Shown here piece by piece: positions 1 to 64,000 of a stretch of 64,000 bases of DNA; the stretch's first letter is position 1; each line of letters opens with the position of its first letter. Position numbers and translations under genes: made by a program. The stretch is from Polyangiaceae bacterium (GTDB taxonomy: Bacteria; Myxococcota_A; Polyangia; Polyangiales; Polyangiaceae): positions 806,001 through 870,000 of the forward strand of contig JAHBVX010000003.1 of NCBI GenBank assembly GCA_019637295.1. Reading direction: 5' to 3'. The notes under the pieces were generated by a model. The model made no database searches. It was given only the letters and a program-made list of their open reading frames with translations, and was not told the origin of the DNA.

Positions 1-9
1 AGGTGCGTG

Positions 10-201
10 ATGTGCCGTCGAGTCGACTGCGCCAAGTGCGGTCAGCCCACCTTCGCTGGTTGCGGCGCACATGTAGAGCAAGTCCTCGCCGACGTCTCGC
101 CTCGCGACCGCTGCCGCTGCCGCGAGAGCCGGCAGACCGACGCCGCTCCCGAGCTCCGAACCGAGCGACGCTCGTGGCTTCGCGGCCTTTTCGTCAAATG
201 A
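10..201 (+). CDS. Small cysteine-rich protein (zinc-binding-like)
   Basis: A 63-residue protein opening with a tight cysteine cluster (MCRRVDCAKCGQPTFAGCG) followed by AHVEQVLADV and a second Cys pair (RCRC). The layout matches short conserved bacterial proteins of unknown function that begin MCRxVxCxxCGxPTxxGCGxHV; I recognise this from memory, not from a search. The cysteines probably bind a metal. The rest is basic and low in conservation. An in-frame GTG lies one codon upstream at 7, so the start is not certain, and the upstream context is cut by the window edge. It lies 25 bases before the DUF302 gene on the same strand. Confidence 0.65.
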   Translation: MCRRVDCAKCGQPTFAGCGAHVEQVLADVSPRDRCRCRESRQTDAAPELRTERRSWLRGLFVK

Positions 202-226
202 CGAGGCTCGGAACGAGAGGATGACC

Positions 227-610
227 ATGACTGCATTTGGAATTCGCAAGACGCTCCAGGTCACCTACGACGAGGCGCTCGCCCGCGTGCGCGAGGCCCT
301 CGAGTCGGAGGGGTTCGGCGTGCTCACGGAGATCGACGTTCAGAGCACCCTCGCGCGCAAGCTCGGGGTCGACTTTCGGCGCTACCAGATCCTGGGCGCG
401 TGCAACCCGCCCTTCGCCCACGAGGCGCTCAGCGCGGACCTCGAGCTCGGACTCCTGCTACCGTGCAACGTCGTCGTCTACGAGGATGACGACCGACATG
501 CAGTCGTACTGGCGATCGACCCGACCAAGACCATGGCGGGCACCGCACACATCGAGCTCGCCGAGACGGTCAAGGAGAAGCTCTCTCGGGTGCTCGCGAA
601 GCTCCGATGA
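227..610 (+). CDS. DUF302 family protein
   Basis: About 127 residues with the DUF302 fold pattern: an N-terminal strand (KTLQVTYDEALARVREAL), then GFGVLTEIDVQSTLARKLG, then YQILGACNPPFAHEAL, and a C-terminal strand with VVVYEDDDRHAVVLAIDP. DUF302 proteins are small, cytoplasmic or exported, and of unknown role. GAGAGG at 215-220 sits six bases before the ATG at 227 and touches the alternative ATG at 221, so 227 is the better start. No signal peptide is visible. Confidence 0.85.
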   Translation: MTAFGIRKTLQVTYDEALARVREALESEGFGVLTEIDVQSTLARKLGVDFRRYQILGACNPPFAHEALSADLELGLLLPCNVVVYEDDDRHAVVLAIDPTKTMAGTAHIELAETVKEKLSRVLAKLR

Positions 611-614
611 TGGC

Positions 615-851
615 TCAATCGCGCCCGCTCGCGACGACCGCGCCGCCAGCGACCAGAGCCAGCAACGCGATGAAGGGCCACGGCGCCTCGCCCACGGGGC
701 ACGAGCCCGTCTCGCAGGTCGCCAGCGCCACCACGGCGCTGATGCCGTAGGCCGCCGCGCCCGCCAGCAGCGCCGCGAGCAGGGCCATGCGGAGCCGCCG
801 CGGCTCGAGCCCGCGCCGCGCGGGAGGGGGGGGGTGGAGCTGGGGGGGCAT
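615..851 (-). CDS. Small two-helix membrane protein
   Basis: A 78-residue ORF converging on the DUF302 gene. After a Pro/Arg-rich start it has two hydrophobic segments (MALLAALLAGAAAYGISAVV and PWPFIALLALVAGGAVVA) separated by a short loop with two cysteines (CETGSC), consistent with a small helical hairpin in the membrane. An internal ATG at 788 would give a 57-residue version that starts directly with the first helix and may be the true start. No family recognised. The coherent hydrophobicity and the good fit between neighbours support it being real. Confidence 0.5.
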   Translation of the reverse strand: MPPQLHPPPPARRGLEPRRLRMALLAALLAGAAAYGISAVVALATCETGSCPVGEAPWPFIALLALVAGGAVVASGRD

Positions 852-954
852 GCGACCTGTGGTGGGTGGGAGCCTGCACGTGACCAATGGGTTCGGCGTC
901 GGCGCGACTCTACTCGGCGAGAGCCGATCCAGCCTGACCCTGTTCGCCGCCGCG

Positions 955-983
955 TTGGCTCGCCGCCCGGGCCGCGGTAGACT
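955..983 (+). promoter_or_regulatory. Putative promoter of the vWA lipoprotein gene
   Basis: TTGGCT (955-960), 17 bases, then TAGACT (978-983). The hexamer ends six bases before the ATG at 990 and there is no clear ribosome site between, so the transcript is probably leaderless. Confidence 0.45.
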
Positions 984-989
984 CCTCGC

Positions 990-2225
990 ATGATGCGCTC
1001 CAGTCTGGTCGTCCTTGGCGCTTCCGTGGTCACCGCCGGCTGGCTCGGCTGCAGCGCGGCGGGCTCGGAGTCCGGGGGCGGGGCCGCCGCGGGCGGGAGC
1101 GCGGCCTTCGCCGGCCTTGGGCAGGACGGCTCGGCGGCGGCTTCGGGTGCGCCGAGCGGGGGCGGCGCGGGTGGGGGCGGGGGTAGCGGCGCAGGCGGCA
1201 GCGGCGCAGGCGGCAGCGGGGCTGCTGGGCCTCAAGACGGCGGTCTGGCGGACGTCCAGTTCGTCTACGACGGAGACGTGCCGCCCGCGGAGGCGTGCGC
1301 GGCGGTGACGGTGGACGCGCAGCTCGTGCCGCTCGACCTGTACGTGGTGCTCGACCGCTCCGGCTCGATGGTCAACTCGGCCCTCGGTCCGCATCGCTGG
1401 CCACCCGTGCGGGACGCGCTCAATCAGTTCTATCAGAGCGCTCAAGCCCAGGGCATTGGCATCGCGCTCACGATGTTCGCGCACCCCACGCAGAACCAGT
1501 GCGCGGTCGCTAGCTACCAGACTCCGCTGGTGGCCATGGCGCCGCTGCCGGGCAACGCGAGCGGGCACGCCATCACGCTGCAGAACACCATGAATCAGTA
1601 CGCGCCCATCCTGGGCGTCGGGACGCCTACCGCGAGCGCCATGACCGGCGCCCTCAACTTCGCCAAGACCTACAAGAACAGCAACCCGGGTCGTACGGTG
1701 GCCATCGTGCTCGCGACGGACGGCCTGCCCGGCGCGGCGGGCTGCAGCGGCGAGACGGCGGCGCTGGTCCAGAGCGCCATCACCAGCGGGTTCGCCACGG
1801 CGCCCTCGATCCGTACCTTCGTCATCGGGATCGACCCGGACAGCACCATGTCCACCAACCTGAACAACTGGGCAAACGCCGGCGGCGGCCAGTTCTTCGA
1901 CGTGGCCACCGCGGGCGGCTCCGCGCAGTTCCTGCAAGCCATGAAGAACATCCAGGGCGCGCTGCTGGGCTGCTCCTTCACGGTGCCCAAGCTCGAGGCC
2001 GGCGTGATCGAGCCCGGCAAGGTGAAGGTCGTGTTCACGCCCAGCAGTGGCCCGCCGGTGGAGCTGCCGAGGGTGATGACCGCCGCCGCCTGCAGCGGGC
2101 CCGGCTGGTACTACGACAACAACACCACGCCCACGACCATCGAGCTGTGCCCGAGCAGCTGCGCCACGGCGCAGGCCGACGCCAACGCCAAGATCAACAT
2201 CGAGCTCGGCTGCCTCGGCTCGTGA
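990..2225 (+). CDS. von Willebrand factor A domain lipoprotein
   Basis: 411 residues. A lipoprotein signal ends in WLGC (Cys21), followed by about 65 residues of Gly/Ser/Ala linker, then a vWA domain: LYVVLDRSGSM carries an intact MIDAS metal site (Asp122, Ser124, Ser126) and IVLATDGLPG supplies the distal Asp. The C-terminal part is Cys-containing and ends CPSSC...ELGC, likely disulfide-bonded. It is probably anchored in a cell membrane with the vWA domain exposed for metal-dependent binding of a partner; the ligand cannot be inferred. The stop overlaps the GTG start of the downstream kinase, suggesting translational coupling. A paralogue with a degraded MIDAS lies at 10979-12100. Confidence 0.88.
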   Translation: MMRSSLVVLGASVVTAGWLGCSAAGSESGGGAAAGGSAAFAGLGQDGSAAASGAPSGGGAGGGGGSGAGGSGAGGSGAAGPQDGGLADVQFVYDGDVPPAEACAAVTVDAQLVPLDLYVVLDRSGSMVNSALGPHRWPPVRDALNQFYQSAQAQGIGIALTMFAHPTQNQCAVASYQTPLVAMAPLPGNASGHAITLQNTMNQYAPILGVGTPTASAMTGALNFAKTYKNSNPGRTVAIVLATDGLPGAAGCSGETAALVQSAITSGFATAPSIRTFVIGIDPDSTMSTNLNNWANAGGGQFFDVATAGGSAQFLQAMKNIQGALLGCSFTVPKLEAGVIEPGKVKVVFTPSSGPPVELPRVMTAAACSGPGWYYDNNTTPTTIELCPSSCATAQADANAKINIELGCLGS

Positions 2226-3556
2226 CGGTGGACCAGACCGGCGAGGTCATCAACGATCGCTACGCGCTGCTCGAGATCGTCGGGCGCGGCGGGCAGGGGC
2301 TCGTGTATCGCGGCTTCGATCGCTGGACCGAGCGCGCCGTCGCGGTCAAGCTGCTCGGTTCGGGCGCGGCGAAGCAACAAGAGACCGCCGAGCGGCTGCT
2401 GCGCGAACAGCAAGCGATGGCGGTCCTCAAGGGCACGGCGGCGGTGGAGCTGCTCGACGTGTGTCGCGGCAATCGCGGCGAGCTCTGCCTCGTGATGGAG
2501 CTGCTCAGCGGCACGGATCTGGAAGAGTTCCTGTACACCATCGAGGAGCAGGGGGAGCGCCTGAGCCTGGAGCGAGTCGCGGAGATCTTCGACCCTGTGG
2601 TCAAGACCCTGGCGCTCGCGCACGAGGCGGGGATCGTGCACCGGGACCTCAAGCCGGCCAACGTGTTCCTGCTCGAAGGGGGCGGAGTCAAGCTGCTCGA
2701 TTTCGGCCTGGCGCGCGTGCGCTCGGCCGCGCCGCTCACCGCGGCGGGCACGGTCATGGGCTCGCCGAGCTACATCGCTCCGGAGGTGTGGAAGGGCGAC
2801 TCGAGCCGCCTGGACCATCGCGTGGACGTGTACTCCCTCGGCGTGATCCTGTTCCGCGTGATCTCGGGCAAGCTCCCCTTCGTAGGCGAGACGCTGCACG
2901 AGAAGTTCTTGGGCAGCACCAAGTCCGAGCGCCCGAGCCTGCACGCCCTGCGGCCGGATCTGCCAGCGCGCGTCGACGACTGGGTGGAGATGGCCCTGGC
3001 CATCGATCGTGAAGCCCGGTTCCGCAACGTGACCGCGATGTGGGAGGCGTTCCTGCACACCTTCGGGGTCTCGCCGCCCGGGCGCCGCCCGAGCCTGTGG
3101 GCCGCGGCCAAGCACATGGTCAGACGCCTCGCGCGGGATGACGTGAGTCCACGCCCCGCGGCGCGCGAGGCTGAACCCTCGCTGCTGCGCAAAGCGCTGC
3201 TCGGCAGCGTGCCGCCGCCGAACGACGAGCACACGGTGCTCGCCTGGCCACCGAGCGCGGACTCGTCGCGCGGGGCGTCCCCGCGGCCCGCGGCCGAGCG
3301 CACCCTGGAGCTGTCGAGCTCGGAGTTCGAGGACGCGCCCCCGTCCCGAGACGGAGGTCGCACGTTGGAGCTCAGCGCCGGGGACATGGTCGCGATCGAA
3401 GCCGGCCCCCCACCCCCGCCGCCGCGGGCCGCCCGGGTCGCGTCCGCTGGCGGCGAGGTGACGCCGGAGCCGAAGCCCAAGAAGGCGCGCAAGAAGAAGA
3501 AGCCCAAGAAGGCGCGCAAGAAGAAGAAGCCCAAGACCCGCAAGGGCAAGCGCTGA
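2222..3556 (+). CDS. Ser/Thr protein kinase with Lys-rich tail
   Basis: 444 residues starting at the GTG that overlaps the previous stop. The first 270 or so residues are a Hanks-type kinase: Gly loop GRGGQGLVYRG, VAVKLL lysine, HRDLKPAN catalytic loop, DFGLA, and GSPSYIAPEVW activation segment. A Pro/Ser linker follows with two acidic repeats built on TLELS, and the protein ends in a histone-H1-like tail made of three KPK-x units, two of them identical. There is no transmembrane helix, so it is probably cytoplasmic. The basic tail could bind nucleic acid, acidic lipid or a partner. Coupling to the vWA lipoprotein suggests a shared pathway, but this is inference. Confidence 0.92.
   Translation: MTVDQTGEVINDRYALLEIVGRGGQGLVYRGFDRWTERAVAVKLLGSGAAKQQETAERLLREQQAMAVLKGTAAVELLDVCRGNRGELCLVMELLSGTDLEEFLYTIEEQGERLSLERVAEIFDPVVKTLALAHEAGIVHRDLKPANVFLLEGGGVKLLDFGLARVRSAAPLTAAGTVMGSPSYIAPEVWKGDSSRLDHRVDVYSLGVILFRVISGKLPFVGETLHEKFLGSTKSERPSLHALRPDLPARVDDWVEMALAIDREARFRNVTAMWEAFLHTFGVSPPGRRPSLWAAAKHMVRRLARDDVSPRPAAREAEPSLLRKALLGSVPPPNDEHTVLAWPPSADSSRGASPRPAAERTLELSSSEFEDAPPSRDGGRTLELSAGDMVAIEAGPPPPPPRAARVASAGGEVTPEPKPKKARKKKKPKKARKKKKPKTRKGKR
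3473..3526 (+). repeat. Two perfect 27-bp direct repeats in kinase tail
   Basis: Two identical copies, 3473-3499 and 3500-3526, each encoding KPKKARKKK; a third diverged unit (KPKTRKGKR) follows to the stop. The tail has expanded by tandem duplication. Confidence 0.95.
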
Positions 3557-3595
3557 CCAGCCCGTGCCCGCGCCGGACCAACAAGGAAGGAACCC

Positions 3596-5371
3596 TCAGC
3601 GCGGCACGGGCGGGATCACGACGTTGTTGATGGGAGCCACGCTGGCGCCGCCCGGGTACGCGTAGCTCACGTACTGGCTGTAGGTGCCCGAGAGCTGCTG
3701 GCCCGTCGCGGCGGAGCCCCAGCCCCACACCGTCAAGGCGAAGGGCGCGGGGCTCGAGATCTCGCGCCGTCCGTTGTTGCAGTTGCCCTGGGGCTGGAAG
3801 TTGTGGCGCACCAGATCGAAGCGGGTGTACTCGTACTTGCCGGACGAACCGATGGGCTGCCAGCCCGTGAGCACGCCCGCGCAGTCCAGGGTAACGTCCT
3901 GGAATCCGTTCGCGCCCTTGGTGCGGACGAGCACGAGGTTCGTCTCGGGGTAGGTGGGATCCGCGAAGAACACGTAGCGATCCAGGTACTCACCAGGCGG
4001 GATGATGTTGACGAACTCGGCGTCGCCCCGACCGTCGTCGGGTCCGGTGGGCGGGGACTGCTGCCCAGGGTCGTACTTGCTCGCGCCGGTCATGTAGGCC
4101 GCCATGTAGAACGGGTGCTTGTCGTCCTGACTGCGCACGATGAACGGCCCCGGGGCGTTGAACAGGGCGACGCTGCCGAGGTTGAGCGTGGAGGGCGCGC
4201 CGGGAGGCTGGGACGGCTCGTAGGTGAGCTGGGTGCCGTTGACCGCACCGACGATGCGCCAAGGTGGCGACTCTTCGATGCCGTCGTAGCGATTGCGGTA
4301 GCGGACGGCGACGTACTCGCTGCCGAGCGCGCGCACCGGCGGGATCTGCTGGTGAGCGCTGTCCGCGCAGCACCCCTCGACGTTGAAGGCGCTCATGCCC
4401 GCCCACACGCCGATGGGCGCGGTGGCCTGGATCGCGCTGCCGTCGAGGGCGGCGGCCTGGGTGAACTGCAGGTGCTGGCCCTTGCCGAGGGTGTAGGTCG
4501 CCGGGGTGCCCTGGGCGGTACCGGGCACCCCGTTGCCCCCGACGATCGCCGCGCTCGGGCTGATGGTCACCGCGGTGTCGTCCTGGTGGGCGACGATGCC
4601 GAGGATGGGGGCCGCGCCGATGGGCGCGCCGTTACCCAGAGGGCTGACGCCGATGTAGTTGTCGCCCCAGGAGGAGGTCGGCAAGAGCAGCGTGGCGCTG
4701 GTCATCGCGCTGCGACCGCCGCCGTACGGGTAGATGTCGTACGCGACGACGGGGATGCTGGTGGTGATGTGGAACGCCGCGCCGATCGCGGTGCCATGCG
4801 TCGCGGCGTCCATGGTCGAGATGGCGGGGACGATCCCGGGCGGGCAGCTGGTGTCGAGCCCGAGGGGCGAGCCGCCGAAGCGATTCAGGAACAAGATCGC
4901 CACCTCGCCTGGAGGCACCGCGCTGTTGGTCATCGGCTTGTATTGCAGGGACGCCCCTTGACCCGTGGGGATGAAGCCAAAGAGGTTCGGGTTGAGCTCC
5001 TGGCCCTTGAACGAGACCTTGAGCTGCACGAGCTTCTCCCACGGGTTGACGACGAACACCGCGAAGCACCCGCCGTTGGCGCCCAAGGTCATGCTCGGGA
5101 CGACCGCGTAGTAGTCACAGCCCGAGCTCGTCTTCTGTTCGGCGCCGTCGCACTCCGGCGTGCCGGTGCCCCCGGTGCCGCCGCCGCCGATCCCGACCAA
5201 CGCGCCGCTGCCGCCCGCGCCGGCCGTGCCGCCGAGTCCGATGCCGCCGCCGCCTCCGGTACCGGGACCGCCGCCGCCTGGGTCGGTGCCCGAGCCCGTC
5301 GCGGAGCAGTGCAGCGTCGCGAGGGACGCGACGAAGGTCATGAGCGGCAGGCGGGCGTGCGACTTGAGCAT
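3596..5371 (-). CDS. IgGFc-binding-like exported surface protein
   Basis: 591 residues. A signal sequence ending near LHCSATG (possible lipobox) is followed by a Gly-rich linker and then CDGAEQKTSSGCDYYAVVPS and long beta-rich sequence with FVVNPWEKLV, VVAYDIYPYG and FTQAAALDGSAIQATAPIGVW. This resembles the bacterial IgGFc-binding N-terminal domain family found in myxobacterial surface proteins; the match is from memory. It probably acts at the cell surface in adhesion or binding. GAGGAG seven bases before the ATG supports the start. It converges on the kinase gene. Confidence 0.75.
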   Translation of the reverse strand: MLKSHARLPLMTFVASLATLHCSATGSGTDPGGGGPGTGGGGGIGLGGTAGAGGSGALVGIGGGGTGGTGTPECDGAEQKTSSGCDYYAVVPSMTLGANGGCFAVFVVNPWEKLVQLKVSFKGQELNPNLFGFIPTGQGASLQYKPMTNSAVPPGEVAILFLNRFGGSPLGLDTSCPPGIVPAISTMDAATHGTAIGAAFHITTSIPVVAYDIYPYGGGRSAMTSATLLLPTSSWGDNYIGVSPLGNGAPIGAAPILGIVAHQDDTAVTISPSAAIVGGNGVPGTAQGTPATYTLGKGQHLQFTQAAALDGSAIQATAPIGVWAGMSAFNVEGCCADSAHQQIPPVRALGSEYVAVRYRNRYDGIEESPPWRIVGAVNGTQLTYEPSQPPGAPSTLNLGSVALFNAPGPFIVRSQDDKHPFYMAAYMTGASKYDPGQQSPPTGPDDGRGDAEFVNIIPPGEYLDRYVFFADPTYPETNLVLVRTKGANGFQDVTLDCAGVLTGWQPIGSSGKYEYTRFDLVRHNFQPQGNCNNGRREISSPAPFALTVWGWGSAATGQQLSGTYSQYVSYAYPGGASVAPINNVVIPPVPR

Positions 5372-5559
5372 GGCGGCGTCTCCTCGGCCGGCTCCCGTGG
5401 TTCTCCGGCGCGCGGATAACCTAGCACACCTGTCCGGCTCGCGGGCCGGATTGCGACTCCGGCTAGCCGTTGCCCGATTTCCTCGGGAAAGGTTGGTCCG
5501 ACGCGGGAACGGCGGGGCGCCTCTGTCACAGTGCGGGGGTGGACGCCGAGGAGTCCAAG

Positions 5560-6531
5560 ATGCGCTCGATCCTCCTGCCCGCCGCCGTCTGTCTCGTGGC
5601 CTGCTCGACCGGGGGCGATCGGCTGCCGCCCGGCGAGCCGCGCGGGGGACCGCCGGCCGGCGAGACGCAGCGCATGGCGCCCGCGGCGGTGAGCGAGCCC
5701 GAGCCCAGCCTCGCGCAGCAGAGCCAGCCGCCGAGCGCCGCGCGCTACGACCTGGCCGCGGACCTCGAGGCGCGCGAGCGGGAGGCGCGGGAGGATCTCG
5801 GCGCGAAGACGGCCACGGCCACGGTACACGACGTGTTCTTGCTGGCGTCCCCCGAGGGCAAGGCCGCGCTGCACGGGCCCCGCGACATCACCGAGCGCGC
5901 CCTCACGGCGCTCTTGAACGGCCGCTTTGCGAAGAAGCCCGCGCGGATCATCAGCGTCTACTTGTTCGGGGATGCGGGGCGCTACGAGAAGTACTGCCGC
6001 AGTCGGAGCGACGCGCCCTGCGTGTCCCCCTACGGTTACTACTCGCGGTCCGAGCGGCGGATCGTGATGAACGTCGGGCTCGGGATCGGCACGTTGACTC
6101 ACGAGCTCGTCCACCCGCTGATGGAGGCCGACTTTCCGGACGCACCCGAGTGGCTGAACGAAGGCATCGCGTCGCTCTACGAGCAGCCCATCTTGCCGCG
6201 CAAGGGCGAGATCCGCGGCGGCAAGAACTGGCGCCACCCGCGCGTCTTGCGGGCGCTCGCCGTGCCCGCGGAGCGCGAGATCGCCCGTCCGTCTGCGCTG
6301 CTGGTCATGGGCGACTCGGTGTTTCGCTCGCGCCAAGAAGATCTGAACTACGCCACCGCGCGCTACGTGTGCCAGTGGCTCGACAGTCGCAACGAGCTGT
6401 GGCCCTTCTATCAGCGGTTCCGCGACGGATACGCCACCGACCCCACGGGCAGCGTCGCGTTCACCGCGGTCACCGGTCTCACCCCGAGCGAGGCCGACGC
6501 GCCCTGGGTGCGCTGGGTGCGAGGGCTCTGA
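5560..6531 (+). CDS. HExxH gluzincin-like putative lipoprotein
   Basis: 323 residues. A lipoprotein signal (MRSILLPAAVCLVACS) precedes a Pro/Arg-rich linker. The core has THELVHPLMEADF, a zinc metallopeptidase HExxH, followed about 15 residues later by EWLNEGIASLYE, whose Glu could be the third zinc ligand as in MA-clan gluzincins. Substrate unknown; the protein would act outside the cytoplasm. GAGGAG lies just upstream of the chosen ATG, which also puts the signal peptide at the N-terminus. A second unrelated-looking HExxH lipoprotein occurs at 12122-13207. Confidence 0.72.
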   Translation: MRSILLPAAVCLVACSTGGDRLPPGEPRGGPPAGETQRMAPAAVSEPEPSLAQQSQPPSAARYDLAADLEAREREAREDLGAKTATATVHDVFLLASPEGKAALHGPRDITERALTALLNGRFAKKPARIISVYLFGDAGRYEKYCRSRSDAPCVSPYGYYSRSERRIVMNVGLGIGTLTHELVHPLMEADFPDAPEWLNEGIASLYEQPILPRKGEIRGGKNWRHPRVLRALAVPAEREIARPSALLVMGDSVFRSRQEDLNYATARYVCQWLDSRNELWPFYQRFRDGYATDPTGSVAFTAVTGLTPSEADAPWVRWVRGL

Positions 6532-6550
6532 GCCAGCGCTTCGGACCGAC

Positions 6551-6580
6551 CTGGCTGGCGTCAGGGCACGCGTGTACGAT
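6551..6580 (+). promoter_or_regulatory. Putative promoter, short or leaderless
   Basis: CTGGCT (6551-6556), 18 bases, TACGAT (6575-6580), which ends six bases before the ATG at 6587. Confidence 0.35.
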
Positions 6581-6586
6581 GGGAGC

Positions 6587-7387
6587 ATGTCCTGGCGCTG
6601 GGCGTTGTCCGCATCGGCCGCTGCCGTTGCGTGCTCGTTCGACCTCGACCCGCTCGATACCGGCACCGGCGGCCAGGGGGGCATCGCGATCGGGGGCGGC
6701 ACGGGCGGCGCGAGCGCGAGCGGCGGTCAGGACGCGGGGGCGACGGGTGGCCAAGGCGGCGGCGGGACGGGTGGCTTCGGGGGCAGCGGCCTGGGGGGCA
6801 GCGGCGGCGGCAACGACGCGACGTGCACCGCGTACTGTCAGAACGCGGTGGCCGCGAGCTGTAACAGCGACACCCTGGCCAAGTGTCACGCCAGCTGCAT
6901 GTACGGGTTCACCTACTACGCCGCGTGCCTGGCCAGCTACGACGCCTGGCTGAAATGCGGCGCCGGCGGCTCGATGGTCTGCTCGGGCGGCCACCCGTAC
7001 CCGGCGGACTGCGACGACGAGGACGAGGCGTTCACGTTCTGTCTCTACTACTTCGAGCCGGTGTGCTCGGTCCCGTCGCAGGCGCCCTCCCAAGGCGCTT
7101 GCTACGCAGGGGCCGCGTGCAACCCGATCACCAACCAGGGCTGCCCCTCGAGCTCGTCGTGCGTGTACGCAGGCAGCGGAGGGTTCGCGTGCACGCCGGG
7201 CACGTTCAACATCCCGCTGTGCCAGCCCTGCGGCACCCAGAGCAACTCCTGCGCGCGCGGCTACGACTGCTACGGCGACTACTTCGAGACCTGCGCGCGT
7301 TACTGCTGCACCGACGCGGACTGCGGCGGCGCGCCGGGGAGCTGTCGGGACGTGAGCGGCCCCTACCTTCGCTTCTGCGCGCAGTAG
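6587..7387 (+). CDS. Cys-rich putative lipoprotein
   Basis: 266 residues. The signal ends near AAAVACSFDL (lipobox-like), then about 60 residues of Gly-rich linker, then a Cys-rich region with many regularly spaced cysteines (CTAYCQNAVAASC, CHASCMYG) and a C-terminal segment CCTDADCGGAPGSC. The pattern is typical of disulfide-stabilised exported proteins of myxobacteria, with no enzymatic motif. An upstream in-frame ATG at 6572 is less likely because it would put five extra residues ahead of the signal. Confidence 0.75.
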   Translation: MSWRWALSASAAAVACSFDLDPLDTGTGGQGGIAIGGGTGGASASGGQDAGATGGQGGGGTGGFGGSGLGGSGGGNDATCTAYCQNAVAASCNSDTLAKCHASCMYGFTYYAACLASYDAWLKCGAGGSMVCSGGHPYPADCDDEDEAFTFCLYYFEPVCSVPSQAPSQGACYAGAACNPITNQGCPSSSSCVYAGSGGFACTPGTFNIPLCQPCGTQSNSCARGYDCYGDYFETCARYCCTDADCGGAPGSCRDVSGPYLRFCAQ

Positions 7388-7394
7388 CGCCAGC

Positions 7395-8090
7395 TCAGCG
7401 CGCCTTGGCAAAACGCGCGCGATAAGCGCGCAGCACGACGTCCGAGCAGGCCCCGATGCCGAGAGTCGCGGTGTTGAGCAAGACGTCGTAGTGGACGGAG
7501 TCCGAGACGTTGACGTCGAAGTGTTGGGAGTAAAAGGCTTGGCGCTCGGAGTCGACTCGCTGCACCAGCGCGCGGGCCTCTCCGGGCCCGAGGCCGCGAC
7601 GCTTGGCGACTAGGGCGACCCGATGCTCGAGCGGGGCGAAGGCGCGAATGCGGAGCGTCCGACGGGGGTCGAGGATGAACTGCGCGCCGCGTCCAATGAT
7701 CACACCACGCCCCTGACGACCGAGGGTGCCGATCACCTTGCTCAGATTGCGGAGGTACTCGTTGGGGGCGAAGGACTCTCCGTCGAACAGTTCCGTGACC
7801 CACTGCTCCACCGCGTCGCGAGCGCGCTCGTCGAGACTCTCGACCAACTGCTTGCGCACCTTGGCCTGCTTGGCGACCTCGTGCACGAGCTCTTGGGAGT
7901 GGTACTGGAAGCCGAGCTTCTGTGCGATCCGGCGGCCGAGCTCGGCGCCGCGCCCGCCGAACTCGCGGCTGATGGTGATCATCGGCTTCTGGTCGAGTCC
8001 ACGCTCACGTCGCGGGGGCGGTGGCGGCGTGGACTGGAGCTCGACGCGCCGGAGGTTCAGCTCGATGAGCTGTTGGATGCTGCGTGCCAT
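7395..8090 (-). CDS. Cytidylate kinase-like family protein
   Basis: 231 residues, converging on the previous gene. ITISREFGGRGAELGRRIAQKLGF is the nucleotide-binding start typical of the Cytidylate_kin2 family (Pfam PF13189), and VIIGRGAQFIL, RIRAFAPLEHRV and DVNVSDSVHYDVLLNT follow in the usual order. Family members resemble nucleoside monophosphate kinases, but their physiological substrates are mostly undefined. Cytoplasmic. TAGAGT on the minus strand (8100-8105) ends nine bases before the ATG. Confidence 0.85.
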   Translation of the reverse strand: MARSIQQLIELNLRRVELQSTPPPPPRRERGLDQKPMITISREFGGRGAELGRRIAQKLGFQYHSQELVHEVAKQAKVRKQLVESLDERARDAVEQWVTELFDGESFAPNEYLRNLSKVIGTLGRQGRGVIIGRGAQFILDPRRTLRIRAFAPLEHRVALVAKRRGLGPGEARALVQRVDSERQAFYSQHFDVNVSDSVHYDVLLNTATLGIGACSDVVLRAYRARFAKAR

Positions 8091-8129
8091 GGCCGCTCGA
8101 CTCTACCACGGCCCACCGTGAGCGCCCGC

Positions 8130-8159
8130 TTGGTCGACCCGTAGGGCCCGCGTTACGAT
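8130..8159 (+). promoter_or_regulatory. Putative promoter of HtrA-like gene
   Basis: TTGGTC (8130-8135), 18 bases, TACGAT (8154-8159); nine bases separate the hexamer from the ATG at 8169. Confidence 0.4.
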
Positions 8160-8168
8160 GACCCCGCA

Positions 8169-9320
8169 ATGCCGCTCCCATCACCCTCCCCCCTGACCTG
8201 CACCGCGCTGCTCGTCGCGTGTATGTCGCTGCTGCTCGGCGCTTGCCGCGGACCCAGCGAGGCGCCCGCCGCGTCGGCGACCACGGCGCCAGCGCCTGTG
8301 GTCTCCTCGGCGACGCCGGATCCCCTCACGCCGTCGGACGCGCAGCTGAAGCTGGAAGACGAGAAGAACAGCATCGACGTCTTCACGCGCACCGCCGCGA
8401 GCACCGTGTTCGTCAACGAGCGCCGCGTGATCCTCGACCCCTTCGCCGGACGCGCGACAGAGGTACCCGCCGGCGCGGGGTCGGGCTTCATCTGGGACGA
8501 CGCCGGCCACGTGGTGACGAACTTCCACGTCATCGCCAAGGCGCAGCGCATCACCGTCATGCTGCAGGATCAGAAGACCTACCCGGCCAAGATCATCGGC
8601 GTCGAACCCCGCAAGGACATCGCCGTGCTCAAGATCGTCGCTCCGCCCAAGTCGCTGACGCCCATCGTGCTGCCGCCCCCGGGCCATCGCTTGATCGTCG
8701 GACAGAAGGCGCTGGCCATCGGCAACCCGTTCGGCCTCGACCACACCCTGACGACGGGCGTCGTCAGCGCCCTCGGGCGCGAGGTCGACGGCATCGGGGG
8801 GGTGACGATCCGGGACATGGTGCAGACCGACGCCGCCATCAACCCGGGGAACTCCGGCGGACCGCTACTCGACAGCGCCGGCCGACTGATCGGTATGAAC
8901 ACGATGATCTATTCGCGCAGCGGCGCATCCGCGGGCATCGGCTTCGCGGTGCCCGTAGAGACCATTCGTAGGGTCGTGCCGCAGATCATCCGTACCGGTC
9001 GAGCGGAGCAGGTGGGCCTGGGGATCCGGATCGATCCGCAGCAACGCCTGGAGCGCCGACTCCAGCTCCGCGGCGTCATCGTCCTGGACGTCGTCCCCGA
9101 GGGACCGGCCGCACGCGCTGGCCTCGAGGGCCTGACTCAGACCGAGGACGGCTTCACGCTGGGCGACCTCATCGTGGGTATCGACGACGCGAAGATCGAG
9201 AGCTACGACCATTTGTACAACACGCTGGACGGCAAGCGGGTCGGCCAGCGGGTCAAAGTGCGAGTCCTTCGCGGCGGTCAGGAGCGGACGGTGGAGATGG
9301 AGCTCGTGCTCGTCCAATAG
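8169..9320 (+). CDS. HtrA/DegP-like serine protease lipoprotein
   Basis: 383 residues. The signal ends LLLGAC (lipobox), then a short linker, then a trypsin-like domain with a complete triad: His120 (VVTNFHVI), Asp150 (RKDIAVLKI) and Ser229 (NPGNSGGP). One PDZ domain follows (about 275-383), with VIVLDVVPEGPAARAGL and TLGDLIVGID. It is expected in the periplasm, anchored by lipid, degrading or refolding damaged envelope proteins. It sits alone on its transcript. A second HtrA-type protease occurs at 50841-52004. Confidence 0.93.
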   Translation: MPLPSPSPLTCTALLVACMSLLLGACRGPSEAPAASATTAPAPVVSSATPDPLTPSDAQLKLEDEKNSIDVFTRTAASTVFVNERRVILDPFAGRATEVPAGAGSGFIWDDAGHVVTNFHVIAKAQRITVMLQDQKTYPAKIIGVEPRKDIAVLKIVAPPKSLTPIVLPPPGHRLIVGQKALAIGNPFGLDHTLTTGVVSALGREVDGIGGVTIRDMVQTDAAINPGNSGGPLLDSAGRLIGMNTMIYSRSGASAGIGFAVPVETIRRVVPQIIRTGRAEQVGLGIRIDPQQRLERRLQLRGVIVLDVVPEGPAARAGLEGLTQTEDGFTLGDLIVGIDDAKIESYDHLYNTLDGKRVGQRVKVRVLRGGQERTVEMELVLVQ

Positions 9321-9548
9321 CGGCCGGTCGCCACCCCACAAGTCGCGGTGTTTTCCGGGTCACGGAGAAAAATGCGGGGGTGGGGCTTTCGGGTTCGCCC
9401 CTCGCCTGCTACTCTCCCGCGAGTTGTTCGCGCGCCGTGGCTCGGCGTGGAAGGCTCTCCGAGCCAACCGAGCGAGCCCGAACGAGACAGCGACGCGCGT
9501 CCCAAAGCATCAGGCTCGTGTAGCGAGCCACCGCCCCGGAGGTACGAT
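9321..9548 (+). other. Intergenic region with possible hairpin
   Basis: No credible gene. GGGGC (9382-9386) and GCCCC (9397-9401) could form a short hairpin about 60 bases after the protease stop, perhaps a terminator, but without a T run. The rest is probably leader and promoter for the small gene at 9549. Confidence 0.3.
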
Positions 9549-9758
9549 TTGCGATCCAGCGGAACTACTTTCAACAAGCGACAGCGCGAGCGAAACCAGA
9601 AGGATCGCAAGCGCGAGAAGGCGTCCAAGCGCGAAGAACGGAAGGTCAGTCGGGATCAGGCCCCGGATGCACCGCCGGGGGTCGATCCGGACATCGCCGG
9701 GATCATCCCTGGTCCCCAGCCGCTCCCCGAGGAGTTCGGCGAGGAGCCAGCGGACTGA
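9549..9758 (+). CDS. Small basic then acidic protein, TTG start
   Basis: About 69 residues: a strongly charged helix (TFNKRQRERNQKDRKREKAS) followed by an acidic Pro/Gly tail ending PEEFGEEPAD. Short proteins with a TFxKRxRExxRxEK-like helix recur in Myxococcota and other former Deltaproteobacteria; function unknown. The start is set by a perfect GGAGG at 9538-9542 located six bases before the TTG at 9549. Longer in-frame starts upstream lack such a site and code for unlikely sequence. Confidence 0.7.
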   Translation: MRSSGTTFNKRQRERNQKDRKREKASKREERKVSRDQAPDAPPGVDPDIAGIIPGPQPLPEEFGEEPAD

Positions 9759-9776
9759 GGGGCCCGGGCGGCCAGC

Positions 9777-10904
9777 TCAGAACAGCGTACCGCCCACCTG
9801 TACGCCGAGCGCCCCCGGCTCCACGAGCGGCGCGATGGTGGTGATCGCGGCCAGGCTCGGAGCGGGGCGCTCGTTCTCGGCCAGCTCGTAGTCGTCCACC
9901 GCGCCCGACGCGAAGATCGCGCCGGCCGCGATGCCGAGGGTCGTGGCGGTGCCCATGAACAGCAGCCCTCGCTTGGCGGGCGGCCCGTCGTCTCCGGCGT
10001 AGAACAGGAACACGGGCAGGCTGACCGCGGCACCGATGCCCGCGCCGCCCCACATCCAGCCGATCTGCTCCCACGACGGGATGTAGACGGCGCCCACCGC
10101 CGCCCCCGCGGCGAGCCCGAGGTTATACCCGATCAGGCCGCCGAGCGAGGCGCTGTCATTGGCGACGCCGTAGCCGACCCCCGCTTCACTGCCGCCGTAG
10201 CCGAACATGCTGCCGATGGCCGCGCCCCACGCCACCGCGCTGGTCGTCAGCACGGTGCTCTTCGGTGACGGCTCGAGGTAATAGCCGACCGCGAAGCCGC
10301 CCACGGCCCCGGCGGTCGCGCCCAGGGTGGTCGCGCGCGCCAGCCCCTTGAAGCCCCAAGCGTCCTCTTCCTTGGCGGTCACGAACTGATAGCTCGCGAT
10401 GCCGATCCCCTCCCCAGCACCGATGGCCATGCCCGCCGCGATCGCCGCTGGCATGCCCCGGGGCATGGACGGATCATCGAGAAAGTAGACGCCGATCGGA
10501 GCCGCGACGCCGAGCAGCGCCGGTGGGATCAGGAACAACCCTGGATCGTCGATGCCGACCTCGGCGGAGAACCAGATCCCGGTGCCCACGCCGTACGCGA
10601 CGCTGGTGGCATAGAGGAACCCGATCTCGACCTCGTCGCGCGTGTTGTCGCGCTTCTTGTAGCCCGGCGGCGGCTGGCCGCCGTACCCCGGCTGGCCGTA
10701 CCCGGGCTGGCCGTAGCCGGGTGGCTGCTGTCCGTAGCCGGGTGGCTGCTGGCCGTAGCCGGGCGGCTGCTGGCCGTAGCCGGGCGGCTGCTGGCCGTAC
10801 CCCGGCTGCTGACCGTACCCCGGTGGATAGCCCTGCGCCGCAACGGGTGGCGCCAGGAGGGCACCGGCGAGCGCCGCGACGCGCAAGACAGCTCGAGGAT
10901 CCAT
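9777..10904 (-). CDS. PGYGQQ-repeat multi-helix membrane protein
   Basis: 375 residues. A signal peptide ends near PPVAAQ; residues 25-79 are PPGYGQQ-type repeats; the remainder alternates Gly/Ala-rich hydrophobic stretches with short loops and ends in Phe (QVGGTLF), a hallmark of outer-membrane proteins recognised by the BAM machinery. It is probably an envelope protein of unknown role. The ATG at 10904 is chosen because it begins the signal peptide. It is last in a minus-strand run behind gpsA. Confidence 0.72.
   Translation of the reverse strand: MDPRAVLRVAALAGALLAPPVAAQGYPPGYGQQPGYGQQPPGYGQQPPGYGQQPPGYGQQPPGYGQPGYGQPGYGGQPPPGYKKRDNTRDEVEIGFLYATSVAYGVGTGIWFSAEVGIDDPGLFLIPPALLGVAAPIGVYFLDDPSMPRGMPAAIAAGMAIGAGEGIGIASYQFVTAKEEDAWGFKGLARATTLGATAGAVGGFAVGYYLEPSPKSTVLTTSAVAWGAAIGSMFGYGGSEAGVGYGVANDSASLGGLIGYNLGLAAGAAVGAVYIPSWEQIGWMWGGAGIGAAVSLPVFLFYAGDDGPPAKRGLLFMGTATTLGIAAGAIFASGAVDDYELAENERPAPSLAAITTIAPLVEPGALGVQVGGTLF
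10668..10832 (-). repeat. Low-complexity repeats encoding PPGYGQQ units
   Basis: Tandem near-identical coding units read PGYGQQ, PPGYGQQ and PGYGQ on the minus strand. They give a flexible Tyr/Gln/Gly/Pro stalk after the signal peptide of the protein above. Confidence 0.9.
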
Positions 10905-10978
10905 GGCGACACGATCACGCGACTCGGGGTCGAGAGCAAGCAAGACGCAGCGGGTCGCTCGAGATTCGCGCGAAGCGC

Positions 10979-12100
10979 TCAGTCGCAGCTGGTCGCGTAG
11001 TCGACGCTGGAACCCGCCGTCGCGATCGCCTTGCGGCAGCTGGCGGGGCACAGGGCGGCCGTCTGGCTGCTGTTCGGGGAGACGAACCAGCCATCCGCCG
11101 CGCCGCAGGCGGTGGCGCTGGGGCGCTGCTCGAGCAGCGCGGGGGTAGTTCCGCCGTTCAACGTCAACGACACGTTCGCCGGCGGGACCCCAGCGGGGAG
11201 CTCGAACTGACAGGGGCGCGCGGCTTCGGCCAGGGCGCTGGAGAGCGTCCCGCTGGATCCCAGGCGAGCGACGGTTCCGCCGGCGCTCGCCATCAGATCG
11301 AGCTCCGCCGCGGTCGCGCCGATGGCGCCGATGACGTAGGTGGAGACGCTGGGCCAGGCCTGCGCCAGGATCGACGCGACCGCCGGCGCCGACATCGTGC
11401 AGCCGTACCAGTTGCCGGTGACGATCAGCACCGCGCTGAACTGGGTGGCCGGGCTAGCCGCCACCCGCGTCGCGCCCAGCGTCATGAGCCCGTTGGCCGC
11501 GCCCTCGAACTGCGTGCCGCCGGAGCCGACAGTCGTACCGCCGAGGGACAGATCGATGGCAGCGGCGTTCTGCGGGAGCGGTGCGAAGGGCACCGCCGGT
11601 GTTGCGTAGCCAGCTCCGTTGCAGTCACCGTTCTGCGCCGGCGGGACGTACTGCAGGCCAGCGGACACGTTGCTGGCTGCACTCGCGAACTGGCTGACCT
11701 GGTTCTTCACCGACGCCCACTGCGCATTGGACAGGGTAGCGCTGCGGTGCAGCAGCAAGTAGAGCTCCACCGAGCGAGGGGTGGCGGTTCCGACCGCGGG
11801 CACGCAGGTCGCGCCGCCGGTGCCGCCACTTCCGCCGCCGCCGCCCGTCCCACCCCCGCTTGGCGAAGCGCCCACGCCACCGCTCCCGGCGCTGCCCCCC
11901 GCCGCGCTGCTCCCGCCGCTGCCACCGGTCGCGCCGACTCCGCCGCTACCCCCAGCCGTAGCTCCGCCGCTGCCGCCCACCGAGACCCCGCCGGCGGCCG
12001 CGCTTCCGGCGCTGCCGCCGAGGAACTCGTCGTCCCCGGGCGCGAGCAGGGAGCATCCGCCGATCACCGCCAGTGCCGGGAGTCCGCAGAGCCACCGCAT
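10979..12100 (-). CDS. Degenerate vWA-like lipoprotein
   Basis: 373 residues. The signal ends AVIGGCS (lipobox), then about 85 residues of Gly/Ser/Ala linker. The rest follows the vWA lipoprotein at 990 segment by segment: VELYLLLHRSATLS stands where LYVVLDRSGSM is, TYVIGAIG where TFVIGID is, and both end with a CPxSC motif. The MIDAS Asp-x-Ser-x-Ser is lost (His-Arg-Ser-Ala-Thr), so metal-dependent binding is unlikely. TAGACT on the minus strand (12110-12115) ends nine bases before the ATG. Confidence 0.75.
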   Translation of the reverse strand: MRWLCGLPALAVIGGCSLLAPGDDEFLGGSAGSAAAGGVSVGGSGGATAGGSGGVGATGGSGGSSAAGGSAGSGGVGASPSGGGTGGGGGSGGTGGATCVPAVGTATPRSVELYLLLHRSATLSNAQWASVKNQVSQFASAASNVSAGLQYVPPAQNGDCNGAGYATPAVPFAPLPQNAAAIDLSLGGTTVGSGGTQFEGAANGLMTLGATRVAASPATQFSAVLIVTGNWYGCTMSAPAVASILAQAWPSVSTYVIGAIGATAAELDLMASAGGTVARLGSSGTLSSALAEAARPCQFELPAGVPPANVSLTLNGGTTPALLEQRPSATACGAADGWFVSPNSSQTAALCPASCRKAIATAGSSVDYATSCD

Positions 12101-12109
12101 CAGGCGCTC

Positions 12110-12115
12110 AGTCTA
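12110..12115 (-). promoter_or_regulatory. Putative -10 hexamer (TAGACT)
   Basis: TAGACT read on the minus strand, nine bases before the ATG at 12100. No convincing -35 element was found. Confidence 0.3.
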
Positions 12116-12121
12116 CCACGC

Positions 12122-13207
12122 TCAACGCGTGGCGCCGTTGCTCGCTGTGGTCTCGGCCAGCGCGGCCAGCGCGTCGGCGATCGCCCGACGGAGCTCCGGA
12201 TCCCGCAGCCGCGCGAGCTTCCCGAGGGTAGTGCCGCTGCCGGGCGTCTGCCCGGTGGCCCGCGCGGTCGCTCGCGCGACGTGCTCCGCGACGCGCAGAC
12301 CCAAGAAGTAGCCCATGCGGGGCGGAGCACCGGGCCGGCTCCCGCTGCCGCGAAAGAAATCGCGGTACACCTCGGGCTCGGACGAGTCGAGGTGGGTGAG
12401 CAACTCGCCGAACAGCTCGCGCTGCCGCGCCGCCGGAACGCGCAGCATCTCGTCCGTCAGCGTCAGCGCCACGGGGGCTGCGTGGGGGTGCATCGACTTC
12501 GCGACGTGAACCGCGAGCCCCTCGAACCACAGCGCTTGGTATAGCCGAGGCGGCGCGCCCGGCTCCGGCGCGAGCAGCGCCAGGTGATGGACGTGGAACA
12601 GCTCATGATGGAACAGCGGCGCGATGTCCGCCGCGTCGCCATGCAAGGCGGCGATCTTGTCCAGGCCGAAGAGCAGGGTCATCCGACCGTCCACCTCGCG
12701 CAACGCGCCGTCGAAGGCGTCCAGCGATACCGTGAACACCGTGCGTCCATCCCAGGTGAAGTCGGGGAACAGCCTGAGGAAGCTGCGCTGGTGGCGCGCC
12801 AGATCCTGCTCGATGCTGCGCGAGAGGCGGCGCATGATCGCCGCGCGTTGGGGTAGCGTGCTCAAGAAGGCCTCGATGCGGTCGTCGAGGACGACCGGCC
12901 GAGTCGGATCGAGGCCGATCACGGCGTCGCTGAACAAGGTCGGGTGCCGCTCCACGACGCGCTGGCGGAAGAGCGGCGCGCGTCGAGCCGGCTCGAGGTG
13001 CTCGGCCTCGTCCCAGAACGCCCACACCTCCGGCATCAGGTTCAGCACCTCCGAACCTCGCGCTGCAGCTGCGTCCGGCGCTCGGCCTGGCTCGCGCGAC
13101 GCGGTCACGACGGGCTGCTCCGCCGCTCGTGGCGCAGGCGACGGCGAGCACGCCACGGCGGCGAGCAACCCGAGGCGCGCGAGCCGGCTCAAGGCCCGAG
13201 CTCCCAC
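12122..13207 (-). CDS. DUF2268-like Zn-peptidase lipoprotein
   Basis: 361 residues. The signal ends LAAVACS. The middle has PLFHHELFHVHHL, an HExxH site, then ALWFEGLAVHVA with a candidate third ligand Glu, and MGYFLGLRVAEH near the C-terminus. This order (HExxH, W-x-EGLA, GYxLG) resembles predicted Zn-dependent proteases of the DUF2268 type. It would act outside the cytoplasm. The start overlaps the end of gpsA by 19 bases, so the two are co-transcribed; no metabolic link is evident. Confidence 0.75.
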   Translation of the reverse strand: MGARALSRLARLGLLAAVACSPSPAPRAAEQPVVTASREPGRAPDAAAARGSEVLNLMPEVWAFWDEAEHLEPARRAPLFRQRVVERHPTLFSDAVIGLDPTRPVVLDDRIEAFLSTLPQRAAIMRRLSRSIEQDLARHQRSFLRLFPDFTWDGRTVFTVSLDAFDGALREVDGRMTLLFGLDKIAALHGDAADIAPLFHHELFHVHHLALLAPEPGAPPRLYQALWFEGLAVHVAKSMHPHAAPVALTLTDEMLRVPAARQRELFGELLTHLDSSEPEVYRDFFRGSGSRPGAPPRMGYFLGLRVAEHVARATARATGQTPGSGTTLGKLARLRDPELRRAIADALAALAETTASNGATR

Positions 13208-14202
13208 TCGCGCTTGAGCGGGCGACCGAGCACGTCGCGCACGGCCTCCCGCGGCGCCTTCCCTTCGTAGAGCACGCGATACACCTCACTGATGATGGGC
13301 AGCTCGACGCCGAGGCGCGACGCGAGCTGATGGGCGCTCTCGGCGGTGCGCACGCCTTCGGCCACGTGCCCGAGCCCCTCGAGCACCTCGGACAGGCTGC
13401 GCCCGCGGCCCAGCTCGACCCCGACGGTGCGATTGCGACTGAGCTCGCCGGTGCAGGTCAGCACCAGATCTCCCATGCCGGCGAGCCCAGCCAGCGTGAG
13501 CGGATCGCCCCCCTTGGCCACCGCGAGCCGCGAGATCTCGGCCAGCCCGCGGGTGATGAGCGCCGCGCGCGTGTTGTGCCCGAAGCCGAGGCCGTCGCAC
13601 GCGCCCGCGGCGATCGCGATCACGTTCTTGAGCGCGCCGCCCACCTCCACGCCCACCGGATCTTCGCTGGAGTAGACGCGGAACCGCTCGCTCGCGAAGC
13701 GCTTCTGCACCTCGACGGTGAGCTCGTGATCGATCCCCGCCACGACGACGTTCGTCGGAAACCCCTGGGCCACCTCTTGCGCGAAGCTCGGACCCGACAG
13801 CGCGGTGCTGCGCGCACGGACGGATTCGCCGAGCACGTCCACGAGCACCTCGGTCATCAGCATCAGCGTGTCGTTCTCGATGCCCTTGGTCGCGCTGACG
13901 ATGGTCGCCTGCGCGGGCCACACGCCGCGCGCCCGCTCGAGGGTCTCGCGAAACGCGTGCGACGGGACGACCAGCACGACCAGATCCGCGTCGTCGAACG
14001 CGACGGACAGCTCGGAGGTGGGCTGCACCGACTCGGGCAGCGGGAAGCCGGCGAAGAACTGGCGGTTCTCGCCCTCGGCCTGCATGGCCTGTGCGTGCTC
14101 GGGGTCCCAGGTCCAGAGCGCGACCCGCTCGCCGCGCTCCGCCAGCAGCAGGGCGAGCGCCGTGCCCCACGCCCCCGCGCCCAGGACTGTTGCGTTCGCC
14201 AT
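13189..14202 (-). CDS. gpsA: Glycerol-3-phosphate dehydrogenase [NAD(P)+]
   Basis: 337 residues, normal for GpsA. It reduces dihydroxyacetone phosphate to sn-glycerol 3-phosphate for phospholipid synthesis in the cytoplasm. The Rossmann motif GAGAWGTALA is at the N-terminus, SATKGIEND and LSGPSFAQEVAQG lie in the middle, and KNVIAIAAGACDGLGFGHN holds the catalytic Lys region. The ATG at 14202 is chosen because it begins right before the Rossmann strand. It is first gene of a minus-strand run and divergent from 14298. Confidence 0.96.
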   Translation of the reverse strand: MANATVLGAGAWGTALALLLAERGERVALWTWDPEHAQAMQAEGENRQFFAGFPLPESVQPTSELSVAFDDADLVVLVVPSHAFRETLERARGVWPAQATIVSATKGIENDTLMLMTEVLVDVLGESVRARSTALSGPSFAQEVAQGFPTNVVVAGIDHELTVEVQKRFASERFRVYSSEDPVGVEVGGALKNVIAIAAGACDGLGFGHNTRAALITRGLAEISRLAVAKGGDPLTLAGLAGMGDLVLTCTGELSRNRTVGVELGRGRSLSEVLEGLGHVAEGVRTAESAHQLASRLGVELPIISEVYRVLYEGKAPREAVRDVLGRPLKREWELGP

Positions 14203-14282
14203 GGCCGCAGCATTTTCGACGCCTGGCCCCGGTGTCAAACGCCCTGCCCTCTTTTGCGCGCGTCCGGGGCCCGGCCGCGCGC

Positions 14283-14288
14283 TATCCT
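14283..14288 (+). promoter_or_regulatory. Putative -10 hexamer (TATCCT)
   Basis: TATCCT ends nine bases before the ATG at 14298; there is no obvious ribosome site between them. Confidence 0.3.
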
Positions 14289-14297
14289 CGCCCGAAC

Positions 14298-15374
14298 ATG
14301 AGCCGCCGCTCCTTCTTGCTCCCCTTGCTCCTGCTCCTGTCCGCGCTGCTGACCGGCTGCCCCAAGCAGGAGACCCTCGGCTCGAGCGCCATGGGCGTCC
14401 TCGGCCCGGGAGTGGTCAACAACCCCAAGAACAAGTCGCTCCGCTTCGACATCCTGAAGTTCGGGCTCGACCGCTTCTGCATGGAGATGACCCGCCGCGG
14501 CGCGCCCCTCAAGCTGGCGGACGATCAGCCCGTGATCGGACGCTTCTTCGCCCAGAGCTGCAACCAGACGGTGATCGACGACGACTCCAGGAAGTCCCTG
14601 GTCGTGCAGTACAGTGGGAAGGGCTACGGCTGGACGAACCTGACCGGACGTATCGGGTTCACCGCCACGGGGCTGACGGAGTACGCGCCAGACTTCCAGC
14701 TCGACGACGACGGCGCGATGTACATCTACTTTCGCCCGCGCAAGGTGGATGCCACGAATTTCCAGACCACCCTGGTGGAGAGCGCGCTGGCGCGGGGCGG
14801 CATCGCGCTCACGGGCACCAACCCCGATCAGGTCGGCCGACAGATCGTCGAGTCGCAGCTGCGACGCGGCTTCACCGTCATCCGCTACAACTCGGACGGC
14901 GAGACGGACTTCGCGATCGGCTACGTGCCCAAGGGCCAGAAGCCCTTCAAACCCTTCTACATCAAGAGCGAGCGGCTCACCCTCGCCAACGATCGCACCG
15001 AGGTGCAGTCCGGGCAGCAGGACTTCATCGGTGGCTTCGAGGTGGAGGACAGCGGCAAGGCGTTCTACCTGACCATGAGCGCCGACGGCGCGCCCGCGGT
15101 GGACGTGTTCGTGGTGCCCAAGTTCCTGGGGGACCAAATGATCCAGCATTACGTCACCAACGCCGGACCGGCCGCCCTGAGCCAGGCGCCCCTGCTCGAC
15201 GAACCACTCGTCGCGGGGCAACCCTGGAAGCGCTTCGTCCGGGTGCCCAAGGGGCAGTACTACGTCGTGATCGACCACACGCCCCAGGTCGGGCGGACGG
15301 CGCCCCCAGCTGTCACCGGGGACAATCGCGCCGTGAAGGTCGACTACGTCGTGCAAGTGGATGACGCACCGTGA
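14298..15374 (+). CDS. Conserved-looking lipoprotein of unknown function
   Basis: 358 residues. A clear lipoprotein signal (SALLTGC, then PKQETLG) precedes a mixed alpha/beta globular region without low-complexity linker. It contains RFFAQSCNQTVIDDD, GYGWTNLTGRIGFTATG and a C-terminal GQYYVVIDHTPQVGRT. No catalytic motif is evident and I do not recognise the family. It is divergent from gpsA and followed 61 bases later by the signal peptidase gene. Confidence 0.8.
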   Translation: MSRRSFLLPLLLLLSALLTGCPKQETLGSSAMGVLGPGVVNNPKNKSLRFDILKFGLDRFCMEMTRRGAPLKLADDQPVIGRFFAQSCNQTVIDDDSRKSLVVQYSGKGYGWTNLTGRIGFTATGLTEYAPDFQLDDDGAMYIYFRPRKVDATNFQTTLVESALARGGIALTGTNPDQVGRQIVESQLRRGFTVIRYNSDGETDFAIGYVPKGQKPFKPFYIKSERLTLANDRTEVQSGQQDFIGGFEVEDSGKAFYLTMSADGAPAVDVFVVPKFLGDQMIQHYVTNAGPAALSQAPLLDEPLVAGQPWKRFVRVPKGQYYVVIDHTPQVGRTAPPAVTGDNRAVKVDYVVQVDDAP

Positions 15375-15435
15375 CCGCGCCGCGGAAAGCAGGGTTGCCC
15401 GACTTTCGCCCAGCGGGTAGAAGCCCTACGCACCA

Positions 15436-16773
15436 TTGACTCAGCCGGTAGCGCCCTCCGTGACGAGCCCCAAGCTGCTCCGTTCCGCGTTCTACGCGCT
15501 GTGGTTCGTCGTCGTGCCGGCGCTGCTCGCGGTCGTCACCATCTGGCTCGTCAAGCCCGCGGTCCCGGATCCGTTCGCCTCGGGGCTCGATCGACTGCGG
15601 TTCTGGTTTCACGATCAGCCGGTGCCGGTGGGCATCGTGCTGTTCACCGTGTTCGAGATGGCGCTGTACCACTACCGCTACAGCCTCCCCTTCGCCGAGA
15701 AGGTGGGCATCGGCGGTCGCCAGGATCTGCCCCCGGGCCTGCGCCGCGAGTTCGAGCAGGCCGCGCACCTGCTGGAGGAGAGCGCGCGGCTGCAGCGCAA
15801 GAACGAGAAGGCCATCACCCGCCACGTGCCCTCCGCCGCCCGCAAGAAGCTGGAGGAAGCGCTGGGCGAGCTGCGCGCCTCGATGGAAGCCACGGCCATC
15901 GACGAACAGGAGTTTCGGGGTGCCTTCGAGAGGTCCGCCGAGCTGGTGGACAAGCACCTCGGACGCTGGCGCAAGGGAGAGCTGCGCGAGTACGTGGAGT
16001 CCATCGGGATCGCCGTCGGGGTGGCGCTGCTCCTGCGCGCCTTCGTGGTGGAGGCGTTCAAGATCCCGAGCGGCAGCATGTTGCCGACGCTGCAGATCCA
16101 GGATCACATCTTCGTCAACAAGTTCCTGTACGGACCCACGGTTCCCTTCACCAAGACGCGGCTGCTCGACCGCCTGCCCCCCAAGCACGGGGACGTGATC
16201 GTGTTCGAGTTCCCGGACCCCAATCCGCGCAACGAGCGGCAGGACTTCATCAAGCGCGTCATAGCCCTGCCGGGCGACGTGCTGACGGTGGAGAGCGGTC
16301 ACCCCATCATCAACGGCTGGCGCGTGCCGAGCTGCAACGTCGGCACCTACGACTTCGCCGAGGGGGACGAGCTGCTGACCAAGCGAGGCGAGCTGTTCGT
16401 GGAGTACCTGGGCGAGTACTCCTACCTGACGATCTACGAGGAAGATCGCTTCGACGGCCGCCAAGGGCCGTACACCGTGAAGGACGGCGAGGTCTGGGTG
16501 CTCGGGGACAACCGCAACAACTCGAGCGACTCCCGCGCCTGGAACAACAATCGCGGCGGCGGCGCGCCCTTCGAGAACATCAAGGGGCGGGCCATGTTCG
16601 TGTGGATGAGCTTCGGCGCGAACGGCGGCATTACTTGGGACCGCTTGCTCACCCACGTGATGGGCAAGCCCCGCCTGCCCAAAGAAGCGGACCGCGCGCT
16701 GGTCGAGGGCATCGACAAGTGCCTGGCCACCCGGCCCCCGATCTCCGAGACCACGCCGCCACCCAAGCCTTGA
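15436..16773 (+). CDS. lepB: Signal peptidase I with long N-terminal region
   Basis: Up to 445 residues. The catalytic Ser is in FKIPSGSMLPTL (Ser214) and the general-base Lys in DFIKRVIALPGD (Lys273); GDNRNNSSDSR is the conserved C-terminal box. It cleaves signal peptides of exported preproteins at the outer face of the inner membrane. Two N-terminal hydrophobic segments and a charged helical region come before the usual membrane anchor, so the Ser lies more than 100 residues later than in the E. coli enzyme. The TTG at 15436 is the longest start; a GTG at 15460 is an alternative, and neither has a strong ribosome site. Confidence 0.93.
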   Translation: MTQPVAPSVTSPKLLRSAFYALWFVVVPALLAVVTIWLVKPAVPDPFASGLDRLRFWFHDQPVPVGIVLFTVFEMALYHYRYSLPFAEKVGIGGRQDLPPGLRREFEQAAHLLEESARLQRKNEKAITRHVPSAARKKLEEALGELRASMEATAIDEQEFRGAFERSAELVDKHLGRWRKGELREYVESIGIAVGVALLLRAFVVEAFKIPSGSMLPTLQIQDHIFVNKFLYGPTVPFTKTRLLDRLPPKHGDVIVFEFPDPNPRNERQDFIKRVIALPGDVLTVESGHPIINGWRVPSCNVGTYDFAEGDELLTKRGELFVEYLGEYSYLTIYEEDRFDGRQGPYTVKDGEVWVLGDNRNNSSDSRAWNNNRGGGAPFENIKGRAMFVWMSFGANGGITWDRLLTHVMGKPRLPKEADRALVEGIDKCLATRPPISETTPPPKP

Positions 16774-16777
16774 GCCG

Positions 16778-17491
16778 TCACGCGAAGCCCAGCAGCGCGA
16801 GGGTCACGCACACGGCCAGCACGCCGTGCTCGAGCGCGCCCGCGGGTAGACGCTCCGCAAGTCGCCTCAGCCCGTGCCCGAGGCAGTTGCCGCCGACCAC
16901 CGCGGCCGTCGTGACCGCGGCCCAGCCCAGCACCGACGGCGAGAACAACCCCACCGCGCCGTAGCCCACGATGCGCCCGACGTGCATGATGGCCGCGCAA
17001 CACGCGCCGGTCGCGACGTAGGTGCGACCGAGAAGACCCCAAGACAGCAAGAGCGGCGCCGCCAGCACCCCCGCGCCCCCGGACGCGCCGGTGAGTCCGC
17101 CGACCACCAGGCCCCCGGCGGCGAGCGCCGAGCGTGGCAACACCACGCGGACCTTCGCGAGGGCGCGCGCCAGGGACAGCACCGTCAGCGCGACGAGCAA
17201 CCCGCGGACGACCGCGGGCGAGACCAGGCCGGCAGCGAGGCCACCGAGCAGCGCCCCGGGTACGGCCCCGAGCGCGAAGGTGCGGACGACCCGGCGGTCG
17301 ATCGCGGTCCGCCCCAACCACGCCCGGTGCAGGTTGCCGACCAACAGCGCGGGAGCGGTGATGGCCAGCGCCTCCGCCGGCGACCACACGGCCGACAAGA
17401 CGAGCAGCAGCAGCAGCCCCCCGCCGAGCCCGGCCAAGGTGGTGAGCAGGCCCGCCAGGAGGCCACAGCCGAGCACCAGCGCCAGGGTCAT
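16778..17491 (-). CDS. TauE/SafE family membrane permease
   Basis: 237 residues with about seven to eight hydrophobic helices and the family-typical beginning LLAGLLTTLAGLGGGLLLL and internal repeat GLVVGGLTGASGGAGVLAAP. The family exports or takes up small anions such as sulfite or organosulfur acids; the substrate here is unknown. AGGA eight bases before the ATG supports the start. It is divergent from a LysR-type regulator with a shared 70-base intergenic region, a classic regulator-target pair. Confidence 0.88.
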   Translation of the reverse strand: MTLALVLGCGLLAGLLTTLAGLGGGLLLLLVLSAVWSPAEALAITAPALLVGNLHRAWLGRTAIDRRVVRTFALGAVPGALLGGLAAGLVSPAVVRGLLVALTVLSLARALAKVRVVLPRSALAAGGLVVGGLTGASGGAGVLAAPLLLSWGLLGRTYVATGACCAAIMHVGRIVGYGAVGLFSPSVLGWAAVTTAAVVGGNCLGHGLRRLAERLPAGALEHGVLAVCVTLALLGFA

Positions 17492-17523
17492 GCGCTGATC
17501 CTGGTCTCGGCTCTAGCATTCGT

Positions 17524-17558
17524 CCAATCGATTGATTTTCTGAATATGATAGGATTGG
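17524..17558 (+). promoter_or_regulatory. Putative LysR operator in divergent promoter region
   Basis: CCAATC (17524-17529) and GATTGG (17553-17558) form an inverted repeat spaced by 23 bases, and CAATCGATTG (17525-17534) is itself a perfect palindrome. The tract is unusually AT-rich for this genome and sits between tauE-like and lysR-like genes. Confidence 0.45.
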
Positions 17559-17561
17559 CAG

Positions 17562-18464
17562 ATGTTAGAGGAACTGCAGCAGTTCGTGCTCGTGGTCGAC
17601 CGGGGCACCGTCACGGGCGCCGCCAAGCTCGCACACCTCTCCCAACCCGCGCTGTCGGCGTCGCTGAAGCGGCTCGAGAGTCACTTCGGCGCGCGGCTGC
17701 TGCACCGGGGGCGACGCGGCGTGACGCTCACGACCGCGGGCAGCGAGCTGCTGCCGCGAGCCCGAGCGCTGCTCGCGGCGCTCGAGGATGCCAAGCGCGC
17801 GATAGCCGAGCTCGAGGGTCTGCGCGCGGGTGAGGTGCGCATCGGCGCGGGGGGCACCGCCGCTACCTATCTCCTGCCGAGCTTGCTCTCGAAGTACCGC
17901 AAGCGTCACCCCGACGTGCGCATCGTGCTGCGCGAGCTGCCGCCCGAGCAGGCCCGCGCCGAGGTCGAGCGCGGGGAGCTGGATCTGGGGGTGGTCTCCG
18001 ACAGCGGCGGCGAACCCTGGCGCGACGACGCCTTCGTGCTCGTGGCGGCGCGAGGCCGCGGCGCCCCCAGCGAGAACGTGGTGACGTTCACCCCGGGGAC
18101 CAGCACCCGCATGGCGCTCGACCGCCACTTCCCGGAGGCGCGCGTCGTGATGGAGCTCGGCAGCATCGCGGCGGTCAAGCGCCACGTCCGCGAGGGAGTC
18201 GGCATGGCCCTGCTCAGCCAGGCCGCCGTCGCGACGGACCTCGCCAGCCGCCGGCTACGCCGAGTCGCAGACCCGCGCACGCCCATCCCCCGTCGCTTTT
18301 GTTTGGTACATCGCGGGACCGACCAGCTCTCGCCCGCCGCCGCCGCCCTGCGCGCGCTGCTGCTCGAGGCCCGGCAGCTCCGGCGTGGGGCCGCTGCCCA
18401 AGGGAGCGCTCAGCGCCGGCGGCTCACAGGATCGCGTAGCGGATCCGGATCGACAGGGCCGTGA
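17562..18464 (+). CDS. LysR-type transcriptional regulator
   Basis: 300 residues. The N-terminal winged HTH (MLEELQQFVLVVDRGTVTGA to SQPALSASLKRLE) and linker helix are typical, followed by an effector-binding domain with GEVRIGAGGTAATYLLPSLL. It probably controls the divergent TauE-like permease and itself in response to a transported ligand. The last 30 residues are basic, low-complexity and unlike the family, perhaps because an older stop was lost. Confidence 0.9.
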   Translation: MLEELQQFVLVVDRGTVTGAAKLAHLSQPALSASLKRLESHFGARLLHRGRRGVTLTTAGSELLPRARALLAALEDAKRAIAELEGLRAGEVRIGAGGTAATYLLPSLLSKYRKRHPDVRIVLRELPPEQARAEVERGELDLGVVSDSGGEPWRDDAFVLVAARGRGAPSENVVTFTPGTSTRMALDRHFPEARVVMELGSIAAVKRHVREGVGMALLSQAAVATDLASRRLRRVADPRTPIPRRFCLVHRGTDQLSPAAAALRALLLEARQLRRGAAAQGSAQRRRLTGSRSGSGSTGP

Positions 18465-18651
18465 CTTGCTGGTTCGCATCTCGAAGCGCGAGTCCCACGG
18501 TGTATTTCGAGCCCGCCTGCACCGCGTGAGGCAGGGTGAAGATGGGATCAGCCGCAAGCCGCCATCCGGGGAGGAACGATTTCTGGACAGCCGAGCGCTC
18601 GAGACGCCAGCCGGGCGCCCCCAGGCAGCGTGGAAGGCGCGGATATTCCAA
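18424..18651 (-). pseudogene. Possible remnant encoding a beta-sandwich C-terminus
   Basis: A 75-residue minus-strand ORF. Its last 40 residues (PIFTLPHAVQAGSKYTVGLA, then LRDANQQVTALSIRIRYAIL) read like the final strands of an Ig-like or beta-sandwich domain, while the first 30 residues look random. It overlaps the end of the LysR gene by 41 bases. It may be the tail of a lost gene or a small real protein. The remaining bases up to 18734 hold only the leader of the next gene. Confidence 0.25.
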
Positions 18652-18734
18652 CCGATCCTCGGCAGGACGTCGCCGCCCTGGGCGGGCCGGAGAAAATCCT
18701 CTAGGGTCCCTCGGTCCCAGCGAAGGAGCGAGGA

Positions 18735-19391
18735 ATGCAAAAGTTCGACAAGTGGTCGACGATGGGTGCGGCGGCCTTGATGGTGGGTGCCCTCCTGGCG
18801 TGTAAGAAGGAAGAGCCGCCCCCTCCCACGCCGGTGGCCGAGGCGCCGCCGCCGGAGCCCCCGAAGGAAGAGGCCAAGCCCGACGCGGAGGCCAAGAAGG
18901 ACGACGACGAGGTCAAGCGCTACGGCTCGGCGGAGCAGACCGAGAGCGGGACCGTGCGCGTCGATATCCACCACGCGAAGGTCTACAAGGAGACGGACGA
19001 GACGACCTCCCACATCGCCACCCTCTCCCGCCATACGCTGGTCAACCGCAAGGCGCGCAAGGGCACCTGGATGCTCATCGACTATCCCTCGGGGGTCGGT
19101 CAACTCTCCCCTGGCTGGATCCCGAGCAAGCACCTGACGGGCAACGTCGAGAAGGTCAGCCTGGAGCAGATCACCAAGCAGGACGCGGCTGTCGCCGTGA
19201 CCCCGACCACGACCGCCACCGCGGTGGTGGACGCCACCGCCCCCACCACCACCGCGACGGCCGAGCCCACCGCGACCGCGACCACGACGGCGGAGCCCAC
19301 TCCCACCGCGACGGCCACGGCGACCGAGAAGAAGGGCCGACTCAAGGTGCCGTTCAAGCTGCCGACGGGCACCGGCGGCACCACCCAGTAG
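18735..19391 (+). CDS. SH3-like putative lipoprotein with Thr/Ala-rich tail
   Basis: 218 residues. The signal ends GALLACKK (lipobox), followed by a Pro/Glu/Lys linker, then a compact region (about 75-140) with VRVDIHHAKVYKETDE, HTLVNRKARKGTWMLID and GWIPSKHL that resembles a bacterial SH3 domain. A long Thr/Ala/Pro tail and a short basic end follow. Such domains often bind peptidoglycan or wall peptides, which is inference here. AAGGAG before the ATG fixes the start. Confidence 0.75.
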   Translation: MQKFDKWSTMGAAALMVGALLACKKEEPPPPTPVAEAPPPEPPKEEAKPDAEAKKDDDEVKRYGSAEQTESGTVRVDIHHAKVYKETDETTSHIATLSRHTLVNRKARKGTWMLIDYPSGVGQLSPGWIPSKHLTGNVEKVSLEQITKQDAAVAVTPTTTATAVVDATAPTTTATAEPTATATTTAEPTPTATATATEKKGRLKVPFKLPTGTGGTTQ

Positions 19392-19401
19392 CCTGATGGA
19401 A

Positions 19402-19432
19402 GCGAGCCCGCGCGCGCCTCGGGCGGGCTCGC
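19402..19432 (+). terminator. Hairpin terminator after lipoprotein gene
   Basis: GCGAGCCCGC (19402-19411) pairs with GCGGGCTCGC (19423-19432) around an 11-base loop, ten bases past the stop. There is no T run, but the 10-bp GC stem is strong and lies exactly between two genes. Confidence 0.6.
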
Positions 19433-19470
19433 CTCTCGACCGTCCGCGCGGAGCGTCGTAAGAAGGCGCC

Positions 19471-20652
19471 ATGGCCGAGACGATGCAGGCGCTGGTGTAC
19501 GACCGCGAGCTGGACCCCTGGGAGACGAGCCGCGGTCTGCGCAAGGCCGAGGTGCCGCGCGCCACCCTCGACGAGCGCGCCGACTACCACGATCGCTCGC
19601 GAGTGCTGGTCAAGCCGCGCTTCGTCGGTTTCTGCGGCTCGGACCGCGGCATCTGGTTTCGCCGCGCCTTCAAGGACATGATCTTGGGCTCCCTGGACAA
19701 GGAGTCGCGCGAGCAGCGGGGGCCAAAGCTCCGCCGCGTCATTGGCCACGAGCTGTTCGGCGAGATCATCGCCGTCGGCAGCGAGGCGAAGCGCAGCTAC
19801 GGGCTCGACGTCGGCGACTGGGTCACCGCGGAGAGTCACATCTACTGCGGCGTCTGCTACCAGTGTCGGGTCGGGGATGCACATGTCTGCGCCGACGACC
19901 TGATCATCGGCATCAGCTACGACGGCGCCTTCGCCGAGGCCGTCAAGCTGCCCGCGCAGGTGATCTGGCGTACCGACGTGGACAAGATCCGCCCCGAGGT
20001 GGCCGCGGTGCAGGAGCCTTTTGGCAACGCCGTTCACGCCTGCACCAAGGTGAACCTGCGCGGCAAGCGCGTGGCCATCGTGGGCTGCGGCACCATCGGC
20101 CTGTTCGCGGTGGCCATCGCCCGCGCCCTCGGCGCCACGCAGGTCATCGGCGTCGAGCCCGTCGCGAGCCACGCGGAGATGGCCCGCCGGCTGGGCGCGG
20201 ACGTGGTGCTCTCCCCCGGGGACAGCCCCGACGGCTACTCGCACGACCCGGACCTCGCGGCTCGGATCCGCCAGCTGACGGACGGCGTGGGCGTGGACGT
20301 GGTGCTCGAAATGAGCGGGCTCAACTCCAGCGTGAACAACGCGATCCACTGCGTGCGCCGGGGCGGCGACGTGATCCTGTTCGGCCTCAAGAGCGGCGAC
20401 GCTATCATCGAGAGCTTCGACCGGGTGATCGTGGACGGCATCGCCATGCACAGCGTCATCGGCCGTCGCATCCCGGAGACGTGGCACATCACTCGCCACT
20501 TGCTGGAGAGCCGCGAGCCGAACATCCACGACCTGGTCTGGGAGGTGATCCTGGCTCGCGGCGAGGGACCGATCGTCGACTTCGGCGACTTCGAGCCGGG
20601 CTCCTTCGAGACGACGATTCAGACCTATCCCAAGGTCATCCTGCGTTTCTGA
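19471..20652 (+). CDS. tdh: L-threonine 3-dehydrogenase-like Zn enzyme
   Basis: 393 residues of the zinc-dependent medium-chain dehydrogenase family. Catalytic-zinc residues lie in GFCGSD and IGHELFGE, structural-zinc cysteines in [16 protein letters not shown], and the cofactor motif is [25 protein letters not shown] matches the DPFGNAVH signature of threonine dehydrogenase. It would oxidise L-threonine to 2-amino-3-ketobutyrate with NAD+. The next gene, 20 bases downstream, encodes the following step (Kbl), which strongly supports the call. AAGAAGG precedes the ATG. Confidence 0.88.
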
Positions 20653-20671
20653 GCCGCATCCGGAGCATTTC

Positions 20672-21862
20672 ATGTACGAAGCCGCACGAGGAATCTATGC
20701 CGCGGAGCTGGCGAGCATCCGCGAGGCTGGCCTGTTCAAGCGCGAGCGGGTCATCACCACGCCCCAGGGCGCCCGCATCGAGTCCGCCGGACGGACGGTG
20801 CTGAACTTCTGCGCCAACAACTACCTGGGCCTCTCTTCGCACCCGAGCGTGATCGAGGGCGCCAAGCGCGCCCTCGACAGCCACGGCTTCGGCCTCTCCA
20901 GCGTGCGCTTCATCTGCGGCACCCAGGATCTGCACAAAGCCCTCGAGGCCAAGGTCAGTGAGTTCTTCGGCACCGAGGACACGATCTTGTACAGCTCGTG
21001 CTTCGACGCCAACGCGGGGCTCTTCGAGGTGCTGCTCGGCGCCGAGGACGCCATCATCAGCGACGCCCTCAACCACGCCAGCATCATCGACGGGGTACGG
21101 CTGTGCAAGGCCGAGCGGCACCGCTACGCCAACGGGGACATGGCCGAGCTCGAGGCGGCGTTGAAGCAGACTCAGAGCAAGCGCCTGCGCCTAGTCGCGA
21201 CGGACGGCGTGTTCAGCATGGACGGCTACCTGGCCAAGCTCGACAGCGTCTGCGACCTAGCCGAGAAGTACGGGGCGCTGGTGATGGTGGACGACTCGCA
21301 CGCCACGGGCTTCATCGGTCCCACCGGCCGCGGCACGCCCGAGCACTTCGGCGTCATGAGCCGCGTCGACGTGCTCACCAGCACTCTGGGCAAGGCCCTG
21401 GGCGGCGCGAGCGGCGGCTTCACCACCGGCAAGCGCGAGATCATCGAGCTGTTGCGCCAGCGCTCGCGGCCGTATCTCTTCTCGAACACCCTCGCTCCCG
21501 CGGTGGCGGGCGCCAGCCTGGCGGTGTTCGAGCTGCTCGAGACCAGCGCCGAGCGCCGCGAGGCAGTGCTGGCCAACGCGGCGCGGTTCCGTCGCGGTAT
21601 GGCGAGCGCCGGCTTCACCCTCAAGGACGGGTTTCACCCCATCGTGCCCGTGATGCTCGGGGATGCGCGCGTCGCCGAGCAGCTCGCCGCGCGGCTGCTC
21701 GAGGAAGGCATTTACGTCATCGCCTTCTCTTACCCGGTGGTGCCCCAGGGCCAGGCGCGCATCCGCGTTCAGCTCTCGGCGGTGCACACCAGCGAGCAGA
21801 TCGACGAAGCGGTCTCGGCGTTCACCCGCGCCGGACGCGCGCTGGGCGTGCTCCCGACCTGA
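20672..21862 (+). CDS. kbl: Glycine C-acetyltransferase (KBL)
   Basis: 396 residues, usual family length. A PLP-dependent alpha-oxoamine synthase that splits 2-amino-3-ketobutyrate with CoA to glycine and acetyl-CoA. Features are [35 protein letters not shown] and the PLP lysine in [10 protein letters not shown] (Lys241). It forms an operon with tdh, so threonine is degraded through the two-step dehydrogenase route. Cytoplasmic. Confidence 0.95.
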
Positions 21863-21919
21863 GGCGCCTAGCTCAGCCCGCGTCGCGCCGGTACCGCGTC
21901 GGACCGACAGCAGAAGCCG

Positions 21920-22114
21920 TCAGAGCGAGACGGGCTCGCCGTCCGCTCGGTCGGCGAACTCGGAGGCGTCGGCCACGGGCGCGCCCCGGCCCAAGCTGGC
22001 CAGGCGGAAGACGCCGCTGTGCAGGGGCCCCGCCTCGCGCTTCTCTTCTTCCTCCACCGTCAGGAGTCCGGCCAAGAGGATCCCGAGAGCATGGGCTTCA
22101 GCGGCCGTGGGCAT
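21920..22114 (-). CDS. Small acidic protein of unknown function
   Basis: A 64-residue ORF (MPTAAEAHALGILLAGLLTV, then EEEEKREAGPLHSGVFRLAS) with a hydrophobic N-terminal helix, an acidic stretch and an ordered-looking C-terminus. Composition fits a real small protein better than a shadow, and it lies in the same direction as the membrane gene 59 bases upstream. No good ribosome site is seen. Confidence 0.45.
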   Translation of the reverse strand: MPTAAEAHALGILLAGLLTVEEEEKREAGPLHSGVFRLASLGRGAPVADASEFADRADGEPVSL

Positions 22115-22173
22115 GACAGGACAACCTACGCCGCTGCAAACCGGGACCTTCCCTGCGCAAACGCGCACCCGAG

Positions 22174-22548
22174 TCAGGGCTCGGAGGGGGGCGCGGGCGC
22201 GCGGGGGCCGGTCTCGATCCCGAGCTCCTGGCCGAGGCGGCGGGCTCGGCCCGCCAGCACGAAGCACGCGACCACCCCGGCGATCCAGCCGAAGAACAGC
22301 CCCGCGCCCACCAGCCGGATGGCGCCCCAGGGAGCGCCGAAGCGGCCGGCCAAGAACTGGAAGCCGTAGTCGAGCACCACCTTGCCGAAGCAGGCGAGGA
22401 CCCCGAGGTTGTAGGCCCGGAGCGCGCGCTCCTGCCAAGCCTCGAACTGCTCCGGGGACACGAGCTCCGGCCGCTCGGTTCGGCGGATCTCGAGCTTGCG
22501 GATCGAGAACAGGATGCCAAACACCAGGGCCAGGACGTCAATGAGCAT
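22174..22548 (-). CDS. Small membrane protein of unknown function
   Basis: 124 residues with an N-terminal hydrophobic helix (LIDVLALVFGILFSI), an amphipathic middle with EQFEAWQERALRAYNLGV, and two further helices (LACFGKVVLDYGFQFLAG and LVGAGLFFGWIAGVVACFVL), then a polar tail. No family recognised. It follows the beta-propeller lipoprotein gene with a 10-base gap and is probably in its operon. Confidence 0.75.
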   Translation of the reverse strand: MLIDVLALVFGILFSIRKLEIRRTERPELVSPEQFEAWQERALRAYNLGVLACFGKVVLDYGFQFLAGRFGAPWGAIRLVGAGLFFGWIAGVVACFVLAGRARRLGQELGIETGPRAPAPPSEP

Positions 22549-22558
22549 CGGGGGTCCG

Positions 22559-23815
22559 TCAGAATCCGCCGAGGGCGCGGGGGGGCAGGCCGATGCCGCC
22601 GTCGACCTTCCGGCTCGTGCGCAGGAGCTCCCCCGCCGGCCCCAGCTCGAAGCGATGCACCACGCCGCGGTCCGCGTCCGCCAAGAAGCACAGCGAACAG
22701 GGCGCGAAGCAGGCCACGGTGCCGAAGGTGAACGCCAGCTGCTCGGACGCGAGCACCGGCTCGGCGGCGCCCGCCTGCCAGTCGACCCGCAGCAGGCGAT
22801 CGGGGCGCTGCTGCTTGCCCGTCGCGTCGTCGAGGGTGCCCAGGGTGGTCAGCAGCAGGGTCTGCTCGTCCAGGAAGCCGACCCCCGCCCCCACCGGCGA
22901 GTCGGACAGGGCGCTCGCTGCGAGCAGCCGCACCACCTCGCCGCTCTCCACGTCTACCAGGGCCACGCCGGAGGTGAGCGGGTCGGGGTCCCGACCACCT
23001 GCGAAGTCCCCGCTGCAGGCCACCGCGAGGGTGCTCCCGCTCGGTGAGCGCGCCAGGCCCGCGCAGCCCTGCAGGCTACCGAGCACGACGACCTGATCGA
23101 GGGCGTCAGTGGCCGGGTCGACGGTGACCAAGCGCGACGGCAGCGAGGTCTTGAAGTTCAGCGAGTAGCCCTGGAGCAGCACCCACGCGCGCGACCCCGC
23201 GAGCGTGAGGCGACTGGGGCGCGCGTAGTAGCCGTCGGGCTCACCGGCCAGCGCGCCGCCCAGCTCGATGCGACCGGCGATGGTCTTGCGGTCCGGCGCG
23301 ATCACCAGGACGTCGTCCCCGCCGTCGAAGGGCTCCTTGCCGGCCTTGGTGTTGGGCTGAAATCTCGTGACGTAGCTGCGCCCGTCCGCCAGCGGCAGGA
23401 AATCCTGCGGGTTCGAGGCGAAGCCCGTCTTGACCGAGAGCTGACCTGTCACCTGCGCATCGGCGAGGCTCACGAAGGTGAGCACCGAAGTCAGGTGACG
23501 ATCGATGAGCACCACGTCCTCGCCGTCGGCGGCCGTGGCGGGCAACACCACGTCCCCGGAGAGCGGCGCGGACAGCACACCCGGCTTGGTCCCCGAAGAG
23601 ATGAAAGAAGGGCTCAGCACCGAGCCGCCGAGATCGATCAGCGAGACGTTGGACGACTGATAGTCCGAGCTGACCACCACCGCGCCTCGCCCGCACTGAC
23701 CCGCCGGGATGCTCGTGCCCCCGGTCGACGCCGGCGGCTCGGGGGCGCCACAGCCCGCCAGCAGCGCGAGGAGCGCGACGGGCAGGTGGCGAGGCGAGCG
23801 GCAAGCGCAGTGCAT
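22559..23815 (-). CDS. Exported beta-propeller-like lipoprotein
   Basis: 418 residues. The signal ends LLALLAGCGAPE (lipobox). The body is a chain of beta-rich repeats (VVVSSDYQSSNVSLIDLGG, VVLIDRHLTSVLTFVSL, LVTVDPATDALDQVVVLG, VALVDVESGEVVRL) that resemble blades of a YVTN/NHL-type propeller, plus a CFAPCSLCFL cysteine cluster late in the protein. A surface binding or scaffold role is likely. The ATG at 23815 begins the signal; upstream in-frame sequence is Arg/Pro-rich and not credible. Divergent from the PfkB gene. Confidence 0.78.
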   Translation of the reverse strand: MHCACRSPRHLPVALLALLAGCGAPEPPASTGGTSIPAGQCGRGAVVVSSDYQSSNVSLIDLGGSVLSPSFISSGTKPGVLSAPLSGDVVLPATAADGEDVVLIDRHLTSVLTFVSLADAQVTGQLSVKTGFASNPQDFLPLADGRSYVTRFQPNTKAGKEPFDGGDDVLVIAPDRKTIAGRIELGGALAGEPDGYYARPSRLTLAGSRAWVLLQGYSLNFKTSLPSRLVTVDPATDALDQVVVLGSLQGCAGLARSPSGSTLAVACSGDFAGGRDPDPLTSGVALVDVESGEVVRLLAASALSDSPVGAGVGFLDEQTLLLTTLGTLDDATGKQQRPDRLLRVDWQAGAAEPVLASEQLAFTFGTVACFAPCSLCFLADADRGVVHRFELGPAGELLRTSRKVDGGIGLPPRALGGF

Positions 23816-23895
23816 CGAGGCGGGCGGAGCGAAACACAGTCCACGGCACCCTTCAACGGCTTCCCCGCGGGCGGGTTTGGAGGGACCCTCGAGGG

Positions 23896-24780
23896 ATGCA
23901 AGCTCGCGCGGCCCGCTGCGTCGTCTGGGGCGAGATCGTGTGGGATCGTTTCCCCGACGAGGACCGGCTCGGAGGCGCGGCGGCCAACGTCGCCTATCAC
24001 CTGAGCTGCCTCGGCGCGGAGAGCGTGCTCGTGAGCTGTGTGGGCCAGGATGACCTCGGTCAGCGCGCCCTCGCGCGGTTGACCGACGCGGGGGTGGACA
24101 CGCGCTTCGTGACTCGGGACGCCGTCGCCCCGACGGGCACCGTGAAGGTGACCTTCGAGGCGGGGCAACCACGCTACGAGCTCGCCAGCTTCGCCGCCTA
24201 CGACCGCATCGGGTTCGACGTCGCGCTGGCCGAGCAGCTCGCCAGCGCTCGAGCGCTGGTGTACGGCACGCTCGCCCAGCGCACGGCGCTGGTGCAGGGC
24301 GCGCTGGTCCACGCCCTCGACGTCGACGGCCCCACCCGAGTCTTGGACGTCAACCTGCGCCCGCCGCACGTCACGCGAGCGATCGTCGGTCGCTGCCTCG
24401 AGCGCGCTCACGTCGTGAAGCTGAATGAGCACGAAGCGCATGTCCTCGCGGAGCTGCTGAACACCCGCGACCTCACGCGCTACCTGCTCGACTCCGGCGC
24501 GTGGCTAGTAGCGCTCACCCGCGGGGAGCGCGGCGCACGGCTGACCACGGCGACGGCGACGGTCGAGCACCCGGGGTTCGCCGCTGCTGTTGGGGGCGAC
24601 GCGGTGGGGGCGGGGGACGCCTTCACGGCGCTGCTCGCCCTCGAGGCGACCGAGCACGGCGATCTGGAGCGGCTGGTGCGACGCGCCAATCGCTACGCGA
24701 GCTGGGTCGCGAGCCACGCCGGCGCCATGCCGCAACCCCCCGCCGAGCTCGCGCAGTGGCTGCAGGGCACGGGCGACTAG
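23896..24780 (+). CDS. PfkB-family carbohydrate kinase
   Basis: 294 residues. RLGGAAANVAYHLSCLGAES is PfkB signature 1 and GGDAVGAGDAFTALLALEA is signature 2 with the catalytic Asp. RVLDVNLRPPH and VVKLNEHEAHVL fit fructokinase/ribokinase-type members. It phosphorylates a sugar with ATP in the cytoplasm; fructose is a reasonable guess, but substrate residues cannot settle it. No sugar transporter is adjacent. Confidence 0.88.
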   Translation: MQARAARCVVWGEIVWDRFPDEDRLGGAAANVAYHLSCLGAESVLVSCVGQDDLGQRALARLTDAGVDTRFVTRDAVAPTGTVKVTFEAGQPRYELASFAAYDRIGFDVALAEQLASARALVYGTLAQRTALVQGALVHALDVDGPTRVLDVNLRPPHVTRAIVGRCLERAHVVKLNEHEAHVLAELLNTRDLTRYLLDSGAWLVALTRGERGARLTTATATVEHPGFAAAVGGDAVGAGDAFTALLALEATEHGDLERLVRRANRYASWVASHAGAMPQPPAELAQWLQGTGD

Positions 24781-24828
24781 CGGAGGCGTGCGTTGTGTTC
24801 CAACGCGGGGGCTGGCATCGTCGGCGCC

Positions 24829-25170
24829 ATGTCCGACGAGCGCGAGCGGGATCGCCAGGCCATCTTGGCGCGCCGGCGATACTTCGTCGCTTCGGCGCTG
24901 GCGAGCATCGCGGCGGCGGGCTGCGACAAGGCGCCCCAGCCCTGTCTGGAGCCGCCCCTCATCGCGTCCGGCACCACGAGCGCCGAGCCTCCGCACTCAC
25001 CGTTCACCCCCTGCCTCGAACCGCCGTCGATCGAGCAGCCGCCGGCCACCGCGGATGCTGCTGCCGCTAGCGCGGACGCGGGGCGGCCCAAGGCAATCGT
25101 GCCTCCCCCTGCCCCGACTCGGCCCATGGTTTGTCTGCGCCCCCCGCCCGTGAAGAAGCAGGACCTCTGA
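24829..25170 (+). CDS. Putative Tat lipoprotein with PCLEPP-type repeats
   Basis: 113 residues. The N-terminus has a twin-arginine-like RRRYFVASALASIAAAGC, that is, a Tat-type signal ending in a lipobox Cys. The mature part is Pro/Ala-rich with three spaced Cys motifs: PCLEPPL, PCLEPPS and VCLRPPP. Each has a single Cys followed by Leu and Pro-Pro. I recall comparable Cys-Leu-x-Pro proteins in myxobacteria but know no function. The motifs could bind metal, carry a modification or form cross-links. It precedes the dehydrogenase gene by one base. Confidence 0.6.
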   Translation: MSDERERDRQAILARRRYFVASALASIAAAGCDKAPQPCLEPPLIASGTTSAEPPHSPFTPCLEPPSIEQPPATADAAAASADAGRPKAIVPPPAPTRPMVCLRPPPVKKQDL

Positions 25171-25171
25171 G

Positions 25172-26218
25172 GTGGGGATGCTGGAGGACTGGCCCGCCGA
25201 GCTCGACGCCAGCGCGCGGTGTCTGTTCCTGAGCGATCCCCCCTCGGGGCTGCGCGCCGTGCTGGTGCTCGACGACCTGACGCTCGGGCCCGCGGCCGGC
25301 GGCATCCGCACCCGCAGCTACCCGAGCCTTCGAGACGCGGTTCGAGAGTGCAGCGCGCTGGCTCGCGCGATGACGCTGAAGTGCTCCATAGCTGGGCTGG
25401 ACGCCGGCGGGGGCAAGCTCGTCGTGCTCGACCACCCGGGGCTCGATCGCCCGCGCGCGTTCGCTCGCCTGGGCGAGCTGGTCGAGGAGCTCGGCGGGCT
25501 CTTCCGAACAGCGGGGGATCTCGGCACGACGGCAGCCGATCTCGACGCGATGGCGGCGACCTGCCGCTTCGTGCACGCGGATGAGACGGGGCTCGCCGCC
25601 GCGGTGGCGCGCGGGCTCCTGCGCTGCATCGAGGCCTGCGCGGAGGGGCAAGGCCACAGCCTCCGCTCCCTGAGCGTGGGGGTGCAGGGGGCGGGCGCGA
25701 TCGGCTCGGCGGTGACCGGCGCCCTGGTGGCGGCGGGCCTGCGGGTGTACGTCGCGGACCTCGACGCCAAGCGAGCCGAGCGCGTGGCCCGCGAGCACGG
25801 CGCAACGGTGATCGAGCCGGCCCACCTGCTGAAGGCACGCCTCGACGTGCTCGCCCCGTGCGCCGTCGGCGGGGTCATCGGTGCCGACGAAGCGCGGGGG
25901 CTGCGCGTGTGGGCGGTGTGCGGAGCGGCGAACAACATCCTGTCGGACGACGAGGCCGGCGCGGTCCTGGTCGAGCGAGGCATCGCGTTCGTTCCGGATC
26001 CGGTCGCCTCGGCGGGCGCCGTGATCGCGGGGATCGGCAGGTCGGTGATGGGTCTGCCGGACCCCACACCCTTGATCGACGCCCTGGGCCAGGTGGCGCG
26101 GGACGTCTTGCGCGAGAGCGCGGCCTCGGGTGAGCCCACCCCCGCCATCGCTGCGCGGCTGGCGCAGCGGCGGCTGGAGCGGGTCCGCGCACGCCTGCGT
26201 GCTCGGGCCGGCAAATGA
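25172..26218 (+). CDS. Leu/Val/Phe dehydrogenase family protein
   Basis: 348 residues. The N-terminal catalytic domain shows TRSYPSLRDAVRECSALARA, MTLKCSIAGLDAGGGKLVV with both conserved lysines, and GDLGTTAADLDAM; the C-terminal Rossmann domain has VGVQGAGAIGSAV and WAVCGAANNIL. The family oxidatively deaminates branched-chain or aromatic amino acids with NAD+. Which one is not clear. A GTG at 25172 (GCAGGA eight bases before) or an ATG at 25178 may be the start. Confidence 0.85.
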   Translation: MGMLEDWPAELDASARCLFLSDPPSGLRAVLVLDDLTLGPAAGGIRTRSYPSLRDAVRECSALARAMTLKCSIAGLDAGGGKLVVLDHPGLDRPRAFARLGELVEELGGLFRTAGDLGTTAADLDAMAATCRFVHADETGLAAAVARGLLRCIEACAEGQGHSLRSLSVGVQGAGAIGSAVTGALVAAGLRVYVADLDAKRAERVAREHGATVIEPAHLLKARLDVLAPCAVGGVIGADEARGLRVWAVCGAANNILSDDEAGAVLVERGIAFVPDPVASAGAVIAGIGRSVMGLPDPTPLIDALGQVARDVLRESAASGEPTPAIAARLAQRRLERVRARLRARAGK

Positions 26219-26270
26219 GCGTGCTCGGAGCGCGCCAGGCGCGCTATCCTGCGTTCCCGAGGAGGCAAAC

Positions 26271-26705
26271 ATGGGTGACGATCAGCGCGGTCATCGCGGC
26301 GGCAACGACCAGCACGGCCATCAACGGGGCCACGATCAGCGGCAGCGAGGCAACGACCAGCAGCAGCGAGGCCCTCGACCCGGGGGCGGCGACACCGAGT
26401 TCCTGGATCTCGAGATCAGCGAGCTGCTGCTCGGACAAGCCCATCGCATGGCGCGTGAGGTCGCCCTCGAGCTGATGCGCGAGTCCATGCGCGAGCGCCT
26501 GCGCGAGCGGCTCGGCGCGCGTCTGGCGGAGGTGGGTCGCCTCGCCGCGGACGAGCTGGCCGACGACGTCGAGGCGAACCTGGCGATCGAGGCCCAGATC
26601 GCCTCGCGGCGAGCTCGCCGCGGGGACCTCAAGCAGCGGCTCGAGCGGGCCTTCTCGCACCAGCCGGCGCCGGCGCGCGCCGGCGCTGCCAAGAAGCGAC
26701 GCTGA
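26271..26705 (+). CDS. Gln/His/Gly-rich N-terminus with coiled-coil protein
   Basis: 144 residues. The first 40 are Gln/Gly/His/Arg-rich low complexity; from about 45 a charged helical region runs to the end (LLLGQAHRMAREVALELMRE, RLRERLGARLAEVG). No hydrophobic segment. Function unknown. GAGGAGG before the ATG fixes the start, and TATCCT lies at 26245-26250. Confidence 0.75.
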   Translation: MGDDQRGHRGGNDQHGHQRGHDQRQRGNDQQQRGPRPGGGDTEFLDLEISELLLGQAHRMAREVALELMRESMRERLRERLGARLAEVGRLAADELADDVEANLAIEAQIASRRARRGDLKQRLERAFSHQPAPARAGAAKKRR

Positions 26706-26721
26706 CCCTCACCCCTCGGCC

Positions 26722-26961
26722 ATGAGCCTGCTGCGCCGACTGATCCTCGCGGTCGTCTCCCGCGAGCGCGCCGCCTCGATGGAAGCGGAGTCTCGACGCT
26801 GGATGTTGCGGTGCAACGAGTGCGCACACGAACGCTCCGTGTGGGACCTGGGCGGACTTCGCTACGGCGCCTCGGGCAGCCCGAGCTACGCGGCGCGCTG
26901 CCTGCAGTGCGGCAAGCGCACGACGCACCGGGTGGAGCTGAGGCCGGACGGCGGAACGTGA
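26722..26961 (+). CDS. Small zinc-ribbon-like protein
   Basis: 79 residues with two CxxC pairs about 40 residues apart (RCNEC and RCLQC), a zinc-ribbon layout, preceded by a short basic amphipathic helix (MSLLRRLILAVVSRERAA). It follows the coiled-coil gene by 16 bases on the same strand. Function unknown. Confidence 0.65.
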   Translation: MSLLRRLILAVVSRERAASMEAESRRWMLRCNECAHERSVWDLGGLRYGASGSPSYAARCLQCGKRTTHRVELRPDGGT

Positions 26962-27006
26962 ACGAGACCGTTGACCCAGTCTCTGGACTGCCGGATCCTC
27001 GCGCCC

Positions 27007-27498
27007 ATGGGTAACCCGTTCTGTCACATCGATCTCAGCACCGGCGACGTCGCGGCCGCCAAGAAGTTCTACAAGCGCATCTTCGACTGGAAGCTCGTCG
27101 ATTTTCCCGAGATGCGGTGGACCGGCATCCAGGTCGGCGAGGGCGTGGGCGGCGGCATGAGCGGCAAGCAGTCGCCGGAGGTGCCGACGTCGTGGACGCC
27201 CTATGTGCAGGTAGCGGACGTGAAGAAGACGATCGCGAAGGCCGCGAAGGCCGGCGCCACCATCCTGGTACCCTTCATGCCCATCCCCGGCATGGGCGCG
27301 CTCGGCGTGTTCGTCGATCCCCAGGGGGCAACCCTCGGCGTGTGGCAGAGCGCGGCGAAGCAGGCACCCGCCAAGACGAAGGCCCCAGCCAAGAAGACCT
27401 CCCCCAGCAAGCGAGCGCCCGCCAAGAAGGCCGCGGCGAAGAAGGCGCCCAGCACGCGGGCCGCTCGCAAGCCAGCGACGAAGGCGCGCCGCAGGTAG
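27007..27498 (+). CDS. VOC-family protein with histone-like Lys/Ala tail
   Basis: 163 residues. The first 118 are a glyoxalase/VOC domain (FCHIDLSTGDVAAAKKFYKR, then GVFVDPQGATLGVWQ) as found in small antibiotic-resistance or dioxygenase-like proteins of unknown substrate. The last 45 are Lys/Ala/Pro-rich and resemble the tail of histone H1. The ATG at 27007 is preferred because it starts the domain; an in-frame ATG-like start at 26971 adds 12 unlikely residues. Confidence 0.85.
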   Translation: MGNPFCHIDLSTGDVAAAKKFYKRIFDWKLVDFPEMRWTGIQVGEGVGGGMSGKQSPEVPTSWTPYVQVADVKKTIAKAAKAGATILVPFMPIPGMGALGVFVDPQGATLGVWQSAAKQAPAKTKAPAKKTSPSKRAPAKKAAAKKAPSTRAARKPATKARRR

Positions 27499-27499
27499 G

Positions 27500-28591
27500 C
27501 TAGCGCGTCGCTGCGGCGCGCTTCATCACCCGTTGGCCGACGAAGATCTGCGCCATCTTCCCGAAACGGCGCCACACGCTCTGTTGCACGTACGGCAGGC
27601 CGTGCTTCGCGCACAGCGCCCGGACCTTGGGCGCGACCCGCTGGTACTGCAACATCGGCACGTCCGGCAGCAGGTGGTGTTCGATCTGGTAGTTCAGCCA
27701 CAGGTGCAGAAAGTCGTTCCAGTCACCGCCGGTTCGGTAGTTCGCCGAGCCCAGCACCTGCCGGGCGAAGTACTCGCCCTTGGACGCGGGGGGCGAGTCG
27801 AAGCGATACAGATCGTCCCCGGCGTGATTGGGGCCCACGACCAAGAAGGTGTGCACGTTGGTCAGCAGGTCCGCCAGCACCGAGTTCAAGAACGCGCTGC
27901 CCACCGCGAAGGGCCCAAGGGGCGCGAACAGAAGCGGCAACGCCCCGAAGGCGTAGCTGCCGTAGGGTAGCCAGCACTCGCGCAGCGCGGCGCGCCGGAG
28001 CGTGCGCGCGCTGGGCTTCTCGCCTTGCTCCTTCTCGAGTCGAGCAGCGAGGGTGACCTCGGCGTAGTAGCTGGCGCGCCAGGTCAACGCCAACACGCCG
28101 AGCAGCGCCCAGCGGACGGGCACGGGGCGGGCGCGAACCCACTCGGTGTTGCGCTCGATCAGATCCGGGTCCAACTCTTGGCCGGTGTACGCGTGGTGCA
28201 GCACGTTGTGCTCGTACTTCCACGCTTCGGGCTCGATGAAGTCCGGCCAGTCGCGGAAGCGACGCTTGCCGGACGCGAACGACTGACTGGTGTAACGCGC
28301 CTCGACGCCCGGCACCGCGTCGTAGCCGCGGTGTCCGATGTGATGCATCAGCAGCCAGCGCGTCGAGCGCCCAAGCGACAGCCCGGCGATGCTCACCAGG
28401 TTGGGCCCCAGCCACGCGCTAGCGAGACCCACGGCCGTGGCGAGGCGGCCCCAACGCTCGATCTTGCGCAGGTGGGCCAAGTCGTCCTCCCCGAGCGACG
28501 CAAACACCTCGCGGCGCAGCGCCTGAACGTCGCGGGCGAACGCAGCGAGGCGCGCGTCAGAGCTCGGCTCGACGGCGGGCTGCACGATCAC
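27500..28591 (-). CDS. Membrane fatty-acid desaturase
   Basis: 363 residues. Three histidine boxes are present: [15 protein letters not shown] and QIEHHLLPD, the last typical of front-end or acyl-lipid desaturases. Several hydrophobic stretches fit four membrane helices around the di-iron site. It introduces a double bond into membrane fatty acids and needs an external electron donor. The GTG at 28591 overlaps the TGA of the preceding HTH-only LysR gene (GTGA), so translation is coupled; this also fixes the start. Confidence 0.92.
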
Positions 28592-28911
28592 CCTCGCCCA
28601 TCCGCTGGGGGAGCCTCGGTCCACTCGAGGGCCGACCCCGCAGCGACGTGACCCGCGTGCCCTCGGGCCGCGACCACCGCAGCGTCCACCGCTCCGAGGA
28701 TGCTGCGCGCATGCTGCAGGAAGGTGACCCCTGCGGGCCGCAGCAGCATGCCACGACTCGTGCGCTGAAACAGCGGCACGCCCACCTCGGCCTCGAGCGC
28801 GCGGATCTGGCGGCTCAGCGGAGGCTGCGACACGCACGCCCGGACGGACGCCGCGTGGGTGCTACCCGTCTCGGCTACAGCGACGAAGTAACGGAGTTGG
28901 TCCAGGCTCAC
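28588..28911 (-). CDS. HTH-only LysR-type protein
   Basis: 107 residues. The first 60 form a normal LysR winged HTH ([20 protein letters not shown], then [20 protein letters not shown]) with linker helix start, but the effector-binding domain of about 200 residues is absent and a short Gly/Ala/Glu tail takes its place. TAGACA on the minus strand (28919-28924) lies seven bases before the GTG start, and a LysR-type box lies behind that. It could be a truncated but working repressor of its own operon, or a decaying gene. Confidence 0.75.
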
Positions 28912-28946
28912 GGGCGCGTGTCTAGCACGAGGCTCGCGACCTCGCG

Positions 28947-28961
28947 ATACCGATTTGGTAT
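28947..28961 (+). promoter_or_regulatory. LysR-type T-N11-A operator
   Basis: ATACC-GATTT-GGTAT is a perfect 5-5-5 dyad that contains T-N11-A (28948-28960), the classic LysR box. It lies about 40 bases from both the HTH-only LysR start (minus) and the map start (plus). Confidence 0.6.
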
Positions 28962-28996
28962 TGGGCGACGCGGGCGAACCACCGCACGCCGGTGCC

Positions 28997-29755
28997 ATGA
29001 GCATCACCATCCACGACGACGTCGCGCTCACCGCGCTCCGTCGAGCCGGCGCCGCCGCGGCGCGCACGCTCGCCATGGTCGGGACTCGGATCCGTCCGGG
29101 TGTGACCACGGCTCAGATCGAAGCCTGGGTTCGTGAGGACACCATACGACAGGGCGGCTGGCCGAGTCAGCTCGGCTACCAAGGCTTCCCCGCGGCGGCG
29201 TGTACGAGCAGAAATCACGTAGTGTGCCACGGCATCCCCAGCGCCAACGAGATGCTCGAGCCCGGGGACATCGTCAACGTGGACGTGACCACGTGCTTGG
29301 ACGGCTACCACGGCGACACCTCTGCCACCTTCTTCGTGGGTGAGCCGGGCCCGGACGCGCTCCACGTCGTCGAAGTCGCGCGGCGCTGTCGAGACGCCGG
29401 CATCGCCACCGTACGCGACGGCGCGCGACTCGGTGACATCGGACACGCCATCGAACGGCTGGCCCGGAGCGAGGGCTGCCAGGTCGTCCGGGAGCTCGGC
29501 GGGCACGGCATAGGACGCAGCATGCACATGCCCCCCCACGTCGCCCACCACGGGCGGGCGGGTACGGGGACCCGGCTGCGCGCCGGCATGGCGCTGACCA
29601 TCGAGCCGATGATCAACGCCGGTGGAGCGGCCGTGCGCTTCCTGAGCGACGGTTGGACGGTGGTGACGGCGGACGGTCGGCTCTCCGCACAGTTCGAGCA
29701 CACGCTGCTGGTGACCCGGGCGGGGGCGGAGATCCTGACCGCTCCTCCCGCGTGA
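28997..29755 (+). CDS. map: Type I methionine aminopeptidase
   Basis: 252 residues, usual for the short type I enzyme. It removes the initiator Met from nascent proteins. All metal ligands are present: the two Asp in VNVDVTT and YHGDTSA, His in GGHGIGRSMH, Glu in TIEPMIN and Glu in QFEHTLLV. The upstream ATG-like start at 28955 would add a poorly conserved extension. It is divergent from the LysR-desaturase operon and 62 bases upstream of selB. Confidence 0.95.
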   Translation: MSITIHDDVALTALRRAGAAAARTLAMVGTRIRPGVTTAQIEAWVREDTIRQGGWPSQLGYQGFPAAACTSRNHVVCHGIPSANEMLEPGDIVNVDVTTCLDGYHGDTSATFFVGEPGPDALHVVEVARRCRDAGIATVRDGARLGDIGHAIERLARSEGCQVVRELGGHGIGRSMHMPPHVAHHGRAGTGTRLRAGMALTIEPMINAGGAAVRFLSDGWTVVTADGRLSAQFEHTLLVTRAGAEILTAPPA

Positions 29756-29817
29756 TGACGCCATCCGCGCGGTGGGTCGCGCGTGGTAGAGAGTCGAGCC
29801 ATGCAGCCGGTGGCGTC

Positions 29818-31740
29818 GTGACCGCTCTCGCCCGACGGGTGGTGATCGCCACGGCAGGTCACGTGGATCACGGCAAGACCGCGCTGGTGCGCGCGCTGAC
29901 GGGGACGGACACGGATCGACTCCCGGACGAGAAGCGACGCGGCATCAGCATCGAGCTCGGCTTCGCGACGTTCGCCGACGAACCGATGAGCTTCATCGAC
30001 GTGCCGGGGCACAAGCGATTGGTCCACGCCATGATCGCCGGCGTCGGTGGCGTGGATGGTGTGCTGCTCGTGGTGGCCGCCGACGACGGCGTGATGCCGC
30101 AGACTCGCGAGCACCTGCAGGTGTGCCGACTGCTGGGGATCACGCGCTTCGTGGTGGCGCTGTCCAAGTGTGACCTGGTCGACGACGAGATGCTCGGGAT
30201 GGCCCGCGCCGACGTGGAGGCGGCGCTGGCGGAAGCAGGGCTCACGGCGCTGACGTTGGTTCCCACGTCCGTCGAGACCGGCGCGGGGCTCGCCGAGCTG
30301 AAGGCGGCGTTGCTCGGGCTCGGGCGAGACACGCCGGCGCGAGCCGAGAGCGCCTGCGCGTGGTTGCCCATCGACCGGGTCTTCTCGGTGAAGGGCGCGG
30401 GTACCGTCGTCACCGGCACGTTGACCCGCGGCTCGCTGAGGGAAGGACAGGCCGTCGCCGTCGTGAGTGAGGGCAAGGTCTACGACACGACGTGCCGGCA
30501 GCTCCACGTCCACGGCAGCAGGGTCGACGCCGCCAGCGCGCCCTGCCGCGTCGCCGTCAACCTGGCGCGGGTCGAGCAGAGCGAGGTGGCTCGCGGCGAC
30601 GCCTTGGCGACGCACGCGCTCGCCTCCACCCGGCTCGACGTCGTGCTCCGGGGGACGGAGGCGGACTTCGCGCGCATCGAGGACGGCTCGAGCGCGCTGG
30701 TCCACGTGGGCACGGCACGACGCACGGTTCGGGTCACTCGCCTCGGCGCTCGCTCGCTGCACCTGGCGCTCGACGCGGCCCTGCCGGCGATGGGGAAGAT
30801 CGGCTTCGTGCTGCGCGGGTTTCGGAGCACCTCCGCCCGAGGCGCCGTGCTCGGCGGCGGCATCGTCGTCGACGCCCAGGCACCCAAGCTGCCGCCGCGG
30901 CGAGCGGCACGCGCCTGGGAGCTACGCGCCTCGACGCTCGAGGCCCTGGCGGACAACCAAGTCACCGCGGCCCTCTCGGGTCTGCTCGAGCTCGCGCGTC
31001 CCAGGCCCCTCGACGCCGAGAGCGTCGAGCGACGCCTGGGGCTCGAACCCGGCGCCCTCTCCGAGGCGTTGGCGGGCAAGAAGCGCAAAGGGCCAGCCAC
31101 AACCATCGCGCTGCCGTCCGGACGGGAGTTCACGACCGCCGAGAACGTGGACCAGCTCGCGGACGACCTGCTCCGGCGGGTGCAGACCCACCACGAGGCA
31201 CATCCTCACGAGCCCGGGCTCTCGCTCGAGACCGCGCGGACCGCCCTGGCGCGACGCTCGGGGCGGGCACTGGCTGACGTGGTGCTCTCGCGGCTAGCGA
31301 CCGCCGGTCGCATCGTGCTCGAGGAAGGCGTCGTGTGTACGGCTGCCTTCGCCGAGAGCAGCGGGCCGGTCGTGCGCCAACTCGCCGACGCGGTGGTCGC
31401 TCGGCTCGAAACGCTGGGCCTGGAGGGGACGGGCGAGAACGCGCTGGCCAGCGAGCTCGCACAGCCCGTGGAGCGCGTTCGTGCCGCGCTCGCCCGACTC
31501 TCCCGCGAACAGAGAGCCCGGCGGCTGGGCACCCTGTGGTTCGCCGAGAGCGCCATCGACGCCCTGCGGCGGAGGCTAGAGACCCACTTCGCGAGCGCCG
31601 AGTCCATCAGCGTGCCGGATCTCAAGGAGCTGGCTGGCGTCTCGCGCAAGCAGGCCATCCCCTTGCTCGAGCAGCTCGATCGCGAGGGCACCACCCAGCG
31701 CAAGGGCGACTTGCGCGTGCGCGGCCCCGGCCGGCGTTGA
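29818..31740 (+). CDS. selB: Selenocysteine-specific elongation factor
   Basis: 640 residues, full length for SelB. ATAGHVDHGKTALVRALTGT is the GTPase P-loop (residues 12-31), DEKRRGISIELGFA the switch region, DVPGHKRLVH the G3 motif and SKCDLVD the G4 motif. Translation domains follow, then C-terminal winged helices that read SECIS RNA (ISVPDLKELAGVSRKQAIPL). It delivers Sec-tRNA to UGA codons. The GTG at 29818 is the only plausible start; the ribosome site is weak. selA lies 8 kb away. Confidence 0.95.
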   Translation: MTALARRVVIATAGHVDHGKTALVRALTGTDTDRLPDEKRRGISIELGFATFADEPMSFIDVPGHKRLVHAMIAGVGGVDGVLLVVAADDGVMPQTREHLQVCRLLGITRFVVALSKCDLVDDEMLGMARADVEAALAEAGLTALTLVPTSVETGAGLAELKAALLGLGRDTPARAESACAWLPIDRVFSVKGAGTVVTGTLTRGSLREGQAVAVVSEGKVYDTTCRQLHVHGSRVDAASAPCRVAVNLARVEQSEVARGDALATHALASTRLDVVLRGTEADFARIEDGSSALVHVGTARRTVRVTRLGARSLHLALDAALPAMGKIGFVLRGFRSTSARGAVLGGGIVVDAQAPKLPPRRAARAWELRASTLEALADNQVTAALSGLLELARPRPLDAESVERRLGLEPGALSEALAGKKRKGPATTIALPSGREFTTAENVDQLADDLLRRVQTHHEAHPHEPGLSLETARTALARRSGRALADVVLSRLATAGRIVLEEGVVCTAAFAESSGPVVRQLADAVVARLETLGLEGTGENALASELAQPVERVRAALARLSREQRARRLGTLWFAESAIDALRRRLETHFASAESISVPDLKELAGVSRKQAIPLLEQLDREGTTQRKGDLRVRGPGRR

Positions 31741-31768
31741 TCGTTCGACCGCTCTCGAGCGACGACGG

Positions 31769-33502
31769 TCAGGGCCTCAAGATGTCCTTGCCCCAGGGAT
31801 GCTCCGTGAGTAGCGCGTCGGCGTCGGTGCGCAGGCGCGGGTCGAGCCGCTCGCGCGCCGCCTCTCGCAGGGCGGTGGCGAGCATGAGCGCTGAGCTGAA
31901 GCGGCGCTCCGGAGCCTTCGCCAGCGCCAGGGCGATGACCCGGTCCACATCCTCCGTGACCCGGACGAGCTCCGACGGGCGGGCGGGCTGCACGTGCACC
32001 ACGTTGTACAGCGTCGCGACGCTGTCCGAGGCGGTGAACGCCGGCCGCCCCGTGAGCGTGCGATACGCGACCACACCCAGCGCGAACACGTCCGCGCGGT
32101 GATCGACGTCCCCGGCGCGGGCCTGCTCCGGCGACATGTAGCTGGGCGTCCCCACAGCCGCGCCCATGGTCAGGTTCTCTGCTCCGTCGAGGATCTTGGA
32201 CACGCCGAAGTCGAGCACCTTCCACACCCGCCGGTTGCCGCGCTCACTGAGAAAGAGGTTCTGAGGCTTCAGATCCCGATGCACGATCTTGGCCTGATCC
32301 GCGACCGCCAGCGCGTCGGCCACCTGCATCACGAGCTCGACGACCGCGCTCATGCCGAGCCGCTTCTTCTCCCGCAGGTGCTGGGCCAGGTCCCGACCCT
32401 CGAGCAACTCCATGACCAAGTAGGGCGCCCCCGCCGCGGTCACGCCGTGGTCGTACAGCTGCACGACGTGCTCGCTCTCGAGCCGCTTGGCCACCTCGAC
32501 CTCGCGGAAGAATCGCTGCACGTTCTCCTGATCCGCGATCAGGCTGGGGTTCAGGAACTTCAGCGCCACCGCGCGATCGAGCGCCGTGTCCCACCCGCGG
32601 TACACCTCTCCCATGGCACCGCGACCGATCACGTCGGCAATGGTGTACGTCCCGAGCTGCTGGTCCGTATAGCGGCCGAGCTTGGCGGCGCGTTCGCCCT
32701 CCAGCTCCGCTCGCGCTTCGTCCAGCAGCGCGTCGCGCTTCTTGATCTGCCGCAAGGCGCGCTCCACCCGCTCGAAGGCCATCAGCGTGGCCCGGCGGCT
32801 GCTGCGCGCCATCACGAACGTCGCGAAGAACAGCACCTGGCACACGACCGTCACCGCCACCATGCCCTCTACGGGGGGATTGGCCAGCGCGAGCACGGAC
32901 CGGCTCGTGTCCACGACGCCCAAGATCGCGGCCAAGTTGAGCACCAGGTAGCCGAGCGCGCCCGCCCCGTAGATCAGCCTGCCGCCCAGGCTCGAGTCGC
33001 TGAGGCCGAAGAAATAGATACCGATGCACATCGCCACGATGGCGGGCGAGAAGACGCCCACGTAGTAGACCATGACGAGGATCGTCACCGCGCAGCACAC
33101 GCCAAACGCGAGAACGGCCGCATGCGCGAAGCGCTCGACCTTTCGAGCGTGCCACAGCAACACGACGCACGCCGCGCCCGTGATGGCCGTGACCACCGAC
33201 GCGAGCACGCGGCCGGGGTTGCCCTCGTCCTGCAACCAAATGGCGAACAACCCCGCGATGGCCGCCGCGAGCACGAGCCGCAGCAGCGCCACAGTGCGCG
33301 CCTGCTCTTCGGCTCCCAGGATGTGTGCCGTCGCTGCGCTCACGCTCGTGGGCGGCCCCACGAAGCTGAGCGCGCTGTCGACTCCGGTTGCGCTGCCGCC
33401 TCCCGGGGACGTCGAGGTGCTCTCCGACGGCCCGGTGGCCTGGGCCACGTCGAGGACCGTGGGCTCCTCGGGGTTTCGTCCGGTCTCGAGCGGGCTCGGC
33501 AT
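31769..33502 (-). CDS. Membrane Ser/Thr kinase with N-terminal helices
   Basis: 577 residues. After a polar N-terminus come about six transmembrane helices (for example VALLRLVLAAAIAGLFAIWL and MVAVTVVCQVLFFATFVMA), a short charged helical region (LRQIKKRDALLDEARAELEG) and a complete Hanks kinase domain in the last 300 residues: GRGAMGEVYRG, VALKFL, HRDLKPQN, DFGVSK, GTPSYMSPEQ. The reversed order compared with PknB-type kinases suggests signal input through the membrane part. AGGA before the ATG at 33502 fits better than the GTG at 33514. Confidence 0.92.
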   Translation of the reverse strand: MPSPLETGRNPEEPTVLDVAQATGPSESTSTSPGGGSATGVDSALSFVGPPTSVSAATAHILGAEEQARTVALLRLVLAAAIAGLFAIWLQDEGNPGRVLASVVTAITGAACVVLLWHARKVERFAHAAVLAFGVCCAVTILVMVYYVGVFSPAIVAMCIGIYFFGLSDSSLGGRLIYGAGALGYLVLNLAAILGVVDTSRSVLALANPPVEGMVAVTVVCQVLFFATFVMARSSRRATLMAFERVERALRQIKKRDALLDEARAELEGERAAKLGRYTDQQLGTYTIADVIGRGAMGEVYRGWDTALDRAVALKFLNPSLIADQENVQRFFREVEVAKRLESEHVVQLYDHGVTAAGAPYLVMELLEGRDLAQHLREKKRLGMSAVVELVMQVADALAVADQAKIVHRDLKPQNLFLSERGNRRVWKVLDFGVSKILDGAENLTMGAAVGTPSYMSPEQARAGDVDHRADVFALGVVAYRTLTGRPAFTASDSVATLYNVVHVQPARPSELVRVTEDVDRVIALALAKAPERRFSSALMLATALREAARERLDPRLRTDADALLTEHPWGKDILRP

Positions 33503-33553
33503 CGATCCTGTCACAGCCTAGAGGATCCATGGACTCGCGTCGCGCCTGGACTC

Positions 33554-35788
33554 ATGGGTCGTGAATCCCAGCGCCAGCGCCGCGGGATCGACTACGCTCC
33601 GCTGCCAAGCCCCATGTCGCTCGAACGTATCGAGGCCCTTCACCGCCGGCTCCGCGACGCCATCGATGGCGGCCCGCTCCCGGAGGTCACGCCCTGGCGA
33701 GGCTCGGCCGCGCTGGGCCGGGATTTGGTCGAGAGCATGCTCCGCTCCCGACACCTCGATCGCGCCGCCCTCGAGCTGAGGACTCGCGGGCACGGCCACT
33801 ACACCATCGCCAGCGCCGGACACGAGTCCAACGTCGTACTCGGGCGGCTCACGACCCACGCCGACCCGAGCTTGGTCCACTACCGCAGCGCCGCCCTGCA
33901 GCTCGAGCGCGCGCGCCAGGTTCCAGAGATCGACGGCGTGCGGGACGTGACCCTGTCCCTCGTCGCCGCCAAGGAGGAGCCCGCGAGCGGGGGCCGGCAC
34001 AAGGTGCTCGGCCATCCGGCGCTCGGCATCTTGCCCAGCACCAGCACCATCGCCAGCCACCTCCCGCGCGCCGTCGGCCTGGCGTTCGGGCTCGAGCGCC
34101 GGCGGCGGTTGCTTGGCGTCGGCGCGCCGGACGCGATCGCGCTGGCCAGCTTCGGCGACGCGAGCTTGAACCACAGCACCCTGCTCGGCGCGCTCAACGC
34201 GGCCAGCTGGGTGCTGCACCAGCACCTCACGTTGCCGCTCTTGGTCGTGTGCGAGGACAACGGCCTGGGGATCAGCGTGCGTTCTCCGGAGGGGTGGGTG
34301 CAGACGCGTCTGCGGGCGATGCCTCACCTGGAGTACTTCCACTGCGACGGCTTCGACCTGACCCAGGCCTGGGAGATGGCTGCGGCGGCGGTGTCCTACG
34401 TTCGGACCTCGCGCCGCGCAGCCATCCTGCACCTTGGCTGCGTGCGGCTGCTCGGTCACGCCGGCAGCGACGTGGACACCAGCTACCGCACCCCAGGCGA
34501 GCTCGCCCAGCTCATGACCCGAGATCCGCTGCTTGGCGCCGCGGCGTGCCTGTTGGCTGGCGGCGCGCTGGAGCCGAGCGAGCTACTCGAGCTCGACGCG
34601 CGGGCGCTGGCGCGCGTGCGCGACGAGATGGAGCTGGTGATCACGCGTCCCAAGCTGGCTTCGCGTGTCGAGGTGATGAGCGCCATCAGCGCGCCCGTCG
34701 ACGTGGAGCGCGTCTTGTCGCGCGCCGCCGCGCTGGACTCGTCCCCCCAACCGTCGCCCATGACGCTGGCTCAGGGCATCAACACCGCCCTCGGCGAGGC
34801 CCTCGCGGCGTTCCCCGAGGCCCTCGTGTTCGGGGAGGACGTGGCGAAGAAGGGAGGCGTATACGGCGTGACCAAGGGCCTGCTCGCGCAGGCCGGGCCA
34901 GCCCGGGTCTTCAATACGCTGCTCGATGAACAGACCATCCTGGGGCTCGCCCTCGGCACCGCGACCCTCGGGCTCCTGCCCATCCCCGAGATCCAGTACC
35001 TGGCGTACCTGCACAACGCCGAGGATCAGCTCCGGGGCGAGGCCGCCACGTTCTCGTTCTTCTCCGCCGGCGGTCTGGCCAACCCGATGCTGGTCCGCAT
35101 CGCGGGTTTGGCCTACCAGAAGGGGTTCGGCGGCCACTTCCACAACGACAACAGCGTCGCGGTGCTGCGGGACATCCCCGGGCTCACGGTGATCTGCCCG
35201 GCGCGCGGGGACGACGCGCTGGCGCTGTACCGCACGGCGCTCGCGCTGGTCCGTGAGTCTGGCCGCGTGGTGGTGAGCGTCGAGCCCATCGCCCTGTACC
35301 ACACGCGTGATCTGTACGAGGACGGCGACGGCCAGTGGGCAGCCCCACCGCCTCCTGGCGTGGCGGAGCCCTTCGAGCCACGCGTGTATCACTCCGACGC
35401 CGCCGACCTCACCATCGCCACCTACGGCAATGGCTTGTGGATGAGCCTGCGCGCGGCCCGGCGGCTGGAGCGAGAGACCGGCGCCCGCGCGCGGGTGCTC
35501 GACCTGCGCTTCCTGTGCCCCTTGCCAGAGGACGCGGTGCTCGGTCACGCCCGGGAGACGGGCGCGCTCTTGATCGTGGACGAGTGTCGCAGGAGCGGCA
35601 GCATCTCGGAGGCGCTCGCCAGCGCCGTGGCCGAGCGCGGGGCCGGGCTGCGCCTGGGCCGGGTCACGAGCGCCGACAGCTTCATACCCCTGGGCGACGC
35701 CGCCAACCTGGTGCTGCTGAGCGAAGACGAGATCTTCGCGGCGGCCCGGGAGCTGGTGCTGCTCTCGCGTTCGGTCCGCAGGAAGTAA
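33554..35788 (+). CDS. 2-oxoacid dehydrogenase E1, fused alpha and beta
   Basis: 744 residues. The first half is an E1 alpha subunit (ASAGHESNVVLGRLTTHADP, GDASLNHSTLLGALNA for ThDP/Mg, VVCEDNGLGISV); the second half is the beta subunit (VFGEDVAKKGGVYGVTKGL, LDEQTILGLALGTATLG, PEIQYLAYLHNAEDQ). It decarboxylates a branched-chain or related 2-oxoacid with thiamine diphosphate and passes the acyl group to a lipoyl E2 that is not in this window. Fused E1 enzymes occur in several bacterial groups. A second ATG at 33614 is possible. Confidence 0.9.
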   Translation: MGRESQRQRRGIDYAPLPSPMSLERIEALHRRLRDAIDGGPLPEVTPWRGSAALGRDLVESMLRSRHLDRAALELRTRGHGHYTIASAGHESNVVLGRLTTHADPSLVHYRSAALQLERARQVPEIDGVRDVTLSLVAAKEEPASGGRHKVLGHPALGILPSTSTIASHLPRAVGLAFGLERRRRLLGVGAPDAIALASFGDASLNHSTLLGALNAASWVLHQHLTLPLLVVCEDNGLGISVRSPEGWVQTRLRAMPHLEYFHCDGFDLTQAWEMAAAAVSYVRTSRRAAILHLGCVRLLGHAGSDVDTSYRTPGELAQLMTRDPLLGAAACLLAGGALEPSELLELDARALARVRDEMELVITRPKLASRVEVMSAISAPVDVERVLSRAAALDSSPQPSPMTLAQGINTALGEALAAFPEALVFGEDVAKKGGVYGVTKGLLAQAGPARVFNTLLDEQTILGLALGTATLGLLPIPEIQYLAYLHNAEDQLRGEAATFSFFSAGGLANPMLVRIAGLAYQKGFGGHFHNDNSVAVLRDIPGLTVICPARGDDALALYRTALALVRESGRVVVSVEPIALYHTRDLYEDGDGQWAAPPPPGVAEPFEPRVYHSDAADLTIATYGNGLWMSLRAARRLERETGARARVLDLRFLCPLPEDAVLGHARETGALLIVDECRRSGSISEALASAVAERGAGLRLGRVTSADSFIPLGDAANLVLLSEDEIFAAARELVLLSRSVRRK

Positions 35789-35797
35789 CGCGCGGCG

Positions 35798-37876
35798 TCA
35801 GCAGCCGCTGCTCGAGCCCTGACAGGTCCCGCCGTTGCAGTTCGGCGGCGAGCTGCACTTGCAGCCGCACTTGCCGCAGTTGTCAGCGTCGGTGTTCTTG
35901 TTCACGCACTGGCCGCCGCAGTAGATCTGCGGGTCGGTGCAGGTGCAGGCGCTGGCCGCGCAGTGGGCCGTGCCGCCACACACGTTGCCACACCCGCCGC
36001 AGTTGTTCTTGTCCGTCGTCGTATCGAAGCAACCCGTGGGCGCTCCCTGCGGGCACGCAGTACCGCTCGAGCACGAGAGCCCACACGTGCTGCCCGAGCA
36101 GGTCGGCGTGCCCGGAGGCGTGCCGGCGGGGCAAGCGTTGCCGCAGCTGCCGCAGTGCGACGCATTGGTGGCGGTATTGACGCAGGCACCGCCGCACTCG
36201 GTGGTGCCGCCGGTGCACACACAATTGCCGCCCACGCAGCTGCGGTTCTGCCCGGTACACGGCTGGTCGCAGCCCCCGCAGTGCAGGTTGGACGTGCCCG
36301 TGTTCCAGCAGCCGGTGGGGCTGCCCGGCGAGCACAGCGTGCCGCTCGAACAGCTGAAGCTGCAGTTGCCACCGCTGCACACCCGCTGGCCCGTGGAGCC
36401 CGAGGCCGGACCGGGGCACGGGTTGCCGCAGCTCCCGCAGTTGTCGACGTTGTTGCTCAGGTTCAGGCACAGGTTGCCGCACTTGGTGAAGCCTGTATTG
36501 CAGTTGAACCCGCACTGGCCGCCGGAGCAGGTCGGCGTGCCGTTCTGGGGCGTCGGGCAGCCGTTGCTGCAGGCCCCACAGTGCGCGACCGTGTTCTGCA
36601 CGTTCACGCAGTCCCCGCCGCAGTTGGTGAAGCCACCGTTGCAGGTGAACCCACACGCCCCTCCCGAACACGAGGCGGTCGCGTTCGGCTTGGTCGTAGT
36701 GCACACGTTGCCGCAGCTGCCGCAGTTGCTGACGTCGCTCGTCAGGTTGAAGCAGGTGCTCGTGCACAAGGTCTGGGGCGGGCTACAGCTCGACGCGCAG
36801 GCGCCGTTGCTGCACACGGACGTTCCGCCCCGGGGGTCTTGGCAAACGTTGTTGCAGGTGCCGCAGTGGTTCTTGCTGTTCTGCAGGTTGCGCTCGCAGC
36901 CGTTGGCGCGGTTGCCATCACAGTCGCCCCAGCCCGTCTGACAGCTGTCGTAGTCGCAAGCACCGCCCACGCACTTGGCCCCGTTGACGTTCTGCAGCTG
37001 GCAGGGGACGTTGCACGCGCCGCAGTGGGCCAGGGTGGTGTGCAGGTTGACTTCGCAGCCGTTGTCCGCGTTGTTGTCGCAGTTCGCGAAGGGCGGGGTG
37101 CACACGATCACGCAGTTACCGTTGTTGCAGCCGGGCACCCCGTTGGTGCTGCTGCATTTCTTGCCACACTGCCCGCAGTTGTCGGCGTCCGTGGCGGAAT
37201 TGACCTCGCAGCCGGTCGCGGGCTCCTGATCACAGTCGCGATAGGCGCCGGCACACGACGTGATCACGCACTTCGACGCCGCGCAGGCGGAGTTGGCGTT
37301 GAGCAGATTGCACTGATTGGTGCAGAAGCCGCAGTTGTTCGGATCGCTCGTGGTGTCCACCTCGCAGGTGCTCTTGTCCCCGTTACAGTTCGCGGTCCCG
37401 CTGGGACAGGTGTCGACCACGCACGTCCCCTCCTCGCAGATCCTGCCGCTGTTCGTGCAGTTGGTCTGGCACGTCCCGCACTTGTCGGGCGCCCACTGCA
37501 GGTTCGATTCGCACCCGTTCTTCGGATCGTCATCGCAGTCCGCGAAGCCCGGGCTGCACTGGTCGATGGCGCACTTGCCATCCGCCCCGCACTTCGCCGT
37601 GGCGTTGGTCAGCGTGCAGGGCTCGCAGGAGCTGGTCGCGCACCCGGTCTCGGGCGCGCTCGACGCCAGGCACTCGGGCTCGCCCTGGGCATTCGGGCAC
37701 ACCTTGGAGCCGGGGAAGCACTGCGTCCCACCCACGCCCCCGGAGCCCCCGCTCCCGGACACGCCACCGCCGCCATCTGGATCGACGCTGGCCGTGCCCT
37801 CCGTGCTCAAGCCACACGCAGCGAATGGAACGAGCCCAGCGAGACCGAGCAGGACGGCTCTGATGAAGCGCACCAC
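35798..37876 (-). CDS. Giant Cys-rich repeat lipoprotein-like protein A
   Basis: 692 residues. A signal ends near VPFAACGLST (lipobox AAC), then a Gly-rich linker, then 630 residues of short Cys-rich repeats, about one Cys in seven. The recurring pattern is CxxGxxDCDxxxxNGCExN followed by NCGxCGxxC, resembling Stig1-like Cys modules in myxobacterial surface proteins. It is probably a disulfide-knotted surface or matrix protein. It is paired with a tandem paralogue immediately upstream on the same strand. TAGACT on the minus strand (37883-37888) ends six bases before the GTG start. Confidence 0.85.
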   Translation of the reverse strand: MVRFIRAVLLGLAGLVPFAACGLSTEGTASVDPDGGGGVSGSGGSGGVGGTQCFPGSKVCPNAQGEPECLASSAPETGCATSSCEPCTLTNATAKCGADGKCAIDQCSPGFADCDDDPKNGCESNLQWAPDKCGTCQTNCTNSGRICEEGTCVVDTCPSGTANCNGDKSTCEVDTTSDPNNCGFCTNQCNLLNANSACAASKCVITSCAGAYRDCDQEPATGCEVNSATDADNCGQCGKKCSSTNGVPGCNNGNCVIVCTPPFANCDNNADNGCEVNLHTTLAHCGACNVPCQLQNVNGAKCVGGACDYDSCQTGWGDCDGNRANGCERNLQNSKNHCGTCNNVCQDPRGGTSVCSNGACASSCSPPQTLCTSTCFNLTSDVSNCGSCGNVCTTTKPNATASCSGGACGFTCNGGFTNCGGDCVNVQNTVAHCGACSNGCPTPQNGTPTCSGGQCGFNCNTGFTKCGNLCLNLSNNVDNCGSCGNPCPGPASGSTGQRVCSGGNCSFSCSSGTLCSPGSPTGCWNTGTSNLHCGGCDQPCTGQNRSCVGGNCVCTGGTTECGGACVNTATNASHCGSCGNACPAGTPPGTPTCSGSTCGLSCSSGTACPQGAPTGCFDTTTDKNNCGGCGNVCGGTAHCAASACTCTDPQIYCGGQCVNKNTDADNCGKCGCKCSSPPNCNGGTCQGSSSGC

Positions 37877-37882
37877 AGCTGC

Positions 37883-37888
37883 AGTCTA
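37883..37888 (-). promoter_or_regulatory. Putative -10 hexamer (TAGACT)
   Basis: TAGACT on the minus strand, six bases before the GTG at 37876. It indicates that protein A has its own promoter in the 38-base gap to protein B. Confidence 0.35.
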
Positions 37889-37914
37889 ACCCGGCCGGGG
37901 CGCCCAGGCGACCG

Positions 37915-39894
37915 TTAGCCGCCGGAACCGCCAGAGCCGCCGCCGGTGCCCCCGGAACCGCCGCCGGTGCCCCCGGTGCCGCCCTGGCACGACCCCCCGA
38001 CGCAGTTCTGCCCGCTCGGACAGCCGTTGCCGCAGCTCCCACAGCTGGAGTTGCTGGTCTGCAGGTTCCGGCAGCCAATGTTCGGGCAGTAGGTGTCGCT
38101 GCTGTTGGGGCAGGTACAGTTGCCGCTCGTGCACTGGCTCGAGGTGCCGGCACAGGCAGCGCCGCATGCACCGCAGTGGGCCTTCGTGTTCTGTAGATTC
38201 ACGCAGTTGCCGCTGCACGACGTAAACCCGGGGTTGCACAGGCACGAGCCGCTCTGACAGGAGCGATTCGCTCCCGTACAAGCGCTGCCGCAGCTACCGC
38301 AGTGTGTGTTCGAGGTGTTCGTGTTGAAGCACCCGGTGGGGTTCGCGGTGGGGCAGGCGGTGGTGCCGCCGCCGCAGGTCAAGCCGCAGGTGCCGCCCCC
38401 GCAGGTGGGGGTCCCCGGCGGCGAGCCGGCGGGACAGGCGTTGCTGCAGCTGCCGCAGTGACCCACGTCGTTCGAGAGATTGCGGCACTCGTTGCCACAC
38501 TTGCTGAAGTTGTTGTTGCAGTTGAAGCCGCAGGTGGCCCCCGCGCAGGTCGCCGTGCCGTTCGACGGCGCGGTGCAGGCGTTTCCACAGCTGCCGCAGT
38601 GCGCCACCGTGTTCTGGAGGCTGACGCAGTCCCCTCCGCAGTTCGTGAAACCGCTGTTGCAGGTGAAGCCGCAGCTCCCATTGGAGCACGCGGGGGTCGC
38701 GTTCGGTTTGGTCGTGGTGCAGCCGTTGCCGCAGCTGCCGCAGTTGCTGACGTCGCTCGTCAGGTTGTAGCAAGCGTTGGTGCACAGGGTCTGCGGCGCG
38801 CCGCAGCTCGAGGCACACGCTCCGTTGCTGCACACCGCAGTGCCGCCCTGCGGGTCCTGGCACGCGTTGTTGCACGTGCCGCAGTGGCCCTTGCTGTTCG
38901 TCAGGTTGCGCTCGCAGCCGTTCGCGCGGTTGTTGTCGCAGTCACCCCAGCCGTTCTGGCAGCTGTCGTAGTCGCAGCTGCCGCCCACGCACTTGGGCCC
39001 GTTCACGTTCTGGAGCTGACACGGGCTGTTGCAGCCCCCGCAGTGGGCCAGGTTGGTGTGGCTGTTGATCTCGCAGCCGTTGTCGGCGTTGTTGTCGCAG
39101 TTGCGCCAGGGGGGGGTGCAGACGATCACGCAGTTGCCCAGTAAGCAACCCGCGATCCCGTTGGTGCTGCTGCACACCTTGCCGCACTGGCCGCAGTTGC
39201 TCGGGTCCGTGGCGGAGTTGGTCTCACAGCCGTTGGACGTGGTCGAGTCGCAGTCGCGATAGCTGCCCTGGCACGACGTGATGACACACTGGGACGACGC
39301 GCAGGCCGAGTTGGCGTTCGTGAGATCGCACTTGTTCGTGCAGAACGCGCAGTTGTTCGGGTCACTCGTGGTGTCGACCTCGCAGCTGCTCTTGTCTCCG
39401 TCGCAGTTGGCCGTACCCGTCGGGCAGGTGTCCACGACGCAGGCGCCCTCTTCGCAGATCTTGCCCTCGGTGGTGCAGTTCGTCTGACAGGTGCCGCACT
39501 TGTCGGGCGCCCACTGCAGGTTCGACTCGCAGCCGTTGGTCGAATCACCGTCGCAGTCGGCGAAGCCGGGGCTGCACTGGTCGATGGCGCACTTGCCGTC
39601 GCCGCCGCACTTGGATGTGGCGTTGGACAGCGTACATGGCTCGCAGGACGACGTGGCGCAGCCCGTGTCGGGTGAGTTGGAGGCGATGCACTTGGGCGTG
39701 CCCTGCGAGTCCGGGCACACCTTGGAGCCCGGAAAGCACTCGGTGCCACCGACGCCACCGCCGGCCGCCTGCCCCGCCTGACCACCGCCGCCGTCCGGAT
39801 CGACGCTCGCGGTACCGCTGGTCTCGAGCCCGCAGGCGGCAAAGCCCAACACCCCCGCTAGCCCATAGCCGAAGAGACGAACGAAGTGAGCCAC
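37915..39894 (-). CDS. Giant Cys-rich repeat lipoprotein-like protein B
   Basis: 659 residues, a close paralogue of protein A: both share CTLxNATxKCGxDGKCAIDQ and CESNLQWAPDKCGTCQTNC and many later repeats in the same order. The signal contains LGFAACGLET (lipobox). Unlike A, it ends in a Gly/Thr/Ser-rich tail. The GTG at 39894 is chosen because it aligns with the paralogue start; TACCCT on the minus strand (39901-39906) ends six bases before it. Confidence 0.85.
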   Translation of the reverse strand: MAHFVRLFGYGLAGVLGFAACGLETSGTASVDPDGGGGQAGQAAGGGVGGTECFPGSKVCPDSQGTPKCIASNSPDTGCATSSCEPCTLSNATSKCGGDGKCAIDQCSPGFADCDGDSTNGCESNLQWAPDKCGTCQTNCTTEGKICEEGACVVDTCPTGTANCDGDKSSCEVDTTSDPNNCAFCTNKCDLTNANSACASSQCVITSCQGSYRDCDSTTSNGCETNSATDPSNCGQCGKVCSSTNGIAGCLLGNCVIVCTPPWRNCDNNADNGCEINSHTNLAHCGGCNSPCQLQNVNGPKCVGGSCDYDSCQNGWGDCDNNRANGCERNLTNSKGHCGTCNNACQDPQGGTAVCSNGACASSCGAPQTLCTNACYNLTSDVSNCGSCGNGCTTTKPNATPACSNGSCGFTCNSGFTNCGGDCVSLQNTVAHCGSCGNACTAPSNGTATCAGATCGFNCNNNFSKCGNECRNLSNDVGHCGSCSNACPAGSPPGTPTCGGGTCGLTCGGGTTACPTANPTGCFNTNTSNTHCGSCGSACTGANRSCQSGSCLCNPGFTSCSGNCVNLQNTKAHCGACGAACAGTSSQCTSGNCTCPNSSDTYCPNIGCRNLQTSNSSCGSCGNGCPSGQNCVGGSCQGGTGGTGGGSGGTGGGSGGSGG

Positions 39895-39993
39895 CCCGAC
39901 AGGGTACACCCGAGCGGACCTGCGAGCGAGGGGCGCGGGTCACACCGAAGTCGAGGTCCAGGGTAGGTGTAATGCGCACACGCCGGCCTTGCG

Positions 39994-41391
39994 TCACGTC
40001 GCCGTCACGAGCGCACCGCGCAGGGCCTGCACCAGCAGGGCGTCCTCGTCCTCGAGCACCGTGCGCAGGTCGAGCACCACCTGGTCCGCTTCGACGCGCC
40101 CGACGACCGCCGGGGCCCCGCGACGCAAGCGCTTCGCGAGCGCATTCGGCGCCGAGGTGACGATCGTCAGCGCCAGCGACGCCACCGTCGCGTCGGCCAG
40201 CGTGCCGCCCCCGATCGCCGCGACCGACGGCGTGATCGCGACCGCCGGCGCCGCAGCACCGAGCTGAGCCAGACAGCGCTCCGCGCGAGCTAGCAGCTCG
40301 GCGGGCGTCGCGGCCAACATGCGATGCAGCGGAATGGCCGAGAGCTCACCTCGCTCGTACACGTCGAGGAGGGGTTCGAGCGCCGCGAGGGTGACCTTGT
40401 CCACGCGCAGCGCGCGGGCGAGCGGATCCTCGCGCAGGCGCTGCACCAGCACCCCCTGCCCCACCAGCGCCCCGGCCTGGGGTCCACCGAACAGTTTGTC
40501 GAGGCTGAAACAGACCACGTCCGCTCCGCCGGTCAAACAGGCCTGCACGCTCGGCTCGCGCGCCTGATCCCGCGCGTCCACCGAGTCCGGCAGCGGCACC
40601 ACGAGCCCTCCGCCGAGATCCTTGAGCAGCCAGACGCCCCGCGCGCGGGCGAGCGCGGCGAGGTCAGCGAGGCTGGGACGCTCGGTGAAGCCCGTCATCT
40701 TGAAGTTGCTAGGGTGCACGCGCAGCACGCCGGCCGTGCGCTCGTCCATCGCCCGCGCGTAGTCATCCGCGCGCGTGCGGTTGGTGGTTCCCACCTCCAC
40801 CAGCCGAGCGCCCGAACGCGCCAGCACGTCCGGGATGCGGAAGCCGCCGCCGATCTCGAGCAGCTCACCGCGAGACACGAGCACATCCCGCCCGGCGCAC
40901 AGCCCGCTGAGCGCCAGCAGCACCGCGGCGGCGTTGTTGTTGACGAGTAGCGCGTCCTCGGCGCCGACCAGCGCCGCCAGCCGAGCTTCGACGCCGACGC
41001 CACGCCGAGTCCTCACGCCCAGCTCCACGTCGAGCTCCAGGCTACTGTAGCGACCCGCGACCTCGGCGATGCGCAGCAGCGACTCGCGCGGCAACGGAGC
41101 CCGACCGAGGTTGGTGTGCAGCAGCACTCCGGTCGCGTTGATCACGACTTGGAGGGGACTCTGCCCGCGCTCGAGCGCCCGCACACGCACCTCTTCGACG
41201 ATGAGGCCGGGGTCCGGCGGCGGAGCGCCGCTCTCGAGGGAACGCTCCCGCGCTTCGGCCAGGACCTCGCGCGTCACGAGGGTGAGAGCGCGGACTCCGA
41301 GACGCGCGACCACGGGGGCGAGCTCGGGCGCGGCGAGCACCCGGTCCACCTTGGGCAGGCGCGACAGTGCGGGGTGGAGCTTCGAGGTCAT
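39994..41391 (-). CDS. selA: L-seryl-tRNA(Sec) selenium transferase
   Basis: 465 residues, full length. SelA converts Ser-tRNA(Sec) to Sec-tRNA(Sec) using selenophosphate and PLP. The PLP lysine is in FSLDKLFGGPQAG (Lys299), with ATGVLLHTNLGRAPL and VEVGTTNRTRADDY as family signatures. The ATG at 41391 begins the conserved N-terminus (LPKVDRVL). It is alone on its strand here, 8 kb from selB, and no tRNA-Sec or selD is seen nearby. Confidence 0.96.
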   Translation of the reverse strand: MTSKLHPALSRLPKVDRVLAAPELAPVVARLGVRALTLVTREVLAEARERSLESGAPPPDPGLIVEEVRVRALERGQSPLQVVINATGVLLHTNLGRAPLPRESLLRIAEVAGRYSSLELDVELGVRTRRGVGVEARLAALVGAEDALLVNNNAAAVLLALSGLCAGRDVLVSRGELLEIGGGFRIPDVLARSGARLVEVGTTNRTRADDYARAMDERTAGVLRVHPSNFKMTGFTERPSLADLAALARARGVWLLKDLGGGLVVPLPDSVDARDQAREPSVQACLTGGADVVCFSLDKLFGGPQAGALVGQGVLVQRLREDPLARALRVDKVTLAALEPLLDVYERGELSAIPLHRMLAATPAELLARAERCLAQLGAAAPAVAITPSVAAIGGGTLADATVASLALTIVTSAPNALAKRLRRGAPAVVGRVEADQVVLDLRTVLEDEDALLVQALRGALVTAT

Positions 41392-41488
41392 CGCAAGGGC
41401 CTTTGGTCTTGGCACGATCGGATCGCGATCCGCAAGGTGACTCCCGGATTTCCTTGATCGGCGCGCCCAACCGAAGGACACACCCAGG

Positions 41489-42286
41489 GTGTGCCTCACA
41501 CCTAGCCACCGCGAAGTCCCCCGAGCCACGCCCGCCGTCGGTCCGACGCGGGCACGTCGCGTCGTCGCCTGCGCGAGCGTAGCGGCGGTGTGCGCGGCAG
41601 CGCTGGGCTGCCGAGAGTCCACTGCGGCGACGCCGGTCCGAGACGACGCCGCGCCGCCCCAAACCCAGAGCGCGGAAGCCCCGCCGCCAAGCGAGTCCGC
41701 TGCGCCTGCCCCGAGCGCGAGCACGGCCGCTGCCGAGGACGCGACCCTGCGCCTGGCCTCCGGTGAGCCGGCGGCCGCCGCGACGCGGGTGCTGCACGTC
41801 GGGGACTCCATGGTCCCGCTCGTGGGCAACTACCTGCGGCCGATCTTTCAGAGCAGCGGGCGCAAGTACTTCATCGACAGCGTGACCTCGGCCTCGACGC
41901 TGGACTTCGGCGAGAAGGGCCTCTTGCAGCAGGCCATGTACCGGTATGACCCGGATCTCGTGCTGATTTCGCTCGGTTCGAACGAGCTGTTCGATCCGAA
42001 GCCCGAGCGACGCGCCCCAGCCATCCGTCAGATCGTCGCCCACACCCGCGGGCGACCCTGCTTGTGGATCGGCCCCCCGGCCTGGAAGCGAGATTTGGGA
42101 TTCATCCAGGTACTCAGGAATAATTTGGGCCACTGCCGTTATTTCGATTCTGCTCGCCTCGACTTGCCCCGCATGGCAGACGGTAGGCACCCCGACTGGA
42201 CCGGAGGCTACCGCTGGGCGAGCGCCGTGTGGACGCTCCTCGGCGGGACCGAGCCAGTCCCCACCGGCAACCGGAGACCCGACTGA
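41489..42286 (+). CDS. SGNH-type hydrolase lipoprotein
   Basis: 265 residues. The signal ends CAAALGC (lipobox) and a Pro/Ala/Ser linker follows. The core has LHVGDSMVP (GDS block with nucleophile Ser), LISLGSNELF (SGN-like Gly/Asn block) and DGRHPDW (DxxH catalytic pair), the order of SGNH hydrolases. It probably removes acetyl or other esters from a glycan or lipid at the surface. The stop overlaps the next start (TGATG), coupling it to two phosphatase-superfamily proteins. GTG start. Confidence 0.8.
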   Translation: MCLTPSHREVPRATPAVGPTRARRVVACASVAAVCAAALGCRESTAATPVRDDAAPPQTQSAEAPPPSESAAPAPSASTAAAEDATLRLASGEPAAAATRVLHVGDSMVPLVGNYLRPIFQSSGRKYFIDSVTSASTLDFGEKGLLQQAMYRYDPDLVLISLGSNELFDPKPERRAPAIRQIVAHTRGRPCLWIGPPAWKRDLGFIQVLRNNLGHCRYFDSARLDLPRMADGRHPDWTGGYRWASAVWTLLGGTEPVPTGNRRPD

Positions 42287-43644
42287 TGAAGCGACCACCG
42301 CTCCCCCTCGCCCTGGCCTGCAGCGTCAGCCTGGCGTTCGGGTGCAAGGAGAAGACGCCGACCGCCGAGGCCACGCACCCGACCGGCTCCGCTCCGGCCG
42401 CGAGCAGCGCGCCCGCCGAGCCCGAGCCGCCCAAGCCTCCGGAGATCGCACGGCCCTTCAACGTCATCCTGCTGATGATCGACAGCCTGCGCGCGGACAT
42501 GCCCTGGGCGGGCTACGAACGAGACATCCTGCCGCACCTCACGGCCTACGCCAAGGAGAGCTGCACGGTGTACGAGAATGGCTACTCGTTCTCGAGCTAC
42601 ACGGCCAAGAGCGTCGTGCCCGCGCTGGTCGGCGAGTACCCGAGCGCGATGAAGCGCGACGGCTATTTCTTCACCCGCTACCCCGACGCGGACAACCTGT
42701 TCTTGAGCGAGCGCGCCCAGAAGGAAGGCCACCGTACCCTGGCGGGGCACGCGCACGGCTACTTCCTGCCAGCGCTCGGGAACAACCAGGGCTTCGACGA
42801 CTACCGGCTGATCCCCGGCGGCGTGGATCTCCGCGCGGTGACCTCCATCACCAGTGAGCCGCTGACCAAGCTCGCCATCGACATGCTCAGCGACGAGAAG
42901 AACGTGAAGCTGCCCGAGGGCAAGCGCTTCTTCGCCTACTACCACTACATGGATCCACACCACACCTACGAGAAGCACAAGGGGCACCCGGACTTCGGCA
43001 ACAAGGCGCGGGACATCTACGACAACGAGGTCCACTACACGGACAAGTGGGTCAACGAACTGCTCACCTTTGCCCGCAAGCAAGCGTGGTGGAAGGACAC
43101 GGCCGTCGTCATCACCGCGGACCACGGCGAGGGCTTCGGCGAGCGTGGTCAGTTCCGCCACGCGTACGAGCTGTGGGAGGCGGTCGTCAAGGTGCCCATG
43201 GTGTTCTGCGTGCCTGGCGCCGCGCCGCAGCACGTGCGCGACGTGCGGCGCGGACACATCGACCTGGCGCCAACGCTGGCGGACCTGATGGCGCTGCCGC
43301 CGGAGCCGCCCTTCCGAGGCGAGAGCCTGGTGCCCGAGATCTTCGGCCTGAAGAAGCCGGAGCCCAAGCGCATCATCGTGGACCTGCCGCGCGCGGATCT
43401 GATGGACCGAAGGCGCGCGGTCATCGCCGACGACTGGAAGATCGTCGCCTTCGGAGACGACCGCAGCTTCATGCTCTTCAACCTGAAGGACGACCCCTGG
43501 GAGAAGACGGACCTGGCCAAAGACCAGCCCGAGAAGCTCGAGGAGATGAAGAAGATCTACCTGGAGGAGTCCGCGAAGATCCCCAACGTGGAGGTCGTCG
43601 GCGGTCCACCGCTCAAGGGCGCGCCACCGGGAAGGCGCTGGTGA
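42286..43644 (+). CDS. Alkaline-phosphatase-superfamily lipoprotein 1
   Basis: 452 residues. Signal ends VSLAFGCKEK. The domain starts VILLMIDSLRADMPW (metal Asp), has SSYTAKSVVPAL where sulfatases have Cys or Ser, YHYMDPHHTYE, ITADHGEGFGE (metal Asp/His) and HIDLAPTLADL. A Thr in the nucleophile region matches phosphoethanolamine or glycerol-phosphate transferases (EptA/LtaS type) more than formylglycine sulfatases. It may transfer or remove a phospho-group on an envelope polymer. It overlaps both neighbours. Confidence 0.82.
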   Translation: MKRPPLPLALACSVSLAFGCKEKTPTAEATHPTGSAPAASSAPAEPEPPKPPEIARPFNVILLMIDSLRADMPWAGYERDILPHLTAYAKESCTVYENGYSFSSYTAKSVVPALVGEYPSAMKRDGYFFTRYPDADNLFLSERAQKEGHRTLAGHAHGYFLPALGNNQGFDDYRLIPGGVDLRAVTSITSEPLTKLAIDMLSDEKNVKLPEGKRFFAYYHYMDPHHTYEKHKGHPDFGNKARDIYDNEVHYTDKWVNELLTFARKQAWWKDTAVVITADHGEGFGERGQFRHAYELWEAVVKVPMVFCVPGAAPQHVRDVRRGHIDLAPTLADLMALPPEPPFRGESLVPEIFGLKKPEPKRIIVDLPRADLMDRRRAVIADDWKIVAFGDDRSFMLFNLKDDPWEKTDLAKDQPEKLEEMKKIYLEESAKIPNVEVVGGPPLKGAPPGRRW

Positions 43645-45026
43645 AGGGCGCCGCCGCGCTGCTGGCCGGCGCGCTCTGCCTCATCGCCTCGGGCTGCCGA
43701 GCGCGCGCCAACAGCCCGGAACAAGCGGAGGCGAAAGCTGCCGCGAGCGCGAGCGCCGCCCTCGCGGTCACGGCGGACGCACACGCTCGCGACGCCGCGG
43801 CCGAAGACGCCGCCCCGGACGCCGAGCCCGCGCCTCGAGGCCCGCTCAACGTGCTGCTGATCCTGATCGACAGCCTGCGCTACGACATGCCCTGGAACGG
43901 GTACTCGCGGCCGATCGCGCCCTTCCTGACGGAGTACGAGAAGCGGGTCGTGAGCTACACTCGCGCCTACACCATCTCGAGCACCACCGCGCGCAGCGTG
44001 GCGCCCATGCTGGCCGGCCGTTACCCGAGCGAGATGCGCCGCGGCGGCTATTTCTTCACCCAGTGGCACCCGGACAACGAGCTGTTGCCCGAGCGACTCG
44101 CGGAGGAGGGGCACGCTCGCTTCGGTGTCTTCGCCCACACCTACTTTCACGCGGGCACCGGCGTGGTACAGGGCCTCGATCCAGCCAAGATGTTGTCGGG
44201 GACGGTGCTCAACAATCTGTCCCCCAAGCACATCACGAGCGAGCGCATCGCCCTGGCGGCACGAAAGCTGATGTCCAAGCCGAAGATCGGTGACCAGAGC
44301 GAGGGTCGCCGGTTCTTTGGCTACCTGCACTTCATGGATCCACACGCGCCGTACCTCGCGCACGAGGGTCGTCCTTCCTGGGGCAACCGCCCACGAGATC
44401 TGTACGACCAGGAGGTCCACTTCACGGACGAGCACGTGGGTAAGCTGATCACCTGGATCAAGCAGCAGCCCTTCGGGGAGGACACGGCCATCATCATCAC
44501 GGCGGATCACGGCGAGAGCTTTGGCGAGCATGGCCACCTCAAGCACGGCTATGAACTGTGGGAGGAGCTGGTGCGCGTGCCCCTGTTCATCGACGTACCT
44601 GGCGCGAAGCCCCGACGCATCGACACTCCGCGAAGTCACATCGATCTGCGCCGCACCATTCTGGAGTTGATGAACGTGAGCGAGACCGCGGACACTCGAG
44701 GCAAGAGCCTGGTGCCCGAGCTGTTCGGCGCGGAGCCGGAGCCACGGGTCGTCGTGTGCGATCTGCCGCGAGACAACCTGCAGGACCGGCGCCGCGCGGT
44801 GATCGACGGCCGCTACAAGATGATCGGCATCGGGGACGACCGGCGGCTCTTGTACTTCGACGTGGTCGCCGATCCCGGCGAGACCAAGCGCCTGAACACG
44901 GAGGACCCGGAGGGGTTCGAGCGAATGCGCCGGGTGTACGAAGCCGTGGACAAAGACATCCCCGTGCGCGACGTGAGCGGGGACGACCCGCCGCTCTTCA
45001 ACGCGCCAGCAGGCCGGCGCTGGTGA
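43641..45026 (+). CDS. Alkaline-phosphatase-superfamily lipoprotein 2
   Basis: 461 residues, paralogue of the preceding gene with the same block order: LLILIDSLRYDMPWNGY, TISSTTARSVAPML (Thr at the nucleophile position), LHFMDPHAPYLAHE, ITADHGESFGEHGHL and HIDLRRTILELM. The signal ends LIASGCRAR (lipobox). Both proteins share the C-terminal ending GRRW. The GTG start overlaps the previous stop (GTGA). Confidence 0.82.
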   Translation: MKGAAALLAGALCLIASGCRARANSPEQAEAKAAASASAALAVTADAHARDAAAEDAAPDAEPAPRGPLNVLLILIDSLRYDMPWNGYSRPIAPFLTEYEKRVVSYTRAYTISSTTARSVAPMLAGRYPSEMRRGGYFFTQWHPDNELLPERLAEEGHARFGVFAHTYFHAGTGVVQGLDPAKMLSGTVLNNLSPKHITSERIALAARKLMSKPKIGDQSEGRRFFGYLHFMDPHAPYLAHEGRPSWGNRPRDLYDQEVHFTDEHVGKLITWIKQQPFGEDTAIIITADHGESFGEHGHLKHGYELWEELVRVPLFIDVPGAKPRRIDTPRSHIDLRRTILELMNVSETADTRGKSLVPELFGAEPEPRVVVCDLPRDNLQDRRRAVIDGRYKMIGIGDDRRLLYFDVVADPGETKRLNTEDPEGFERMRRVYEAVDKDIPVRDVSGDDPPLFNAPAGRRW

Positions 45027-45028
45027 CC

Positions 45029-45460
45029 TCAGGGACCGGGCTGGGCCGGGCTCGTCGCGGGCGCGGCCGGGGTGGTATCCCCGCGCGCGCTGAGCAAGGC
45101 GAGTAGTCCCCCGAACGCGAACGCGAGTAGCCCCGCGAACAGCCAGATGACGAGTACGACCCAGCCGGCTGACTTCTTGACGGGCGGGATGGGCGCGCGA
45201 CGGATCACCACGGTGGGATCGCGGCTCATCGGGTAGGCGGCCAGCTGGCGGGTGGCGAGCAGCTCGGAGGGATCCACCTCCGCCGGAAGATCCGCCACCA
45301 CCACGCTCGCCTCGTCCACGACCACGTCATCTCGAGCCTTCTGCGGCAGGGTGACGCCCTGCTGCGCGACGATGGCGTCGTCCTGGAGCTCTTCGAGCTC
45401 TTCCAGTGGCTCGGGCGCGGCGGCCCCACGGAAGCGAGGATCGGTGGACAACCGCGGCAC
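45029..45460 (-). CDS. Single-pass membrane protein of unknown function
   Basis: 143 residues. A polar, acidic N-terminal domain (about 1-100) precedes one transmembrane helix (WVVLVIWLFAGLLAFAFGG) and a short Pro/Ala/Thr tail. The N-terminal part is therefore probably cytoplasmic. No family recognised. It converges on the phosphatase operon and is divergent from the sensor-kinase pair. Confidence 0.7.
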   Translation of the reverse strand: MPRLSTDPRFRGAAAPEPLEELEELQDDAIVAQQGVTLPQKARDDVVVDEASVVVADLPAEVDPSELLATRQLAAYPMSRDPTVVIRRAPIPPVKKSAGWVVLVIWLFAGLLAFAFGGLLALLSARGDTTPAAPATSPAQPGP

Positions 45461-45543
45461 TATATTCAGGCCGCCGGCACGGGTCCAGCGCCGCGCCGCG
45501 CGGACGGGTGCCGCACGCAGGGCGCCAGTCGAGCCCAGGATCG

Positions 45544-45571
45544 TTGATTTAGTCGCGGCGAAGCGTAGACT
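45544..45571 (+). promoter_or_regulatory. Putative promoter of phosphorelay operon
   Basis: TTGATT (45544-45549), 16 bases, TAGACT (45566-45571), followed by a strong GAGGAG ribosome site and GTG at 45586. Confidence 0.4.
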
Positions 45572-45585
45572 CTGCGAGGAGAAAC

Positions 45586-47601
45586 GTGAGTTCCGACGGC
45601 CCCGTTCTCGTCGTGGATGACGACGCCGTCAGCCGCCATGTGTTGAGCGAGACTCTCACCGCGGCGGGCATGAGCGTGACCGTGCTGTCGACTGGGGCGG
45701 AGGCGCTCGTCTGGCTGGCTCAGCACGTGCCGAGCGTGGTGCTGCTGGACCTGATTATGCCGGAGCCGGACGGCTACGCGATCCTGAGGCATTTGCGCGC
45801 TCAGCCGAGGCTGGCCGAGATCCCGGTCCTGGTGCTGACCGGACTGGAGTCGGACGACGAAATCCAGCGCGTGTTCTCCTCGGGCGCGGACGACTACGTC
45901 CACAAGCCGTTTCGTCCCGCGGAGCTGGTGGCTCGGGTGCGCAGCCAGCTGCGCATGCGCGAGTACGTGGAGCGGATCAGCCGTCGGGAGCGCGACTCGC
46001 AGATGGTGCTGGAGCTCACTCAAGCCCTCGCCTCCACCCTCGACATTCGCGGCATCCTCTTCACCGTGGTGCAGCGGGTCGCCGAGGTGGCCCGGGTCGA
46101 CCGCTGCAGCATCGTGCTCGTGGGAGATCCAACTCGCACGGGCTACGTCGTCGCCACCAGCGACGACGAGACGCTGAAGGACCTGCCCATCGCCCTCGAC
46201 GCCTACCCGGAGATCCGTCGCGTGCTCGAGACCGGCCAGGCGCTCGTGATCCGCGATGCCCACGATCATCCACTCTTCGACGTCCTCCGCCAGGAGGAGC
46301 GAGGCATCGCGTTCCGCTCCCTCGGACTGGTCCCCATTTCGCACGATCGGCGCCCGATGGGGGTCATCTTCCTGCGCGCTCGCGACCACGTCGCCTTCCC
46401 CGAGCACGAGATGGCGCTGGTGCACACCGTCGCCAACGCCACCGCCATCGCCTTGCGCAACGCGCGGATCTTACAGTCGCTACGGGACGCGACGCAGGAG
46501 AGCACCGAGGCGCGACGCGAGGCCGAGCGTCGGGCCGAGCTGTTCCGCCGCTACGCGGACGTGTTCGAGAGCGCCACGGACGGAATGATCGTGATGGACA
46601 TCAGCGGGCGGGTCCTGTTCGCCAACCCCCGCGCCAGCGAGATCACCGGCTGGTCCGAGGCGGAGATCCTCGCCCGCTCGTTCCCCGCACTGCTCGGGGA
46701 CGAAGCGCCCGGAGCCGAGCTGCTCGAAGGCTTCACTCGAGGGCAGTTCCCGCGGGCGATCGACCTCGCGGTCAGCACCAAGACCGGCTCCAAGGCCGTG
46801 CTGAACGTCAGCTTTGGATCGGTGCTGCACGAAGAAGAAGCCGTCCTGTTCACCTTCCGCGACGTCACCCAGGAGCGTCAGACCGAGATCGAGCTGCGCC
46901 AGACCAAGGAGTTCCTCGAGCGCGTGATCGAGAGCTCGGTGGACGGCATCGTGTCCGCGGATCTGAAGGGCAAGGTGCTGCTGTTCAACCGTGCCGCCTG
47001 CCGGATCTTCGGCTATTCCCGCGCTGCAGTGGTGGGTAAGCTGAGCGTGGAGCGCCTCTACCCCGCGGGAGTCGCGCGCCAGGTCATGAGCTTGATCCGC
47101 GATCCGAACGCCAACGGGCCAGGACGCCTCGAGGGCCACCGGGTGGACATGGTCAGCGCCACCGGGGACCTCATCCCCGTCACGCTCTCGGCTTCCCTGA
47201 TCATGGAGGACGGTCAGCCCGTGGGCTCGGTCGGCATCTTCACGGACATCCGCGAGAAGCTGCGCATGGAGGAGAGCCTCGCGCAGGCCCAAGACGCGCT
47301 GCGCTCGCGCGAGAAGCAGTCCATCGTCGCCGAGCTGGCGGGGGCTGCCGCCCACGAGCTCAATCAGCCGCTCACCAGCGTGATCGGCTATGCCGAGCTG
47401 CTCAAGCGCAACCTCGATCCCTCCACCCCATCCTACAACGCGGCAAACGTGATCATGTCGGAGGCCGAGCGGATGGCGGAGATCGTGCGTAAGGTCGGCA
47501 AGATCACCAAGTACGAGACCAAGAGCTACGTCGGCGGCGCCAAGATCCTGGACCTGGAGAAGGCCAGCGCGGACTCGGACCCGGAGAGCGTGCGCCGATG
47601 A
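45586..47601 (+). CDS. Receiver-GAF-PAS-PAS-HisKA protein lacking ATPase
   Basis: 671 residues. An N-terminal receiver (VLVVDDDAVS, phosphoacceptor Asp55, Lys107), a GAF domain (about 140-305), two PAS domains (about 325-565) and an H-box helix (AGAAAHELNQPLTS, His590). After the H-box only about 80 residues remain and no N, G1 or G2 box is visible, so it cannot bind ATP by itself. The following gene overlaps (ATGA) and encodes a full kinase, so His590 may be phosphorylated in trans. GAGGAG supports the GTG start. Confidence 0.88.
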   Translation: MSSDGPVLVVDDDAVSRHVLSETLTAAGMSVTVLSTGAEALVWLAQHVPSVVLLDLIMPEPDGYAILRHLRAQPRLAEIPVLVLTGLESDDEIQRVFSSGADDYVHKPFRPAELVARVRSQLRMREYVERISRRERDSQMVLELTQALASTLDIRGILFTVVQRVAEVARVDRCSIVLVGDPTRTGYVVATSDDETLKDLPIALDAYPEIRRVLETGQALVIRDAHDHPLFDVLRQEERGIAFRSLGLVPISHDRRPMGVIFLRARDHVAFPEHEMALVHTVANATAIALRNARILQSLRDATQESTEARREAERRAELFRRYADVFESATDGMIVMDISGRVLFANPRASEITGWSEAEILARSFPALLGDEAPGAELLEGFTRGQFPRAIDLAVSTKTGSKAVLNVSFGSVLHEEEAVLFTFRDVTQERQTEIELRQTKEFLERVIESSVDGIVSADLKGKVLLFNRAACRIFGYSRAAVVGKLSVERLYPAGVARQVMSLIRDPNANGPGRLEGHRVDMVSATGDLIPVTLSASLIMEDGQPVGSVGIFTDIREKLRMEESLAQAQDALRSREKQSIVAELAGAAAHELNQPLTSVIGYAELLKRNLDPSTPSYNAANVIMSEAERMAEIVRKVGKITKYETKSYVGGAKILDLEKASADSDPESVRR

Positions 47602-48839
47602 AGAAGCGCCGGGACCGCAAGCTCACGCCGCCGCCGGTGCAGTCGGATTTGCGGGGGCTTCGGCCCGCGTCCTCCGAGCGGCGCGCGCGGACTGCCCCGA
47701 GCAGCGATCGCCTGGAGAGCCTGCTGGCGCTCGCCAACGCCCTGGATCCACGACTCCCCCCGCGTGCATTGGTGCGGGAGCTCGTCCGCGCCGTCGCGCC
47801 GCTGCTCCCAGCCGCGTTGCTCGGCGTGCGACTCGTGGATGACGATGCGCAGGTGAGCTGGCTGCGCTCCCCGCACGCCGTGCCCGAGATGGCCGCCCCG
47901 AGCACCCTACGACTGTTCCCCGATCTCGCGGAGGAGCATCACGTCATCGTGGACCTGGCGACCGGCTCCACGCTTCATCTCGCCGCATCGAACCTCCCGG
48001 CGCCCTCGAGCGAGGACTGGGCGGTGTTCGAGCACGTGCGAGCCCTGCTCGAGTCGCGGCTGGCGCACTCGCGCGCGTTCGCCCTCGCGGAGCGCGACGC
48101 GCGGGACTTGCGTCGGCTGCAGGCGCAGATGGTTCAAGCCGAGAAGCTCGCGAGCCTGGGCCAGATCGCGGCGGGCGTGATGCACGAGCTGAATAACCCG
48201 CTCACCAGCATCGTGACGTACACGGAGTACCTGAGCCTCATGGCGCAGAAGCGTCAGGCCAACGAGGACGAGCTCGAGCGCCTGGCACGCATCGGCGAGG
48301 CGGCGGATCGGATCCTGAAGTTCTCCCGGGATCTGATGGCCTACGCCCGCCCGGCGGCCAACGTGCCCGGCCCCGTCGCGCTGGCGGACGTGATCGACAA
48401 GGCGCTCGTGTTCTGCGAGCACGAACTGTCCGAGAGCCGGGTGACAGTCGAGCGGGGCAGCGCAGCACCCCTGATGGTGCGAGGCGTCGCGGGCCAGCTC
48501 ACCCAGGTGTTCGTGAACTTGTTCACCAACGCCGCACACGCCCTCGGCCCCACCGGTGGCGCGCTCCGCATCGGCTGGTCACAAGCGACGGATCGCGTCA
48601 TGGTGCGGGTGTCCGACGACGGACCCGGGATCGCCGGCTCGGATCTGGAGCGCATCTTCGAGCCCTTCTTCACGACCAAGGAGCCCGGCCGAGGTACGGG
48701 CTTGGGCCTGTCCATCGTGCGGCGTATCGTGGAGGGGCACGGCGGGACCTTGATCGCAGAGAGCGAGCCAGGTTTGGGCGCAACGTTCGTGGTGGAGCTA
48801 CCGCTAGCGGTCCTCCCCACGGACCGCCCACCCGCGTGA
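47598..48839 (+). CDS. Sensor histidine kinase
   Basis: 413 residues. An N-terminal GAF-like region (about 30-165), a coiled coil, the H-box QIAAGVMHELNNPLTS (His196), and a complete ATPase domain: N-box NLFTNAAHALG, G1 DDGPGI and G2 GTGLGLSIV. It lacks a transmembrane segment, so it is cytoplasmic. It overlaps the preceding receiver-sensor gene and probably acts with it as one signalling complex. No separate output response regulator is adjacent. Confidence 0.92.
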   Translation: MKKRRDRKLTPPPVQSDLRGLRPASSERRARTAPSSDRLESLLALANALDPRLPPRALVRELVRAVAPLLPAALLGVRLVDDDAQVSWLRSPHAVPEMAAPSTLRLFPDLAEEHHVIVDLATGSTLHLAASNLPAPSSEDWAVFEHVRALLESRLAHSRAFALAERDARDLRRLQAQMVQAEKLASLGQIAAGVMHELNNPLTSIVTYTEYLSLMAQKRQANEDELERLARIGEAADRILKFSRDLMAYARPAANVPGPVALADVIDKALVFCEHELSESRVTVERGSAAPLMVRGVAGQLTQVFVNLFTNAAHALGPTGGALRIGWSQATDRVMVRVSDDGPGIAGSDLERIFEPFFTTKEPGRGTGLGLSIVRRIVEGHGGTLIAESEPGLGATFVVELPLAVLPTDRPPA

Positions 48840-48852
48840 CCCGGGCGGCGCG

Positions 48853-49404
48853 TTACTTCACGACGCGGATCACGAGCACCAGGATCCCGTCCTTGTAGCT
48901 CTGACCGGCGACGATGAAGGTCTGCCCCGGCTTGGCCTTGACCTCGAGCAGAGGCAGGAAGGTCTTGCCCCGCGGCTTGTTGATGCTGGCGCTGATGCGC
49001 AGCTGCTCCTTGGGCAACACCTCGAGCAGCTTGGTCTGCAGCACGCGCTTGTTGGGGAGCTCCAGAGTCTTGGGATCGTCCCTCACGAGCGGCAGGTTGT
49101 GTTTGGAGACCAGCTCGTAGCTGTCGTAGGAGGAGAACGGCGGCTTCTTCAGCTCCGCCATGTCCCCGACGCGTGGATCGATGCCCTTGCCCGAGTTGGT
49201 GGCGTGCAGCACGAGCACCTCGGTGGCGTACTGCGGCTCGGCAGGCTTGGGCTTCTCTTTGCCTTTGCCTTTGGCCGGCGCGGTGGGCTTCTCCTGAGCG
49301 AGCACTGGCAGCGGCGCCACCAACGCGGTGACCATGCACAGCGCGAGCGCCGCCCGCGTCGTGCGGGTGAAGCTCAGGCCAATCAAGCGCACAAATGCTC
49401 TCAT
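48853..49404 (-). CDS. Exported protein of unknown function
   Basis: 183 residues with a signal peptide (LCMVTALVAPLPVLAQ), a Lys/Pro linker and a compact beta-rich domain (YATEVLVLHATNSGKG, YELVSKHNLP, ISASINKPRGKTFLPLLEV, DGILVLVIRVV). No family recognised. Overlaps the anti-sigma-like gene by four bases and is the last gene of the sigma operon. Confidence 0.75.
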   Translation of the reverse strand: MRAFVRLIGLSFTRTTRAALALCMVTALVAPLPVLAQEKPTAPAKGKGKEKPKPAEPQYATEVLVLHATNSGKGIDPRVGDMAELKKPPFSSYDSYELVSKHNLPLVRDDPKTLELPNKRVLQTKLLEVLPKEQLRISASINKPRGKTFLPLLEVKAKPGQTFIVAGQSYKDGILVLVIRVVK

Positions 49405-49985
49405 AGGGGGTGCTTTCTCACGTCGCCTTCCAAGCCATCATCCGAGAGCCAGACGACCGGAGTGTTCTCGGTCCCCGCAGAGACCAGGAAGATCGCGCCG
49501 CCGCTGGCGCCAAACTCTATACTCTCGATCTCGGCCGCCGGGTCCGGTTCCGGCTGACCTTCTTCGAGCACGGCCGCAGGCTGGTGGGTCGGGGTAGCCG
49601 GGGCTGCAGCCACGAGCAGCGGCTCGGTGGTCGCGCTCTCACTCGTCACCAGGCGGATCAGCAGCGCAGCAGCGGCAGCGGCGCCCAGGGCCCAGCCCCA
49701 GGCGCTCCGGGTGGAGCCCGCGGGCGCGGCGGACGAGGCCAGGGGGCTCGGCGCAGGCGCCCCGCCACCCGGCAACGCCTGTAGCGCGGGCCTCTCGTCG
49801 AGGCGGGCCATCACCGCGTCAGCGACATCGACATCGAGCGACTGTTCGTCCGCCCAAACGCGCACGCAGTCCCCGAGCTGACCAAGAGCCGCGAGCACCT
49901 CGCGGTCGTCGTCGCCGAGCTCGGCGGCGTCGAGCGACACTTCCCCATCGTAGTGCTGCATCAACGCGCGGTGTCGCTCGCTCAT
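49401..49985 (-). CDS. Anti-sigma-factor-like membrane protein
   Basis: 194 residues. An N-terminal acidic helical region (HRALMQHYDGEVSLDAAELG) where sigma factors are bound in this protein class, a Pro-rich linker, one transmembrane helix (AWGWALGAAAAAALLI) and a C-terminal periplasmic segment. No zinc motif HxxxCxxC is visible. Position directly after the ECF sigma gene with a four-base overlap makes the anti-sigma role likely. Confidence 0.72.
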   Translation of the reverse strand: MSERHRALMQHYDGEVSLDAAELGDDDREVLAALGQLGDCVRVWADEQSLDVDVADAVMARLDERPALQALPGGGAPAPSPLASSAAPAGSTRSAWGWALGAAAAAALLIRLVTSESATTEPLLVAAAPATPTHQPAAVLEEGQPEPDPAAEIESIEFGASGGAIFLVSAGTENTPVVWLSDDGLEGDVRKHPL

Positions 49986-50764
49986 GGCGTGCCTCCCTTG
50001 CCGTTAGGTCGCTCGCCGAATTGCTCGCGGTAGCAGGAGCCGAGCGCTCGCTGCAGCTTCTGTCGCGCGTGAAAGAGTCGGCTCATGATGGTGCCCTTGG
50101 ACACGCCCATGGCCTCGGCCATCTCTTCGTAGCTCATGCCCTCCACCTCGCGCATGAGGATGACCCCGCGGTGATAAGGAGGCAGCGCGTCGAGCGCCCC
50201 CTGGATCGTGCGGGCGATCTCTCCGCGCCGAAGCGCGTCGTGAGGGTCCGCGCCCTCGATGCGCGACATGAACGGCATGTCGATCTCGTCCTTCGTCTCG
50301 CGCGATGCATCGAGTTCACTCTCGCGCCGGGCGGGCTTGCGCATGAGGTCGATGGACAGGTTGGTGACGATTCGGTAGAGCCAGGTGAAGAAGCTGGAGC
50401 CGCCGTGAAACGAGTCGAGCCCGCGGAACACTCGGAGGAACGCCTCTTGGACGATCTCGCGGGCATCCTGCTCGTCGCGCACCAGCCCGATGGCGATCGC
50501 GAACGCGCGCCGCTGGTGGCGCTCCACCAGCTGTCGGAACGCGGCTCGGTCGCCGCCCTGGGCTCGTTGGATGAGGACACGATCTTCTTCGGCTTCCGCT
50601 GCTCGGACCAACCGGTTGGACGCCCGGCGGGTGGCGCTATTCACCCCTAGGGCAGACGGATCAGAGTCCTGCGAAGCGACTTGCTCAGCCACCGCCTTGG
50701 GCGCGCCCGCTCGCCGGACGGAAGTCGCGGCCGCTGGGGAGCTGGGTGGGGCTTCGGAGGGCAT
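49982..50764 (-). CDS. ECF-type RNA polymerase sigma factor
   Basis: 260 residues: a disordered N-terminus of about 75, then region 2 (RAFRQLVERHQRRAFAIAIG, EIVQEAFLRVFRGLDSF, FTWLYRIVTNLSIDLMRK) and region 4 (DALPPYHRGVILMREVEGMS, EEMAEAMGVSKGTIMSRLFH). It redirects RNA polymerase to an envelope or other stress regulon. TAGAGT on the minus strand lies 11 bases before the ATG, so it may have its own promoter in addition to transcription from the HtrA gene 76 bases upstream. Confidence 0.92.
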   Translation of the reverse strand: MPSEAPPSSPAAATSVRRAGAPKAVAEQVASQDSDPSALGVNSATRRASNRLVRAAEAEEDRVLIQRAQGGDRAAFRQLVERHQRRAFAIAIGLVRDEQDAREIVQEAFLRVFRGLDSFHGGSSFFTWLYRIVTNLSIDLMRKPARRESELDASRETKDEIDMPFMSRIEGADPHDALRRGEIARTIQGALDALPPYHRGVILMREVEGMSYEEMAEAMGVSKGTIMSRLFHARQKLQRALGSCYREQFGERPNGKGGTP

Positions 50765-50840
50765 GCGTTTGGACTACTCTACGTCAGACGCACGATTCGT
50801 GCCCCCGGCTCGTCCCCGGCCACAGGGCCGGCACGTCCGT

Positions 50841-52004
50841 TCAGGGGTGGCCAGGAGGCAGCGGAGCCAGAGGCGCGTCGGGCTCGTCGGACTCCGCAGA
50901 CGGGAGCTCGCTCAGGGTCAGCTTGACGGTCATCTCCCGCTTGCCACGCAGCACCTTCACGGTCACGGCCTTACCCACCCCCGCCAGGCTCGCCAGCCAA
51001 CGCAGCTGCTCCGGACCCGCGATGGCCTTACCCTCGAAGTCGAGGATCACGTCGTCGACCTGCAGGCCCGCGCGGTTGGCAGGCCCCCCGGGCAACACCA
51101 GGCGAACCAGCGCGCCCCGGGGCTCGGGGAGCCCGAGCCGCTCGACGTCGTCCGCGGTGACCGACGAGACGCTGATGCCGATGGCGCTACGCGCAATCTT
51201 CCCGTCCTGGATCAACCGCGGCAGCAGCTCCTTGACCATGTTGATGGGGATGGCGAAGCCGATGTTGTTCGCCTGCGCCCGAATCGCGGTGTTGATCCCG
51301 ACGACGCGCCCGTCCATGTCGAGCAGCGGCCCGCCCGAGTTGCCCGGGTTGATGCTGGCGTCGGTCTGGATGAAGTTGTAGTAGCCCGTGCCGTCGCCCA
51401 GACCACGTACGTCTTGGTTGGTGCGCTCCTTGGCGGACACGATCCCCGCGGACACGGTGTGCGACAGGCCGAACGGGTTGCCGATGGCGACGACCCAATC
51501 CCCCACCCGCGCGGTGTCCGAGTCCCCCAGCGGCAGGAAGGGCAGCCCTTTCTCGCTCACCCGCACCACAGCGATGTCCGTGGGCGGATCGCGACCGACC
51601 ACCGTCGCGGTCATTTCCTTGCGCTTGCCGAAGGTGACCCGGATCTCGCTGGCGTTCTCGATGACGTGATTGTTCGTCAAGATCAGGCCGTCCGCGTCGT
51701 ACACGAACCCGCTGCCGAGTCCCTCCCCGATGACGCGGCGACGACCCGTGCGCCCGCGCTGCTCCTGCATTGTCCTGACGAAGACCACCGAGGGGTCCGC
51801 CTTGGCGGCCAAATCCGCGAAGCTGCGCGGCACCTGCGCGGGGGAGGCGGGCGGCAGCGGCGGGGCCGGCGGCGGCGGGGAGGCCAGGGGTGCGCTGGCC
51901 GAGGGCGCGCCAGCGTCGTCACCCGTGGCCCCGCCGCGTTTGCAGTCGACGGCGGCCCAGGGCAAGGCCAGCGCCGCCACCAGTAAGACGAACCGCGACG
52001 TCAC
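50841..52004 (-). CDS. HtrA/DegP-like serine protease with PDZ
   Basis: 387 residues. An N-terminal signal (SRFVLLVAALALPWAAVDC), a Pro/Ala linker, a protease domain with His113 (LTNNHVI), Asp143 (PTDIAVV) and Ser223 (NPGNSGGP), and one PDZ domain (IGISVSSVTADDVERLG, then GGPANRAGLQVDDVILDF). Periplasmic quality-control protease. The GTG start overlaps the stop of the DUF1844 gene. Lying just upstream of an ECF sigma gene fits an envelope-stress role. Confidence 0.92.
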   Translation of the reverse strand: MTSRFVLLVAALALPWAAVDCKRGGATGDDAGAPSASAPLASPPPPAPPLPPASPAQVPRSFADLAAKADPSVVFVRTMQEQRGRTGRRRVIGEGLGSGFVYDADGLILTNNHVIENASEIRVTFGKRKEMTATVVGRDPPTDIAVVRVSEKGLPFLPLGDSDTARVGDWVVAIGNPFGLSHTVSAGIVSAKERTNQDVRGLGDGTGYYNFIQTDASINPGNSGGPLLDMDGRVVGINTAIRAQANNIGFAIPINMVKELLPRLIQDGKIARSAIGISVSSVTADDVERLGLPEPRGALVRLVLPGGPANRAGLQVDDVILDFEGKAIAGPEQLRWLASLAGVGKAVTVKVLRGKREMTVKLTLSELPSAESDEPDAPLAPLPPGHP

Positions 52005-52333
52005 TTCGACTTCGCGACCTCGACGAAGCGCATGCGTAGGTCGAACAGTGCGTGGGCCAGCAGGCTGTCCTCTTCGCGAGTTAGGTTGCCCTGCGTCTTC
52101 TCCTGCAACAGCGCGAGCAAGTCGATGGTCTGACGGGCAAGCGCGGGCTCCACCGACTTGGAGCCGTCCGCTGGGTTGGGGGCATCCCCCAGGTGAACCC
52201 AAGCCGAGTGCGAGAGCGAGAGCACGAACGTGGCGAAGTTGATCTCGGGCAGCGCCTCGGCTTCGGCCTTGGCATCGTCGAAGGCATCGCGCGCGCGGCG
52301 CTGCTGCTTCGAGTCGGGCCCGTCCTCGCTCAC
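52001..52333 (-). CDS. DUF1844 family protein
   Basis: 110 residues. INFATFVLSLSHSAWVHLGD, then ALARQTIDLLALLQEKTQGN and LTREEDSLLAHALFDLRMRF match the DUF1844 family from memory. Function unknown, no signal peptide. GTG start, coupled on both sides by four-base overlaps. Confidence 0.85.
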   Translation of the reverse strand: MSEDGPDSKQQRRARDAFDDAKAEAEALPEINFATFVLSLSHSAWVHLGDAPNPADGSKSVEPALARQTIDLLALLQEKTQGNLTREEDSLLAHALFDLRMRFVEVAKSK

Positions 52334-52557
52334 AAGGCCTCCAGGTCCTCTGCCGTGCCGCCGTCGGCGAGGGTCTGCGAGCCGACGCTCGCACCGCTTC
52401 CGAGCGCGGGCTGTGCTGCCGACACCGAGTCGCACTTCTCTGCTGCGTCCGCGAGCCCTGCGACGTGGGCCGCCAGCTCCTGGTCGGTCAAAGCGTTGCG
52501 CTTCAGCATGCGCGCCGTCACTCTCACGTCGAACTTCAAGAGCTCAATTTGGGTCAT
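52330..52557 (-). CDS. Small helical protein in sigma/HtrA gene chain
   Basis: 75 residues: MTQIELLKFDVRVTARMLKR, then NALTDQELAAHVAGLADAAE and an acidic end. No family recognised. Its start overlaps the end of the FKBP gene by 14 bases and its stop overlaps the DUF1844 start, so it belongs to the chain. Confidence 0.6.
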   Translation of the reverse strand: MTQIELLKFDVRVTARMLKRNALTDQELAAHVAGLADAAEKCDSVSAAQPALGSGASVGSQTLADGGTAEDLEAL

Positions 52558-53152
52558 CCATCATCTCCGTATCTTCGCCTTCGGCTCGACCCGCCGTGGT
52601 GGCGTCCGAACCCGCTGGGCCCCGTACGTAGCGCCTCGTCCCCCCGCGGAGCAAGCGGGCAGGCGAGACGAGCCCAGTTTCCTCGGAGAAACCTCGGGAA
52701 AGGGCCGCCGCCGCCGCGCCGAGCTCGGCCTCGCTGGCGACTCGCGCCGCGAGTAGCTCGACCGTGAGCTCGATGCGCTGGCCCGCGAGCGGGTGGTTCT
52801 GATCGAGGACGATCCGCTCGTCGTCCACGTCGAGGACCGTCAGCACCACCGGCGCGCCGTCGGCGTCCTCCGCCTCGAAGCGATCCCCGGGGGCGACGTC
52901 GCTGGGGAACTCGCTACGCTCGACCTCGAGCACCGCGCTGGGATCGCGCTTGCCGAAGGCCTGCTCGGGGCCGAGCCGGACATTGCGGGAACCGCCAACC
53001 CGAAGGCCATCCACCGCCTGCTCGACCGCGGGCAAGAGCTGACCGTAGCCAAACAAGCGCTCGACGGTCTCGTCCGCGACGAGCTCGCCTTCAGCGTCCG
53101 TCGCGCGGTAGCGCAGCGTAACCCACACGCCCGGCGCCGCCTGCGCAGTCAT
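52544..53152 (-). CDS. SlyD-like FKBP peptidyl-prolyl isomerase
   Basis: 202 residues. GVWVTLRYRATDAEGELVAD, YGQLLPAVEQAVDGLRVG, EQAFGKRD and NHPLAGQRI follow the FKBP core with SlyD-like insert flap (EVERSEFPSDVAPGDRFEAE). It catalyses cis-trans isomerisation of Xaa-Pro bonds and may act as chaperone. No signal peptide, so cytoplasmic. The C-terminal 45 residues are basic and unlike the family. Confidence 0.88.
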   Translation of the reverse strand: MTAQAAPGVWVTLRYRATDAEGELVADETVERLFGYGQLLPAVEQAVDGLRVGGSRNVRLGPEQAFGKRDPSAVLEVERSEFPSDVAPGDRFEAEDADGAPVVLTVLDVDDERIVLDQNHPLAGQRIELTVELLAARVASEAELGAAAAALSRGFSEETGLVSPARLLRGGTRRYVRGPAGSDATTAGRAEGEDTEMMDDPN

Positions 53153-55131
53153 GACGGGACGACGAAGTCCGGACCCACGATCTTGCCGGCGATGGCGCTG
53201 GCTGCCACGACGAGGGGACTTGCCAGGTACACCTGACCGGGGCCGCTGCGTCCCGGGAAATTGCGGTTGATCGCGCTGACGGTGACCTCGGAGGCCGACT
53301 GGCTCACCCCTGGACCCGCGCGGATGCACGCGCCACACGAGGGGTCCACCAGCGTGGCGCCAACCCGCTCGAACACGTCGATGTAGCCTCGTTCCTGGGC
53401 GTAGCTGCGGATGTGCTGCGAGCCGAACTGAATGTACAGCTGCACTCCGTCCGCCACACGCTGGCCCCGCTCGAGCGCGCGCGAGAGCACCGCGGCGTAC
53501 ATGTCCATGTCCGCCTTCTTGCCGCCCGTGCACGAGCCACCGTATGCGATCTGGATCGCCACGTCGCCGCCGCACTGCTGCTCGAGCTGGGCCAGCGGGA
53601 CACCGTTGCGGGGGTCTCCGGGGGTCGCGACCATGGGAACGACGGATCCGAGCTCGATCTCGTAGCTATCCGCGTAGTCCGCATCGGGGTCGGCGCGAAC
53701 GATGCGCGAGCGAATCGCTTCGGGGGCTAGCCCGCGCACTTGCACCAGGTAGTCCACGACGCGCTCATCCGCCTCGATGATGCCGGTGAAGCTGCCCGCC
53801 TCCACCGCCATGTTCGTCAGCGTGGAGCGCTCGTCCAGGGAGAGCCCCGCGACCCCGGGTCCGGCGAACTCCAACACTTGACCGATACCGCGACCGCTCT
53901 TGAAATGCTCCATGCTCAAGATGTGCAGCATGACGTCCTTGGCGCACACTCCGGGCCGCAGCTCGCCGCGAAGCACGAAGCGAACCGACTCGGGCACCTT
54001 GACGCGAACGTCTCGAGTAAACCAGGCGTTGGCCATGTCCGTGCTGCCCACGCCGAAGGCGAAGCAGCCGAGCGCACCAGCCATGCAGGTGTGGGAGTCC
54101 GTGCCCGCCACGATCTGCCCGGGCAGCGCGAGTTGCTCGATCACCAGGTTGTGGCAGATGGCCTCGCTGCCGACCGTACGCCCGTCTCGCTCGACCTCGC
54201 CGTACAGCCGAACCCCCTGTCGCTCGGTGAAGCGCTCCTGCACCGTCTTGAGGGATGCGGCTTGCTCCTTCAGGCCCATCTTGCGGTGGGCCTCGGGCAT
54301 CACGAGGTCGAGGAACGTGAGGTGGTCGCGGAACGCGAACACGCTCTCGGGCTCCGTCACCCGCGCCTCGGGGCCGAAGCCGGCGCGGAACAGCGAGTCG
54401 GCCATGGGCGTCACGTACTCGTGCGAGAATCGCACGTCGGTGCGAACGAACAGGGCGTCACCGGGCCGAACGGCGGCGGTGCCGAGTTGGCCCGACTGGG
54501 CATCCACCACGGCGTGTGCGGCGATGATCTTCTCGCACAGCGTCATGGGACGCGGGGCGGTGCCCACCGCGGGCGGCGAGATCTCGCCCGCCATGCGCTT
54601 CTGGTTGTAGGCGAACAGACCGCCCTCTTCCACGATCTGGCGACTGATGGCGTCGAGCCCGGCGCTCAGCTCGCTGATGGGGATCTCCTCCCCCCGCTCG
54701 ATGCGCTCGAGTAGCGAGAAGTCGCAGCTGGTGTACAGGCCGATGTTCTGGCAGTTCTGGCCGTAGATCTTCTCGATGCTGCGAGCGATCACCAGCTTCA
54801 CGCCGGCCGTGAGCTCCGAGTAGGGCGCCGTCTCCCGCGAGCTGCCGCAGCCCTTGCTGCGCCCGCTCACGATCACCGAGAAGCCGCCGTTCTTGATGGC
54901 GTCCTTCTCGATTCGACCGCCACGCAGACCGACGAGGCAGAAGCGCGCGAGGGTCTCGTCGAAGTAGTAGCAGACCCATCCCGGAGTGATCTCGTCCGTC
55001 GAGATGTTGTCGACCAACGAGCGCGCCGGATCGTAGCTGAGGTTCTCCCCCGCGAGCTGACGGGAGAGCAGCTCCGGGTCCTCGGTCAGATACAGGATGC
55101 GACCGCTGAGTCGCAGTGTGCGTTCGGTCAT
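53149..55131 (-). CDS. Fused LeuD-LeuC-like aconitase family protein
   Basis: 660 residues. The N-terminal 200 resemble the small swivel domain (SGRSKGCGSSRETAPYSELT, then IEKIYGQNCQNIGLYTS), and the rest the large subunit starting MTLCEKIIAAHA with GTDSHTCMAGALGCFAFGVG, GGSCTGG and PSCGAC supplying the [4Fe-4S] cysteines. Order is therefore small-large in one chain, the reverse of aconitase. It is a hydro-lyase on a di- or tricarboxylate; the exact substrate (isopropylmalate, homocitrate or other) is not determined. No other leu genes are adjacent. Confidence 0.85.
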   Translation of the reverse strand: MTERTLRLSGRILYLTEDPELLSRQLAGENLSYDPARSLVDNISTDEITPGWVCYYFDETLARFCLVGLRGGRIEKDAIKNGGFSVIVSGRSKGCGSSRETAPYSELTAGVKLVIARSIEKIYGQNCQNIGLYTSCDFSLLERIERGEEIPISELSAGLDAISRQIVEEGGLFAYNQKRMAGEISPPAVGTAPRPMTLCEKIIAAHAVVDAQSGQLGTAAVRPGDALFVRTDVRFSHEYVTPMADSLFRAGFGPEARVTEPESVFAFRDHLTFLDLVMPEAHRKMGLKEQAASLKTVQERFTERQGVRLYGEVERDGRTVGSEAICHNLVIEQLALPGQIVAGTDSHTCMAGALGCFAFGVGSTDMANAWFTRDVRVKVPESVRFVLRGELRPGVCAKDVMLHILSMEHFKSGRGIGQVLEFAGPGVAGLSLDERSTLTNMAVEAGSFTGIIEADERVVDYLVQVRGLAPEAIRSRIVRADPDADYADSYEIELGSVVPMVATPGDPRNGVPLAQLEQQCGGDVAIQIAYGGSCTGGKKADMDMYAAVLSRALERGQRVADGVQLYIQFGSQHIRSYAQERGYIDVFERVGATLVDPSCGACIRAGPGVSQSASEVTVSAINRNFPGRSGPGQVYLASPLVVAASAIAGKIVGPDFVVPS

Positions 55132-55264
55132 CTTGCCTCGGGTTGGGCTCGGGCGACGCGCTGAGCAATCGGGGGGCGCGACCCGAGCGGTTCTTCTAGC
55201 TCGAATCGGTCGCTACGTCTTGCGTCAAAACAGCCGGGGCGCCGGGCGCCCGCGATGCGTTGCG

Positions 55265-56419
55265 TCAAGTCGACACGGTCACCATTTCGCCGGCGCGCCA
55301 CAACGCCAGCGGCTGCGCGCCGGGGTGCCGGCGAAGGGCTGCGTCGAGCGCCGCGACCAGGTTGGGCGCAGGCTCCGCGTAGCTCGACGCCACGACCTCG
55401 GGTGCCAGCGTGCTCACGAGCACCACGCGATGGTTCGGGGGCAGCTGCGGCCGCACGCCCAGCCGGTAGATGCCCTCGTTGACCCGTGGCTGAGGGCCGA
55501 TGCCGTCGGCGCAGTCCGCTACCAGGATGATGGTGCCTCCGTCCTCGAGCAGCGGCCCCGCCGGGGGCAGGAGCTTGGAGGCTTGATACAAGGTACGAGT
55601 GACAGGCCAGCGATCGGCGACCACCACGACCGCCGAAGGCGGCGCCGCCACACGAAAGCACTCCAGAGCTTCCCTCGCCAACACACGATGCGCCTGCACG
55701 AGATGCCCGCTCGCGGCGGCCACGGGCCCGCCATCGACGTCACAGAGCACGTTGAGCATGCCGGCTGTGCCGGGCAATCGCAGCGCGGCGTCCTCCATGT
55801 CGAGCCGGCAGACGTTGTCTTCCACGCGCCCGAGCCGGGCCGACGGGTCGGCCTTGAGGGCGTGGTTGACGAGCGCGTCCGTCGGGTGGGCGCAGCCCGG
55901 GAAGATGGACTTGGCGCCGCCCGAGAAGCCCGCGAAATAGTGCGGCCGAATCCGACCCGTCGCCACCACCAGCTGCGCCTCGCACAACGCTCGCAGCAAG
56001 CGCACACGGGTCCCGCGCGGGGTCCGACCCAGATGGACCAGCTCCGACTCGGCGCGACCGTCGAACACGTGGATGGGCCGGTCGCGAAAAGGCCCGGGCA
56101 CGACCTCGGGCGAGCACGGCTCGTGCGTGCCGCACGCGACGACGAGCTCGACACGCTCCCAGGGCAACACCTCGCGCAGCGCCGCGAGCAGCTCCGGCCG
56201 CGGCTCCTCCCGCGTGGCGTCGCTGACCACCAGCACGATACGTCGAGCCTCGACGGCGGAGCGCGCGATGTCGACACCGCCCACGGGGCGACCCAGCGCC
56301 TCGCGACACAGCTCGCTCAGCCCGCGGCCTCGCGCACGAGGCGGCGGCGTGACGACCCGCACGCGGCCCTGCACCGCGCGCAACTGCTCTTGTGCGAACG
56401 AGAGCAAGGCGAACGTCAC
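55265..56419 (-). CDS. LarA/DUF2088-like racemase family protein
   Basis: 384 residues. VVACGTHEPCS and RIRPHYFAGFSGGAKSIFPG are hallmarks of the LarA family, whose members carry a nickel pincer nucleotide on the Lys of the second motif. LarA racemises lactate, and relatives act on other hydroxyacids. The maturation genes larB, larC and larE are not seen here. It follows a small gene with an ATGA overlap. Confidence 0.82.
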   Translation of the reverse strand: MTFALLSFAQEQLRAVQGRVRVVTPPPRARGRGLSELCREALGRPVGGVDIARSAVEARRIVLVVSDATREEPRPELLAALREVLPWERVELVVACGTHEPCSPEVVPGPFRDRPIHVFDGRAESELVHLGRTPRGTRVRLLRALCEAQLVVATGRIRPHYFAGFSGGAKSIFPGCAHPTDALVNHALKADPSARLGRVEDNVCRLDMEDAALRLPGTAGMLNVLCDVDGGPVAAASGHLVQAHRVLAREALECFRVAAPPSAVVVVADRWPVTRTLYQASKLLPPAGPLLEDGGTIILVADCADGIGPQPRVNEGIYRLGVRPQLPPNHRVVLVSTLAPEVVASSYAEPAPNLVAALDAALRRHPGAQPLALWRAGEMVTVST

Positions 56420-56685
56420 TGCTCGCGATGCACGCGCTCTTCAAGGCGGCGCCCGGCGAGCGCCAGCATGGCCGTCAGCGCGATTTCGACCTCTTCCTCC
56501 GAGGGCGGGACGGGTCTGCGCGAGATGCGCTCCTTGAGCGAGCCGAGCTCGCCGCCGAAGGTCCGGTAGCGCGCGCGCTCGAAGTCGTCGTGCTCGCTCA
56601 CGACCCAATGCGCGACGATGGTCCTCAGCTCCGACAACTCCCGGTCGATGAGCGGCGCCAGGTGGGACGCGAGGGGATGCGGCAC
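56416..56685 (-). CDS. Small helical protein upstream of LarA-like gene
   Basis: 89 residues, GTG start: PLASHLAPLIDRELSELRTI, then WVVSEHDDFERARYRTFGG and a C-terminal helix. Charged, no membrane segment or metal motif. Function unknown. Stop overlaps the LarA-like start (ATGA). Confidence 0.65.
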   Translation of the reverse strand: MPHPLASHLAPLIDRELSELRTIVAHWVVSEHDDFERARYRTFGGELGSLKERISRRPVPPSEEEVEIALTAMLALAGRRLEERVHREQ

Positions 56686-56774
56686 GACCCTCGAAGCTTA
56701 GACTCGGCGCCCTGCCTTGGCAAACGCGCCGAAGCCGCTTGAGTTCTCGGACCGAGAGCGCCAAGGTCCGGCCG

Positions 56775-57950
56775 ATGGTCCGCGACCGACCGCTTGCGCA
56801 CCTCGTATTGCTGCTCGCGGCGTCGTGCCAGAAGCCGAGCACGGACGACGCTCCCGCGCACGCGCCGAGCGCCGCACCGTCCGCAGCCACCGCTGCCGCA
56901 TCCGTGCGCCCACCGCGTAACGCCCCGCTCCCGGGCGAGCGCGTGGACATCCCCGCGGGCGCGTTCCGCGCGGGAAGCCTGCCCGGGCAGCCAGGCCGGG
57001 ATCCGGAGCGCGAGCCCGTGGAGCTCGAGGTCGAGCTCGGTCAGTTTCAGATCGATCGCCTGCCCTTCCCCGGCGATCCGAGCGCGCCACCGAAGACGGG
57101 CGTGACGCGCGAGCAGGCCTCTCGACTGTGCGCCGAGCGCGGCGCCCGACTGTGCACCGAGCTCGAGTGGGAGCGCGCGTGCCGGGGTCCAGGCAATGAC
57201 ACCTACCTCACCGGCACCGAGTGGGAGCCGCGTTGCGCCGAGAAGCCAAGCGCCTGCGCGTCGGGCTTCGACGTGCTCGGCATGGGCGCGGGGCTGCGCG
57301 AGTGGACGGCCAGCGATCTCATCCCGGAGTCCGGTCCGCGTCGGGCCTCGATCCGTGGCGCCAAGGAGGCGACGTCGCCGACCGAGTACCGCTGCGCCGC
57401 CCGCCGCGGCGTCGATCCGGAGACGGCTCAGGACGACATCGGCTTTCGCTGCTGTGGGGGCGCGCCCAACGCCGCGGTGGTGAAGGAGCCGCGCCTGGGT
57501 CAGACGTTCCAGCGCGCCAAGCTGTCCGCCGCGCAGCTCGAGCAGCTCCTCGGGCGCTTCGAGCAGACCCGCGCCATCGCCAAGGACATCAAGTACTTCC
57601 GCGAGCCAGAGGCGGCTGCGACCGTGGTGGCCCGGGGCCCGGGGGACAAGAAGGGCTTCCTGTTCACCGTGGCGCCGCTCACCTGGAACCCGGTCGCCGG
57701 CTCCGAGTACCTCATCGTCAGCGCGCGCTCCGGGGAGAACACCAGCTTCGTGGTTGTCTTTCACGTCGCGGGCGACGACCACTGGCTCGCGGCCAGCTTC
57801 ATCATGCGGGGTGAGCCCGGCCCCGTGGCGCTGGCGTACAGCGGCTACATTCGCCCGCGTTTGCACTTCAGCTCGTGCTGGGGCTGTCCGGGGGAAACCG
57901 GGAAGATCCTGCACCGGCACCCCGACTCGGTCGTGATCGTGCAGCCGTGA
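56775..57950 (+). CDS. SUMF1/FGE-like domain lipoprotein
   Basis: 391 residues. Signal ends LLAASCQK (lipobox). Residues about 50-230 resemble a formylglycine-generating enzyme (SUMF1) domain: DIPAGAFRAGS, GVTREQASRLCAERGARLCT, ELEWERACRGPG, and DDIGFRCC at its end. The middle WTASDL-type block is shortened. A C-terminal 160 residues with no recognised domain follow. It lacks the clear active-site Cys pair of true FGE, so a structural or binding role is likely. Divergent from the LarA pair. Confidence 0.78.
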   Translation: MVRDRPLAHLVLLLAASCQKPSTDDAPAHAPSAAPSAATAAASVRPPRNAPLPGERVDIPAGAFRAGSLPGQPGRDPEREPVELEVELGQFQIDRLPFPGDPSAPPKTGVTREQASRLCAERGARLCTELEWERACRGPGNDTYLTGTEWEPRCAEKPSACASGFDVLGMGAGLREWTASDLIPESGPRRASIRGAKEATSPTEYRCAARRGVDPETAQDDIGFRCCGGAPNAAVVKEPRLGQTFQRAKLSAAQLEQLLGRFEQTRAIAKDIKYFREPEAAATVVARGPGDKKGFLFTVAPLTWNPVAGSEYLIVSARSGENTSFVVVFHVAGDDHWLAASFIMRGEPGPVALAYSGYIRPRLHFSSCWGCPGETGKILHRHPDSVVIVQP

Positions 57951-57959
57951 CGAGGCTGC

Positions 57960-58673
57960 CTAGTCCGCAACCGCGAGCTCGAGCGAGAACTCGTTGCCCG
58001 TGGGCTCGCGCGCGCCAGCCCGGAGGGCCGCGCCCGCCAACGCCGCGGCTCGCGCTGCGACCAGCAGCGCGAGCCCCGCGCCGTAACGCGCTCCGGCCTG
58101 TCGCTTGGCGTTCACTTGTCCCGCAGCCGAGGTCGTCAGCTCGAACGACTCTGACGCCAGCGCGGGCCCGACGTCCAGCACCCGGACACGCGCGACGGTC
58201 GCCTCGCGCTCGAGGACGAGCTCCACGGGCCCTGCGCTGCCGTGTTGAATGGAGTTGCGCACGATGTTGCCGAGCGCCGCGCGGAGCGCGCGACGGTCGG
58301 TCCACACCGTCACGTCGCCGGCGACCGGCGCCATGCCGAGCTCGGTGCCGTGCAGCAAGGCAAAGCTAGCCGTCTGCTCCACGACCTCCTGGACTACATC
58401 CGCGAGGGGAACGGCCGTGCGCTCGGGCTCCTTGGGGTGCACGAGCTCTCCGAGCCACTCGAGGTTGTCGATCAGCGCGGCGAGGCCGTCACACGACAGA
58501 CTGCAGTCCTCGATGGGTCCGCGCAGATCGGCCTCGCTCTCTGGCACGAGCTCGAGCACGTAGCGCAGGTTCGTGTGCAGCGCCGTCAGCGGGTTGCGCA
58601 GATCGTGTACGAAGAGCGCCAGCAGCGCCGACAACACCTCCCCTTGGATCTCCTCGCTCACCCAGGGAGCCAT
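57960..58673 (-). CDS. Histidine kinase-like protein, degenerate ATP site
   Basis: 237 residues. FVHDLRNPLTALHTNLRYVL carries the H-box and NIVRNSIQHG the N-box, but the G1 position reads DVGPALAS and the G2 region GARYGAGLALLVA, so ATP binding may be weak. No sensor or membrane part. Last gene of the operon that starts with the ribbon-helix-helix regulator. Confidence 0.72.
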   Translation of the reverse strand: MAPWVSEEIQGEVLSALLALFVHDLRNPLTALHTNLRYVLELVPESEADLRGPIEDCSLSCDGLAALIDNLEWLGELVHPKEPERTAVPLADVVQEVVEQTASFALLHGTELGMAPVAGDVTVWTDRRALRAALGNIVRNSIQHGSAGPVELVLEREATVARVRVLDVGPALASESFELTTSAAGQVNAKRQAGARYGAGLALLVAARAAALAGAALRAGAREPTGNEFSLELAVAD

Positions 58674-58707
58674 ACGACCGATTCGAACGCCCCGAAAGGG
58701 TGGCCGG

Positions 58708-59715
58708 TCAAGGCAGCACGAGCGTGTCCTTCCCGCCGCGTTGTGCGCCACGGCGGTCGATGATCCGGAGCAGCGTGTCCCGGCGCGCGAGCAGCTCGTC
58801 GAGCTGCTTGGGAGTGATGAGCAGGCCACCGCGGGGTGCCCGCAGGGCGTCCTCGAGGCCCTGGCGCTCGAGGCGGCTCAGTCGCTCACGCAGCCGGCGC
58901 GAGTGAAATAGGTGTCGGGACAGGCGTGACTGCCCGTCCCTCACGGCGCCGGCCGTGGGGCCGGGGGAGAATGCGCCGTTACCGCGCAGCGCCAACAGCC
59001 GCCCCGACCCTTCGTCCCAGGCCACCTGCACGCGCTCCTGATTGCGCACGAGCGCGTCCACCGCGAGCACGGCCTGATAGGCCGCCAGGGAGCTCCGCTC
59101 GCCCTCGGGCGGCGGCGCTCGAGTCTGCAAGCGCGCTTCCCAGCCGTGCGCGGGCTGGCCCTCGACCAGGACCGAGATATCGACCTCGCGCAGGGCGCGC
59201 GAGGGCGCGAGCACGACGGTGACGTCGATCGTCCCGTCCGCCAGGATCCGGGCGTTCTCCGCCAGCCAGCGACGGGTGCCGGGCTCAGCCGCCGCCGCCA
59301 GGAGCTCTCTCGAGCTGACGGACCGCAGCGCCGTGGGCACGCGCGTCTCGGGTGAGACCAACTCGGCGACCGCTGCGTGGACCGCGAGCGCTCCGGGAGC
59401 CAGCGGCGCACTCTTGGTGGCGAGCAGCAGCTGCGCGCGTCCTCCCCCGGAGAGCTCGGCCGACAGCGCGCCGCTGCCCTCGCGGACGATGTTCTGCAGG
59501 GGCGCGCTGCGCACGCGTTCGGCAGGTGAGCTCTCGCGCGCGGGCGGAGCGCTGCGGGTCGGCGCGACCGGCGCCGCGGGCTCGAGCTCGGACGCCGATT
59601 CGACGAGCGGCGCCGAAGTCTGGGCCGACGACGCTGCGGCTTGCGGCGAGGAGCCGCGTTCGCAACCGAGCGCGCCGAGCAGCAGCGCGACCGCGTGGCC
59701 TCTCACGCCCCTCAC
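58708..59715 (-). CDS. Putative lipoprotein of unknown function
   Basis: 335 residues. The signal ends LLLGALGCER (lipobox), a Ser/Ala/Pro linker follows, then a mixed region (SSRELLAAAAEPGTRRWLAE, DVTVVLAPSRALREVDISVL) and a charged helical C-terminus (RRLRERLSRLERQGLEDALR) that may be a Spy/CpxP-like periplasmic helix; that similarity is only suggestive. GTG start overlapping the hydrolase stop (GTGA). Confidence 0.7.
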   Translation of the reverse strand: MRGVRGHAVALLLGALGCERGSSPQAAASSAQTSAPLVESASELEPAAPVAPTRSAPPARESSPAERVRSAPLQNIVREGSGALSAELSGGGRAQLLLATKSAPLAPGALAVHAAVAELVSPETRVPTALRSVSSRELLAAAAEPGTRRWLAENARILADGTIDVTVVLAPSRALREVDISVLVEGQPAHGWEARLQTRAPPPEGERSSLAAYQAVLAVDALVRNQERVQVAWDEGSGRLLALRGNGAFSPGPTAGAVRDGQSRLSRHLFHSRRLRERLSRLERQGLEDALRAPRGGLLITPKQLDELLARRDTLLRIIDRRGAQRGGKDTLVLP

Positions 59716-60620
59716 GCGATCCCTTGCTCGACCAGGAACTTCTCGATCCTCAGCTGGACCAGCTCGTTCTGCTCGAGCGGAGCGACGTGGGTGCCGCCGG
59801 AGAGCATCGCGAGCTCCCCCTTGGGCAGTACTTGGGCCATACGCTCGGACAACTCTGGCGGGGTGAACGAGTCATGATCGCCTGCGACGACCAGCACGGG
59901 GACGTTCACGTCGGGCAGCAGGTCCTCGGCGGAGTGCTCGCCCGCGCTCTCGAGCATGCGCACGAACATCGGGAAGTCGATGTGCGCGACGTGGCTGAAG
60001 TACGGCTCGACGTCCTCCGGGCGAACGGTGCGCGAGTCCAAATCGCCAGTCAGCAGGGCAACGCGTACCGCCACCTTCGACGGTACCCGCGACCACAGCG
60101 CCCGCGCGACCTTGGGATGCTCCGTAGCGAGCTCACGCAGCCTCGGCAGGATCTGCGCGAGCAAGTCGCTACCCTTGAAGGTGTGCGTCACTCGGCCGAA
60201 GCTCCCGCACAGAAAGACCATGGCGCTGATCCCCTGGGGACGAAGTCGATACGCCTCGAGCGCGACCTGGGTTCCGAACGAGTGACCGATCAACACCACG
60301 GGGGGATCTCCGAGCGCGCGGCGTACGGCGTCGAGGTCGGCCGCGTGCGCGACGACGTCCACCGCGTCGTTGTCGCGTGGCTGTTCGCTGCGGCCGTGCC
60401 CGCGGTAGTTCCAGTGCGCGACGGACAGGGTCCGCGACAGGTCGTCCCACAAGTACTTGTAGATGAAGCCGTCGCAGCAGATGCCATCACACAGGATCGC
60501 GGTCACCGGCGATGGCCCTCGCTTGGCACGCAAGTACAGCCGCGTACCGTCTGGGCCGACGGCGAACAGCTCGCGAGTCACCGGCTCAACCGCTGTCGGA
60601 GTCGTCGTCGTCGTCGTCAC
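59712..60620 (-). CDS. Alpha/beta-hydrolase
   Basis: 302 residues. The nucleophile elbow is GHSFGTQ, the acid DHDSFTPPEL and the base GTHVAP, with HWNYRGHGRS preceding the elbow as in lipase/lactonase-type hydrolases. The N-terminus MTTTTTTPTA is encoded by a GTC-repeat tract shared with the upstream gene. The GTG start lies inside the ribbon-helix-helix gene (35-base overlap). Substrate unknown; no signal peptide. Confidence 0.88.
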   Translation of the reverse strand: MTTTTTTPTAVEPVTRELFAVGPDGTRLYLRAKRGPSPVTAILCDGICCDGFIYKYLWDDLSRTLSVAHWNYRGHGRSEQPRDNDAVDVVAHAADLDAVRRALGDPPVVLIGHSFGTQVALEAYRLRPQGISAMVFLCGSFGRVTHTFKGSDLLAQILPRLRELATEHPKVARALWSRVPSKVAVRVALLTGDLDSRTVRPEDVEPYFSHVAHIDFPMFVRMLESAGEHSAEDLLPDVNVPVLVVAGDHDSFTPPELSERMAQVLPKGELAMLSGGTHVAPLEQNELVQLRIEKFLVEQGIA

Positions 60621-60807
60621 CGACTTCGTTCACGCTCGGAATCTTCTTGATCTCGACGCGGGCGAGCTTCCAGGCTCGCTGGACGACCCAGGACAGGGAC
60701 CTGTCGAGGCGGGCCGCTTCGTCTTTGATCTCCTGGAGCATGGCCTCCGGGAAGTAGAGGCTCTGCTTGCGCTTGTCGCTGCCGCCCTTGTTGGTATCGT
60801 CCGCCAC
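60586..60807 (-). CDS. Ribbon-helix-helix protein, TIGR04563-like
   Basis: 73 residues: KRKQSLYFPEAMLQEIKDEA, then ARLDRSLSWVVQRAWKLARV and EIKKIPSVNEV are the sequence of the myxobacterial TIGR04563 family of small DNA-binding-like proteins. An acidic Asp-run tail follows. The GTG start is preceded by GAGAGG seven bases away. First gene of an operon; a palindrome 44 bases upstream may be its own operator. Confidence 0.85.
   Translation of the reverse strand: MADDTNKGGSDKRKQSLYFPEAMLQEIKDEAARLDRSLSWVVQRAWKLARVEIKKIPSVNEVGDDDDDDSDSG
60601..60618 (+). repeat. (GTC)6 trinucleotide repeat in overlapping genes
   Basis: Six GTC units. On the minus strand they encode the Asp run of the ribbon-helix-helix tail in one frame and the Thr run at the start of the hydrolase in another. 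Confidence 0.95.
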
Positions 60808-60850
60808 GCGGAAACCTCTCTCGCACCGATGTAGGGTGGTGTAGCCCGTT

Positions 60851-60866
60851 TGGTACGGGAGTACCA
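60851..60866 (+). promoter_or_regulatory. Palindromic operator candidate TGGTAC-N4-GTACCA
   Basis: A perfect 6-4-6 inverted repeat between the divergent ribbon-helix-helix (60807) and CtpA-type (60926) genes, 44 bases upstream of the former, where a repressor would block its promoter. Confidence 0.45.
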
Positions 60867-60913
60867 CCCGCACCCCGGTCAAATCAAGCAAATCCCCCCG
60901 CGCGCGAGCGGTG

Positions 60914-60919
60914 TACGCT
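60914..60919 (+). promoter_or_regulatory. Putative -10 hexamer (TACGCT)
   Basis: TACGCT ends six bases before the ATG at 60926; no ribosome site lies between. Confidence 0.3.
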
Positions 60920-60925
60920 CCGACC

Positions 60926-62218
60926 ATGGCCTTTCGCGCACCAGCGCTGCCCTGGCTGCTCGCCGCCAGCCTCGTTCCCGCTGCCGCCGCGGCCACGCCG
61001 GCGCGCGAGAGCCCCTACGACGTGGTCGAGCAGCTCGCGCGCGTGCTCGTGCTCATCGAGCACGACTACGTCGAGCCCGTCGACCGTCGCCGCCTCGGCG
61101 ACGGTGCCATCAAGGGCATGGTCGCCGCGCTCGACCCGCACTCGGCCTATCTCCCTCCCGACGACTACGCCATCTTTCAGTCCGACACGGAGGGCCGGTT
61201 CGGAGGCATCGGCGTGGAGGTCGACTTCGCGGACGGGGCGGTGACGGTGATCGCTCCCATCGAGGGCTCACCCGCGGAGCGGGCCGGGGTCCGGCCTGGC
61301 GATCGCATCATCGCGATTGGCAACGTGCCGGTGCGGGGCAAGAGCTCCGACGAGTTGGTGCGCTCCATGCGCGGCGCTCCCGGCACCACCGTGCTCATCA
61401 CGGTGCGTCGCGAGGGGGACGCCAAGCTGAAGTACTTCCGGCTGACGCGCGAGATCATCGAGGTCGCGAGCATCAGCGAGAAGCTGCTCGAACAGAACAT
61501 TGGCTACATTCGCATCAAGCAGTTCCAGAGCGGTACACACACGGAGCTACTCGACGCCATCGCGCGCTTGCGCAAGGCGAGCGGGGGACCGCTCGCGGGG
61601 GTGTTGCTGGACATGCGGAACAACCCGGGCGGCTTGGTGTCGGAGGCCACCGCGGTTGCGGACGAGATGCTCGATCGGGGCGTGCTGTTCACGACGCGAC
61701 ATCGCGACCGCGTCGTGGACACGGTCAGCGCATCCCGTGGCGGGGCCCTCCGTCGGGGCCCGCTGGTGGTACTCGTCAACGAGTACAGCGCCAGCGCAGC
61801 CGAGCTCGTCGCCGGGGCGCTGCAGGACCATCGCCGCGCCACCATCGTGGGCACGAAGACGTTCGGCAAGGGTTCGGTCCAGTCGATCCTGGATCTGCCC
61901 GGGGGCGCGGGGCTCCGGCTGACCTCCATGCGCTACTACACCCCCAGCGGCCGAGCCATCCAAGCCCACGGCGTGGACCCGGATGTCCGCGTCGAGGCTG
62001 GCGTGCTGCCGGATCGCTCGTTCGGCGTGATCCGCGAGGCAGATCTGGACAACCACCTCCCCGCCGAGAGCAGCTCGACGGACCCGTCCACATCGACGGA
62101 AGAGAGCTCGACCCACCTGGGCGTCGCTCGCGACGTACCCAAAGACCCGACGGGTGGCTCCGACGTCGCACTGAGCGTGGCCTTCCAGATCGCCACCGGG
62201 GTGCTCCTGCGCCGCTGA
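60926..62218 (+). CDS. CtpA-type S41 carboxy-terminal processing protease
   Basis: 430 residues. A signal peptide, a PDZ domain (about 90-185; GRFGGIGVEVDFADG, SPAERAGVRPGDRIIAIG) and an S41 protease domain with catalytic Ser290 (EYSASAAEL) and Lys315 (TFGKGSVQ), 25 residues apart as in D1-processing proteases. It cleaves C-terminal tails of envelope proteins. The C-terminal 80 residues are Ser/Thr/Glu-rich and unlike the family. Confidence 0.93.
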   Translation: MAFRAPALPWLLAASLVPAAAAATPARESPYDVVEQLARVLVLIEHDYVEPVDRRRLGDGAIKGMVAALDPHSAYLPPDDYAIFQSDTEGRFGGIGVEVDFADGAVTVIAPIEGSPAERAGVRPGDRIIAIGNVPVRGKSSDELVRSMRGAPGTTVLITVRREGDAKLKYFRLTREIIEVASISEKLLEQNIGYIRIKQFQSGTHTELLDAIARLRKASGGPLAGVLLDMRNNPGGLVSEATAVADEMLDRGVLFTTRHRDRVVDTVSASRGGALRRGPLVVLVNEYSASAAELVAGALQDHRRATIVGTKTFGKGSVQSILDLPGGAGLRLTSMRYYTPSGRAIQAHGVDPDVRVEAGVLPDRSFGVIREADLDNHLPAESSSTDPSTSTEESSTHLGVARDVPKDPTGGSDVALSVAFQIATGVLLRR

Positions 62219-62262
62219 CGCTGGCATGCGCGCGCGGCGCCGCGCCATGCAGACCGTAACGC

Positions 62263-63210
62263 TCAGAAACGGCCAGCGAGCTCGACCGCCGCGCCACCGC
62301 GTGCGGGAGCGACGACGACGGCGCTGTGCGAGCTGTCGCCGCTGCCGCCGAAGAACAAGAGCGCCAGGCCGGTTCCGAGCCCGAGCCCGCCGACCACGAG
62401 GCCCACGTTGGCGATGGTGTCGAGCCGGCGTCCGCCGTCGATGGCGTCGCGCTCCGACTCGGGGCACGCCCCGCCGCACTTGTCCCTCAGCTCGTCGAAC
62501 CGCTGGCTGGCCAGCGTACCGGCGACGCCGAAGGTGACTACTCCTGCGGCGCCGACTCCGAGCGCGACGTACGCCCAGGTGCGGTCGGGTCCGCGGCTGC
62601 TCGGCTGCGCGTCGCGCTCGGGGGGTGGCGCCGGGCGCGCGCCTCGAGTGGGATCGAGGACGATGGCCACGCTCTGCAGCGCGCCCTCGGTCAGCTCGAA
62701 GTCGCGCTCGAAGGGCCGCCGGCCGGGCGCCTCCGCGCGGACCCGGAGCCGACCGCGGGCAACGGCGTGGGGCTCGCCGAAGCGTGGCGCGGCTAGCTCG
62801 ACGTCGTCGAGCCACACGACCAGGCCGTCGGGCGGGTCCGCCGCGGCGATCACGATGCGCGCGACCTTCGATTCGAGCGCGACCCGCTCCGCTGCCGCGG
62901 CGCTGCGAGTATCGGCGTAGCGTTCGTCTGCGGCACTGCGGATGGCCTCGGAGTACGCGTTGTAGGCCGCGGGCAGCTGACTGGTGTCCCGCAGACAGCG
63001 GGCGACGTAGAGCTGGGCGTTCGGGCTGCTCGTGCCCTCGACCAGGCGGCGCAGCTTGGGCAGCGCTTCGGCGCAGCGCTTGGCCTGGTACAAGGTCTGC
63101 GCGGCCTTGAACTCGCGGCTCGCCTCCTCCGCGTTCATGGGCTGCCCGACCGCTCGGGGAGCGAGCGCCATGCACAGTCCAACGAGCAGCAGCCAACGCG
63201 CGACGCGCAT
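62263..63210 (-). CDS. TPR/PEGA-like membrane protein
   Basis: 315 residues. Signal peptide, then a TPR-like helical part (EEASREFKAAQTLYQAKRCA, AQLYVARCLRDTSQLPAAYN), a PEGA-like beta part (PPDGLVVWLDDVELAAPRFG), two hydrophobic stretches (TWAYVALGVGAAGVVTFGVA, VGLVVGGLGLGTGLALLFFG) and a C-terminal Phe (ELAGRF). The architecture is common in myxobacteria next to Ser/Thr kinases, as here. TATAGG on the minus strand lies six bases before the ATG. Confidence 0.78.
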   Translation of the reverse strand: MRVARWLLLVGLCMALAPRAVGQPMNAEEASREFKAAQTLYQAKRCAEALPKLRRLVEGTSSPNAQLYVARCLRDTSQLPAAYNAYSEAIRSAADERYADTRSAAAAERVALESKVARIVIAAADPPDGLVVWLDDVELAAPRFGEPHAVARGRLRVRAEAPGRRPFERDFELTEGALQSVAIVLDPTRGARPAPPPERDAQPSSRGPDRTWAYVALGVGAAGVVTFGVAGTLASQRFDELRDKCGGACPESERDAIDGGRRLDTIANVGLVVGGLGLGTGLALLFFGGSGDSSHSAVVVAPARGGAAVELAGRF

Positions 63211-63217
63211 CGAGCCC

Positions 63218-64000
63218 CTATAGCCGATCGGGCTGGTACTCTCCACCCGGCTTGGGCTTGGCGGCGGGCGCAGTGGGCGGCGTGGCGGCGGGAGGGGGGC
63301 GAACCGCAGCAGGCGCGCGAGGCGCGGTGGACTTGGGCGCGGGCGTAGGCTGAGCCACGGGCGCGGCTGCGGCGTCCTCGGGCGGCTCGGCCTCGACGAC
63401 CTCGGGACTCGGGCTGGCAGCGAGCGGCAGACCAGCGGCCGCCGGCTCCGGCTGCGGCAGACCGGTCGGCGCGGGCTCCTGCGGATGCGCCGCGGGAGCA
63501 GCGGCCGGCTCCGGCTCTGCGCGTCGGCCCACGATGGCCACCACGACGACCAAGACGAGCACGACGGCACCGATCACGCCGCCCACGGCGGCGCCAACCC
63601 CCGCCGCTCGGCGCGGAGAGGTCATCGCAGAGACGGCACCCGCGGCCGTAGCGCCGCTGCCGTGCACCGGCAATGGCGCCGGCTCGGCCGCGACGTCACG
63701 CGCGGGACTGCGAGAGGACGAGTCGGGGACCGCGCCCAGGGGCGGCAGCGCGTCGAGACGCGGCGCCTCGCCCGCGCCCGCGAGCGGCAAGGGCAGAGGC
63801 AACAGGCCCGCCTGCTCCAGCGTCTGCGTGACGAACCGCCCCACGGCGCGCGGCGTGGCGATGGGGACGCCGGACAGCTCAGCCGCGCGCTCGAGGGCGT
63901 CAGCGAACTCCGCGGCGTTGGAGAAGCGGTCGTCGACCGCCGGGGACAGCGCCTGCATGCAGACCGCGTCGAGCTCGCTCGGCACGTCAGCCACGACCGC
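63218..64000 (-). CDS. Ser/Thr protein kinase, C-terminal part (cut by edge)
   Basis: Partial; runs off the right end. The first visible residues (DVPSELDAVCMQALSPAVDD, RFSNAAEFADALERA) are the end of a Hanks kinase domain. A juxtamembrane linker, one transmembrane helix (GVIGAVVLVLVVVVAIVG) and a Pro/Ala-rich extracytoplasmic tail follow. It is upstream of, and probably in an operon with, the TPR/PEGA-like gene seven bases away. Confidence 0.8.
   Translation of the reverse strand, partial: AVVADVPSELDAVCMQALSPAVDDRFSNAAEFADALERAAELSGVPIATPRAVGRFVTQTLEQAGLLPLPLPLAGAGEAPRLDALPPLGAVPDSSSRSPARDVAAEPAPLPVHGSGATAAGAVSAMTSPRRAAGVGAAVGGVIGAVVLVLVVVVAIVGRRAEPEPAAAPAAHPQEPAPTGLPQPEPAAAGLPLAASPSPEVVEAEPPEDAAAAPVAQPTPAPKSTAPRAPAAVRPPPAATPPTAPAAKPKPGGEYQPDRL

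Follow-up and report, generated by a model that had tools for sequence, protein, structure and literature searches.

Within a window of 64,000 nucleotides from a Polyangiaceae bacterium (the whole stretch of DNA analysed), three overlapping forward-strand genes encode a predicted SGNH esterase and two sister proteins of the Pfam Sulfatase family (PF00884) with a threonine at the nucleophile position, all three with lipoprotein signals. The explanation that we favour, at a probability of about 0.5, is a translationally coupled operon in which paired Thr phospho-enzymes and an SGNH esterase remodel an acylated, phosphate-bearing lipid or glycan of the envelope or of prey. The features involved are as follows:

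41489..42286, + strand: P0001, SGNH/GDSL hydrolase lipoprotein, 265 aa, lipobox AALG↓C (Cys41), predicted catalytic S107, N165, D231 and H234
41807..41809, + strand: codon of the predicted SGNH catalytic Ser107 (GDS motif)
42284..42288, + strand: TGATG, 1-base stop/start overlap between the SGNH gene and P0002
42286..43644, + strand: P0002, PF00884 Thr-type lipoprotein, 452 aa, P2 type, C-terminal GRRW
42601..42603, + strand: codon of P0002 Thr106, nucleophile position
43641..43644, + strand: GTGA, 4-base overlap between P0002 and P0003
43641..45026, + strand: P0003, PF00884 Thr-type lipoprotein, 461 aa, P3 type, C-terminal GRRW
43986..43988, + strand: codon of P0003 Thr116, nucleophile position, first residue of the model's predicted helix 52-61

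Overlaps of one to four bases and a shared GRRW end were described in an earlier note on this DNA, and both are present, the overlaps being of one and four bases. The same holds for its three lipoprotein signals, as signal peptides with lipoboxes could be read by eye not only in P0001 but also in P0002 (LAFG↓C, C20) and P0003 (IASG↓C, C19). The SGNH gene has a single sensible start (GTG, 41489), which leaves a long n-region; the P0001 orthologue in genome G076 likewise has a lipobox (ACAG↓C). P0002 and P0003 are paralogues of 47% identity, and the three products are predicted to be lipid-anchored envelope enzymes, one an esterase and two sisters of each other. The triplet is not a chance finding, since both sisters match Pfam Sulfatase strongly (E 2e-32 for P0002 and 9.8e-37 for P0003) and another genome of this genus has a syntenic triplet. 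The upstream and divergent neighbour is selA (SelA match, E 4.7e-114), and downstream lie a short reverse gene, a response-regulator/PAS/GAF/HisKA gene and then, as read by eye, a histidine kinase-like gene. No pathway gene was seen to adjoin the triplet among the flanking genes looked at.

A crude lipobox pattern run over the 51 PF00884 family members returned a string in 42, none in 8 and an empty result in 1; it picked the wrong Cys in P0002 and overlooked real lipoboxes (e.g., L031 T2). According to the available part of a study of Myxococcus xanthus lipoproteins, Lys is found at position +2 in 8 of 12 inner-membrane lipoproteins and Ala at +7 in matrix ones, and the N22K substitution in FibA was insufficient for retargeting (PMC3222651). 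Applied to the triplet, these sorting rules give a mixed outcome (CKEK, CRESTAA, and CRARANS), and the +2 residue of P2 itself varies among orthologues (CK here, CD in G076).

According to structure prediction, the sister enzymes have the overall fold of the S1 sulfatases. Both also match the SGSH_C subdomain, and an AlphaFold2 model based on a 49-row family alignment has a mean pLDDT of 92.6 and a pTM of 0.94. All 50 structural matches listed by Foldseek are sulfatases or sulfamidase. Among the matches listed by VIA, the best is 6hr5 (S1_25 module; Z 39.7, rmsd 2.5, 350 residues aligned), and a Vibrio alkaline-phosphatase-superfamily protein (Z 33.6) and the phosphonate monoester hydrolases 4uph (Z 33.0) and 2vqr (Z 32.9) are also found. 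EptA, LtaS and MCR are absent among the 50 matches listed by Foldseek and VIA, which is compatible with a relation to them. At the level of named families the assignment is looser: neither protein reaches the cut-off of any of the 25 NCBIfam families listed for each, and over the 49 family rows sulfatase models are the most frequent, with scores far under the cut-offs shown (for instance, 90.7 bits for P0003 with the choline-sulfatase model, cut-off 433). A transmembrane N-terminal domain of the EptA/LtaS type is missing; what comes before the catalytic domain in P0002 and P0003 is just a lipoprotein signal followed by a short linker.

The active site departs from this scaffold. The Thr of YTAKS in P0002 is T106 and the second Thr of TTARS in P0003 is T116, and a Thr at this position is invariant in 51 of 51 family members and in 49 of 49 rows of a joint alignment. 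In phmmer comparisons, T106 and T116 lie opposite the formylglycine Cys54 of choline sulfatase (in weak local pieces of 6-10 bits) and opposite the CGPSR Cys of 4upk, a phosphonate monoester hydrolase (25.7 and 20.2 bits); there is no gap around the Thr, and a conserved Gly at +10 is in register. The same column of the joint alignment holds C52 of Escherichia coli YidJ, C111 of L118 (a CxPSR sulfatase kept separately in the same genome), S136 of AslA, T208 of OpgB, T302 of LapC and T282 of EptA. The earlier placement of a Thr in the nucleophile region is borne out by these alignments. In E. coli EptA, the Thr of P0002 and P0003 falls on T282, two residues past the EptA nucleophile T280, which counts against an EptA-like site. 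The position of the Thr at the start of a predicted helix can be set beside MCR-1, where, in the portion of the report available, phospho-Thr285 is at the N-terminal end of a helix and zinc is bound by Glu246, Asp465, and His466 (PMC5031297).

Other active-site residues bear unevenly on the chemistry. P0003 residues D77, H235, D289, H290, and H302 do not vary across the 49 rows, and their EptA counterparts in the alignment are E244, H385, D455, H456, and H468. However, D77, H235, and D289 are also common to all three sulfatases compared (YidJ, AslA, and L118), and H290 to two of the three, so these metal and His residues do not decide the chemistry. At the H302 column YidJ and L118 carry Lys and AslA carries Thr, which leaves H302, besides the Thr at the nucleophile position, as the only residue in favour of EptA. 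Signature residues of sulfatases are replaced: the Arg of (C/S)xPxR at +4 is replaced by V, L, I, A, or F in 49 of 49 rows; the column of the GKWH Lys, in which AslA and L118 have their Lys and YidJ is out of register, contains H in 34, Q in 10, F in 3, and N in 2 of 49; and in place of the second metal acid, 45 rows have Ser and 4 have Ala, though the sulfatase YidJ itself has Thr at this position. In the part of the SulfAtlas paper available, the catalytic residue is Cys in 3202 and Ser in 857 sequences, the Arg is conserved in 99%, and a Thr is expected to yield a ketone rather than formylglycine (PMC5066984). With Thr in place of Cys or Ser throughout and the signature Arg and Lys missing, an identity as formylglycine sulfatases was rejected, as the earlier note had proposed. 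By its model, the pair is a sulfatase scaffold with a catalytic residue of the phospho-enzyme type.

The assignment of P0001 as an SGNH hydrolase draws on sub-cut-off Pfam matches (weak GDSL and DUF459; best E 9.9e-05), on its predicted fold, and on its conserved catalytic residues. The Ser, Asn, and Asp-x-x-His blocks are present, with Ser107, Asn165, Asp231, and His234 invariant in 30 of 30 rows (P0001 included), and the model (mean pLDDT 92.7) has an SGNH fold that matches the esterases TesA, PatB, and Cj0610c, with TesA and PatB nearest. P0001 shares their fold and catalytic residues, and differs from them in its low identity (15-20%) and in being a lipoprotein whose gene is coupled to those of PF00884 enzymes. 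These features suggest that it is a Ser esterase. A partnership with a membrane O-acyltransferase, of the kind that PatB has, was considered and set aside, as no MBOAT protein is found among six neighbours scanned around SGNH homologues at loci L132, L134, and L139 (a uracil-DNA glycosylase, an FGE-domain protein, a protein kinase, two M16 peptidases, and an M50 peptidase with TPRs).

P0002 and P0003 are members of a lipoprotein family of this bacterial order. Relatives of P0003 were counted at E <= 1e-20; with this loose threshold, under which other PF00884 proteins match as well, 139 of 144 genomes of the order have at least one, and the highest number in a genome is 12. At E <= 1e-60 the family profile matches 105 of 235 genomes of the phylum, membrane-anchored relatives included. 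The genome studied has 20 PF00884 matches, six of them within the 51 family members; the remainder (e.g., L120) were left off the tree, except L100. Relatives from 15 further loci were judged by crude hydropathy: 14 have 4-9 hydrophobic segments at the N terminus, and L113 has one. At the nucleophile column, Thr is present in 14 of the 15 and Ser in L115. In a tree with six of these relatives as outgroup rows, L100 and L108 are nearest to the lipoproteins (the gene neighbourhoods of the membrane-anchored relatives were compared by clustering and by eye).

Pairing of these genes is recurrent. In the 55-row tree, the P2 and P3 types group together in a clade of 15 rows (100/100) that divides into 9 and 6. 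T1/T2, another tandem pair, was examined in seven genomes of four genera; T2 forms a group of 7 rows (100/98), and T1 a group of 8 rows together with the single gene L049 (96/94). As the T1 and T2 groups lie apart from the P2/P3 clade, the two arrangements are separate events, and coupled tandem pairs have arisen at least twice. At 14 of 14 junctions examined (five SGNH to PF00884, two P2 to P3, and seven T1 to T2, from related genomes and thus not independent), the downstream gene has an in-frame start that overlaps the preceding stop codon by 1 or 4 bases. For comparison, among 289 other same-strand neighbours, 78 would allow such an overlap, or 78 of 251 if only those at most 300 bases apart are counted. 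Some of the overlapping starts are GTG or TTG, and alternative starts lie within 60 bases downstream at the G038, G150, and G123 junctions, at T2 of G000, and after the SGNH gene of G076. Ten neighbours of tandem pairs or single genes include an L,D-transpeptidase, a T2SSE ATPase, GGDEF/PAS, DUF4340, and ABC_transp_aux proteins, an alpha/beta hydrolase, and four without family; some recur in several loci, though no common pathway was seen among the ten.

The link to the SGNH gene is narrow. Within the family, 95 of 108 genomes have an SGNH homologue; across the order, a profile search matches 61 of 144 genomes. With flanks of up to 1.5 kb, a PF00884 member adjoins the SGNH gene in 5 of 30 loci (G000, G076, G038, G150, and G160), some of the flanks, among them those of G150 and G160, being cut by contig ends. 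Of eight close SGNH orthologues, the present one included, five from three genera are linked to PF00884, and the other three all belong to genus g9. In 16 wider SGNH-homologue neighbourhoods, three of them from g9, no PF00884 member was seen, although in 3 of these neighbourhoods even the SGNH gene was overlooked by the simple gene caller. In G038, G150, and G160 the PF00884 neighbour is P3-like, suggesting that SGNH-P3 is the more widespread core, with P2 placed between them in this genus. Both gene families also occur without the other beside them. A neighbourhood search for the triplet, as the earlier note had advised, confirms it in one further genome and shows its SGNH partner to be linked in few genera. 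With this narrow link, and with no glycan or lipid pathway among the flanking genes looked at, the dedicated envelope modification system suggested in that note is a proposal that the gene neighbourhoods do not bear out.

In the favoured explanation, P0002 and P0003 would be paralogous, metal-dependent phospho-enzymes in which Thr106 and Thr116, adjoining a D-D-H metal site, attack a phosphodiester to give a phospho-Thr intermediate, to be resolved by water (in a hydrolase, which is favoured) or by an alcohol (in a transferase). The SGNH Ser esterase would remove, or move, acyl groups from the same or a linked molecule, so that the three enzymes together could trim or remodel the lipid or glycan. 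Hydrolysis is preferred on account of a scaffold typical of hydrolases and the lack of a donor-binding membrane domain. Several observations count against this explanation: the fold is nearest to formylglycine sulfatases, most of the residues that align with EptA also occur in sulfatases, the EptA register is two residues off, and the SGNH gene is without a PF00884 neighbour in 25 of 30 loci, 3 of the 8 close orthologues among them.

Transfer is a serious rival, if a clearly less probable one, since the functionally characterised Thr enzymes of this fold core (EptA, MCR-1, and OpgB) are transferases and the relatives of the pair are membrane-anchored. As in EptA, OpgB, or LtaS, the pair would move a phosphoethanolamine- or phosphoglycerol-like group from a phospholipid to an acceptor in the envelope (lipid A or a glycan, for example), lipid anchors standing in for the membrane domain. 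His302, in a column where sulfatases mostly have Lys, and the multiple N-terminal segments and the Thr of the sampled relatives, each seen in 14 of 15 loci, fit this proposal, and LpxC is present in the genome, making lipid A a possible acceptor. (Loss of lipopolysaccharide as a cause of new substrates was dropped for the same reason.) On the other hand, the fold is nearest to hydrolases, no donor-binding membrane domain precedes the catalytic domain, no acceptor pathway was seen nearby, and most of the residues that align with EptA are common to sulfatases. The EptA/LtaS-like chemistry put forward earlier is only partly supported: the nucleophile is of the Thr class, and E/D, D, and H metal residues and two His residues line up with EptA, but the register of the Thr, the lipid anchor, and the overall fold differ; the advised structure prediction places the Thr at the start of a helix while placing the whole fold nearest to sulfatases. 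Phosphonate monoester hydrolases and phosphodiesterases (S1_0) share the fold and include the best nucleophile-region alignment (4upk), but, in the part of the source available, use formylglycine rather than Thr (PMC5066984).

Predatory or scavenging degradation of phospholipids, a special case of the favoured explanation, is about as probable as transfer; here the SGNH enzyme would act as a deacylase, and the pair would cleave the glycerophosphodiester of prey membranes at the cell surface. The SGNH fold is nearest to TesA, a known lysophospholipase, and the paralogues are many (counted at a threshold that includes other PF00884 proteins), but the two gene families also occur apart, and both the surface location and the substrate are putative. 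Sulfatases that employ an unmodified Thr are very improbable: the closest solved folds among the matches listed are S1 sulfatases (choline sulfatase 6fny/6g5z; 6hr5), which share the whole predicted fold including SGSH_C, the metal Asp, and the D-H/N pair, whereas 0 of 49 rows have Cys, Ser, or the (C/S)xPxR Arg, and the genome has a separate CxPSR sulfatase, L118. On a broader and rather unlikely view, Thr-type enzymes on the sulfatase scaffold, with membrane-embedded relatives, would have moved onto lipid anchors in this order; coupled, non-identical pairs, formed at least twice, would act as obligate heterodimers or a two-step relay, and an acyl-esterase gained in one lineage would complete a unit that remodels a lipid or glycan to yield a new envelope modification.

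Among the titles listed in a narrow literature search, none dealt with this triplet or family. What is new is a lipid-anchored, Thr-type branch of the known PF00884 fold with recurrent coupled pairs. In the part of the SulfAtlas paper available, 30 of the 59 seed sequences of the PF00884 profile had Thr at the catalytic position (PMC5066984), and proteins like P0002 and P0003 receive the label "Sulfatase" through this profile despite their Thr. With its invariant active site and its coupled pairs, such a lipid-anchored Thr family offers a clean test case for the function of such enzymes, and for the interconversion of sulfatase and phosphotransferase chemistry on one scaffold.

The two Thr-type PF00884 lipoproteins of the triplet, P0002 and P0003, each carry a short C-terminal tail (window coordinates):

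43633-43641, C-terminal tail of P0002
45015-45023, C-terminal tail of P0003

The tail, [GS][RQ][RG][WYH], is found in 19 of the 49 rows of the family alignment, namely all 15 rows of the clade that holds the P0002 and P0003 types and four rows of family f6. Since the AlphaFold2 model built on these 49 rows gives a pLDDT of 83 for the final seven residues, vs. 69 for the preceding ten, the tail may dock on the protein body.

This lipoprotein family also forms another coupled tandem pair, T1/T2, in seven genomes (loci L031, L042, L044-L048), and its neighbors vary (e.g., L,D-transpeptidase, T2SSE ATPase, and ABC_transp_aux/DUF4340 proteins). Upstream of the membrane-anchored Thr-type relatives at L100 and L108, from two genera, lies a shared set of three genes.

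Elsewhere in the same genome (G000), an FGE-domain gene adjoins an SGNH homologue, as one does at locus L134:

contig C21:16056-17800, locus with the FGE-domain (PF03781) gene and the SGNH homologue

This adjacency may be due to chance, as G000 holds 46 FGE-domain matches.

The window also contains two adjoining paralogues, recognized by eye, and two selenocysteine genes:

35798-37876, minus strand, Cys-rich repeat lipoprotein
37915-39909, minus strand, Cys-rich repeat lipoprotein
29839-31740, plus strand, selB (Pfam SelB-wing match)
39994-41391, minus strand, selA (Pfam SelA match)

Relatives of the Cys-rich repeat lipoproteins are also close to the triplet or dyad (SGNH gene plus one PF00884 member) in G076, of the same genus, and G038. 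Because selB and selA are both present, approximately 8 kb apart, the organism probably uses selenocysteine.
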